From Deltaproteobacteria bacterium (GTDB lineage: Bacteria > CG2-30-53-67), in the NCBI GenBank assembly GCA_013151235.1, contig JAADIO010000034.1:1-40169 (forward strand): a stretch of DNA of 40,169 nt, given 5' to 3'. Of the stretch, positions 1-40,169 are shown piece by piece (the stretch's first letter is position 1; each line of letters begins with the position of its first letter). Position numbers and translations under genes: made by a program. Below the pieces are notes generated by a model. It saw only the letters and a program-made list of their open reading frames with translations. It was not told where the DNA came from and searched no databases.

Positions 1-249
1 CCCGCCAGGATGGAGAAAATCTTTCCGGAATAGTCCGGCGAAGGGGTCCGATTGTTCCGGGATAAATTTCCTGAACTCTTCCGGGTCCATCGGGTCGTCA
101 TGATCCGGAGACCTCCAGGCTGGTAAGTTCAGCCCGGATGATTCGCAGATAATGGCGTTAATCACTTCCCGGCATGAAATCTTGAGGATGGATGGTACCA
201 TCCGGACCGGGATGAAATCGTTTCTTTTGGAGTGATGTTCTTTCATCAT
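1..249 (-). CDS. partial hypothetical protein, runs off the left edge
   Basis: A reverse-strand frame is open from an ATG at 249 to the window edge (83 residues seen; start MMKEHHSKRND). An AGGGG Shine-Dalgarno lies 5 bases before the first ATG; a second ATG follows directly. The visible part is acidic in its second half (DHDDPMDPEEFREF) with no signal peptide or membrane segment. I do not recognise a family. A possible promoter (TTGATT, 16-base spacer, TATACT) lies at 396-423 on the same strand, which would give a leader of about 145 bases. It lies on the far side of the tRNA-Leu fragment at 478-533, so it probably belongs to an integrated element. Normal residue composition and a good SD favour a real gene, but only the N-terminus is visible. 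Confidence 0.5.
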   Translation of the reverse strand, partial: MMKEHHSKRNDFIPVRMVPSILKISCREVINAIICESSGLNLPAWRSPDHDDPMDPEEFRKFIPEQSDPFAGLFRKDFLHPGG

Positions 250-395
250 GGCATCCCCTACATGCCCCCTGAAAAATATGGGGAAGGTCGCCCAGGGTCG
301 CCGCCTTTTCGGTCCGTCGACCTATCCCCGAACTCGAATCTCCGTACTTATCCCGTACTTGTTTTTGCCAAAAGCCAACAATACAAGACAACTTC

Positions 396-423
396 AGTAT
401 ACATAAATTTTAAATGAAATCAA
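396..423 (-). promoter_or_regulatory. possible sigma-70 promoter for the partial gene at 1-249
   Basis: On the reverse strand TTGATT (423-418) and TATACT (401-396) are separated by 16 bases. The match is good, but the distance to the start codon is long. Confidence 0.4.
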
Positions 424-434
424 GGACTTTATTG

Positions 435-463
435 TTGACTTGTATCGTGGAGATTTGTATATT
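435..463 (+). promoter_or_regulatory. sigma-70-like promoter reading into the tRNA-Leu fragment
   Basis: TTGACT (435-440), a 17-base spacer and TATATT (458-463) form a near-consensus promoter. Transcription would start near 470, just before the truncated tRNA, and run toward the response regulator gene. It is either an outward promoter of the integrated element or the surviving promoter of a tRNA gene that lost its 5' half. Confidence 0.55.
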
Positions 464-477
464 TTGCATAATCTCGC

Positions 478-533
478 TTTGAGGGGGCAGTGAGGGAAAC
501 CTCGTACGAGTTCGAGTCTCGTCTTCGGCACCA
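478..533 (+). tRNA. tRNA-Leu(GAG) 3' fragment, probable attachment-site remnant
   Basis: The 3' part of a class II tRNA is intact. Anticodon GAG is at 481-483 preceded by TT. A variable arm has stem GAGG (492-495)/CCTC (500-503). The T-stem is ACGAG (506-510)/CTCGT (518-522) around loop TTCGAGT. The acceptor 3' strand is CTTCGGC (523-529), then A73 and an encoded CCA (531-533). No partner GCCGAAG and no D-arm exist upstream, and the 5' side of the anticodon stem does not pair properly. The gene is therefore truncated at the anticodon loop and cannot make a tRNA. The long variable arm and GAG anticodon identify leucine. A block running from the anticodon loop to the 3' end is the usual identity region left by integrases that target tRNA genes. 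Confidence 0.75.
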
Positions 534-669
534 TTTAAAACCTGGGGTGCAGGTCTTTCGGCCTGTTACGGAATCCGGCCCGCCTTCATTTAATGCTTCT
601 CTGCAAGAGCGGCTATCCGTCTGTCAAAATTCCTTGTTACCATTGCACTTTTACGGCAATGCCTTTCGG
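534..669. other. intergenic stretch, no gene
   Basis: Nothing convincing apart from a short hairpin (CAGGTC/GGCCTG around TTTC) shortly after the tRNA fragment. It lacks the T-run expected of an intrinsic terminator. Confidence 0.4.
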
Positions 670-699
670 TTGAACTTTCTCCCGACTTTCTGCTATGAT
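670..699 (+). promoter_or_regulatory. sigma-70-like promoter for the two-component genes
   Basis: TTGAAC (670-675), an 18-base spacer and TATGAT (694-699), about 90 bases before the response regulator start. Confidence 0.6.
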
Positions 700-790
700 G
701 GAAAAAGGATATTGGGTGATGTTGCGTCCATGATATTTCCGGGCATGATCTCTATGGGCGTTGTACTGCTTCCGGAGGGTTGTCTGTTCT

Positions 791-1159
791 ATGGCTGTCA
801 AAAAGATTCTCGTGGTCGAGGACAACGCGACGAACCGCAAACTTTTTACGACCATTCTTCAGATTGAGCACTATGAGGTCTTTGAGGCGGAAGATGCCGT
901 CCGGGGGCTGGAACTGGCACGGCAATATCGCCCGGACCTGATTCTGATGGATATTCAGCTTCCCGGGATGGACGGACTCACGGCCACCCGGAAGCTCAAA
1001 GAGGACCTTGGCCTGAAAGATATTCCCGTACTGGCTTTGACGGCCTTTGCCATGGCCGGAGATCATCAAAAGGCGATCGATGCCGGTTGTAACGGCTATA
1101 TCAGTAAACCGATCAAGGTGGAGAGCTTTCTGGAACAGATTGTCCCCTTCCTTCAGTGA
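791..1159 (+). CDS. single-domain response regulator (DivK/CheY-like)
   Basis: A 122-residue stand-alone receiver domain with no output domain. It carries the acidic pair E10/D11 (VVEDN), the phosphoacceptor D54 (LILMDIQLPGMDG), T84 (LALTAFA) and K106 (ISKPI). The start at 791 was chosen because the protein begins MAVKKILVVEDN as in family members; a GGAGG lies 12 bases upstream, rather far. The frame extends upstream only to a poor TTG. The histidine kinase gene begins 4 bases after the stop, so the two are co-transcribed and the kinase is the obvious phosphodonor. Proteins of this DivK-like type usually relay phosphate or bind a target protein rather than DNA. The physiological role cannot be read from the sequence. 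Confidence 0.88.
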   Translation: MAVKKILVVEDNATNRKLFTTILQIEHYEVFEAEDAVRGLELARQYRPDLILMDIQLPGMDGLTATRKLKEDLGLKDIPVLALTAFAMAGDHQKAIDAGCNGYISKPIKVESFLEQIVPFLQ

Positions 1160-1163
1160 ACAG

Positions 1164-2861
1164 ATGACGGTAAAACTCAGACTCACGCTACTGAAAAAAT
1201 TAAATCTCCTGACGATCTTTCTGATTGTGGTGACGATCTCGGTAATGGCGGCCTTTGTGATTCATGATGAAATCAAGGATCATATCGAGGAATCCCTTGA
1301 TCATGGCCGTGTCATCGCGAGTCTTCTTGCGGAGAAGGTTGCCCTCGGGTTATCCGGGAAAAACCGGGAGGTATTGGATCGGGTTTTGGATCACTTTATT
1401 TACGACTCCTCGATTGCCTATGTCTATATTCTGGACCGGTCGGAACGGGTGATCAGTTACAAAACCCGGGGAGGCGATGCCGTTCTCTTCTCGAAGATAC
1501 GGTACCGCCCCGTGCCGTCCGCTCCCGATTTGCGTTACGGAGAATTCATCCGTTCCGACGACGGGAAGAAATATCTCGATCTTTTTATCCCTGTGGTTCG
1601 CAGCCGGGATAAAGTGACTGGTTCGGCCCGTGGAAATACACCGGAGATGCGGAAGGTCGACACGATTGGGTTCATCCACCTCGGTTTTTCCGAGGAGCGA
1701 TCCCGCCTTCAGATCCGGTCCTTCCTGACCTCCACGATTCTCGTTACCCTTTTATTGATGGTTTTGGGGTCTCTCCTGACTTTGCTGCTGACCCGGCGGA
1801 TGACGCGTCCTATTCAGGACCTGATTGCCGGGGCCCGGAGGATCGGAGAAGGGGATCTGGATCAGGACCTCCGTATCGATTCCCATGACGAGATCGCAGC
1901 TCTTGCCCGGGAGTTCAACCGGATGGTGAACCGGCTGAGACACTCCCGGGACCGGATCAATGAGTATCAGAACAACCTGGAAAGGCTTGTGGAGACGCGG
2001 ACCTGCGACTTGCAGAAGGCAACAACCCGGGCTCGGGAGATGGCCCATGAGGCCCAGGCGGCAAACCGTGCCAAGAGCTCCTTTCTTGCGAACATGAGCC
2101 ATGAACTGCGTACTCCTCTGAACGCGATCATCGGTTTTGCCGAACTTCTTGAGGGGAGATACTTCGGTGAATTGAACGAAAAGCAGGCGGAACATCTTCA
2201 CCAAATCCTGGAAAGCGGCCGGCATCTCCTCTCTCTCGTAGAGGACATTCTGAATCTTTCCATGATTGAGGTCGGGCAGGTTTCCTTCTCGCCGTCCAGA
2301 GTGAATATGCGCCGGCTTCTGGAAGAGAGCCTTATGCTGATACGGGAGAAGGCAATCCGTCACAACATCCGCCTGGTCGCCCGTATTGATGAAGTTCCGG
2401 AATGGATGATGTCCGATGAACGGAAGGTGAAGCAGATCGTTTTTAACCTTCTTTCCAATGCCGCAAAGTTTACTCCTGAAGGAGGGGAGATCCGGATTGA
2501 GGCCGAACGGATTGAAACTGCGGGACTTTCCGAAAGGGTTCCGCCTCTTTTCCGGGAAGAAGTGCGGATGGTGCTTGATCCCGGCCACCGTTCCTATTTG
2601 CTGGTTTCCGTTTCCGATACCGGTATCGGTATTGACCGGGCGGCATGGAAGGGGATCTTCCTTCCCTTCGCCCAGCAAGACGAGACCGTTATTAAACGTT
2701 TCGGCGGTACGGGCCTGGGGCTTTCCGTCTGCCGTGAGTTGATCCATCTTCATTCCGGGGCAATCTGGGTGGAGAGCGAGCCGGGAAAAGGGAGTGTCTT
2801 TACCTTTGTTCTGCCGTTGCTTCAAAAAGGAAACGGTGTTACGATGACGGCGTCGTCCTGA
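1164..2861 (+). CDS. membrane sensor histidine kinase with HAMP domain
   Basis: A 565-residue inner-membrane kinase. One membrane segment lies at about 13-33, a periplasmic sensing region of about 150 residues follows, and a second segment lies at about 188-210. Then come a HAMP domain (about 210-265), a coiled-coil linker, a HisKA dimerisation domain with phospho-acceptor H313 (NMSHELRTPLN) and an HATPase domain with N431 (LLSNAAKFTPEGG), DTGIGI (485-490) and GGTGLGL (514-520). Start at ATG 1164, 4 bases after the receiver gene; an earlier in-frame ATG would lie inside that gene. There is no receiver domain, so the stand-alone regulator upstream is the likely partner. The sensing region has no recognisable ligand motif. 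Confidence 0.9.
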   Translation: MTVKLRLTLLKKLNLLTIFLIVVTISVMAAFVIHDEIKDHIEESLDHGRVIASLLAEKVALGLSGKNREVLDRVLDHFIYDSSIAYVYILDRSERVISYKTRGGDAVLFSKIRYRPVPSAPDLRYGEFIRSDDGKKYLDLFIPVVRSRDKVTGSARGNTPEMRKVDTIGFIHLGFSEERSRLQIRSFLTSTILVTLLLMVLGSLLTLLLTRRMTRPIQDLIAGARRIGEGDLDQDLRIDSHDEIAALAREFNRMVNRLRHSRDRINEYQNNLERLVETRTCDLQKATTRAREMAHEAQAANRAKSSFLANMSHELRTPLNAIIGFAELLEGRYFGELNEKQAEHLHQILESGRHLLSLVEDILNLSMIEVGQVSFSPSRVNMRRLLEESLMLIREKAIRHNIRLVARIDEVPEWMMSDERKVKQIVFNLLSNAAKFTPEGGEIRIEAERIETAGLSERVPPLFREEVRMVLDPGHRSYLLVSVSDTGIGIDRAAWKGIFLPFAQQDETVIKRFGGTGLGLSVCRELIHLHSGAIWVESEPGKGSVFTFVLPLLQKGNGVTMTASS

Positions 2862-2924
2862 AAAGAGAAAAGTCCTTACCATGAAGGTCATGAAGAAAAA
2901 TCAAATTCAAAGAGAAACCAAAAA

Positions 2925-2949
2925 CAATTAACCACGGGGAATGCGGGGA
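2925..2949. repeat. short dispersed repeat, copy 1 (TTAACCACGG type)
   Basis: CAATTAACCACGG followed closely by AATGC and a G-run recurs at 39624-39649. Both copies lie just downstream of a gene. This resembles the degenerate ACCACGGA-type short repeats common in deltaproteobacterial intergenic DNA. Confidence 0.5.
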
Positions 2950-2963
2950 AGATCTGAAAAACG

Positions 2964-4457
2964 ATGTCGAACCGAACGATTCTCCTTCTGGTGATCATTG
3001 CAGCAGCGGCATGGTTTCTGTACGAACCGGTCATGGACCGGTATTTTACTGATACCTCACTACGGGTTTCCGAACCCCTTTCCCCCTTTTCCGGTGATCA
3101 GCCCTCATCGCACCTTGAGACGAAGCGACTCGATGTCACTCTGGCCTCTTACGGGGGAAGAATTCTTTCCGTACGTCTGAAGAAATTTGTCGGCAGTGAT
3201 GGAAAGCCGGTGGAATTGATCTCCGGCCTTCTGAAGAGCCGGGGGGGGATCCGGATAGAGATCCCCGGGGAAGAGGGGCTTGACGATGGTCTCTACCATT
3301 TTTCCCGGGATGGACATGGGGTCGTTTTTTTTCGGCAAGCTCCTTCCGGTCTGGAGGTGCGAAAATCCTATTCCCCCCTTGGGAATTCGGCACTGGCCTT
3401 CCGTTTGCAATTAGTCAATCGGTCCGGGAAACGTATTTCTCTTCCCGGGGGCTACCGGATTATCCCTTTCTACGGGATTGGACTGGACGGAGAGAATGGG
3501 AGGAAGTATCTCAAGGTCGTCTGGAAAGAGGAAGGGGGGGATGAGGTCTACCGTGAAAAGGCTGCGAAGGTTAAAGAGCCGGTCCGGACGGAGAAAGCGG
3601 TTGCCTGGATGGGGTTGCAGAATCGTTATTTTGCCCAGGTCATTGTTCCCCTCAACCGGAAGTTGCCGGCATCTCTGCTCCCTTTAGGGGATCGGCAGGT
3701 TTATGCCGTTTTGCAGGCACCCTCCGTGATTCTGGACCCGGGCCGGTCCGTGGAGACGACCTTTCTTTTCTATTTCGGTCCCCTGTCGGAAAAGAACTTA
3801 AAGGGGTATTATCCGGGTCTGGAGGCGATCGTTGATTACGGGACCTTTGATTTTCTCGGCCGGGCGGTGGTCGTGCTCCTGCACTGGATCCATGGTTATA
3901 CCGCCAATTACGGGGTCTGCCTGATCCTCCTAGCTTTTGTGCTCCGGGTTCTTCTCTTTCCCGTGACGCAGTATAACCTCCGTTCTCTCCGGGAAATGCC
4001 GAGGATCCTTGACTCAATCTACAGTATCGAGGAGGAGGAGAAAGATCCGGACCGTGCGGCGGAGTTAACCCGTCCTCTGCGGAAGAAGCAGATCCGGGCC
4101 ATGGCCGGAAGCTTCCTTCCCCTCGCGATTCAGATTCCCCTTTTTCTGGCCCTCTACGAGGCGCTGAACCGGTCGATTGATCTTCGGAGGGCGGGGTTCA
4201 TCTTTTGGGTGAAAGACCTCTCCGTCCGGGACCCTTATTTTTTGCTGCCCCTCCTGATGGGGCTTGCCATGATTCTTCAGCAGCGCCTCACGTCGGCCAA
4301 TCCGGGAGAAGATCACACCTGGCTCTATATGCCCCTTGGTTTTGCTCTCCTTTTTTCTTTTTTTCCGGCCGGGTTGGTTCTCTTCTGGCTGGTCGATTCC
4401 CTTTTCTCCGTGGTCCAGCTTGCCTGGATTTCTACCAGCAAACGTGTCATGAGGTGA
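2964..4457 (+). CDS. yidC: YidC/Oxa1-family membrane insertase, divergent copy
   Basis: A 497-residue Gram-negative-type insertase. An N-terminal anchor (about 4-20) precedes a large periplasmic beta-sandwich domain (about 50-285) and a C-terminal Oxa1 core. The core holds the conserved hydrophilic-groove arginine R328 (VLRVLLFPVTQ), ALYEALNRSIDLRRAGFIFW (397-416), DLSVRDPYFLLPLLMG (418-433) and two final membrane segments (about 455-490). YidC inserts and folds inner-membrane proteins with or after SecYEG. The first cytoplasmic loop (about 343-380) does not read like the usual loop that ends in an NP motif. The gene is not beside rpmH, rnpA, jag or mnmE. It may therefore be a second, specialised copy. 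The SD is weak. Neighbours are a sensor kinase and a DUF3108 protein. Confidence 0.85.
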   Translation: MSNRTILLLVIIAAAAWFLYEPVMDRYFTDTSLRVSEPLSPFSGDQPSSHLETKRLDVTLASYGGRILSVRLKKFVGSDGKPVELISGLLKSRGGIRIEIPGEEGLDDGLYHFSRDGHGVVFFRQAPSGLEVRKSYSPLGNSALAFRLQLVNRSGKRISLPGGYRIIPFYGIGLDGENGRKYLKVVWKEEGGDEVYREKAAKVKEPVRTEKAVAWMGLQNRYFAQVIVPLNRKLPASLLPLGDRQVYAVLQAPSVILDPGRSVETTFLFYFGPLSEKNLKGYYPGLEAIVDYGTFDFLGRAVVVLLHWIHGYTANYGVCLILLAFVLRVLLFPVTQYNLRSLREMPRILDSIYSIEEEEKDPDRAAELTRPLRKKQIRAMAGSFLPLAIQIPLFLALYEALNRSIDLRRAGFIFWVKDLSVRDPYFLLPLLMGLAMILQQRLTSANPGEDHTWLYMPLGFALLFSFFPAGLVLFWLVDSLFSVVQLAWISTSKRVMR

Positions 4458-4473
4458 GGGAAAGGAGTTTCCC

Positions 4474-5262
4474 GTGAAATTTTTTCGGGTTCTACTGATC
4501 GGGGCGATCTTTGTTACGTTCTCTGCTTCCGGTACTCCGGCGATCCGGAGAGGGGGTTTGCCCGGTTCCGCCGTTTCCGTGCCTTTCAAGAAGGGGGAGG
4601 AATTGCATTATGTGATCCGCTGGGGGTTCATCCCGGCCGGGAAGGGGACCCTGACGATCTCAAAAAAAGCGGGAAAAGACGGGATTTATCACATCATCAC
4701 CACGGTTCGGAGTAATGCCTTTGTGGATACCTTCTATAAAGTTCGGAACAGGATTGAGTCTTTTTTCGATCTGAAAAACGATTCCTCCCTGCGGTACCGG
4801 AAGGTACAACGGGAGGGGCGGCACCATCGGGATGTCGATCTGATTTTCGACCATGAAAAAAATGAAGCGACGTTGATCAAAAACGGCGAGGTGCAAAAAA
4901 CGATCCAGGTGCCGCATAGGATTCAAGATCCGCTTTCTGCGATCTACGATCTCCGGATGGTCAAAGACCTGGAGACGGAACCGGTGCTGAATGTGACGGA
5001 CGGCAAGAAGAACTATCGTGTCCGGGTTCTTAACCTCGGGCGGGAACGAATCAAAACCCCACTCGGCTATTTTAATACGATCAAAGTGGAGCCGGTTGTG
5101 GAAGATATGGAGCTGATCTTCGACAAGAAGAAAAAAGGAAAGCTACTGATTTGGCTGACTGATGATGGGAAGAAGGTTCCCGTGAAGATGAAGAGTGAGC
5201 TGACCTTCGGCTCGATTCAGGTCCTTCTCACGAAAGCGAACGTCCGTCTCGATGTGAAGTGA
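4474..5262 (+). CDS. DUF3108 domain-containing exported protein
   Basis: A 262-residue protein with an N-terminal signal sequence (about 1-24). It is followed by the DUF3108 signature: a beta-rich domain beginning FKKGEELHYVIRWGFIPAGKGTLTI, a central DPLSAIYDLRMV segment, and a C-terminal LLIWLTDDGKKVPVKMKSELTFGSIQV. It starts at GTG 4474, 6 bases after AAAGGAG and 16 bases after yidC, so it is probably co-transcribed. DUF3108 proteins are predicted periplasmic or outer-membrane-associated and have no established biochemical function. The pairing with an insertase suggests an envelope role, but this is inference from position only. Confidence 0.85.
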   Translation: MKFFRVLLIGAIFVTFSASGTPAIRRGGLPGSAVSVPFKKGEELHYVIRWGFIPAGKGTLTISKKAGKDGIYHIITTVRSNAFVDTFYKVRNRIESFFDLKNDSSLRYRKVQREGRHHRDVDLIFDHEKNEATLIKNGEVQKTIQVPHRIQDPLSAIYDLRMVKDLETEPVLNVTDGKKNYRVRVLNLGRERIKTPLGYFNTIKVEPVVEDMELIFDKKKKGKLLIWLTDDGKKVPVKMKSELTFGSIQVLLTKANVRLDVK

Positions 5263-5278
5263 GTCTTTTCCGTTCTCC

Positions 5279-5494
5279 TCAACGAGAGTGGTTTTCGACA
5301 GTCGATGTCGCCTGCTTTTCTTCCCAGACCCGCTCTCCTGCCAGGGTACGTTCAATAAGATCCTGCTTCCGCTCGGAATCCTGCAGAGAGGTCAGCATGC
5401 TCAGGAATTTTACCTGGTCTTCGAAACCGAGCGTCGAAGAGAGGCTGAAAACCTTCATGATCTCAGGTGTCATCTTGCCGGGTGCGTAGTGCAT
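5279..5494 (-). CDS. small hypothetical protein (71 aa)
   Basis: The reverse-strand frame starting at ATG 5494 gives a hydrophilic, helix-prone protein (MHYAPGKMTPEIMKVFSLSS..., later SLQDSERKQDLIERTL) with no membrane segment. The frame stays open upstream, but that part has a Cys- and Ser-rich composition typical of noncoding DNA. The case for a real gene rests on a very good promoter on the same strand (TTGACT, 17 bases, TAATAT at 5547-5575), which puts the transcript start about 45 bases before this ATG. The SD is weak (AGG). No family recognised. It is convergent with the DUF3108 gene, 16 bases apart. Confidence 0.5.
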   Translation of the reverse strand: MHYAPGKMTPEIMKVFSLSSTLGFEDQVKFLSMLTSLQDSERKQDLIERTLAGERVWEEKQATSTVENHSR

Positions 5495-5546
5495 AACCAG
5501 AACCTGTGAATGAGCTGTGGACAAGTTGTGAGTGATATGAGTGTGA

Positions 5547-5575
5547 ATATTATCTTTCCCGGTGGAGAAAGTCAA
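5547..5575 (-). promoter_or_regulatory. sigma-70-like promoter for the 71-aa gene
   Basis: On the reverse strand TTGACT (5575-5570), a 17-base spacer and TAATAT (5552-5547). Confidence 0.6.
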
Positions 5576-5691
5576 GAAAAACAAACCCCGGGACTTTACC
5601 AAAACTTGGAGAAAACCGGGGAATCGATGTAAAGCAGGATCCTGTAAAAACCCCAAATAAAGTCGAAAGCAAAAGTGATTAATAACCACAC

Positions 5692-5752
5692 GCGGCGCAA
5701 GCGCCTGCGCCGCGCGCGGGGAACACCTGTCTGTGTGCAACGCACAGGCAGG
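5692..5752. repeat. two adjacent GC-rich hairpins
   Basis: Hairpin 1 has a perfect 8-bp stem, GCGGCGCA (5692-5699)/TGCGCCGC (5706-5713). Hairpin 2 has a 10-bp stem, CCTGTCTGTG (5726-5735)/CACAGGCAGG (5743-5752), with one mismatch. They lie in the gene-free gap between the 71-aa gene and hisH and are not followed by a T-run on either strand, so they are repeat-like rather than terminators. Confidence 0.55.
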
Positions 5753-5779
5753 CGGGGAGGCACGGGGATAGACCAGGGG

Positions 5780-5867
5780 ACAAAGTATCAAAGGCACACA
5801 GGCACAGAGTTTAAGATCAAAATCAACTGCAAAATCTGTTCGACAGGATGAACAGGATCGACAGGAG
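5780..5867. repeat. degenerate dispersed repeats in the hisH downstream gap
   Basis: AAGGCACACAGGCACAGAG matches a segment at 35459-35475 with one difference. It is followed by a run of GACAGGATGAACAGGATCGA-type units. Both are low-complexity dispersed types. The gap 5495-6030 holds only these, the hairpins, a promoter and a mobile-element-like fragment. Confidence 0.5.
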
Positions 5868-5952
5868 ACGAAAACACAACTCCCCCGAAGGGAGAGCGTA
5901 CCTCCTGTCACGCAGCCGAGCATCGCAGAAAGAGAGGGGGAAAGGGCGAGAT

Positions 5953-5987
5953 CGTGTGGTTTCGACTGAGCTCACCATGCTCGGAAA
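5953..5987. repeat. fragment resembling the inside of the MITE-like element
   Basis: GTGTGGTTTCGACTGAGCTC followed by ACCATGCTCGGAAA resembles the interior of the copies at 11895-12068 and 28791-29090. No terminal inverted repeat is present, so this is a remnant or an independent copy of the internal motif. Confidence 0.4.
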
Positions 5988-6030
5988 TCCAAAGATATAG
6001 ACCGTTCAGGGGCGATCATGCGACGCATGT

Positions 6031-6675
6031 TTACGTATACGATCTTTCCGCAAGTTCGCCGAACCGCTGCAGGATGGAAAGCCCGGTCGTCTGGCTCTTT
6101 TCCGGATGGAACTGTACGGCAAAAATATTTTCTTTCCAGATCATGGAGGTGAAGTCGATGCCGTAACGGGTTGTTGTGGCAATGACGGAAGGATCATCGG
6201 GGACGACATAGTAGGAATGAACGAAATAGAGGAAGTCCTCTTCGGCGACATCGTGCAGAATCGGTGGTGAGAGGTTTTTGTGGATGGTATTCCACCCCAT
6301 GTGGGGAATCTTCAGCTTTTCTCCGTCGGACTCGTTTGAAACATCGAACCGGAATCGCCGCACCTTCCCCGGGATTAAGTCGAGCCCCCGGTGGGTACCG
6401 AATTCTTCACTCTCCGTAAACAGGATATGAAGGCCGAGGCAGATTCCGAGATAGGGTTTTCCCGCCTGGATATGTTGCACGATGGCTTTCGTGAGTTGCC
6501 TCTTCTCCAGGTTTGCCATGCAGTCCCGGAAGGCCCCCACGCCGGGAAGGACGAGGGACGAGGCATTCCGGATGGCTTCCGCATCCCGGACTACGCGGGC
6601 GGAGAATCCTGCCTTTTCGAACCCTTTTTCCACACTTCGCAGGTTCCCCATACCGTAATCGACGATTGTAATCAT
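6031..6675 (-). CDS. hisH: imidazole glycerol phosphate synthase subunit HisH
   Basis: A 214-residue class I glutamine amidotransferase. HisH hydrolyses glutamine and passes ammonia to HisF, which makes imidazole glycerol phosphate and AICAR in histidine synthesis. The full triad is present: C79 (GICLGLHILF), H190 and E192 (QFHPEKS). The oxyanion segment PGVGAF (44-49) and the family start MITIVDYGMGNLRSVEKGF are also present. The start at 6675 has GAAGAGG 5 bases upstream; an ATG 21 bases earlier lacks this. The gene stands alone with its own strong promoter; hisF and other his genes are not in the window. HisH-like proteins also serve sugar-amination pathways, so a secondary copy is possible. 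A 13-base palindrome (6017-6029) follows the stop. Confidence 0.92.
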   Translation of the reverse strand: MITIVDYGMGNLRSVEKGFEKAGFSARVVRDAEAIRNASSLVLPGVGAFRDCMANLEKRQLTKAIVQHIQAGKPYLGICLGLHILFTESEEFGTHRGLDLIPGKVRRFRFDVSNESDGEKLKIPHMGWNTIHKNLSPPILHDVAEEDFLYFVHSYYVVPDDPSVIATTTRYGIDFTSMIWKENIFAVQFHPEKSQTTGLSILQRFGELAERSYT

Positions 6676-6723
6676 TTCCGCCTCTTCTCGGAACATGTGT
6701 AAGCCAATATCATACAGGGCGCC

Positions 6724-6752
6724 ATTGTAGTGTTTTCAGGGAAAGGTGTCAA
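6724..6752 (-). promoter_or_regulatory. sigma-70-like promoter for hisH
   Basis: On the reverse strand TTGACA (6752-6747), a 17-base spacer and TACAAT (6729-6724), about 50 bases before the hisH start. It is back to back with the promoter at 6781-6809. Confidence 0.7.
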
Positions 6753-6780
6753 TGAAGTTTCTGTTCCCTGACCCGGCAAC

Positions 6781-6809
6781 TTGACAGGAATTTGAATGGG
6801 ATGTAATTT
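6781..6809 (+). promoter_or_regulatory. sigma-70-like promoter for the hybrid kinase
   Basis: TTGACA (6781-6786), a 17-base spacer and TAATTT (6804-6809). It overlaps the first possible TTG start of the kinase frame, which supports the GTG start at 6869. Confidence 0.65.
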
Positions 6810-6868
6810 TGAAAAATCCTGCACACGTTTCGTTGCGGTTTATCGGCAAAGAGAAAAAGGAGTCCCCC

Positions 6869-8980
6869 GTGAATCCGTTGATGGAAATTCCGGGTGATCG
6901 TTATAAAATCGAAGAGCTGGAGACCCTGGTTAAAAAATATCAGCGGACAGAGGAGAAACTGCGTCGGAATCATGAAGCACAGACAGTGATTAATTCCCTT
7001 CTCAATCTTTCTCTGGAAGAAATCCCTTTTCATGATCTTCTGCAACGCTGTCTCGGTCTGCTCCTCTCCATTCCCTGGCTCTCCTTCGAATCCCGCGGGG
7101 CCATATTCCTGGTGGAAGAAAATCCGGAAGTCCTCGTCCTGAAGGTGTCCAGCGGGATGGAAGGTCCGGCCCGGGAGTTTTGCGGTGAAGTCCCCTTCGG
7201 TCAGTGTCTTTGCGGGAAAGCGGCGCTGACGGCGGAGATCCTGCACATTGCCGCCGAGGATGCCTGCCATCAGCGCCATCTTGAAGGTTTGCTCCCCCAC
7301 GGGCATTACTGCGTCCCCATCCAGGATGCCGACCGCGTATTGGGGATGATCAATCTCTTTGTCGATGCTGAACATCAGCGGGACCCGGAGGAAGAAACGT
7401 TTCTGACCACCATTGCCCGGACTCTGGCCGGCATCGTGGTTCGTCGCAGGACGGAGGAAGCGCTGCGAAAGAGTGAACGGAAGCTGCGGAACATTACCTC
7501 GAATCTGGGCGAAGGAATCTTTGTTCTTGACCCCTTTGGTCGTCTGGTTTTTGTGAATCCCGAGACGGAGCGCCTTCTCGGATCGTCTGAAGAAGAGCTG
7601 CTCTTTCATGATATTGATGAGCTGGTTTTTGTCGGTGGGGGGAATGACGAGGATGTGAAGGAGGTTTCTCCTTTTCGTCAGGTCCTGCTGTCCGGCGTGA
7701 AATGCTCCTCCGAGGATGCCCTTTTCCAGTGCAAGAACGGCTCGTTGCTGTCCGTGGCCTATGTGTCGACCCCTTTTATGGAGGGGGGGAAGGTGACCGG
7801 GTCGATCACGGCCTTTCGGGACATTTCAGAGAGGAAACGGCTGGAAAAAGAGCTGCTGAAATCTCAGAAGGATGAATCCCTGGGGGTTCTGGCCGGGGGG
7901 GTGGCTCATGATTTCAATAACCTTCTGACTGCGATCTGGGGGAACATCAATCTTGCCAAGATTTATGTCGATCCCGAAGATGAGATCGTCTGTGAACGAT
8001 TGACCAGTGCCGAAGAGGCCCTTTGCCGGGCCAGGGATCTGGCACAGCAGCTCCTGATCTTTGCCCGGGGAAGTCGTCCGCTCCGGAAACTGGTTCCTTT
8101 GGCACGCTTTGTTTACGGTGCGGTCTCCTTTGCCCTGAGCGGGTCCAATGTGCGGCCGTCCTTCCACTTCGACGAAGATCTGAAGTCTTTCGAGATCGAC
8201 GAAGGTCTGATGAATCAGGTGATTCACAACCTTGTGGTGAACGCACAGGATGCCATGCCGGAAGGAGGGGAGATCGGGGTTTATTGTGAAAACAGTGAGG
8301 TCCATGTCAGTGATAACCTTCCCCTGCAGGATGGGGAGTATGTGAAGATTTCCATTCGGGATCAGGGGACAGGGATTGATCGGGAGGATCTTCCCCGGAT
8401 CTTTGAACCCTTCTTTACCACGAAACCGGAAGGGAACGGTCTCGGTTTGGCTGCGTCCGATGCCATTGTCCGGAAGCATGACGGTTGCATCACCGTTGAC
8501 TCCGTTGCCGGTGCGGGAGCCACCTTTACTATCTGTCTTCCGGCCTCTTCCCGTGCTGTGGTGTATCCGGGAGGCGAGAGCGAGGTGCCTTTCCGGGGGC
8601 GGGGGAAAGTCCTGGTCATGGACGATGAGGAGATGATCCGGGCCGTGGCGGGTCAGATGCTGACCCGGGTCGGTTATGCGGTGGAGTTTGCCGCCAACGG
8701 TGAAGAGGCCGTTGAATGCTTCGAAGAGGCCCGTATCTCGGGGTTCCCCTTCAATGCGGTGATCCTTGATCTGACCATCCCCGGTGGGATGGGCGGGATC
8801 AAGACGGTAGAGCGGCTCCGGGAGATTGATCCCGAGGTGATTGCTATCGTTTCCAGCGGGTATTCCGACGATCCCGTTCTTGCCGATTATGAAAAATATG
8901 GATTTCAGGGTGCCCTGCCGAAACCGTACAAGATCTTTGAGTTGAGCGAAGTGTTGCACGGGGTCATTCCAGCGGAATGA
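6869..8980 (+). CDS. cytoplasmic hybrid histidine kinase (GAF-PAS-HisKA-HATPase-receiver)
   Basis: 703 residues with no membrane segment. A coiled-coil start (about 14-38) is followed by a GAF domain (about 48-192) with a cysteine-rich stretch (FCGEVPFGQCLCGKA, 104-118), and a PAS domain (about 205-320). Next comes a HisKA domain with H347 (GGVAHDFNNLLTAI) and an HATPase domain (NAQDAMPEGG 458-467, DQGTGI 498-503, GNGLGLAAS 522-530). A C-terminal receiver carries DDE (585-587), D634 (VILDLTIPGG) and K685. The GTG start has AAGGAG 6 bases upstream; the frame opens 60 bases earlier but only with TTG inside the promoter. The GAF cysteines could sense redox state or bind a cofactor, which is inference. 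No adjacent regulator with a DNA-binding domain is seen. Confidence 0.92.
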   Translation: MNPLMEIPGDRYKIEELETLVKKYQRTEEKLRRNHEAQTVINSLLNLSLEEIPFHDLLQRCLGLLLSIPWLSFESRGAIFLVEENPEVLVLKVSSGMEGPAREFCGEVPFGQCLCGKAALTAEILHIAAEDACHQRHLEGLLPHGHYCVPIQDADRVLGMINLFVDAEHQRDPEEETFLTTIARTLAGIVVRRRTEEALRKSERKLRNITSNLGEGIFVLDPFGRLVFVNPETERLLGSSEEELLFHDIDELVFVGGGNDEDVKEVSPFRQVLLSGVKCSSEDALFQCKNGSLLSVAYVSTPFMEGGKVTGSITAFRDISERKRLEKELLKSQKDESLGVLAGGVAHDFNNLLTAIWGNINLAKIYVDPEDEIVCERLTSAEEALCRARDLAQQLLIFARGSRPLRKLVPLARFVYGAVSFALSGSNVRPSFHFDEDLKSFEIDEGLMNQVIHNLVVNAQDAMPEGGEIGVYCENSEVHVSDNLPLQDGEYVKISIRDQGTGIDREDLPRIFEPFFTTKPEGNGLGLAASDAIVRKHDGCITVDSVAGAGATFTICLPASSRAVVYPGGESEVPFRGRGKVLVMDDEEMIRAVAGQMLTRVGYAVEFAANGEEAVECFEEARISGFPFNAVILDLTIPGGMGGIKTVERLREIDPEVIAIVSSGYSDDPVLADYEKYGFQGALPKPYKIFELSEVLHGVIPAE

Positions 8981-9152
8981 TCTGCCTCCTTTTGTCCTGT
9001 TTGTCCTTTGCTCCATTGGTCAGGATCGAATCAGCCATGTCTGTTTGTATAAAAATGGAATGTTCCGTGGAAAGGTGATTTTTCCGAAAACCTGAAACGG
9101 GCGGAGAAAAATCCAGAGGGAAGAGAGAGCCATGGAAAACCGCTGTTTCAAT

Positions 9153-9182
9153 TTGCTTGCAATCAATCGGATGAAATATTAA
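9153..9182 (+). promoter_or_regulatory. possible promoter for the haem sensor-queD-queC group
   Basis: TTGCTT (9153-9158), an 18-base spacer and TATTAA (9177-9182), about 30 bases before the start codon. It is a moderate match in an AT-rich patch. Confidence 0.4.
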
Positions 9183-9211
9183 AATGCCGCCTTTCTACGT
9201 ATGGAGTGAGC

Positions 9212-10183
9212 TTGAAACTTCGAACCCGGGAACGTGCCCGGAAATACCTGGTGGGCATCAGTCTCTTCTTCCTTTCCGTAACGATTGTCTCCCTCGTCAT
9301 TGATCTGCGGAGTATCCGTACGCAGTATGAAAAACTTGCTCTGGTGGAAAGCCGTGCAATTTTTCAGACGATTGTCGCCATGCGAAACTGGAATTTTAAG
9401 CATGACGGGGTTTATGTACTCGTCTCGAAGACCCTGAAACCGAATCCCTATTTGAAAGATCCCCGCCGGGATTTAGTCACTACGGAGGGTTTGAAGCTGA
9501 CGAAAGTGAATGCCGCCTATATGACAAGGCTTCTCTCCGATCAAATGCGGCGAAACAACAATGTCCATATTCACATCACCAGTTTGAAACTTCTGAACCC
9601 GGGGAATCGGGCCGACCTGTGGGAACGGGATGCCCTGGCACGGTTTGAGTCCGGGAGCCGGGATGAGCATGAGATCGTCCGCACGGGGAAGGGGCCGATC
9701 TTCCGTTATATGGCGCCGCTGATGGTTGAGCGGAGCTGCCTAGCCTGCCATGGGGACCAGGGGTACCGGGTGGGCGATGTGCGCGGAGGAATCAGTGTCA
9801 CTTTTTCCTATACCCCGTTCGGTCGGGCGATGAGGGGGGCCTTCCGGAGAATTACGCTGGTCCATGTTCTTTTTCTCTTTCTGGGATTGGGAATCATCTT
9901 CCTGCTCGGCCGGAAGATCATCCGCCGGATCGAAGAGTTGCAGGACACAATGGACCGGATTAAGAAGCTGGAAGGTTTGCTTCCCATCTGTTCCGGGTGC
10001 AAGAAGATCCGCTTGGCGGAGTCCGAGGAGATGGACCGGAAGTCTTGGGTTCCCATTGAAGAATATATCGGGCAACGGACGGATGCCGAGTTTTCCCACG
10101 GTCTCTGTCCGGACTGTCTGAAAAAACTCTATCCCGACTACCGTCCGGAAGGGGAGGCGGGAGGGCCTGTCCGGAGCGAATAA
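9212..10183 (+). CDS. Tll0287-like (DUF3365) haem-c sensor with C-terminal CxxC pairs
   Basis: 323 residues: membrane segment 12-30, periplasmic DUF3365/Tll0287-like domain (about 45-200), second membrane segment 215-233, short coiled coil, and a cytoplasmic tail. The periplasmic domain carries a haem c motif, CLACH (176-180). The tail LLPICSGCKKIR...W.PIEEYI...FSHGLCPDC (CxxC at 260/263 and 299/302) is a module usually found on kinases and diguanylate cyclases; here nothing follows it. It looks like a redox- or gas-sensing protein without its own output. The start is probably TTG 9212 (GGAG 5 bases upstream); GTG 9206 is possible but would overlap that SD. queD starts 18 bases after the stop, so they share a transcript. 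Confidence 0.8.
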   Translation: MKLRTRERARKYLVGISLFFLSVTIVSLVIDLRSIRTQYEKLALVESRAIFQTIVAMRNWNFKHDGVYVLVSKTLKPNPYLKDPRRDLVTTEGLKLTKVNAAYMTRLLSDQMRRNNNVHIHITSLKLLNPGNRADLWERDALARFESGSRDEHEIVRTGKGPIFRYMAPLMVERSCLACHGDQGYRVGDVRGGISVTFSYTPFGRAMRGAFRRITLVHVLFLFLGLGIIFLLGRKIIRRIEELQDTMDRIKKLEGLLPICSGCKKIRLAESEEMDRKSWVPIEEYIGQRTDAEFSHGLCPDCLKKLYPDYRPEGEAGGPVRSE

Positions 10184-10201
10184 CGGTTAAGGAGAATATC
10201 C

Positions 10202-10597
10202 GTGTATGAACTGACGGTGAAAAGCCGTTTTGCAGCGGCCCATCAATTACGGAATTACAAGGGAAAATGTGAAAATCTCCATGGGCACAACTGGAAGATC
10301 GAGATTACCCTGCAAACGGACCGGCTGGATGAGGTCGGGTTGGGGATCGATTTCGGGGAGATTCGTTCGATGCTCAATGAGATTCTGGAGGAACTCGATC
10401 ATTGTTGCCTGAATGATCTCCCGGCCTTCCGTGAGGAAAATCCCTCATCCGAGTTGATCGCCCGCTGGATCTTCAACGAGGCCGCACGGCGTATGGAAAA
10501 GGATCACATCCTTGTGTCCCGGGTCACGGCCTGGGAGTCGGACGATGCCTGCGCCACCTACTTCGCCGGTGATATCACAACTCCTCCCCGTTCGTGA
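10202..10597 (+). CDS. queD: 6-carboxytetrahydropterin synthase QueD
   Basis: A 131-residue member of the 6-pyruvoyl-tetrahydropterin synthase family. It converts 7,8-dihydroneopterin triphosphate to 6-carboxytetrahydropterin, the first committed step to preQ0 and queuosine. Zinc ligands H14, H27 and H29 (AAHQL, LHGH), catalytic C23 (GKCENLHGHNW) and the D66/H67 pair (ELDHCCLND) are visible, with E112 in TAWESDDACATY. The GTG start has AAGGAG 7 bases upstream. queC follows in the same direction. The cysteine spacing (KCxNLHGH) fits QueD rather than eukaryotic-type PTPS. Confidence 0.93.
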   Translation: MYELTVKSRFAAAHQLRNYKGKCENLHGHNWKIEITLQTDRLDEVGLGIDFGEIRSMLNEILEELDHCCLNDLPAFREENPSSELIARWIFNEAARRMEKDHILVSRVTAWESDDACATYFAGDITTPPRS

Positions 10598-10665
10598 TAA
10601 TCCGGACCCGGTCCGGACCTGTACGGCGCTTTACAGGCGGCGGACGGTCCGGGAGGTATGAAAAC

Positions 10666-11367
10666 GTGAAAGGAAACGCACCCTCACAGATTCTTCTCCT
10701 TTCCGGCGGACTCGATTCGGTGGTAAACTGTGCCATCGCGATGCGGGAAGCGCCGGTTCTGCTTGCATTGACCTTTGATTACGGCCAGCATGCACTGCAA
10801 CGGGAGATCGACGCGGCAAAGGCGGTATGCGACCATTATTCCATACGGCACCGGGTGATTCCGCTTCCCTGGCTCAAGGAGATTACCTGCTCGGACCTCG
10901 TGCGTGACGGGGCCCGGCCGCCCGAGTTGCGAAAAGAGGATCTTGACGATCCGGTGAAGACGAAGGATTCGGCCCGGGCCGTCTGGGTGCCGAACCGGAA
11001 CGGGATCATGATCGAGATCGCCGCCGCCTTTGCCGAGGTGATGGGGGCCGGGCGGATCATTGTCGGGTTCAACCGGGAGGAGGCTTCGACTTTCCCCGAT
11101 AACTCGGAGACCTATCTTGCAGCCGTCAACCGGTCCCTTGCATATTCCGCGGGCGCACCGATGGAGGTGGTCAGCTACACCGTTGGTATGGATAAAAAGG
11201 AGATTGTCCGCGCCGGGCTGCAACATCAGGTCCCCCTGGGAAAGATCTGGAGCTGCTACCGGGGGGAAGAGAAGATGTGCGGTTCCTGCGAGTCCTGCGG
11301 GAGGTTAAAAAGGGCCATTTCCGGGACGGAGGCGGAGAAGATTCTGAGAGGTTTTTTGCCAGGATGA
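10666..11367 (+). CDS. queC: 7-cyano-7-deazaguanine synthase QueC
   Basis: A 233-residue PP-loop ATPase that makes preQ0 from 7-carboxy-7-deazaguanine, ammonia and ATP. It shows the PP-loop SGGLDS (13-18), FDYGQHALQRE, PNRNGIMIEIAAAFAE and the C-terminal zinc cysteines (SCYRGEEKMCGSCESCGR). The GTG start at 10666 has GGGAGG 9 bases upstream. The frame opens earlier at a GTG overlapping the queD stop, but the extra 24 residues do not resemble the family. It works after QueD and QueE (queE not in the window). The gene ends 7 bases from the convergent hypothetical gene, with both stop codons inside a 13-base palindrome. Confidence 0.93.
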   Translation: MKGNAPSQILLLSGGLDSVVNCAIAMREAPVLLALTFDYGQHALQREIDAAKAVCDHYSIRHRVIPLPWLKEITCSDLVRDGARPPELRKEDLDDPVKTKDSARAVWVPNRNGIMIEIAAAFAEVMGAGRIIVGFNREEASTFPDNSETYLAAVNRSLAYSAGAPMEVVSYTVGMDKKEIVRAGLQHQVPLGKIWSCYRGEEKMCGSCESCGRLKRAISGTEAEKILRGFLPG

Positions 11368-11377
11368 GGCCGCCTCA
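11365..11377. other. palindrome holding both convergent stop codons
   Basis: TGAGGC-C-GCCTCA contains the queC stop (TGA 11365-11367) and the stop of the reverse-strand gene (TCA 11375-11377). There is no T-run on either side, so it is not a classical terminator. Confidence 0.6.
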
Positions 11378-11740
11378 GGGGCAGGAGACCTTGATCAGCT
11401 TGAGAAAGGTCTTATCGAAATCGTTGATCTCCGGGGAGAGCTGCAGGGGATCGATCCCGGCATCTTCTCCCGGTCTTTCCAGGGAGTCGAAGTCATCGAA
11501 GCTTGACCCGCTGTAGAGCAAGTGTTCTCTATAAACGAGTTCCGACGGGTCGAACTCCGGAGTACCGAATTCTTCGGTTTCGTCGATGCGGGTAAAGGAG
11601 GCCATGAGGATATCGACATGGTATCCTTCTTCCTCGATCCGGCTCAGTGTATCCTGAATCCTTTCGTTATCGGAATAGGCCTGATGAATGGCCTGGATGA
11701 GTTGTTCCGCAAGTCGTTTCAGCCGTTTCTCATGATCCAT
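11375..11740 (-). CDS. hypothetical acidic protein (121 aa)
   Basis: A soluble, strongly acidic protein. The N-terminal half is helical (MDHEKRLKRLAEQLIQAIHQAY...RIEEEGYHVDILMASFTRI). The C-terminal half is an Asp/Glu/Ser-rich tail, likely flexible (EEFGTPEFDPSELVY, SFDDFDSLERPGEDAG). AGGGGG lies 6 bases before the ATG, and a promoter (TTGACA, 17 bases, TATGTG) lies at 11770-11798 on the same strand. I do not recognise a named family, although the helical N-terminus recalls short uncharacterised deltaproteobacterial proteins. It stands alone between queC and the divergent valS. Confidence 0.75.
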   Translation of the reverse strand: MDHEKRLKRLAEQLIQAIHQAYSDNERIQDTLSRIEEEGYHVDILMASFTRIDETEEFGTPEFDPSELVYREHLLYSGSSFDDFDSLERPGEDAGIDPLQLSPEINDFDKTFLKLIKVSCP

Positions 11741-11769
11741 AAAATGCCCCCTTCAATAATTTACGACTT

Positions 11770-11798
11770 CACATATCTGATCTTTATACCTTTGTCAA
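11770..11798 (-). promoter_or_regulatory. possible promoter for the 121-aa gene
   Basis: On the reverse strand TTGACA (11798-11793), a 17-base spacer and TATGTG (11775-11770). The -35 is perfect and the -10 weak. Confidence 0.45.
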
Positions 11799-11843
11799 GC
11801 TTTTTTCTTATCTTTTTTGACACTCATCGACGATTTTGATTTC

Positions 11844-11872
11844 TTGACAGCCAAATAACGTGCAGGTATAGT
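11844..11872 (+). promoter_or_regulatory. strong sigma-70-like promoter for valS
   Basis: TTGACA (11844-11849), a 17-base spacer and TATAGT (11867-11872) make this one of the best promoters in the window. The predicted start near 11879 lies about 15 bases before the mobile element, so the element is transcribed as part of the valS leader. Confidence 0.7.
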
Positions 11873-11894
11873 ACCGTCACGATCGGGTGAGACC

Positions 11895-12068
11895 TGATGG
11901 TGTCGTAAAAAGTCGTTTTTCGGATTCCGTTCATGGTTCGACAAGCTTCCGAGAATGGTGAGCTCGCCGAACCACACGAACAGAATATTAATGACTTACA
12001 CCGTTCACCCTGAGCACGCCTGTCCTGAGCCGGCCGAAGGGTCGAACGGACTTTTTACGACTTCATCA
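11895..12068. mobile_element. MITE-like element, copy 1 (174 bp), in the valS leader
   Basis: The left terminal inverted repeat is TGATGGTGTCGTAAAAAGTC (11895-11914). The right one, read on the other strand, is TGATGAAGTCGTAAAAAGTC (12068-12049); 18 of 20 positions agree. The copies of GACC at 11891-11894 and 12069-12072 directly flank the element as a 4-bp target duplication. The interior has several smaller inverted repeats (GGTTCGACAAGC, GCTCGCCGAACCACACGAA, GGCCGAAGGGTCGAACGG) and no gene. The copy at 28791-29090 shares ends and interior. Ends of the form TG...CA with 4-bp duplications recall IS3- or IS481-type transposases, but none is present. Confidence 0.8.
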
Positions 12069-12126
12069 GACCTGGATCGTTAAAAAAACGACGGATAGGC
12101 AAGAAAATCAGGAAAAGGAAGAAACT

Positions 12127-14784
12127 GTGCCAGAAGATTCGAACCACCAGGAGATAAACCCCCTGGAGAAGGTCTACGATCCTGCCGGGACGGAGGAGAA
12201 ATGGTATGCCCGCTGGACGGAGAAGGGGTATTTCAGGGGGGGGCTTGATAACGGCAGGCCCTATTATTCGATCGTGATCCCGCCCCCCAACGTGACCGGT
12301 TCCCTCCACATGGGGCATGCCCTGAACAACACCCTGCAGGATATCCTGGTCCGCTGGAAACGGATGGACGGGGTCAACACCCTCTGGATGCCCGGCACCG
12401 ACCATGCCGGGATCGCCACGCAGAACGTGGTGGAACGGGACCTCGCATCGGAAGGACGGAACCGTCACGAACTGGGCCGTGACAAGTTCATCGAGCGGGT
12501 CTGGAAGTGGCGGAAGGAGTACGGCGGGGTCATCATAAACCAGCTCAAACGCCTCGGCTCCTCCTGCGACTGGAGCCGGGAGCGGTTCACCATGGACGAG
12601 GGGCTCTCCCGGGCGGTGCGGGAGGTCTTCGTCCGGCTCTACGAAGAAGGGCTGATCTACCGGGACAACTACATCACCAACTGGTGTCCCCGCTGCCATA
12701 CGGCCCTCTCCGATGTCGAGGTCGAGCATGAGGATACCGACGGGCACCTCTACCACATCCGTTACCCCCTGAAGGGGCGCGAGGGGTTCCTGACCGTCGC
12801 GACGACCCGGCCCGAGACCATGCTCGGGGACACGGCCGTGGCCGTCCATCCGGAAGACGGGCGTTACCTGGCCCTTCATGGCGAAAAGGCCGTCCTGCCG
12901 ATCCTGGAACGGGAGATCCCGGTGATCGCCGACACCTACGTGGACCGGGAATTCGGGACGGGGGTCGTGAAGATCACCCCGGCCCACGATCCGAACGATT
13001 TCGAGGTCGGCCTTCGTCACGATCTCCCGCAGATCAGCGTGATGGACCGGGATGCCCGGATGAACGGGGCGGCCGGGAAATATGCCGGGATGGACCGTTA
13101 CGAGTGCCGCCGGGCGCTCCTTGACGATCTCGAGAAAGCCGGGCTTGTCGAGAAGATCGAGCCGCACGGCCATGCCGTGGGTCACTGTTACCGCTGCAAG
13201 ACCGTCGTCGAGCCTATACTTTCGCTCCAGTGGTTCGTCCGGATGAAGGAACTCGCGGCGCCGGCCATTGCCGCCGTGGAGGAGGGGAGGATCCGCTTCA
13301 TCCCGAAGGGGTGGGAGAACACCTATTTCGAATGGATGCGCAACATCCGGGACTGGTGCATCTCCCGGCAGATCTGGTGGGGGCACCGGATCCCGGCCTG
13401 GATCTGTGACGATTGCGGCGGGATCACCGTGGACCGTACCGACCCGGACCTCTGTGCCCATTGCCGAAGCCCGAACATCAAGCAGGAAACGGACGTCCTC
13501 GATACATGGTTCTCTTCGGCGCTGTGGCCCTTCTCCACCCTCGGCTGGCCCGACGATACGCCGGAATTGCGGAATTACTACCCGACCTCTGTCCTGATCA
13601 CCGGTTTCGATATCATCTTCTTCTGGGTTGCCCGGATGATCATGATGGGGCTCAGGTTCATGGGGGAGGTCCCCTTCCGGGATGTCTACATCCACGCACT
13701 CGTGCGGGACGCCCAGGGGCAGAAGATGTCGAAGTCGAAGGGGAACGTCATAGATCCGCTCATCATGATCGACAAGTTCGGTACCGACGCCTTCCGTTTC
13801 ACCCTGACCGCCTTTGCCGCCCAGGGAAGGGACGTCCGCCTCTCCGAGGAGCGGATCCAGGGATACCGGAATTTCACCAACAAGATCTGGAATGCCTCCC
13901 GTTTCGCCCTCATGAACCTGGCCGGTTACGATCCGGAGTGCGAAAGGGGAGCGCCCGAACCGGCCGACCGGTGGATCCAAAGCCGCCTGAACCGCGCCGT
14001 TGCCGGGGTCCGGGAGGCGCTTGATGCCTATAAATTCAACGAAGCGGCCTCCATACTCTACCGGTTTTTCTGGCACGAGTTCTGCGACTGGTACATTGAA
14101 CTGGTCAAGGACCGCCTCTACGGGGACGATCCGGATGCCCGGCGGACGGCGCAGTGCTGCCTCGTCGAGACCCTGCACGAGAGTCTGCGGCTACTCCATC
14201 CTTTCATGCCCTTCATCACCGAGGAGATCTACCAGCACCTTCCCGTTCACGGTGAGAGCATCATGGTCGACGCCTATCCCGTTTCCGACCCGTCCCGGGA
14301 TGATTCCGGGGCGGAAGAGGAGATGGAACTCGTCATGGAGGCGGTCACGCTGATCCGGAATGTCCGGGGGGAGATGAACATCGCGCCCGGCAAACCCCTC
14401 GACCCGCTGATCCGGGTCCGGGATGAAGAGACCGTCGGGATCCTGCTTCGTCACGAGCGGTCGATCCTCTCCCTGGGCCGGTGTGCAACGGTGCGTGTCG
14501 GAACCGGCGTGACCCGTCCCCCCTCGTCGGCCACGGCCGTCGGGGACAGGATGGAGGTCTTCGTCCCCCTCGAAGGGGTCATTGACCTCGAGGCGGAGAG
14601 GGCGCGCCTGATGAAGAACCTGGCCAAAGTCGAAAAGGATCTTGCCGCCGTCAACCGGAAGCTTGCCAACGAATCCTTTACCGGCAAGGCGCCGGCCGCG
14701 GTGGTGGAGAAGGAACGGGCCAGGCGGGAAGAGCTCATGACCAAGGAACGGAAGATAAATGCCGGTCTGTCCGCCCTCGAATAG
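12127..14784 (+). CDS. valS: valine--tRNA ligase
   Basis: An 885-residue class Ia synthetase of normal length that charges tRNA-Val. It shows the HIGH-type motif HMGH (61-64, in [19 protein letters not shown]), a CP1 editing domain ([20 protein letters not shown]), KMSKS (533-537), an anticodon-binding domain and a C-terminal coiled-coil arm (about 815-885). The GTG start at 12127 has AAAGGAAG about 7 bases upstream. The strong promoter lies about 280 bases upstream, separated by the MITE-like insertion, so the leader is long and able to form a large hairpin. No T-box is seen. nadC follows after 19 bases, heading valS-nadC-birA-coaX. Codon use in this stretch is visibly richer in C-ending codons than in the flanking genes. 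Confidence 0.97.
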
Positions 14785-14803
14785 ACCATCAGGGACCTTC
14801 AGC

Positions 14804-15646
14804 ATGCCGGATCATTCCCACCATGCACATGAAGAGATCGTCCGCCGGGCCATCGCCGAAGACCTTGGCGCAGGCGATATCACGACCGATCCGATCGTCC
14901 CGCCCGGCCGGAGTGCCGCGGCCGAGATGATCGCAAAAGAAGATTTCGTCCTGGCCGGGATCAATGTCGCCCGGGAGGTCTTCCGGCAGATCGACCCCGC
15001 CCTGCGCTTTGAGCCCCTCTTTGATGACGGAAGTTTCATTACCCCCGGGAGCGCCGTTGCCGTGATCAACGGATCCGCCGCCCCGATCCTCAGGGGGGAG
15101 CGGGTGGCGCTGAACTTCCTGCAGCATCTCTCCGGCGTGGCCACGGTCACCGCCGCCTTCGTCCGCAGGGTGGAAGGGCTTGCCGTTTCGATCCTGGAGA
15201 CCCGGAAGACCCTCCCCGGCCTGCGGGCGCTGGAGAAGTACGCCGTCCGGGTGGGAGGCGGAACGAACCACCGGATGGGGCTTTACGACGCCGTGCTTAT
15301 AAAGGACAATCATATCGCCGTCGCAGGCGGGATTTCCGCCGCCGTGGAGAGTGTCAGGAAGGCGCATCCGGATCTTGCTCCCGTGGAAGTGGAGGTGACC
15401 GATCTTGAAGAGGTGCGGGAGGCCCTGGACGCCGGGGCCGATATCATTCTCCTGGACAACATGGATCCCGGCACCCTCCGGGCGGCGGTGAACATGGTCC
15501 GCGGACGGGCACTGACCGAGGCTTCGGGCAATATCACCCTCGAAAACGTCCGGGCCGTGGCGGAGACCGGCGTCGACCGGATCTCCGTGGGGGCGCTGAC
15601 CCATTCGGTGCGGGCCGTCGATATCTCGCTGAAGATCTCCTTATGA
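14804..15646 (+). CDS. nadC: nicotinate-nucleotide diphosphorylase (carboxylating)
   Basis: A 280-residue quinolinate phosphoribosyltransferase: quinolinate + PRPP to nicotinate mononucleotide, CO2 and PPi in de novo NAD synthesis. The signature runs ETRKTLPGLRALEKYAV followed by RVGGGTNHRMGLYDAVLIKDNH, then EVEVTDLEE, DIILLDNM and the C-terminal ISVGALTHS. ATG 14804 is chosen because the protein then begins at the normal distance from EEIVRRAIAEDLGAGDITTD; an AGGGA lies 8 bases upstream. An in-frame start 45 bases earlier would overlap valS. The stop overlaps the birA start (ATGA), indicating translational coupling. Confidence 0.95.
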   Translation: MPDHSHHAHEEIVRRAIAEDLGAGDITTDPIVPPGRSAAAEMIAKEDFVLAGINVAREVFRQIDPALRFEPLFDDGSFITPGSAVAVINGSAAPILRGERVALNFLQHLSGVATVTAAFVRRVEGLAVSILETRKTLPGLRALEKYAVRVGGGTNHRMGLYDAVLIKDNHIAVAGGISAAVESVRKAHPDLAPVEVEVTDLEEVREALDAGADIILLDNMDPGTLRAAVNMVRGRALTEASGNITLENVRAVAETGVDRISVGALTHSVRAVDISLKISL

Positions 15647-16506
15647 ATGAAACGGCAGGCGGCATCATGTTCCCGGCCGGCGGATTCCGGGCAGGTCTGA
15701 AGACGAAGATCGTCGGAGGACGGGTCCTCGCATTCGATACCATCGGCTCCACCAATGATCACCTCCTCGCGCTGGCGCGGGAAGGCGCGCCGGAGGGGAT
15801 CGTCGTTATCGCGGAGACCCAGACGGAAGGGCGGGGACGTTTCGGACGCGGCTGGTCATCCCCGCCGGGGTGCAACCTCTATTTCTCGGTTCTTCTCCGG
15901 CCTTCACTTTCCCCGGCGTCCCTGCCTCAGATCACGCTGGTTGCGGCCGTGTCGCTCTGCGAGACCCTGCGGGAGACGACGGATCTCGATGTGCGGGTCA
16001 AGTGGCCCAACGATCTTGTGATCGGCGAAAAGAAGATCTGCGGAATCCTGACGGAGATGACGACCCGGGGGAAAGCGGCCGGGGCGGCGGTCCTCGGTGT
16101 CGGGCTGAACGTCAATATGGAAGACGCGCTGATCCCTGAGGGATTACGGGGGATTGCGACCTCGCTCTGTTGCGAAGCCGGGCGGCGCTTCGACCGTTCG
16201 GCGCTGTTGCGGAGGCTTCTCGTGTCTCTCGACGGGGATTACCGCCTCTTTCTCCGGGAGGGGTTCGAACCCTTCCGGGACCGTTTTGCGGAACATTCCT
16301 CTATCCTGGGAAAAGAAGTGCGTGTTGAAGCCGCCGGACGGCGGATGGAGGGGAAGGCGGCCGGGATCGACCGGGAAGGGATGTTGCTGGTGGCAACAGA
16401 GGGAGGGGAAAGCATCCGGGTGGCATCCGGGGAGATTTCCCTATTGCCGGTCCGTCTCGCCGGGAAAGCGGACCGGGGGTCCCTGCCGTCCGCAGGGGAT
16501 GGATAA
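15643..16506 (+). CDS. birA: biotin--[acetyl-CoA-carboxylase] ligase, no HTH domain
   Basis: A 287-residue biotin protein ligase that activates biotin with ATP and attaches it to the carboxyl-carrier protein. Motifs: STNDHLLALAREG, the biotinyl-AMP loop GRGRFGRGW, KWPNDLVIGEKKICGIL, GVGLNVN, and a C-terminal SH3-like domain (about 232-275). The N-terminal helix-turn-helix of the E. coli repressor form is absent, so it is a group I ligase and should not regulate transcription. The start overlaps the nadC stop by 4 bases. A Gly-rich extension after the SH3 domain (about 276-287) is probably disordered. Confidence 0.92.
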   Translation: MNETAGGIMFPAGGFRAGLKTKIVGGRVLAFDTIGSTNDHLLALAREGAPEGIVVIAETQTEGRGRFGRGWSSPPGCNLYFSVLLRPSLSPASLPQITLVAAVSLCETLRETTDLDVRVKWPNDLVIGEKKICGILTEMTTRGKAAGAAVLGVGLNVNMEDALIPEGLRGIATSLCCEAGRRFDRSALLRRLLVSLDGDYRLFLREGFEPFRDRFAEHSSILGKEVRVEAAGRRMEGKAAGIDREGMLLVATEGGESIRVASGEISLLPVRLAGKADRGSLPSAGDG

Positions 16507-16567
16507 TGCAACTGCCGGTGATCCTGATTCATGATTTCGTATATGCTTTGTATTTTCCGGAGGTCTG

Positions 16568-17338
16568 ATGATGCTTCTTGCCCTCGATGTCGGAAACACC
16601 CATACGGTTCTCGGCCTTTTCGAGGGGGCCGGCCTTCGGAAGCGATGGCGGATCCGGACGGCAAGAGGCGGTACGGCCGATGAGTACGGCGTGGTGATCC
16701 GGGATCTCCTGCGGTATGAAATGAAGGGGTCTCTTTCGAGCATGGTTGTCGCCAGTGTCGTCCCTTCTCTCGATTCCGTTCTCCGGGAGATGGCCCGGGT
16801 CTGTTTCGATCTCGATCCGGTCTTTGTCACAGCGGAAAATATCCCCGGTATTCCGGTTCTTTACCGGGAGCCGAAGGATGTCGGCGCCGACCGTGTGGTG
16901 AACGCCCTGGCGGCCCTGGCGGAGGAGAAGCCGCCTCTCATTATCGTCGATTTCGGGACGGCGATCACCTTCGATGTGATCAATGAAAAGGGGGAGTATG
17001 TGGGCGGATCCATCCTGCCGGGAATCGGGATCTCCCTTGCCGCCCTCTACCGCGAGGCGGCCCGTCTTTCCCCCGTCGATCTTGTCCCTCCCGAAGGTCC
17101 GGTCGGCCGGAGTACCGAGGAGTCGATCCGGTCGGGCGTCCTCTTCGGTTATGCAAGCCTGGTCGAGGGGATGGTGGAACGGATCTCGAAGGAGATGAAA
17201 GAGGCCCCGACGGTCATCGCCACCGGCGGCTTTGCCCCCCTCATGGCCAGGGTGACGGAAGGGATCGGCCGGGTCGATACCGACCTGACCCTGAAGGGGC
17301 TCAGGCTTGCCTGGGATCGGATTAAAGAGACTTCATGA
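16568..17338 (+). CDS. coaX: type III pantothenate kinase
   Basis: A 256-residue ASKHA-fold kinase catalysing the first step of CoA synthesis, phosphorylation of pantothenate. Motifs: LALDVGNTHTVLGLF (phosphate loop, D near residue 7), PKDVGADRVVNALAA, IIVDFGTAITFDVI, GGSILPGIGISLAALYREAARL and ATGGFAPLM. GGAGG lies 4 bases before the first ATG and 7 before the second (16571), so the second may be the true start. It follows birA after 61 bases in the same direction. Type III enzymes are normally insensitive to CoA feedback. The gene is followed by a short tandem duplication (17347-17378). Confidence 0.95.
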   Translation: MMLLALDVGNTHTVLGLFEGAGLRKRWRIRTARGGTADEYGVVIRDLLRYEMKGSLSSMVVASVVPSLDSVLREMARVCFDLDPVFVTAENIPGIPVLYREPKDVGADRVVNALAALAEEKPPLIIVDFGTAITFDVINEKGEYVGGSILPGIGISLAALYREAARLSPVDLVPPEGPVGRSTEESIRSGVLFGYASLVEGMVERISKEMKEAPTVIATGGFAPLMARVTEGIGRVDTDLTLKGLRLAWDRIKETS

Positions 17339-17346
17339 CTCATTTA

Positions 17347-17378
17347 CACCTTGCTCGTTACTCACCACCTTGCTCGTT
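17347..17378. repeat. short direct repeat after coaX
   Basis: CACCTTGCTCGTT occurs at 17347-17359 and 17366-17378 (period 19), in the gap between the convergent coaX and DUF4013 genes. Confidence 0.6.
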
Positions 17379-17380
17379 CA

Positions 17381-18076
17381 TCATGGTGCATCTTGAGTTT
17401 CGAGTGTCTCCGGTTCCGCGCTCTCCCTCTCCTCATACGCACTCCGGCAGACCTCGCCGAAGAGTGCCGTCAGAACCAGGCTGATGTAGAACCCTGCGGC
17501 GGCGGCGAGGAGCGGGCCGAGGTAGGGGATGATTCCCCGAATGACGGCGAAGAGGATGATCGCCACGATCGACAGAAGGGTGATCTTGAAGTAGTCGTCT
17601 CCCACGTTCATGATCCGGTCCCAGATCTCCCGGATGTAGAAGGCGGAAGAGATCTTCTCATGGCGGGAATACTGGGCGATTCCCATGGGGATAAAAAAGA
17701 AGGCGGCCACAAAGAGAAAGGCCGTGACGGCGAAGAAGGCCATGGCCACGATTTTGGCCAGGACCCCTCCCGCCAGGACCGATCCGGAAATTTCATAGCA
17801 GAATTGGGGGAGGATGAGGTACCCGGCAACGATCAGAAAGATGATCAGCCCGTTCAGGAAAAGTCCCTTCCAGTCCTCCCATTCGGGCAGTCGATCGCCG
17901 TCTTTCCGGTGAAAGGTGTCGGAGAAGCGCCGGTAGAGATATCCCGTGGCAAAGAAGGTGAGAGGCAGGAGGTACCATTTCTGCAGGGCCAGGCTGGAGA
18001 ACGTTCCGATTCCCACCTTGACAATCCAGCCGGCGTCTTCTTTCGGACGGTTCAACTCCTTGGAGAGATCGATCAT
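17381..18076 (-). CDS. DUF4013 family membrane protein
   Basis: A 231-residue polytopic protein. A short soluble N-terminus (MIDLSKELNRPKEDAGW) precedes about five or six hydrophobic segments (about 40-58, 84-104, 115-143, 175-205). The LPEWEDWKGLFLNGL stretch after the first segment and the tail after the last are typical of DUF4013. The second ATG (18076) is chosen because GGGAGG lies 6 bases upstream; the ATG at 18082 would touch that SD. It lies 36 bases downstream of the DUF1015 gene on the same strand and is probably co-transcribed with it. No function is established for the family. Confidence 0.8.
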   Translation of the reverse strand: MIDLSKELNRPKEDAGWIVKVGIGTFSSLALQKWYLLPLTFFATGYLYRRFSDTFHRKDGDRLPEWEDWKGLFLNGLIIFLIVAGYLILPQFCYEISGSVLAGGVLAKIVAMAFFAVTAFLFVAAFFFIPMGIAQYSRHEKISSAFYIREIWDRIMNVGDDYFKITLLSIVAIILFAVIRGIIPYLGPLLAAAAGFYISLVLTALFGEVCRSAYEERESAEPETLETQDAP

Positions 18077-18112
18077 CGTCATCCTCCCTTTTTTGATCGT
18101 TCCGTGATCCGT

Positions 18113-19432
18113 CTAATCGTCCAGACTGTTCAGGACCAGTCCCGTCAGCAGCTTGGGGTAGAAATAGGTCGATTTCTGCGGCATCTTTTCCCCCCGCAGA
18201 GAAACCTCGCGCAACTGGTTAACCCGGGTCCCGTTCAGGAGAAAGGCCAGTTGAGCATCCCCGTCATTTACGGTATGCAGTGCGTCCTCGATCTCTTTGA
18301 CGTAACGGACATGGGATTGGGCTTTCAGTTCCTTTTCCCCGATGCCGAGCAGGCGGTCAAGGAGGATCGTGTGGAGGATGGTGACATCCAGTTCCTGCAG
18401 GACGGAGGATAGCTTCCCGCCGAAGAGAGGACGGATTCCGTCCATGTTTTTCAGAACGAGCAGAAAGAGATCATCACTCTCCCCGGTGTAAAGGCCGAAG
18501 GCATGACGTTCTTTGCCCACGGCGTTCAGCTCCCGGAGAAACTTTTTCTTTTCCAGGTAGGAGTAGGGGCGTACATCGAAGTGGGCGGCGACTTGCTCCA
18601 GATACGAGGGGAGATTGAAGTTTATGAGATGGTCGACGAGCCGATGTGTCGGATAGATGGTCAGTCCTCCCTCCTCCATGTTGGAAAAGTACATCATGAC
18701 GTAGTCGAACCCTTGTCTTCCATCGGTCTTCCCCGTGATTTTCCGCATCATGTTCCTGAAATTGAGGGCGGTCTCGTAACGGTGATGGCCGTCGGCGATG
18801 AAGAGGGGAAGGTCGGCCAGGACCCGCCGGATTTTGTCGATCTCTTCTTTTGAATCGACGGTCCAGACCCGGTGGCGGACGCCGTCTCCATCGGTCACAT
18901 CGATACAGGGGCTCTTCCGGGCCGAACCGTCTAAGATTTCTATGGCTTCCATGCCGGGGTTGGAATAGAGGGAGAAGATGGGGGAAAAGTTGGCGTGTGT
19001 GGCCTCCATCAGTTGCAGCCGGTCGGCCTTCGGACCGGAGAGGGTGTTTTCATGAGGCAGGACGACGCCTGAATCGAGGTCTTCAAGAAGCACACGGGAA
19101 AGAAATCCCTTCAGGATTTTTTGCTTTCCTTCAGCCGTTTTGTAATCCATGAAGTAACTGTACAGGACGGGTTTTTCTTCCCGGAGAAGCACCCCCTCTT
19201 CGAACCATTTCCGGAGATCTGCTGCCGAACGTGTATAACGGTTATCCTGCTCCGTATCGGCGGAAGTTGTGCGCCCGAGCTCCAGGCGGATTACGTTACA
19301 GGGGTGTTTTGCATAAAGTTCTTCCTGCTCCTTTCCGGAGATGATGTCGTAGGGAGGGGCCATGACCCGGTTCGGATCCCCCACTTTGTCAGGGTTGTAA
19401 CGGAGGCCCCGAAAGGGTTCAATCACTGCCAT
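18113..19432 (-). CDS. DUF1015 family protein
   Basis: A 439-residue soluble protein spanning the whole DUF1015 family. It begins MAVIEPFRGLRYNPDKVGDPNRVMAPPYDIIS, contains LPLFIADGHHRYETALNFR and a long central alpha/beta region, and ends with PQKSTYFYPKLLTGLVL. ATG 19432 has GGAG 6 bases upstream; the longer open frame upstream (to 19672) overlaps the divergent promoter and is not coding. DUF1015 proteins are widespread and uncharacterised. The conserved DGHHR motif looks like an active site or ligand site, but no reaction is established. A possible promoter (TTGAAA/TATATT, 19-base spacer) lies at 19461-19491. Confidence 0.9.
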   Translation of the reverse strand: MAVIEPFRGLRYNPDKVGDPNRVMAPPYDIISGKEQEELYAKHPCNVIRLELGRTTSADTEQDNRYTRSAADLRKWFEEGVLLREEKPVLYSYFMDYKTAEGKQKILKGFLSRVLLEDLDSGVVLPHENTLSGPKADRLQLMEATHANFSPIFSLYSNPGMEAIEILDGSARKSPCIDVTDGDGVRHRVWTVDSKEEIDKIRRVLADLPLFIADGHHRYETALNFRNMMRKITGKTDGRQGFDYVMMYFSNMEEGGLTIYPTHRLVDHLINFNLPSYLEQVAAHFDVRPYSYLEKKKFLRELNAVGKERHAFGLYTGESDDLFLLVLKNMDGIRPLFGGKLSSVLQELDVTILHTILLDRLLGIGEKELKAQSHVRYVKEIEDALHTVNDGDAQLAFLLNGTRVNQLREVSLRGEKMPQKSTYFYPKLLTGLVLNSLDD

Positions 19433-19460
19433 CTTCTGCTCCTGTCCTTTTGATAAAAAC

Positions 19461-19491
19461 AATATACTACATAAAAATGCCGGGATTTCAA
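19461..19491 (-). promoter_or_regulatory. weak candidate promoter for the DUF1015 gene
   Basis: On the reverse strand TTGAAA (19491-19486) and TATATT (19466-19461) with a long 19-base spacer, about 30 bases before the start codon. Confidence 0.35.
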
Positions 19492-19505
19492 AATCTTTTT
19501 TCCGT

Positions 19506-19533
19506 TTGACATCCCTTGCCGGTGTGATACATT
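19506..19533 (+). promoter_or_regulatory. sigma-70-like promoter for the CMD gene
   Basis: TTGACA (19506-19511), a 16-base spacer and TACATT (19528-19533), about 120 bases before the start codon. The leader contains the inverted repeat at 19570-19616. Confidence 0.5.
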
Positions 19534-19569
19534 CGAATTCACACTTAACAGATAGGGTCGGAGCTACAG

Positions 19570-19616
19570 TGTACATTCCGGAATGAACAAACTTAATGTT
19601 GTGTGCGGAATGTACA
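19570..19616. promoter_or_regulatory. 11-bp inverted repeat in the CMD gene leader
   Basis: TGTACATTCCG (19570-19580) and CGGAATGTACA (19606-19616) are perfect inverted copies 25 bases apart. The left copy also forms a 12-base palindrome, CATTCCGGAATG (19574-19585), giving three GGAATG half-sites in all. The position between promoter and gene suits an operator pair or an RNA hairpin. Confidence 0.55.
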
Positions 19617-19653
19617 AATGTGTATGACCCCGAAAAGAAGGAAGGAGTCTCGG

Positions 19654-19974
19654 ATGTCTCATATACCCGCACCTTACAAACGTTTTCAGCAGGATTATCC
19701 CGAGGTCAACCGTGCCTACTCCGACTTTGCCCGGGCCTGCCATGAGGCGGGGCCCCTTGATGAAAGGTCACGCCGTCTCGTCAAGTTGGGCATCGCCGTG
19801 GGACTTTGTTCCGACGGCGCCGTAAAGTCCCATGCCCGCAGGGCACTCTCCATCGGTATTTCTGCTGATGAAATCCGTCATGCCGTTCTTCTGGGGATGT
19901 CCACCACCGGTTTTCCCCGGAGTATTGCCGCCCTGGAGTGGGTGGAAGAGGTCATCTCGGCGCAACAGGGGTAA
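19654..19974 (+). CDS. carboxymuconolactone decarboxylase family protein without CxxC
   Basis: A 106-residue helical AhpD/CMD-like protein. The core segment RSRRLVKLGIAVGLCSDGAVKSHARRALSIGISADEI and the following RHAVLLGMSTTGFPRSIAALEWVEE match the family. Classical AhpD members have a CxxC pair followed by His; here the region reads LCSDGAVKSH, with one cysteine in a shifted position. It therefore probably lacks the disulfide peroxidase cycle and belongs to the CxxC-less subfamily, whose substrate is unknown. ATG 19654 has GAAGGAG 6 bases upstream. The leader carries the inverted repeat above. The nucleotidyltransferase gene follows after 21 bases. Confidence 0.82.
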   Translation: MSHIPAPYKRFQQDYPEVNRAYSDFARACHEAGPLDERSRRLVKLGIAVGLCSDGAVKSHARRALSIGISADEIRHAVLLGMSTTGFPRSIAALEWVEEVISAQQG

Positions 19975-19995
19975 TCCGGGAGAACGGTTCCAGCC

Positions 19996-21396
19996 ATGCC
20001 TGAACAAGCTGAAAAGACCTTGAGGAATGGCATCAGGGACGACGCATTGATCCGCGTGGTCTCTGAAACGGCTGTCAAAGAACACATCTCTATCTTTATT
20101 GTGGGCGGATGGATTCGTGATTGTCTTCTGGGGCGGCATTCGGACGATTATGACTTTATCGTTGGTGGGGATGCCCACTCTCTGGCAGAGGCTGTGGCCC
20201 GCCGTGTTGGGGGAACCTCCTTTTCCATGGGGCAGGAAGCGCCCTACACCTACCGTGTTGTGGTGGACGGGAAGACCCTGGATTTCGTTTCACAGGGGAT
20301 CCCGGAGCTGACGGCGGAACTTGCCCGGCGGGATTTTACCGTCAATACCCTGACCTGGTCCTGTGGGGATGAGCGACTGTTTGATCCCTTCAACGGGCTT
20401 TCGGATCTTCTCGCTAAAATCATCCGGATGGTATCTCCGGATGTCTTTCATGCCGATCCCCTCCGGATGCTCCGGGCCGTCCGTTTGGCCGCGGTCCTGA
20501 AAGGTTTCCGGATTGATGCGGAGACGGAAAAGGAGATCCGGCGCCATCCCGACGCACTGGCCGGTTCCGCTGTCGAACGGATCCGGGAGGAGATCGACCG
20601 GATCCTCCTTTCGGGCCGGGCCGCGGACGGGCTCGAAAAGCTTCGCTCCCTCGGGCTGCTCTTTGTCGTCTTCCCGGAGCTGAAGCCCCTTTCCGGCCTG
20701 GCCCAGGGGCCGTATCATCATCTTGATGCGCTGGAACATACCTTTAAGGTTGTGGCATCCGTTGACGGACTTGCGGGGCTCTGCGGCACATTCTCTTTCC
20801 CTTTTGAACTGGGCCGGGAGGATCGACGGGTTCTCGCCTGGTCAACCCTCTTGCATGACCTGGGAAAAAAAGTCTCTTCTACGATCGATGCATCCGGCGT
20901 CCCCCATTTTTACGGTCATGAAAAAACCGGCGCCGAGATCGTCGGGGCGGTGACGACCCGTTTTTCCTTTCCGAAGAGAAGGGCGGAGAGGATACGTCGT
21001 CTGGTCCGTTATCATGTGCGGGGGCTGGGACTCGTAAAGGATGGATTTACCGACCGGGCACTGCGTCGGATCATCGCCCGTCTGGAAGAAGATCTCCCTC
21101 TTCATGTTCTTCTCTCCCTTGCCGACCGGCGGGCTGCGCGGGGCCGCAATTTCGGGAAAATGGAGCAGCGGACCGTTGCCCTCGGACAGGCCCTCCTTGA
21201 TCTTTATGCGGCGAAAGGAGAGGAGGTCTGTTCCCCGCCGGTTCTGGTTACCGGCGATGACGTGATGAACTTGCTTGGGGTCTCTCCCGGTCCTGCCATT
21301 GGTGCGATCCTTTCGAAAATCCGTGCCCTGCAGGTTGACGGGGAGATCGGAACCCGGGAGGAGGCCCTGGCGTTTCTCCGGAATCATCTTCTCTGA
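19996..21396 (+). CDS. cca: CCA-adding/poly(A) polymerase family tRNA nucleotidyltransferase with HD domain
   Basis: A 466-residue class II nucleotidyltransferase. The head domain carries IVGGWIRDCLLG (35-46) and the catalytic DYDF. ELARRDFTVNTL and the RNA-binding motif ADPLRMLRAVRLAA follow. An HD domain (HTF, LLHDLGK, GHEKTGAEIV, RYHVRG) occupies the middle to C-terminal part, with a short C-terminal tail. Such proteins add or repair the CCA end of tRNA or add poly(A); family assignment alone does not settle which. The HD domain suggests the bifunctional repair type. The SD (GGGAG, about 14 bases upstream) is distant. It may share a transcript with the CMD gene. Confidence 0.88.
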   Translation: MPEQAEKTLRNGIRDDALIRVVSETAVKEHISIFIVGGWIRDCLLGRHSDDYDFIVGGDAHSLAEAVARRVGGTSFSMGQEAPYTYRVVVDGKTLDFVSQGIPELTAELARRDFTVNTLTWSCGDERLFDPFNGLSDLLAKIIRMVSPDVFHADPLRMLRAVRLAAVLKGFRIDAETEKEIRRHPDALAGSAVERIREEIDRILLSGRAADGLEKLRSLGLLFVVFPELKPLSGLAQGPYHHLDALEHTFKVVASVDGLAGLCGTFSFPFELGREDRRVLAWSTLLHDLGKKVSSTIDASGVPHFYGHEKTGAEIVGAVTTRFSFPKRRAERIRRLVRYHVRGLGLVKDGFTDRALRRIIARLEEDLPLHVLLSLADRRAARGRNFGKMEQRTVALGQALLDLYAAKGEEVCSPPVLVTGDDVMNLLGVSPGPAIGAILSKIRALQVDGEIGTREEALAFLRNHLL

Positions 21397-21465
21397 ACAG
21401 AAGCGTCCCGGTTGATCCGGTACGGAAAGACTCCGCCGCTTCAATCTTAATCCATTCTTTTAAGG

Positions 21466-21494
21466 TTGACACTCCGGGGCGCCGATGATAGGAT
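21466..21494 (+). promoter_or_regulatory. sigma-70-like promoter for the pgpA-pncC-thpR-recA group
   Basis: TTGACA (21466-21471), a 17-base spacer and TAGGAT (21489-21494). The transcript would start near 21501, only about 15 bases before the likely pgpA start. Confidence 0.65.
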
Positions 21495-21516
21495 TTCTCA
21501 ACTTTCGGGGGTGGGG

Positions 21517-21972
21517 TTGGAACGGCTGATTCTCTTTTTCGCATCCGGTTTTTACAGCGGTTATGCCCCCGTTGCCTCGGGGACCTTCGGGACCCTGGTC
21601 GGAATTGCTCTCTATCTACTTCTAAGCCGATTTTCTCTTATCTTATACAGCATTCTGACCGTTGCCGTCTCTGCCGCCGGAATCGGTCTGGCTTCAAAGG
21701 CGGAAACAATCCTCGGGGAGAAGGACAGCGGGATCATCGTGATCGATGAGATTGCGGGATTCTTGATTACCATGTGGGGATTGCCGCCGACATGGCGGAT
21801 GGTGGCGGCCGGTTTTCTCTTCTTCCGTTTTTTCGATGTGCTGAAACCCTTTCCTGTACGCTGGATCGACCGGAATATTCCGGGCGGGTGGGGAGTGATG
21901 TTCGATGATCTTCTGGCCGGGGTCTATGCGAACCTGACCCTCCGCCTGGCCCTGCTGGTGTTGAACCGATGA
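21517..21972 (+). CDS. pgpA: phosphatidylglycerophosphatase A
   Basis: A 151-residue membrane phosphatase that converts phosphatidylglycerophosphate to phosphatidylglycerol. It shows FASGFYSGYAPVASGTFGTLVGIALY at the start, VIDEIAGFLITMWG, FRFFDVLKPFPVRWID and the C-terminal GGWGVMFDDLLAGVYANL, with acidic residues expected for a Mg-dependent enzyme and about four membrane segments. The frame is open from 21466, but that part is the promoter. The true start is probably TTG 21517 (MERLILFF), with a G-rich SD 5 bases upstream; GTG 21511 is the alternative. The stop overlaps the pncC start (ATGA). Confidence 0.9.
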   Translation: MERLILFFASGFYSGYAPVASGTFGTLVGIALYLLLSRFSLILYSILTVAVSAAGIGLASKAETILGEKDSGIIVIDEIAGFLITMWGLPPTWRMVAAGFLFFRFFDVLKPFPVRWIDRNIPGGWGVMFDDLLAGVYANLTLRLALLVLNR

Positions 21973-22445
21973 AGGATCTTGTGGAAGAAGTCGGCAGGCT
22001 CCTGTTGGAAAGGGGGAAAACGATCGCTCTGGCCGAGTCCTGTACGGGGGGGCTCATCATCTCCCTGCTTGTGGATTTTCCGGGGATCTCCGCCGTTCTG
22101 GAACGGGGCGTGGTGACCTACAGCAATCGATCGAAGACGGACCTGCTCGGCGTACCCGCTGAACTGATCGAACGGCAGGGTGCCGTTAGCCGTGAGACGG
22201 CCCGTGCCATGGCCGTGGGGATCCGGGATCGTGCCGGTACGGATGTCGGCCTGGCCGTGACGGGAATTGCCGGACCTTCCGGCGGGACGCCGGAGAAACC
22301 GGTGGGGACGGTTTTTATTGCAATTGCTGAAGCGGGCGGGGCGGAAGTAGTGCCCTGCCGTTTTTCGGGGGACCGGAGATCCATCCGGGAACAGAGTGCG
22401 GCAAAGGCGCTGACGGTTCTTCTGGATGTTCTCCGGACGGGATGA
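21969..22445 (+). CDS. pncC: nicotinamide-nucleotide amidohydrolase (CinA C-terminal family)
   Basis: A 158-residue stand-alone CinA C-terminal domain that deamidates NMN to nicotinate mononucleotide in pyridine nucleotide recycling. It shows the catalytic AESCTGGLI segment, GVVTYSNRSKTDLLGV, GAVSRETARAMAVG and the GIAGPSGGTPEKPVGTVFIA loop. Translationally coupled to pgpA by a 4-base overlap; the N-terminal CinA (COG1058) domain is absent. In this lineage the cinA-thpR-recA order is common. The next gene overlaps the end of this reading region only through its SD. Confidence 0.92.
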   Translation: MKDLVEEVGRLLLERGKTIALAESCTGGLIISLLVDFPGISAVLERGVVTYSNRSKTDLLGVPAELIERQGAVSRETARAMAVGIRDRAGTDVGLAVTGIAGPSGGTPEKPVGTVFIAIAEAGGAEVVPCRFSGDRRSIREQSAAKALTVLLDVLRTG

Positions 22446-22484
22446 ACCGTTCCGTCTTTCCCGTGGAAGGGAGGTGTCGTCGGT

Positions 22485-23060
22485 CTGAAAAGACTCCGGG
22501 CCTTTATCGCCATCGAGATCTCCGGTCCGGTCAAGGAGTCGCTTCAGCGGATCCAGGACTCCTTCCGGCGACTCGGGGATCGGGTCGGATGGGTCAAACC
22601 TGCGGGGATGCACCTGACCCTGAAGTTCTTGGGAGAGATCGAAGAGACGATGATTCCCCCGATCAGCGAGGCGATCTCCCGTACTTGTGCGGGGCGGGAG
22701 CCTTTCATGCTTCATCTCGCCGGAGTCGGCGTCTTCCCGGGGGCGAAGTGTCCTCGTATCCTTTGGGCGGGTGTTGCACAGGGAGAAGAGCAGCTTCGGA
22801 GTATCTTCTCCAGACTTGATCCCCTGTTGGAACGGATCGGCTTTCCGCAGGAAAAACGAGTTTTTCATCCCCATGTTACCCTCGGGCGGATCAAGGCTCT
22901 TCATGATCGGCGGCGCTTTGTTGCACATGCGGCAGAGAACAGGGAGGTCGATGTGGGGAGCATGATGGTGGAAGCGGTCCATCTTACTGAAAGCCGGCTA
23001 CGTTCCGAAGGGGCTGAATATCGAATTCGTTTTACATCGTCCCTGAAAATATTGCGATAA
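22485..23060 (+). CDS. thpR: RNA 2',3'-cyclic phosphodiesterase, apparent CTG start
   Basis: A 2H-phosphoesterase (LigT/ThpR) that opens 2',3'-cyclic phosphates on RNA. Both HxTx motifs are present: HLTLKFLGE and HPHVTLGRIK. Counting from CTG 22485 the protein has 191 residues and begins with the family-typical KRLRAFIAIEISGPVKESL. Between the upstream in-frame stop (22443-22445) and the ATG at 22608 there is no ATG, GTG or TTG in frame. Starting at 22608 would delete the first strand and helix and begin exactly at the first HxTx motif. A GGGAGG at 22469-22474 lies 10 bases before the CTG. So either CTG initiates or a one-base error hides a start. It sits between pncC and recA in the same direction. 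Confidence 0.85.
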   Translation: MKRLRAFIAIEISGPVKESLQRIQDSFRRLGDRVGWVKPAGMHLTLKFLGEIEETMIPPISEAISRTCAGREPFMLHLAGVGVFPGAKCPRILWAGVAQGEEQLRSIFSRLDPLLERIGFPQEKRVFHPHVTLGRIKALHDRRRFVAHAAENREVDVGSMMVEAVHLTESRLRSEGAEYRIRFTSSLKILR

Positions 23061-23135
23061 AGCATTCCCGGATCCGGAAGGTTTACGGGATCTTAATTTG
23101 ACCGGCCGGGTGTCGGCAGGAAAGGAGTTCTTCGA

Positions 23136-24167
23136 ATGGCAGGGAACAATAATGACCGGGCTCACGCCCTGGATCTTGCAGTGACACAGATCGAAAAACA
23201 GTTCGGCAAGGGAGCGATCATGCGGCTCGGTTCGGCGGGAGCGGTTGTCGATGTCCCTTCGATCTCTTCGGGCTGCCTCTCTCTGGATTGTGCACTCGGA
23301 ACCTGGGGATACCCCCGGGGCCGGATCGTGGAGATCTACGGACCGGAATCATCCGGAAAAACGACCTTGACCCTCCATGCCATTGCCGAGGCACAGAAAG
23401 CCGGGGGGGTCGCCGCCTTTGTCGATGCCGAACATGCCCTCGATGTATCCTATGCGAAGCGGTTGGGGGTGAATACCGACGATCTCCTCGTTTCCCAGCC
23501 CGATACGGGGGAGCAGGCCCTGGAGATCACCGATGTGCTGGTCCGGAGCGGCGCCGTCGATATTGTGGTGGTAGACTCTGTGGCGGCTCTTGTGCCGAGG
23601 GCGGAGATCGAGGGGGAGATGGGAGACCAGCAGGTGGGACTCCAGGCGCGGCTGATGTCCAAGGCCCTCCGCAAACTGACGGGGACCGTCTCCCGTTCGA
23701 AGACGACCCTTGTCTTTATCAACCAGATCCGGATGAAGATCGGTGTCATGTTCGGAAATCCGGAGACCACGAGCGGAGGCAATGCTCTCAAGTTCTATGC
23801 TTCTCTCCGTCTCGATATCCGACGGATCGGCCAGATCAAGGATGGGGATCAGGTCAACGGGAACCGTACCCGGGTCAAGGTGGTGAAAAACAAGGTTGCA
23901 CCTCCCTTCCGGAAGGCCGAGTTCGATATCATGTTCAACGAGGGGATCTCCCGGGAAGGGGACCTGATCGACCTCGGGGTGACCCACGAGATCATCAAGA
24001 AGAGCGGAGCCTGGTATTCCTATGGGGAGACACGGATCGGGCAGGGGCGTGAGAATGTGCGGACCTTTTTGAAGGAAAATCCTGATATCCAGAGCGAAAT
24101 CAAAACTCAGGTGGAGGAAAAATTGGGGAAGGTGACCCTCCCGAAGGAGGCTTCCGCAAAGGCTTGA
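23136..24167 (+). CDS. recA: recombinase RecA
   Basis: A 343-residue RecA of standard length: the ATP-dependent strand-exchange filament of homologous recombination and co-protease of the SOS response. Walker A is GPESSGKT (69-76), Walker B is [10 protein letters not shown], and the L2 loop segment is [30 protein letters not shown]; ends with a C-terminal lysine-rich tail. The subunit-interface start [21 protein letters not shown] is typical. [10 protein letters not shown] replaces the usual GxGGxPRGR. AAAGGAG lies 8 bases before the ATG. I saw no LexA-type operator directly upstream; the gene is probably read from the pgpA promoter, at least in part. Confidence 0.98.
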
Positions 24168-24171
24168 TTCA

Positions 24172-24201
24172 TTGACAGTTCCGAACTCTCCATGTTACGA
24201 T
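24172..24201 (+). promoter_or_regulatory. sigma-70-like promoter for pilT
   Basis: TTGACA (24172-24177), an 18-base spacer and TACGAT (24196-24201), placed directly after the recA stop. The palindrome at 24218-24360 lies between this promoter and the gene. Confidence 0.6.
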
Positions 24202-24217
24202 TTAAAGGTACGGAAAA

Positions 24218-24360
24218 GTAACGACTCAGGTCACCTCTCTTTATTCCGCATGACTGCGTTGTTGCGGTGCTCAAATCCTCAACGTATAAAAAATACGCCT
24301 CCGGTTTTGCGCTCCTCACGCCTTGTCCTGCGGAAAAATAGAAGCAACCTGAGCCGTTAC
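24218..24360. repeat. 143-bp imperfect palindrome in the pilT leader
   Basis: The two ends are GTAACGACTCAGGT (24218-24231) and its near-perfect inverted copy (24347-24360). Inverted similarity continues inward through TTCCGCA/TGCGGAA and CGTA/TACG to an A-rich loop around 24289 (TAAAAAA). The whole unit fills the leader of pilT and would fold into one long RNA stem. No protein-like frame is present. It may be a repeat family member or a MITE-like insertion; no flanking duplication was found. Confidence 0.7.
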
Positions 24361-24417
24361 ATGGGAAAGGGGAATCCTGACCTCTCGATTGATCCCAGAT
24401 CATGGAAGGCAGAGCCT

Positions 24418-25593
24418 ATGAATCTGAACGAACTGTTGAAAACAGCCATAGAACGGAAGGCTTCCGATGTCCATATCAAGGTGGGAAGTCCTCCCGTGCT
24501 TCGGATCGACGGGTCGCTCACCCCTATGATTGAGCAAAAGAGGCTGACCTCCGAAGACACCCTCGCCACAGCCTTCGCCATGATGAACAATTATCAGAAG
24601 CAGAAGTTCAAGGCGAACAGCGAGGTGGATATGGCCTACAGCGTGCCGGGGATGGGCCGTTTCCGTGTGAATATCTTCCAGCAGCGAAATACCGTCGCCA
24701 TCGTTCTTCGGGTTATTCCCCACAAGATTTTGAAGATCACAGAACTGAATCTTCCGCCCGTGATCGAAAATATGGCCCTGGAGCAGAGAGGTCTTGTCCT
24801 GGTGACGGGGACCACAGGAAGCGGGAAAACGACCACTCTGGCCTCGATGATCGATCATATCAATACCCACCGGACGGCGCATGTCATGACGATCGAGGAC
24901 CCGATCGAATATCTTCACCGGGACAACAAGAGCCTGGTGAACCAGCGGGAGATCGGCAATGATGTGAAGGCCTTCGACAGTGCGCTCCGTTCCTCCCTCC
25001 GCCAGGACCCCGATGTGATTCTCGTCGGGGAGATGAGGGACTACGAGACGATTTCGACGGCCCTCATGGCGGCGGAAACAGGACATTTCGTCATGAGTAC
25101 CCTCCATACCGTCGATGCAACGGAGACGGTGAACCGGATTATCTCCGTCTTTCCGCCCTATCAGCAGAAGCAGATGCGGATTCAGCTTGCGGCCGTGATC
25201 AAAGGGATCATTTCTCAGCGGCTGGTTGTCCGGGCTGACGGCAAGGGACGGATTCCGGCAACGGAGGTCATGGTCGCGACGAATCTGATCCGGGAGTATA
25301 TCATCGACAAGGAGAAGACCAAACTGATTCACGATGCGATTGCCGCCGGTAAGAGCCAGTACGGGATGCAGACCTTCGACCAGTCGTTGATGGAACTCTA
25401 CCATCGCGGCCTGATCTCCTACGAAGAGGCCTTGAAGCGAAGTTCCAATCCGGATGACTTTGCCCTCAAGGCTCGGGGGATTCAGTCGACGAGCGATCTT
25501 GCCTGGGAAGAGCAGGGACAAGCGGGCGGGGTGCAAAAAGAAGAATCGCCCGCCTCCGATGATGAATTCAAGATTGATCGTTTTTTTAATTAA
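24418..25593 (+). CDS. pilT: type IV pilus retraction ATPase PilT family
   Basis: A 391-residue hexameric secretion ATPase that powers pilus retraction (twitching, surface sensing, DNA uptake). N-terminal domain LNELLKTAIERKASDVHIKVGSPP, Walker A GTTGSGKT (131-138), Asp box TIEDPIEY (158-165), Walker B DVILVGEMRD (199-208), His box STLHTVDA (227-234) and the PilT-type tail GMQTFDQSLMELYHRGLI. A longer acidic C-terminal extension (about 360-391, ending DDEFKIDRFFN) suggests a PilU-like or accessory paralogue. ATG 24418 has GGAAGG 8 bases upstream; the open frame upstream is leader. No other pilus genes are in the window; a pilT between recA and alaS recalls Geobacter. Confidence 0.92.
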   Translation: MNLNELLKTAIERKASDVHIKVGSPPVLRIDGSLTPMIEQKRLTSEDTLATAFAMMNNYQKQKFKANSEVDMAYSVPGMGRFRVNIFQQRNTVAIVLRVIPHKILKITELNLPPVIENMALEQRGLVLVTGTTGSGKTTTLASMIDHINTHRTAHVMTIEDPIEYLHRDNKSLVNQREIGNDVKAFDSALRSSLRQDPDVILVGEMRDYETISTALMAAETGHFVMSTLHTVDATETVNRIISVFPPYQQKQMRIQLAAVIKGIISQRLVVRADGKGRIPATEVMVATNLIREYIIDKEKTKLIHDAIAAGKSQYGMQTFDQSLMELYHRGLISYEEALKRSSNPDDFALKARGIQSTSDLAWEEQGQAGGVQKEESPASDDEFKIDRFFN

Positions 25594-25656
25594 TCATAAT
25601 CTTAATCCATACGCATTCTCCGGATCGACCCCCATTTCTTGCGCCCCACGATTCTA

Positions 25657-25685
25657 TTGACAAGATTGCCCAAAGTCTTTATTCT
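25657..25685 (+). promoter_or_regulatory. sigma-70-like promoter for alaS
   Basis: TTGACA (25657-25662), a 17-base spacer and TATTCT (25680-25685), about 40 bases before the alaS start. Confidence 0.65.
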
Positions 25686-25728
25686 TTAAGCGGATTCAGT
25701 GATGAATGGAACAAATAAAGGGGCAAAA

Positions 25729-28383
25729 ATGAAGGGTTCGGAAATTCGCAGCCTTTTTTTGGATTATTTTGAGAAAAAAGGCCACAAAATTCTCTCCAGC
25801 TCTTCCCTGATCCCCCGGGATGACCCGACCCTTCTCTTTACCAATGCGGGGATGGTCCAGTTTAAAGATATCTTTACGGGGGAGAAAAAGCGGACGGTTC
25901 CGACGGCGGCCACGTCGCAGAAGTGCATGCGGGCCGGCGGCAAACATAACGACCTGGAGAATGTGGGACGTACGGCCCGTCACCAGACCTTCTTCGAAAT
26001 GCTGGGCAACTTCTCTTTCGGCGACTATTTCAAGGAGGAGGCGATTCCCCTGGCCTGGAAATTTCTGACCGGGGAGCTTTCTCTTCCCACCGAACGTCTC
26101 TGGGTCAGCGTCTATCACGAAGATGAAGAGGCTTTCCGGATCTGGAAAGAGAAGATGCACGTTCCGGAGGAGCGGATCCTCCGCCTGGGAGAGAAGGACA
26201 ACTTCTGGGCCATGGGTGACATCGGTCCCTGCGGCCCCTGTTCCGAAATTCACATCGATCAGGGAGAGGGAATCGGCTGCGGCCGGTCCGGATGCAATGT
26301 GGAATGTGACTGCGACCGCTTCCTGGAAATCTGGAACCTTGTCTTCATGCAGTATTCACGCGACGCTGCGGGCCAACTTACTCCCTTGCCGAAGCCGAGT
26401 ATCGACACCGGCATGGGCTTGGAACGCATCACAGCCGTGGTGCAGGGGGTGACCTCCAATTACGATACCGATCTTTTCTCGGGGATCATTGAGGCGATCT
26501 GCTCGATTGCCGGGGTCCGGTACGGTACAGGACAGGACTCCGATACATCCATCCGGGTGATTGCCGATCATATCCGGGCATTGACTTTCCTCATTGCCGA
26601 CGGCGTTCTTCCGAGCAATGAAGGGCGGGGCTACGTGCTCAGGCGGGTCTTGCGAAGAGCGGCCCGGCACGGTAAACTCTTGAACGTGGAAGGTCCTTTT
26701 CTCTACAGGCTCTCTGCAACGGTCGTCGATGAGATGCGGGGGGGCTATCCGGAACTGGTCCCGGCCCGGGAGCATGTGGCGGCCGTCATCCTGAATGAGG
26801 AGGAACGTTTTCTCCATACCCTGGATCAGGGGCTGGCCCTCCTCAACGAAGAGATCGACAAACTGGCGCGGTCGGGGGAAACGATCCTGGCGGGAGAGGA
26901 GGTTTTTAAACTCTATGATACCTATGGTTTTCCGCTTGATCTGACCCGGGACATCCTTGGGGAGAAAGGGCTTTCCCTCGACGAAACCGGATTTCATAAG
27001 GCGATGAACCGGCAACGGGAGCGGGCACGGTCCTCCTGGAAAGGGGGCGGTGAAAAAGGGGTTGACCCTCTTTTCAAGGGATTGTCCGAAAAGTTCTCCA
27101 CCTCTTTTGTAGGCTATGAGCGGATCGAGGCTGTAGCTACAGTGGTTGCCCTCATTCAGGAGGGCAAGGTTGTCGAGGCGGTCTCGAAAGGGGAGGAGGC
27201 CCTGGCGGTCCTCGATGTGACTCCCTTTTATGCGGAATCGGGCGGTCAGGTCGGAGATCAGGGACGGATCGAGTGGGAAGGAGGGAGTGCCGTCGTTCAT
27301 GAGACCCGCCGGCCTGCCGGGGAGATGATTGTTCATGCCGTCCGGGTGGAAGAAGGGAAGCTGCAGACGAGGCAGGCGGTTACCGCGAAAGTGGATTCCG
27401 AGGTCCGTCGGAAGACGGCGGACAACCATACGGCCACCCATATTCTCCAGGCTGTTTTGCGCCGGGTGTTGGGAGATCATGTGAAACAGGCCGGGTCGCT
27501 GGTTGCGCCCGACCGGCTCCGGTTTGATTTTACACACTTCACGCAGGTGGGGCCCCGTGAACTGGAACGGATCGAACAACTGGCCAACGAATGGATTCGG
27601 CGGGACGCCCCTGTTCAAAAAGAGGTCAAGCCGCTGAACGAGGCGTTAGACGAAGGGGTCACGGCTCTCTTCGGGGAGAAGTATGGCGATGAGGTCCGAG
27701 TGATCTCGATCCCGGGTCTTTCAAAGGAACTCTGCGGCGGAACGCATATCGATCGGACGGGTGAAATCGGTCTTTTCAAGATTGTTCATGAGGGAGGGAT
27801 CGCAGCCGGGGTCCGCAGGATTGAGGCGGTCACGGCGGACAGCGCCTACCGGTCCTTCAAATCCTCTGAATCGGAACTTCTGAGTCTTGCGGAGATGGTT
27901 CGGGGCGCGCCGGGAGAGATTGTCTCTAAGGTGGAAAAAATCCTCCGGGATCGAAAGGCTCTGACTGCCGAAGTGGCTGCCCTGAAGCGGGAGCTTGCCG
28001 CAGCGAAAGGGGGCGATCTTGACGAAGATGTGCAGGAAGTGGAGGGGATCCGGATTCTCTCCCGGCGAATGGACCGACTGTCCATCGAGGAGCTGCGTGA
28101 CTTTGCAGACCAGGCAAGGGACAAGATCGGATCGGGTGTGATTGTGGCCGGGTCCGCCAACGATGGAAAGGTCGCCCTCGTGGCGATGGTCAGCCGCGAT
28201 CTGACCGGCAAGGTTCATGCCGGGAATCTGATTCGGGAAGTGGCGAAGGTGACCGGCGGAGGCGGAGGCGGAAGGCCGGACATGGCACAGGCCGGCGGAA
28301 AAGACCCCTCCCGGTTGGATGAAGCTCTGTCGATGGTAGCGGACCTGGTTCGTCAACAGGTGGGACCGGCCGGTTCCGGTTAA
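25729..28383 (+). CDS. alaS: alanine--tRNA ligase
   Basis: An 884-residue class II synthetase of normal length. It has an N-terminal catalytic domain (MKGSEIRSLFLDYFEKKGH, FTNAGMVQFKDIFTGE, motif region HQTFFEMLGNFSFGDYF), a tRNA-recognition region, and an editing domain with HTATH (567-571) and CGGTH (669-673). The C-terminal C-Ala domain is glycine-rich (TGGGGGGRPDMAQAGG) and DHH-like. ATG 25729 is preferred because AAAGGGG lies 5 bases upstream and homologues begin MKxSEIR; GTG 25699 and ATG 25702 are in frame but lack an SD. The gene has its own promoter and no T-box. Confidence 0.97.
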   Translation: MKGSEIRSLFLDYFEKKGHKILSSSSLIPRDDPTLLFTNAGMVQFKDIFTGEKKRTVPTAATSQKCMRAGGKHNDLENVGRTARHQTFFEMLGNFSFGDYFKEEAIPLAWKFLTGELSLPTERLWVSVYHEDEEAFRIWKEKMHVPEERILRLGEKDNFWAMGDIGPCGPCSEIHIDQGEGIGCGRSGCNVECDCDRFLEIWNLVFMQYSRDAAGQLTPLPKPSIDTGMGLERITAVVQGVTSNYDTDLFSGIIEAICSIAGVRYGTGQDSDTSIRVIADHIRALTFLIADGVLPSNEGRGYVLRRVLRRAARHGKLLNVEGPFLYRLSATVVDEMRGGYPELVPAREHVAAVILNEEERFLHTLDQGLALLNEEIDKLARSGETILAGEEVFKLYDTYGFPLDLTRDILGEKGLSLDETGFHKAMNRQRERARSSWKGGGEKGVDPLFKGLSEKFSTSFVGYERIEAVATVVALIQEGKVVEAVSKGEEALAVLDVTPFYAESGGQVGDQGRIEWEGGSAVVHETRRPAGEMIVHAVRVEEGKLQTRQAVTAKVDSEVRRKTADNHTATHILQAVLRRVLGDHVKQAGSLVAPDRLRFDFTHFTQVGPRELERIEQLANEWIRRDAPVQKEVKPLNEALDEGVTALFGEKYGDEVRVISIPGLSKELCGGTHIDRTGEIGLFKIVHEGGIAAGVRRIEAVTADSAYRSFKSSESELLSLAEMVRGAPGEIVSKVEKILRDRKALTAEVAALKRELAAAKGGDLDEDVQEVEGIRILSRRMDRLSIEELRDFADQARDKIGSGVIVAGSANDGKVALVAMVSRDLTGKVHAGNLIREVAKVTGGGGGGRPDMAQAGGKDPSRLDEALSMVADLVRQQVGPAGSG

Positions 28384-28405
28384 CGGTCCCGTCGGCAGGT
28401 CGGCT

Positions 28406-28447
28406 GAAACGGTTTTCGCTGTTTGAACTGTTCGAACGGTTGAAGCG
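28406..28447. repeat. degenerate short tandem repeat (GAACGGTT type)
   Basis: Units such as GAAACGGTTTT, GTTTGAACT, GTTCGAACG and GTTGAAG follow each other with a period of about 8-10 bases between alaS and the phasin-like gene. A 22-base imperfect palindrome centred on TTCGAA is part of it. Confidence 0.5.
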
Positions 28448-28472
28448 GATTCATATTTAAGGAGGGACGATC

Positions 28473-28793
28473 ATGTTTGAGCCGATGAAAAAAGCGCTTT
28501 TGGTTGGACTGGGGATTCAGGAGAAGATGAAAGAGTATGTGGACGACCTGGTCCGAAAGGGGGAAGTCAGCAAGGAGCAGAGCGGTTCTCTGTTCAAGGA
28601 TCTGATGGGGTCCGCGGAAAAGAATCTTGAAGGATTGGAAAAGAGCTGGCGGGAAATTATCCAGTCGACCATGGAGCGGATGAACCTCCCTACCCGCACG
28701 GATATGGAAAATCTGGAAAAGAAGGTGAATGCACTCAGCCGTCGTCTGGCCAAGCTCGACAAAGAGGGGAAAGAAGAAGAGGAAGAAAAGTGA
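28473..28793 (+). CDS. phasin-like coiled-coil protein (COG3937 type)
   Basis: A 106-residue, highly charged helical protein. It has an amphipathic N-terminus (MFEPMKKALLVGLGIQEKM), a coiled-coil middle and a heptad-rich C-terminal end (TRTDMENLEKKVNALSRRLAKL) closing with a Glu/Lys run. This matches the polyhydroxyalkanoate-synthesis-regulator phasin group, which coats granules or acts as a small coiled-coil factor; no PHA genes are visible here. AAGGAGG lies 7 bases before the ATG. The TGA stop belongs to the mobile element that begins at 28791. The ancestral stop, TAA, is preserved in frame on the far side of the element (29095-29097), so the insertion left the protein unchanged. Confidence 0.8.
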   Translation: MFEPMKKALLVGLGIQEKMKEYVDDLVRKGEVSKEQSGSLFKDLMGSAEKNLEGLEKSWREIIQSTMERMNLPTRTDMENLEKKVNALSRRLAKLDKEGKEEEEEK

Positions 28794-29090
28794 TAAGGTC
28801 GTAAAAAGTCGTTTTTCGGATTTCGTTCATGGTTCGACAGGCTCACCACGAACGGTTCATTAAACTTTCCGAGCATGTGGTTCGGCAAGCCGACCACGAA
28901 CGGTTCATTAAACTTTCCGAGCATGTGGTTCGGCAAGCTCATCATGCTCGGAAGCTTGCCGAACCACACGAACGGAATATCAATAACTTACACCGTTCGC
29001 CCTGAGCACGGCTCTCCTGAGTATGTCGAAGGGCCTGTCCTGAGCCGGCCGAAGGGTCGAAGGGCTTTGCGAGTTTTTACGAGACCATCA
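28791..29090. mobile_element. MITE-like element, copy 2 (300 bp), after the phasin-like gene
   Basis: The left end is TGATAAGGTCGTAAAAAGTC (28791-28810). The right end, read on the other strand, is TGATGGTCTCGTAAAAACTC (29090-29071). AAAG flanks both sides (28787-28790 and 29091-29094). The interior matches copy 1 near both ends and is expanded by a 48-bp tandem duplication (units starting at 28846 and 28894, with CCACGAACGGTTCATTAAAC). Several internal inverted repeats around GGTTCGGCAAGC occur. No coding capacity. It occupies nearly all the gap between the phasin-like gene and ruvX. Confidence 0.8.
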
Positions 29091-29134
29091 AAAGTAAGTC
29101 CTTGATTTTCCTCTGTACCTGTGGAAGGAGTTTG

Positions 29135-29560
29135 ATGAGAGCGATCGGTCTTGATTTCGGTGAGAAGAGTATCGGTGTCTCCGTGAGCGATCCTCTGGGA
29201 ATGATCGCCCAGGGTTTGAAGACGATTCGTCGCAAGAGCTGGCATGCCGATCTGGAGGAACTCCGTGCGATCATCGACGAATACGAAGCCGACCGTCTGA
29301 TAGTCGGCCTGCCCAGGAATATGGACGGAAGCTTCGGGCCTTCCGCCGAGAAGGTACAGCTCTTTATGAAAAAGTTGAAGATTTTCAACCTTCCCATTGA
29401 GCCGGTGGATGAGCGCTTAACGACCGTCATGGCGGAACGGGCATTGCTGGAAGGAGACGTGAGCCGTAAGAGAAGGAAACAGGTGATCGATCAGGTGGCG
29501 GCGGCTCTCATCCTTCAGGGTTACCTGGATCGGCTCAGCCGGGAGCGGAAGGGTGATTAG
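29135..29560 (+). CDS. ruvX: Holliday junction resolvase-like RuvX (YqgF)
   Basis: A 141-residue RNase H-fold nuclease. YqgF/RuvX processes the 5' end of 16S pre-rRNA and resolves Holliday junctions in vitro. Motifs: AIGLDFGEKSIGVSVSDPLG with the first catalytic Asp, LIVGLPRNMDGSFGPSAEKV, PVDERLTTVMAER, and DQVAAALILQGYLD with the last Asp. ATG 29135 has GGAAGGAG 4 bases upstream; an earlier in-frame start (29102) is just outside the MITE-like element and lacks an SD. The mltG start overlaps the end of this gene, as in many deltaproteobacteria. Confidence 0.93.
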   Translation: MRAIGLDFGEKSIGVSVSDPLGMIAQGLKTIRRKSWHADLEELRAIIDEYEADRLIVGLPRNMDGSFGPSAEKVQLFMKKLKIFNLPIEPVDERLTTVMAERALLEGDVSRKRRKQVIDQVAAALILQGYLDRLSRERKGD

Positions 29561-30554
29561 AAGCCGGCTTCCTTTCCTGATCTTTTTTGTCCTGAGCGGG
29601 ATCACTCTATCGGCGGTTTACTTCTATTCTCTTCTCTACGTTCCGCAGCAGGAGTCAGCCAAACCGGTTATTGTGGAGATTCCGTTCGGTATGTCGGTGC
29701 AGGCGGCCGCTCTTCGCCTTCGTGATCTGGGATTGATCCACTCCGCTGTCGCCTTCAGGGTTCTGACCCGTCTGACCGCTTCCGAAGGAATGATCCGAGC
29801 CGGGGAGTATCCTCTGTCGGCGGAGATGTCGCCGCGGGAAATTCTCCGGCAATTGCGCCGGGGGGCGGTGATCCTCCATCGGGTGACAATCCCGGAAGGG
29901 TTGAGAGGCGAGGATGTGGCACGGATCGTTGCGGCGAAATTCCCCCTTTCCCGGAAGCGTCTCGTGGCACTTCAGTCCGATCCCAAATTCATTGCCTCCC
30001 TTGGCGTTCAGGCTCCAACCCTTGAGGGATATCTTCTGCCCGAGACCTATTCCTTTCCGAAGAACGTGACGGAGAAAGAAGTGTTGCGCAAGATGGTTTC
30101 CGATATGCAGGCATTCTTCGATGCGAAAAAACGTCAACGGGCGGAGCAGCTTGGTCTGTCCTTTCATCAGGTTCTGACCCTGGCATCGATCATCGAGAAA
30201 GAGGCCGCCCGGGAGGATGAAAAGCCCCGGATCGCCTCCGTTTACTACAATCGGTTAAAAAAAGGAATGCGTCTTCAAAGCGATCCCACCGTGATCTACG
30301 GGATCAAGAACTTCGACGGGAACCTCCGCCGGCGGGACCTGAAGGCGGATACTCCTTACAATACCTACACACGGTACGGTCTTCCCCCCACGCCGATCGC
30401 GAACCCAGGCAAAAGCTCTATCATGGCCGTCCTTTATCCGGAGGTCTCCCCCTATCTCTATTTCGTTTCCCGGAACGACGGAACGCACGCCTTTTCCGTA
30501 ACATTGGCGGAGCATAATCGGGCTGTGAACCGTTATCAGCGAAGACGGCGATGA
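29553..30554 (+). CDS. mltG: endolytic murein transglycosylase MltG
   Basis: A 333-residue inner-membrane lytic transglycosylase thought to cut nascent glycan and end strand synthesis. Membrane anchor at about 7-29, a LysM-like region (about 38-110), then the YceG catalytic domain: PEGLRGEDVARIV, TLEGYLLPETYSFPKN, ASIIEKEA with catalytic E215, YYNRLKKGMRLQSDPTVIYGI, YNTYTRYGLPPTPIANPG and FVSRNDGTHAFSVTLAEHN. It starts at GTG 29553, overlapping ruvX by 8 bases, so translation is coupled. Substrate is periplasmic peptidoglycan. Confidence 0.95.
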   Translation: MIRSRLPFLIFFVLSGITLSAVYFYSLLYVPQQESAKPVIVEIPFGMSVQAAALRLRDLGLIHSAVAFRVLTRLTASEGMIRAGEYPLSAEMSPREILRQLRRGAVILHRVTIPEGLRGEDVARIVAAKFPLSRKRLVALQSDPKFIASLGVQAPTLEGYLLPETYSFPKNVTEKEVLRKMVSDMQAFFDAKKRQRAEQLGLSFHQVLTLASIIEKEAAREDEKPRIASVYYNRLKKGMRLQSDPTVIYGIKNFDGNLRRRDLKADTPYNTYTRYGLPPTPIANPGKSSIMAVLYPEVSPYLYFVSRNDGTHAFSVTLAEHNRAVNRYQRRRR

Positions 30555-30562
30555 ATCTTTTC

Positions 30563-30589
30563 TTGACAGAGCCCCTTCTTTTCTATAGA
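30563..30589 (+). promoter_or_regulatory. possible promoter for pyrE
   Basis: TTGACA (30563-30568) and TATAGA (30584-30589) with a short 15-base spacer, about 45 bases before the start codon. The short spacer makes it uncertain. Confidence 0.4.
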
Positions 30590-30635
30590 AACGACCCTCA
30601 ATGAGAAGCCAACCTGCAATAAAAAGGGAACCGTG

Positions 30636-31214
30636 ATGACCGATAGCCCGGAAGTGTTGAAGCGCCGATTGATAGAGATCATTCTGGAACGTTCCTTTCA
30701 GTTCAATGAGGAGCCGACCTTCCGGCTTGTTTCGGGAAAGAAGAGCCGATACTATTTCAACTGCAAGGCGACGACCCTCCACCCGGAAGGAATGGTTCTG
30801 ATCGGGCGGATCGGGTTTGAACGGATTCGGGAGCTTGTCCCCCGGGGAGTCGGCGGACTGACCCTTGGCGCCGACCCTTTGGCCTATGCCGTGAGTTTTC
30901 ATTCGGCTCTGGCCGGGGCGCCGATCGAGACCTTCATCGTTCGGAAGGAGGCGAAGAAGCACGGCCTCATGCGGAAGATCGAGGGGAACGTCCGGAAGGG
31001 GGACCGCGTCGTCGTGGTGGATGATGTCGTCACGACGGGGGGGTCGACCCTGCAGGCCGTTGAGGCTGCACAGTCGGCGGGATTCGATGTCGTCCGGATC
31101 CTCACCCTTGTTGACCGCCAGGAAGGGGGGCGGGAGAATATCGAAAAGACCGGGATACCCTTTGAAGCGATCCTGACCCGGGATGAGGTGATGGAGGTGT
31201 ATCGCGGCCGATAA
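30636..31214 (+). CDS. pyrE: orotate phosphoribosyltransferase
   Basis: A 192-residue type I phosphoribosyltransferase: orotate + PRPP to OMP and PPi in pyrimidine synthesis. Visible are FRLVSGKKSRYYFNCKAT, the LTLGADPLAYAVSF loop, RKEAKKHG and the PRPP motif VVVVDDVVTTGGST. ATG 30636 has AAAGGGA 6 bases upstream; GTG 30633 directly before it is possible. It stands between mltG and a TPR protein. The loop residues after RKE (AKKHGLMRKIEG) match bacterial PyrE rather than UMP synthase. Confidence 0.94.
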   Translation: MTDSPEVLKRRLIEIILERSFQFNEEPTFRLVSGKKSRYYFNCKATTLHPEGMVLIGRIGFERIRELVPRGVGGLTLGADPLAYAVSFHSALAGAPIETFIVRKEAKKHGLMRKIEGNVRKGDRVVVVDDVVTTGGSTLQAVEAAQSAGFDVVRILTLVDRQEGGRENIEKTGIPFEAILTRDEVMEVYRGR

Positions 31215-31281
31215 CGGTTGCAAGAAAAGTCCGCCTAATGCACTTATCAGATTTTGAGCTCATTCGTTTTGCCACAGCCAA

Positions 31282-31962
31282 ATGTCCAAAATTTTCCTCT
31301 TTTATATCCTTACGGTTCTGACCCGGAGCCCCCTGCTGGCGCTTCTCGTCATTGTGGCGCTCTATTTCTTTCTCGACCGGCGTTTTGTGGGGCTGCTCCC
31401 TGATTTCTCCGCCCTCTTCCGAACGCGCCGGGAGATTGCCCGGCTGAAACAGGAGGTGATGCTCAATCCCCATAATGCGGAGGCCTTGAGTGATCTGGGG
31501 CGATACCTTGTGCAAACAGGGAAAGACCGTGAGGGGGTGTCGTTTCTTGAACGGGCGTTGCCCCGGATGGGAGAGATCAGCGAGACACGTTTCTATCTCG
31601 GTCTGGGTTACCTCCACCTCGGACAGATGGAAAAAGCGGAAGAGCATTTACGGGCCGTACTGCAAATCGACCCTCGTTACGGCTATGGGGAGGCATGGTT
31701 GCGAATGGGAGACCTCAAGGTTCTGGAAAAGGATCTTGCCGGGGCGCTTGAGTCCTATCAGGCTTTTGTCGGGATTCACACATCAAGCTCGGAAGGGTTC
31801 TATAAGATGGGGGAGGTCTGTCAACGGCTGGACGATCGCGAGAAAGCAAAAGAATACTATTCAAAATCGATGAACGCCATGCGGGGTTCCCCGCCTCACA
31901 AGAAACGGATCGACCGTCCCTGGTTCTGGAAAGCAAGGATGAAGCTTATGCAGGGAATATGA
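31282..31962 (+). CDS. membrane-anchored TPR protein
   Basis: 226 residues. An N-terminal hydrophobic segment (about 4-30) anchors the protein; the rest is a tetratricopeptide array. Repeats are seen at about 60-93 (NPHNAEALSDLGRYLVQTGK), 94-130 (ETRFYLGLGYLHLGQMEKAEEHL), 131-165 (YGEAWLRMGDLKVLEKDLAGALESY) and 166-200 (SEGFYKMGEVCQRLDDREKAKEYY). Topology, and hence whether the TPRs face the cytoplasm or periplasm, is not settled. TPR proteins act as scaffolds; no partner can be inferred. No good SD precedes ATG 31282. It follows pyrE after 67 bases. Confidence 0.8.
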   Translation: MSKIFLFYILTVLTRSPLLALLVIVALYFFLDRRFVGLLPDFSALFRTRREIARLKQEVMLNPHNAEALSDLGRYLVQTGKDREGVSFLERALPRMGEISETRFYLGLGYLHLGQMEKAEEHLRAVLQIDPRYGYGEAWLRMGDLKVLEKDLAGALESYQAFVGIHTSSSEGFYKMGEVCQRLDDREKAKEYYSKSMNAMRGSPPHKKRIDRPWFWKARMKLMQGI

Positions 31963-32033
31963 TTGATGGGAGATCGAACCCAAAACGCCCCTTCTCAATC
32001 AGCCCGAGCAAACGTCCCACCTTCAGAAAGTAC

Positions 32034-32213
32034 TCAGGCGGCCATTCTTTCCAGTTTTCCCACGATGGTCTTGAGGGTTTCCTTCTTTCCCTTGAGGATG
32101 TCCCGGAAATCCTTCTGATCGGTGTCGGCGATCTCCATCCGAAGGTCAGCGATTTCCCGCCGCAGGAAATCTTGCAGGATCCTTCCCTCATCGGGAGTCA
32201 GTTCAAATCTCAT
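32034..32213 (-). CDS. small conserved-looking protein (59 aa)
   Basis: A short, helical, charged protein (MRFELTPDEGRILQDFLRRE...IADLRMEIADTDQKDFRDIL) ending KLERMAA. The SD is very strong (AAAGGAGG, 7 bases before the ATG), which fixes the start although the frame is open further upstream. The EIADTDQKDFRDxLKxKKETLK pattern resembles short uncharacterised deltaproteobacterial proteins I know only as hypothetical. It lies on the reverse strand just downstream of the FIST gene, with a 114-base gap, so they may share a transcript. Confidence 0.7.
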   Translation of the reverse strand: MRFELTPDEGRILQDFLRREIADLRMEIADTDQKDFRDILKGKKETLKTIVGKLERMAA

Positions 32214-32327
32214 TTCTTCACCTCCTTTCCATGATCTTCTTCTACTTGAATTCATAGCACTGAATCTCTTTTTTGTCCACGAGGGATCGAAAATAAAGAC
32301 AAGATAAGGAGTCAAAATAACCGGATC

Positions 32328-33509
32328 CTATTCGACCGGATCGGAGATGAGCAGCAGGACTCCGGCATGGTTATGGAAGTTGTTGATTCCCTTGATGGGG
32401 GCGAATTCGCCATCGGAGGAGAATCCGATCAGGGGGATTTCGCCGAAATGTTTCCGGATGATTTCGATATCGATATTTTTTGAGGAGTAAAAACGGCCTC
32501 CCCGTTGGCGGCTGTTGATATAGAGTCCGAAACGGGGCGGGTTGGTCAGCAGCCGGTCTGCAAGAGAGGCCGCCATCTCCTCGAGGTCTTCCCGGGCCCT
32601 TTCCGGGTCCCCGGCAACGAAGGAGAGGGGGCGTCCTTCCATGATCTCTTCCGTGGTGATAATGGCGCCTTTTACGGGATCGGTATCGGTGATGGAGCGG
32701 ACCGTATAGTTTCCCGCCGCAAGTTCCGTGTCGGCGGGATCGGCGGGGAGGCCGATCATGAACTCCTGCGGTCTCTTCCGCCCGGTCCGGGGGTGCTGAA
32801 GAATCTGGAAGAGATGTTCCAGGGCCGGACGGCCCCGGAGTTCCTCGATCCGGTTTCCTTCGGAGCGGGTGACGATGAGGGGTCCGCTCACGGGATGGCA
32901 GGCCTGCGTGATGCCGATCGTCGGCGTGAACTCACCGGTCAGGTAGATCCCCGCCAGGGTGTGTGTGGAAGCCTCTCCGTTATAAAATTGGAAGGACTCC
33001 CTCGATGGGGTGTCGGACGAGGGAGAACCGCCGATGATTGCCGCAGAAACAAGTTCCTCTTCAATGCATTGGATCAGGGCGGGGAGATGGTGAGATGCAT
33101 GATCGGGGAAGAGGGCCAGCATTTCATCTCTTCGTTTGAATTCCCGGACAAGTTCTCCGATGGCGTGGCATGCCGTTGTCTCACCGATCGTCGATTCATG
33201 AAAAAGAAAGGGATAACCGAAGAGGGTGTCTGAATGGATGGCCATGACGGCAACCCCGGGACCGTTTTCGATCTCTCCTTCCCCGGTCAGGATTCCTGTT
33301 GCGCTGCAACCGCTGATATGTCCGGCGCCGGTGATCTCGGAGATCTTCTCCAGGATTTCGGGATAAGAGCCGGCATGGTGTGGAGTGACGAAAAGCAGTG
33401 CAAAATCGGCACGAATCATTCCGCTCTCGGTTATGGCCTTCCGTGCCGATTCCTGCGCCGCCTCAAGGGAATCCGCCTGAATGGAACTGCCCACACCGAC
33501 TTCGATCAT
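32328..33509 (-). CDS. FIST domain sensory protein
   Basis: A 393-residue protein with FIST N (about 30-225) and FIST C (about 230-370) domains, proposed to sense small ligands such as amino acids. Typical segments are LLFVTPHHAGSYPEILEKI, GCSATGILTGEGEIENGPGVAVMA, GGSPSSD, GIYLTGEFTPTIGITQACHPV, FGLYINSRQRGG and IPLIGFSSDGEFAPI. It is soluble, with no output domain, so it would need a partner. The start has AAAGG before it, and a good promoter (TTGACA, 17 bases, TGTAAT at 33538-33566) lies upstream on the same strand. It is transcribed divergently from the metallo-beta-lactamase-fold gene at 33639. Confidence 0.9.
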   Translation of the reverse strand: MIEVGVGSSIQADSLEAAQESARKAITESGMIRADFALLFVTPHHAGSYPEILEKISEITGAGHISGCSATGILTGEGEIENGPGVAVMAIHSDTLFGYPFLFHESTIGETTACHAIGELVREFKRRDEMLALFPDHASHHLPALIQCIEEELVSAAIIGGSPSSDTPSRESFQFYNGEASTHTLAGIYLTGEFTPTIGITQACHPVSGPLIVTRSEGNRIEELRGRPALEHLFQILQHPRTGRKRPQEFMIGLPADPADTELAAGNYTVRSITDTDPVKGAIITTEEIMEGRPLSFVAGDPERAREDLEEMAASLADRLLTNPPRFGLYINSRQRGGRFYSSKNIDIEIIRKHFGEIPLIGFSSDGEFAPIKGINNFHNHAGVLLLISDPVE

Positions 33510-33537
33510 GGATTACCTTTCCTTTTGAATTTCGAAG

Positions 33538-33566
33538 ATTACAACATGTTTTGGGGTGTCTGTCAA
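33538..33566 (-). promoter_or_regulatory. sigma-70-like promoter for the FIST gene
   Basis: On the reverse strand TTGACA (33566-33561), a 17-base spacer and TGTAAT (33543-33538). Confidence 0.6.
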
Positions 33567-33638
33567 ATTCGATTTATCGATTGGACACGACTGGGTGCCC
33601 CCCCTGCAAGTTGACTTTCGGCAGGCTTCCGTGGTTCA

Positions 33639-34478
33639 ATGGCGTCCATGAAAAAAGAGATCATGATCGGAAAATTTCGGTGCTTTCTCTTAGATGGTGG
33701 TTCTCTCCGGGTGGATGGCGGGGCGATGTTCGGTGTGGTGCCCCGCATGCTCTGGGAAAAGAAGGTTGGAACAATCCGGGAAAACTGCGTCGAACTGCAG
33801 ATGAATTCCCTCCTGGTCCTCGGACCGCAGCATCGTATCCTCATTGATCCGGGAATCGGATTGAGAGAAGCGAAACGGTTTGGCCGGGAATATCATGCCC
33901 GGTGCGGAGAGAACTTGACGGATCAGCTCCGGCGGCTTGGGGTAACGCCGGAAGAGATTGATATCGTCATCAACTCCCATTTGCACTGGGACCATTCGGG
34001 TGCGAATCTTGCCCTCACCCCTGATGGTTCAGTCGTTCCCGTTTTTCCCAGGGCCGTCCATTTTGTACAGCAGGGAGAATGGGAGGCGGCACTGCATCCG
34101 AATGAGTTGACGAAAGAAGGATACCTGTTGCAAAATGAGACGGCTCTGATTCGTACCGGGCAGTTGGAACTGCTTCATGGTGAAACGGAGATCGTTCCGG
34201 GAGTTTCCGTCATCATGACACCGGGTCACACTCTTTTTCATCAATCGGTTTCTATCCGGTCGGAGGGAGAGACGCTCTTCTATCCGGGGGACCTCATCCC
34301 CACTGTGGCCCATCTTCCCCGGACCTTTATCTCGGCATTCGATCTTGAACCGCTACGGACCTTTGAAACGAAGAAAATATTGCTGCAACAGGCCCGTCGG
34401 GAGGAATGGACCCTTGCCTTCTGCCACGGCACGGAGGAGGCTTCCTTCTACAGACCCCGTGCAGGAAAGCGTGCTTGA
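33639..34478 (+). CDS. MBL-fold metallo-hydrolase (lactonase/PNKD-like)
   Basis: A 279-residue metallo-beta-lactamase-fold enzyme. Zinc motif HLHWDH (114-119) with GH in TPGHTLFHQSV and the bridging D in FYPGDLIPT; the N-terminal GGAMFGVVPRMLWEKK is shared with a group that includes quorum-quenching lactonases, but the substrate is not known. The start is uncertain: ATG 33639, ATG 33648 and ATG 33663 are in frame and none has a good SD. A TTGACT/TTCAAT pair (33611-33640) overlaps the first ATG; if real, it favours 33648 as a leaderless start. Divergent from the FIST gene; AmmeMemoRadiSam B follows after 91 bases. Confidence 0.85.
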   Translation: MASMKKEIMIGKFRCFLLDGGSLRVDGGAMFGVVPRMLWEKKVGTIRENCVELQMNSLLVLGPQHRILIDPGIGLREAKRFGREYHARCGENLTDQLRRLGVTPEEIDIVINSHLHWDHSGANLALTPDGSVVPVFPRAVHFVQQGEWEAALHPNELTKEGYLLQNETALIRTGQLELLHGETEIVPGVSVIMTPGHTLFHQSVSIRSEGETLFYPGDLIPTVAHLPRTFISAFDLEPLRTFETKKILLQQARREEWTLAFCHGTEEASFYRPRAGKRA

Positions 34479-34569
34479 TCGGCAAGTCTGTTTTTGGCGC
34501 TATTCCTGTTGTCAGCGGGTGGGATCTGTGTTAATTTTATGCGATGATTTCGAACGGAAGGAGGGGAGG

Positions 34570-35379
34570 ATGATCCGCAGACCGGCCGTGGCGGGGACCT
34601 TTTATGATGCCGATCCCCGGCGTCTCGAATCGACGATCCGGGGTTTCCTCCAGCCCGGATCGTTCCGGAAAACAATCGGTGTGATCGCTCCTCATGCGGG
34701 CTATCTCTATTCCGGCGCGGTGGCGGGTGCCGTTTACTCCCGGGTGGAACCTCCTGATTCCTGTATCATCCTCAGCCCGAATCATACCGGCCTGGGGGCG
34801 GAGGCCGCCGTCATGAGGGAAGGGGAGTGGGAAACCCCTTTGGGGACGATGGCGATCGATGCCGAACGGGCCTCCTCCCTCCTTGAAAAGGGGCGGCCCT
34901 TTCAGGAAGACGATACCGCCCATCGCAATGAACATTCCATCGAGGTTCAACTCCCGTTTCTGCAGGTCCTGGGGGTGAAGCGTTTTGTCCCCATCACCTT
35001 GATGGGGGTCCCCTTTGATGCCTGCGAGGAGATGGGGAAGGGCCTGGCGGAGGTGGTGCGGGAAAGCGATCGGTCGGTGCTGCTGATCGCCAGTTCGGAC
35101 ATGACCCACTATGAGAGCCGGGTGGCGGCGGAGGTGAAGGACCGGACGGCCCTGGAGCGGATTGAGGCACTTGATCCGGCGGGGCTCTATGAAGTTGTCC
35201 TGCAAAAGAGGATCACCATGTGCGGTTTCATCCCGGTGACGATCATGCTGATCGCCGCCAAGGCGCTGGGAGCCAAGAAAGCTGAGACCGTACGGTATGC
35301 CACCTCCGGTGATGTCACCGGCGATTATGATCAGGTGGTGGGGTACGCGGGGGTGATTGTCTATTCGGGGGATGTCTGA
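34570..35379 (+). CDS. amrB: AmmeMemoRadiSam system protein B (MEMO family)
   Basis: A 269-residue MEMO-like protein with APHAGYLYSGAVAGAVY, SPNHTGLGAEAAVM, HRNEHSIEVQLPFLQVLG, LLIASSDMTHYES, TMCGFIPVTIMLIAAKALGA and the C-terminal TSGDVTGDYDQVVGYAGV. The His residues recall extradiol-dioxygenase-like folds. AmrB commonly accompanies AmrA (AMMECR1) and a radical SAM protein; neither is in this window. The function of the system is not established. ATG 34570 is preceded by GGAGGGGAGG; the frame is open earlier but overlaps the MBL-fold gene. It is followed by a repeat tract. Confidence 0.92.
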   Translation: MIRRPAVAGTFYDADPRRLESTIRGFLQPGSFRKTIGVIAPHAGYLYSGAVAGAVYSRVEPPDSCIILSPNHTGLGAEAAVMREGEWETPLGTMAIDAERASSLLEKGRPFQEDDTAHRNEHSIEVQLPFLQVLGVKRFVPITLMGVPFDACEEMGKGLAEVVRESDRSVLLIASSDMTHYESRVAAEVKDRTALERIEALDPAGLYEVVLQKRITMCGFIPVTIMLIAAKALGAKKAETVRYATSGDVTGDYDQVVGYAGVIVYSGDV

Positions 35380-35400
35380 ACGGAATATAATCAAAAGCAT

Positions 35401-35476
35401 TCACCGCAAAGACGCAAAGACGCGGAGGACGCGGAGAAGGGAAGAAGGTAAGAAAGGGCACAAAGGCACAGAGTAA
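35401..35476. repeat. CACCGCAAAGACGC-type degenerate repeat
   Basis: Units of about 9 bases (GACGCAAA, GACGCGGAG, GACGCGGAG) follow TTCACCGCAAA and end in GGCACAAAGGCACAGAGT, which recurs near 5792-5810. Low-complexity dispersed type, between amrB and the next MBL-fold gene. Confidence 0.6.
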
Positions 35477-35503
35477 AGGCAAAGTCAAAAGGAAAGGAGC
35501 AAT

Positions 35504-36292
35504 GTGCGATTCTGCGTTCTAGCCAGCGGAAGTACAGGCAATGCCGTCTATTTTGAATCGGGAAAGACGAAACTTCTCGTCGACTGCGGTCTCAGCGGCA
35601 GGGAGGTGACAAAACGGATGACTTTGCGGGGGGTGGATCCCGCCCGGCTTGACGGAATCCTCGTCACCCATGAACATCACGATCATATCCACGGTGTGGG
35701 TGTTCTCTCCCGGAGATACGATCTGCCCGTCTATATCCATCCGAAGACCCTTGCCGCATCGAGGGGGCGGATGGGGTGGCTGCCCCATCCGATCTCTTTT
35801 GAAACGGGAAGTGCCTTCCGGACCGGTACATTTTCCGTGACGCCCTTCCCCATCCCGCATGACGCGGCGTGTCCCGTGGGATTTACCTTTTCCGCCCGGG
35901 GGAAGAAAGTAGGGTTGGCCACGGACATGGGGTTTGTTCCGGACCCGGTGGCCGCCCGGCTGAAAAACGTTCAGGCTCTGATCCTTGAATCGAACCACGA
36001 TCTGAAGATGTTGCAGGAAGGTCCGTATGACCGGTCCCTGAAAGAGCGGGTCATGAGCCGTCTGGGACACCTGTCGAATGTTGAGGCCGGAGAACTTCTG
36101 GGGCAACTCCTTCACCGGGGCCTGGAAAATGTAATCCTGGCTCATATCAGCAAGGTCAACAACGATCCAAAACTCGCCTACCGGACGGCCGAAACAGTGA
36201 TCCGGCAGTCCGGCGCGTCGACGATCCTGGGAGCCGTTCCCCAGGGTGAGGTGGGGGACTGGGTTGAAGTCCAACATGCCTTCCGCAAATAG
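35504..36292 (+). CDS. MBL-fold metallo-hydrolase (YycJ/WalJ-like)
   Basis: A 262-residue enzyme with RFCVLASGSTGNAVYFESGKTKLLVDCGLSG, zinc motif HEHHDH (56-61), IPHDAACPVGF, GLATDMGF, ESNHD and ILAHISKVNNDPKLA. This is the YycJ/WalJ pattern, linked in Firmicutes to cell-wall or DNA-processing functions; nuclease or hydrolase activity is likely but its substrate is unknown. It starts at GTG 35504, with AAGGAG 4 bases upstream. It lies after the repeat tract and is followed after 70 bases by ligA in the same direction. Confidence 0.87.
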   Translation: MRFCVLASGSTGNAVYFESGKTKLLVDCGLSGREVTKRMTLRGVDPARLDGILVTHEHHDHIHGVGVLSRRYDLPVYIHPKTLAASRGRMGWLPHPISFETGSAFRTGTFSVTPFPIPHDAACPVGFTFSARGKKVGLATDMGFVPDPVAARLKNVQALILESNHDLKMLQEGPYDRSLKERVMSRLGHLSNVEAGELLGQLLHRGLENVILAHISKVNNDPKLAYRTAETVIRQSGASTILGAVPQGEVGDWVEVQHAFRK

Positions 36293-36341
36293 AGGGAAAT
36301 GCCCCTCCTTTTGATCAACGCAGCGGATGGACTTTCTGTGA

Positions 36342-38366
<2,025 letters not shown>

Positions 38367-38376
38367 ACCGCAAACG

Positions 38377-39630
38377 ATGTTGATGCTTCTTTTTTTTCTT
38401 TATCTGCTCATTATCGGGATCGGCTACGGCCTCAAGTGGTTGAACCTGAAGCATCTCGAGGCCCACGGCGCCGAGGTTCCGCCGGAGTTTGAAGGCCGGA
38501 TTGATGAAGAGCTGCTTCGAAAGACCCGGGATTACACCGTGGAAAACAGCCGATTTGGATTCATCGAGTCGTCCATCAGCCATCTTGTAACTCTCCTCTT
38601 TCTTTTCGGCGGATTCCTTTCCCTCTATAACCGGTTGATCCTCCGGTTGAGCGACTCCTTCATTCTGTCCGGGATTTTTTTCTTCCTCCTGCTGACCTAT
38701 GCCTCGACCCTCCTTTCCCTTCCCTTTGATCTTTATTCCACTTTCCGGATTGAGAAGAAGTACGGTTTTAATACACAGACCCTGAAACTCTGGGTTGCCG
38801 ACCAGTTGAAATCCCTGTTTCTTTCCACGATTCTTCTGGGCATCATTGTCGGCGTGGGGCTCCGTCTGGTATCGGCGAGCCCGGAGCAATGGTGGCTCTG
38901 GGTCTGGGGATCTTTTTTCCTCTTCGGGATCGTCATGATGTATCTTTCCCCCTATGTGATCGAGCCGCTCTTCAACAAGTATACTCCCCTTGACGATCCC
39001 GGTCTGGAAGAGAAAATCCGGGTGCTCATGGAACGGGTCGGGATACGGGTCAGCCGTATCTTCAAGATGGATGCCTCGAAGCGGAGCAGACATACCAACG
39101 CTTACTTCACCGGGATCGGGCGGGTCAAGCGGATTGTCCTCTTTGATACACTTCTGGAGAAGTTAACGGAACCGGAGATTATCGCCGTCCTGGCCCATGA
39201 GGCCGGTCACTGGAAGAAAAAGCACCTTTTAAAAGGGATTGTTCTCTCTCAGACACTGACCTTTGCCGGTGCCTATTTTGCATGGCGGTTTACCCGGACC
39301 GACCTGCTCACGAATCTCTTCGGGATTGAACCGACCTCCTTCTTCGCGAAGCTTGTGATTCTCGGGTTTTTCTACAGTATCGTCTCTTTCCCGCTCACCC
39401 CCTTGATGAGTATGCTGACCCGGCATTATGAGCGGGAGGCCGACGACTTTGCCTGTGAGACCAGCGGAGACCGGGAGAGCCTTGCCTCCTCTCTAATCAA
39501 GCTTGCCCGGGACAATCTTTCGAACCTTCATCCCCATCCATGGTATGCCGCCTTCTACTATTCCCATCCTCCCGTGGTGGAGCGGGTGCGAAAGATCCGG
39601 AAGACAAGCTCAAAGACGAAACGCAATTAA
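38377..39630 (+). CDS. Ste24/CAAX-type M48 family metalloprotease
   Basis: A 417-residue integral-membrane zinc protease. The N-terminal peptidase_M48_N region has several membrane segments (about 2-22, 68-85, 94-115, 145-165, 178-196). The catalytic domain has HEAGHWK with H274, E275, H278, and the third ligand E354 in YEREADDFA; two more membrane segments lie at about 285-305 and 325-345. In eukaryotes Ste24 cleaves CAAX proteins; bacterial homologues act in membrane-protein quality control or small-peptide processing, here unknown. The stop codon overlaps the short repeat at 39624-39649. Convergent with phhB. Confidence 0.9.
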   Translation: MLMLLFFLYLLIIGIGYGLKWLNLKHLEAHGAEVPPEFEGRIDEELLRKTRDYTVENSRFGFIESSISHLVTLLFLFGGFLSLYNRLILRLSDSFILSGIFFFLLLTYASTLLSLPFDLYSTFRIEKKYGFNTQTLKLWVADQLKSLFLSTILLGIIVGVGLRLVSASPEQWWLWVWGSFFLFGIVMMYLSPYVIEPLFNKYTPLDDPGLEEKIRVLMERVGIRVSRIFKMDASKRSRHTNAYFTGIGRVKRIVLFDTLLEKLTEPEIIAVLAHEAGHWKKKHLLKGIVLSQTLTFAGAYFAWRFTRTDLLTNLFGIEPTSFFAKLVILGFFYSIVSFPLTPLMSMLTRHYEREADDFACETSGDRESLASSLIKLARDNLSNLHPHPWYAAFYYSHPPVVERVRKIRKTSSKTKRN

Positions 39631-39649
39631 CCACGGAATGCTCGGGGGA
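39624..39649. repeat. short dispersed repeat, copy 2 (TTAACCACGG type)
   Basis: CAATTAACCACGG plus AATGC and a G-run, matching 2925-2949. It includes the TAA stop of the M48 gene. Confidence 0.5.
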
Positions 39650-39674
39650 AAATGTGGAAAAATGGTTGCCATCA

Positions 39675-40010
39675 TCATCGGGGAAGTTGATCCGCCTTGG
39701 CCGCAAGGATGAAATCACTCTCCGTGAGTCCGTCGATCTTGTGTGTCCGGATCACGAGTTTCACCCGGCCCCAGGCAAGATGGATCTCGGGATGATGTCC
39801 CTGGGACTCGGCCAGTTCCCCTACCCGATTGGTAAAGGCCAGTGCCTCCCGGAAGTTCCCGAACTTGTATTCCTTCGTCAGTTTTTTCCCCTCAGCGACT
39901 TCCCAGCTATTTCCGAGATTTTCCAGCAGATCCGCCAATTCTTTTTCTGCCAGAGGGGGTACGTCTCCCTTGCAGGGGATACATTCCTTCGATGCGAGAT
40001 TACATTGCAT
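39675..40010 (-). CDS. phhB: pterin-4a-carbinolamine dehydratase
   Basis: A 111-residue PCD/DCoH-like dehydratase that recycles 4a-hydroxytetrahydrobiopterin. The N-terminus MQCNLASKECIPCKGDVPPL and the core GNFREALAFTNRVGELAESQGHHPEIHLAW with KVKLVIRTHKIDGLTESDF are typical, including the paired histidines. ATG 40010 has AAAGGAG 7 bases upstream; the open frame continues upstream but that part holds the promoter. Promoter TTGACA, 17 bases, TACTTT at 40039-40067. No aromatic hydroxylase is in the window. Stand-alone copies occur widely, sometimes as molybdopterin-related proteins. Confidence 0.93.
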   Translation of the reverse strand: MQCNLASKECIPCKGDVPPLAEKELADLLENLGNSWEVAEGKKLTKEYKFGNFREALAFTNRVGELAESQGHHPEIHLAWGRVKLVIRTHKIDGLTESDFILAAKADQLPR

Positions 40011-40038
40011 GAGTTTTCTCCTTTCATGAATTGTTCCG

Positions 40039-40067
40039 AAAGTACCAGACCTGTCCTTGGGTGTCAA
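40039..40067 (-). promoter_or_regulatory. sigma-70-like promoter for phhB
   Basis: On the reverse strand TTGACA (40067-40062), a 17-base spacer and TACTTT (40044-40039). Confidence 0.65.
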
Positions 40068-40169
40068 TTTGCGAAAGACCCAAATCCAGCGATAGAAAAG
40101 TTCGGAGCGTTTGTCGAAAAAGCTCGTTTTAAACAGTAACCGTTGACGGGGGTCGGCACAAATCCGGAC

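Follow-up and report, generated by a model that had tools for sequence, protein, structure and literature searches.

The gene for a phasin-like protein in the window analysed here (a 40,169-nt stretch of a deltaproteobacterial genome) ends on a stop codon that belongs to a mobile element. A 300-bp non-autonomous element (MITE), bounded on both sides by AAAG, lies exactly between the last codon, AAG, and the former stop, TAA, and its first three bases, TGA (28791-28793), now close the reading frame. The same exchange of stop codons was found at further genes and in further genomes. We consider it very probable that the element is a MITE moved by an IS1182-related (IS5-superfamily) DDE transposase, with a staggered cut in a palindromic target and an in-register swap of the stop codon.

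The element at the phasin-like gene

The features of the locus, together with the other member of the family in the window, are as follows:

28473..28793, + strand: phasin-like gene, 106 aa (direct reading; Pfam Phasin PF05597, 5.3e-10)
28787..28790: left target-site duplication, AAAG (direct reading, end alignment)
28791..29090, + strand: MITE, 300 bp, non-coding, strongly self-complementary
28791..28809, + strand: left terminal inverted repeat TGATAAGGTCGTAAAAAGT, with TGA and TAA in frame as tandem stops
28830..28925, + strand: internal 48-bp direct repeat (D4), two copies, with the REP-like motif GGTTCG..CACCACGAACGG
28915..28977: internal inverted repeat (I5), arms 28915-28939 and 28953-28977
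29072..29090, - strand: right terminal inverted repeat TGATGGTCTCGTAAAAACT, as read on the - strand
29091..29094: right target-site duplication, AAAG (direct reading, end alignment)
29095..29097, + strand: ancestral TAA stop of the phasin-like gene, 304 bp 3' of the present coding end
29135..29560, + strand: RuvX/YqgF-like gene (by sequence), 37 nt past the old TAA; gene order matches relatives
11895..12068, + strand: copy 1, MITE family member, 174 bp, with GACC at 11891-11894 and 12069-12072

Read directly, the junctions run in the order GAA GAA AAG, TGATAAGGTCGTAAAAAGTCG ... CGAGTTTTTACGAGACCATCA, AAAG, TAA GTCC. Deletion of positions 28791-29094, i.e. the element and one AAAG, brings AAG TAA back into the phasin-like frame, and a TAA that comes from the element stands in frame directly 3' of the new TGA. 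The initial annotation had proposed that AAAG marks the same boundary as GACC does in copy 1, and that the insertion fell between the last codon and the stop; both proposals are borne out by the junctions. The ORF list holds no transposase-sized ORF within the 300 bp. Elsewhere in the window, an int-alpA RNA (Rfam RF02996) was recorded at 265-332 (- strand), with a score of 37 bits (gathering score 35.8).

Unrelated DNA, and no element, lies 3' of the phasin-like gene in each of five relatives, where the gene stops at TGA (same genus, with a different tail), TAA, TAA, TAG and TAG; the phasin-like gene and ruvX are neighbours there too. A phasin-like gene ending in an ancestral TGA followed by the present sequence, the finding that would have spoken against an insertion, was not seen in any of these five. 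The exact empty site AAG TAA GTCC, for which a search had been suggested, was absent from every relative searched because the spacer has diverged; the predicted pre-insertion allele would be GAAGAAAAGTAAGTCC. For two other copies, L121 (CTTCAAGGAATGAA, with one AGGAA) and L140, the sister species does have an empty site that reads across the junction. The latter copy (G000:C61, 1385-1520) lies inside an N-terminal signal-peptide region, and the gene is unbroken in the sister species. The sister species also carries a 155-bp copy of its own, L176 (G001:C86, 3356-3510), directly upstream of the same phasin-like gene, as an independent insertion.

The MITE family and its transposase partner

The window's own genome (G000; 2.62 Mb, 73 contigs) was compared with that of a sister species (G001) and with further genomes (G002, G004). 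The end pattern of the element was matched 189 times (99+90) in G000, as against 13 (5+8) for the reversed control, and 86 local BLAST matches to the 300-bp element were obtained; the genome holds roughly 90 copies. As many contigs break inside element copies, copy numbers are underestimated. Such breaks are seen in both G000 and G001, e.g. element ends no more than about 140 bp from contig ends in the latter.

The G000 copies are 106-331 bp long and contain no transposase-sized ORF. Exact duplications of 4-5 bp flank 49 of the 57 paired copies (42 with 4 bp, 7 with 5 bp), a sample of about two thirds of the estimated total, while the left flank of one copy agrees with the right flank of an unrelated one in 1.4% of pairings, and in 0.75% at shifted positions. 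The genome-wide alignment of element ends that the initial annotation had called for therefore repeats the phasin-site boundary in dozens of copies. Short length (<500 bp), lack of a transposase gene, terminal inverted repeats, duplications of fixed length and an autonomous partner (see below) are the hallmarks of a MITE, and all are present. Between identical ends, the interiors differ widely (G000, L204-L283), with many REP-like palindromes (GGTTCGACAAGCTCACCACGAACGG, GTCATTGCGAGGAGCAAAGCGACGAAGCAATC and TTCCCGCCTACGCGGGAA).

A search of public genomes gave at least 119 stretches with the exact end TGACGGCTTCGTAAAAAGTC, mostly from Desulfobacterota, with a few from Nitrospirota and Nitrospinota. 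Paired public copies with these ends measure 67-301 bp and have very unlike interiors; among the public loci listed for this end, none has a partner end 0.5-4 kb away. A related 156-bp element had no match in plasmids.

The autonomous partner is represented by 1.9-kb insertion sequences that share the MITE ends TGATGGNCTCGTAAAAAGTC (G001:C17, L342, L383 and L384). Both ends of L342 fit the end pattern exactly, and L383 (ATCT) and L384 (TTGT) have both ends together with a perfect 4-bp duplication; no matching duplications were found at the two full-length insertion sequences G001:C17 and L342. The G001:C17 insertion sequence encodes a 605-aa transposase (DUF772 + DDE_Tnp_1_6), the domains of the partner transposases being DUF772 and DDE_Tnp_1 or DDE_Tnp_1_6. 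The D motifs DSMH/DSVH and AD..YGSDDN are kept in three aligned transposases, and Y(2)R(3)E in both of those that reach the C-terminus (YRYRAGIE in P0002, YRWRAGVE in L342), so that the DDE with Y(2)R(3)E signature of the IS4/IS5 superfamily is present; these residues presumably form the catalytic triad. Against NCBIfam NF033551 (IS1182) the G001:C17 protein scores 159.2 bits, below the cut-off of 270, and judged by its sequence the partner is best regarded as IS1182-related, not as an IS1182 member.

What remains of this transposase in the window's genome is a decayed N-terminal fragment (G000:C33:49668-49872), and for this reason the G000 copies look like descendants of past transposase activity. 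As no intact transposase of the MITE family was found in that genome, we infer mobilisation there, including that of the phasin-site copy by an IS1182-related transposase.

Another candidate for the autonomous element, an IS1182 transposase on G004:C150 (P0001) with ends at 1.93 kb, was rejected. It is a passenger, since it has inverted repeats of its own (AGAGACTGTGTCATAATCCC) and lies within the GCCCTCTCCC/GGGAGAGGGC MITE hairpin. At this locus (L175), a complete IS1182 with its own ends thus occupies about 1030-2810 inside the hairpin, which fits the hairpin targeting reported for relatives of IS1182.

Target preference and exchanged stop codons

When the targets of 124 copies were pooled, an A preceded and a T followed the duplication in about 90% of them. 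The consensus is a palindrome, TCA-[4-5 bp]-TGA (YYA/TRR), with a looser form YYA-[WNNW]-TRR. Of the 250 triplets that adjoin a duplication, 110 are stop codons, where about 10 are expected: 32 of 98 in G000 (3.3 expected, p 5e-23), 13 of 24 in G001, 7 of 18 in G002/G004 and 58 of 110 in other genomes (5.4 expected, p 7e-46). Stop codons are so frequent at the border because the target is a YYA/TRR palindrome. Among 56 long ORFs running into the border, the restored stop stands at offset 0 in 15, and the next most frequent offset has at most 4; the phasin-like gene, at 110 codons, is below the ORF length limit of this count and is additional to the 15.

Fourteen genes with an exchanged stop, the phasin-like gene included, could be assigned to a protein family; they come from eight genomes:

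Phasin-like gene, G000: TAA to TGA
L082, G000, ODP-type beta-lactamase-fold protein: restored stop at border
L098, G000, 2-hydroxyglutaryl-CoA dehydratase-like protein: restored stop at border
L101, G000, FabG-like reductase: restored stop at border
L106, G000, response regulator with HD domain: TAA to TGA
L134, G000, HemL-like aminotransferase: TAA to TGA
L084, G000, ABC ATPase: restored stop from an older abutting element end
L353, G001, aconitase: TAG to TGA
L190, G002, AccD: restored stop at border
L224, other genome, DnaJ: TAG to TGA
L227, other genome, KsgA: TAG to TGA
L258, other genome, macro-domain protein: restored stop at border
L286, other genome, TsaE: restored stop at border
L300, other genome, U32 peptidase: TAA to TGA

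The exchange itself stands as described by the initial annotation, which had treated it as a lucky insertion; that part does not hold, as the exchange is recurrent and predictable from the target preference. The G001 orthologues of L098, L134, L101 and L106 have their stop codons at the same position (TAA, TGA, TAG and TAA, respectively). At L082 (427-582 of G000:C14) the element entered an ATGA overlap between two genes without destroying the stop of the first or the ATG of the second, since the duplication supplies the A again. Two further loci fit the pattern, L115 on the - strand with 184 codons and L181 with 167 codons and no Pfam match; as neither could be placed in a protein family, they were not counted among the 14.

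The element opens with TGA and mimics the target half-site in register. We suggest that the transposase would recognise the TGAYNNNNTCGTAAAAAGTC ends of the MITE and make a staggered cut in the TCA-[4-5 bp]-TGA target (or its looser form), so that the element would end up with the 4-5 bp repeated on either side of it. TGA has the same position with respect to the duplication in target and element alike, and where the target TRR is an in-frame stop, the TGA of the element assumes its position and frame and the old stop shifts downstream. Stop is thus replaced by stop, with the protein unchanged, because the two triplets are in register; at the phasin-like gene TAA gave way to TGA, and the insertion was presumably neutral for the phasin protein. 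After insertion the ends read YYA-[4-5 bp]-TGA or TCA-[4-5 bp]-TRR, i.e. each end again reads as a target, and the element therefore rebuilds its own. Six tandem junctions, in which two element ends are 4-5 bp apart, fit such a rebuilt target.

The same distribution might arise from survivor bias only, if insertion were random or AT-biased and copies at stop codons persisted as those within genes were lost. Purging of in-gene insertions is to be expected, and many copies are indeed intergenic. However, the tenfold enrichment in G000 concerns mostly border stops other than gene ends: only about 7 of the 32 end recognisable genes, the others lying in frames without clear coding signal (the coding status of frames was assessed from codon usage and Pfam matches rather than from expression), and selection for surviving insertions is for this reason not the main cause. 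Nor would selection on stops produce a palindromic consensus that also covers TGG and the mirrored YYA side. We regard survivor bias as very unlikely to be the whole explanation, and we infer that the target preference belongs to the transposase. It is still less credible, and in our view nearly negligible, that the 300 bp are an ancestral spacer or a REP/BIME-type repeat with AAAG repeated by chance. REP-like palindromes of the element interior do occur outside the MITE family as well (G038), as such a reading would have it, but it would leave unexplained the exact duplications at a fixed boundary in most paired copies, the lack of the element at the orthologous place in the five relatives and the transposase genes bounded by the same ends. 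REP/BIME repeats are single palindromic units without duplication, whereas the present elements have duplications and long inverted ends; duplications are not known from REP elements moved by RAYT transposases.

A different proposal concerns the maintenance of the phasin-site copy, which may have been retained as a regulatory 3' end, with hairpin and tandem stop uncoupling phasin from ruvX. The predicted RNA fold of 28791-29093 is very stable (-122.7 kcal/mol, z -6.1), TGA and TAA are in frame, and the two genes adjoin each other in relatives. Nevertheless, the same elements stand at many unrelated genes, a TGATAA start is found at only 3 of 114 element ends (the phasin-site copy included), and neither terminator-like nor promoter-like sites were found in 28300-29300, which leaves a terminator role unsupported; we consider regulatory retention unlikely. 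Somewhat less doubtful, albeit still a tentative idea, is that the target preference of the transposase was itself selected to match stop codons, gene ends being safe harbours with no cost at the protein level.

If confirmed, the preference would provide a simple, testable rule by which an element may reach high copy number in a compact bacterial genome and do little harm. It would also account for stop-codon changes at the conserved genes dnaJ, ksgA, hemL, fabG, accD and tsaE, and would tie an orphan repeat widespread in Desulfobacterota to its transposase.

Relation to known mobile elements

MITEs with 4-bp duplications are known, and in the open-licence papers searched we found no description of insertion sequences or MITEs that target stop codons, nor of a stop-matching target combined with an in-register stop at the element tip. 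A close parallel to the family is offered by the ISMac2-related MITEs of Methanosarcina acetivorans (160 bp, 14 copies), which are likewise short and non-coding, with terminal repeats, 4-bp direct repeats and an IS1182 partner (PMC3852290). The kind of MITE is therefore already known; the ISMac2 elements differ in belonging to another host domain, and the accessible part of that report describes neither a target consensus nor stop exchange. The Chunjie MITE of Geobacter uraniireducens, which is inserted in an operon and is known from 38 copies of 178-235 bp and additional fragments, is also deltaproteobacterial; the review citing Chen et al. 2008 (PMC10969869) does not describe stop exchange for it.

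IS1272 and the IS1182 family resemble the partner in their related DDE transposase type and in reported structure-linked targets, but IS1272 takes the place of a stem-loop and creates no duplication (PMC5678879), whereas insertions of the present family are flanked by 4-5 bp duplications, and stem-loop replacement of the IS1272 type does not describe it. With respect to the effect on a gene, the phasin-site copy is comparable to QMITE2 of Coxiella burnetii, a MITE at the 3' end of enhC that likewise shifts the stop, with the protein gaining 33 residues in one strain (PMC5896051). In contrast to this extended protein, the phasin-like protein is unchanged.
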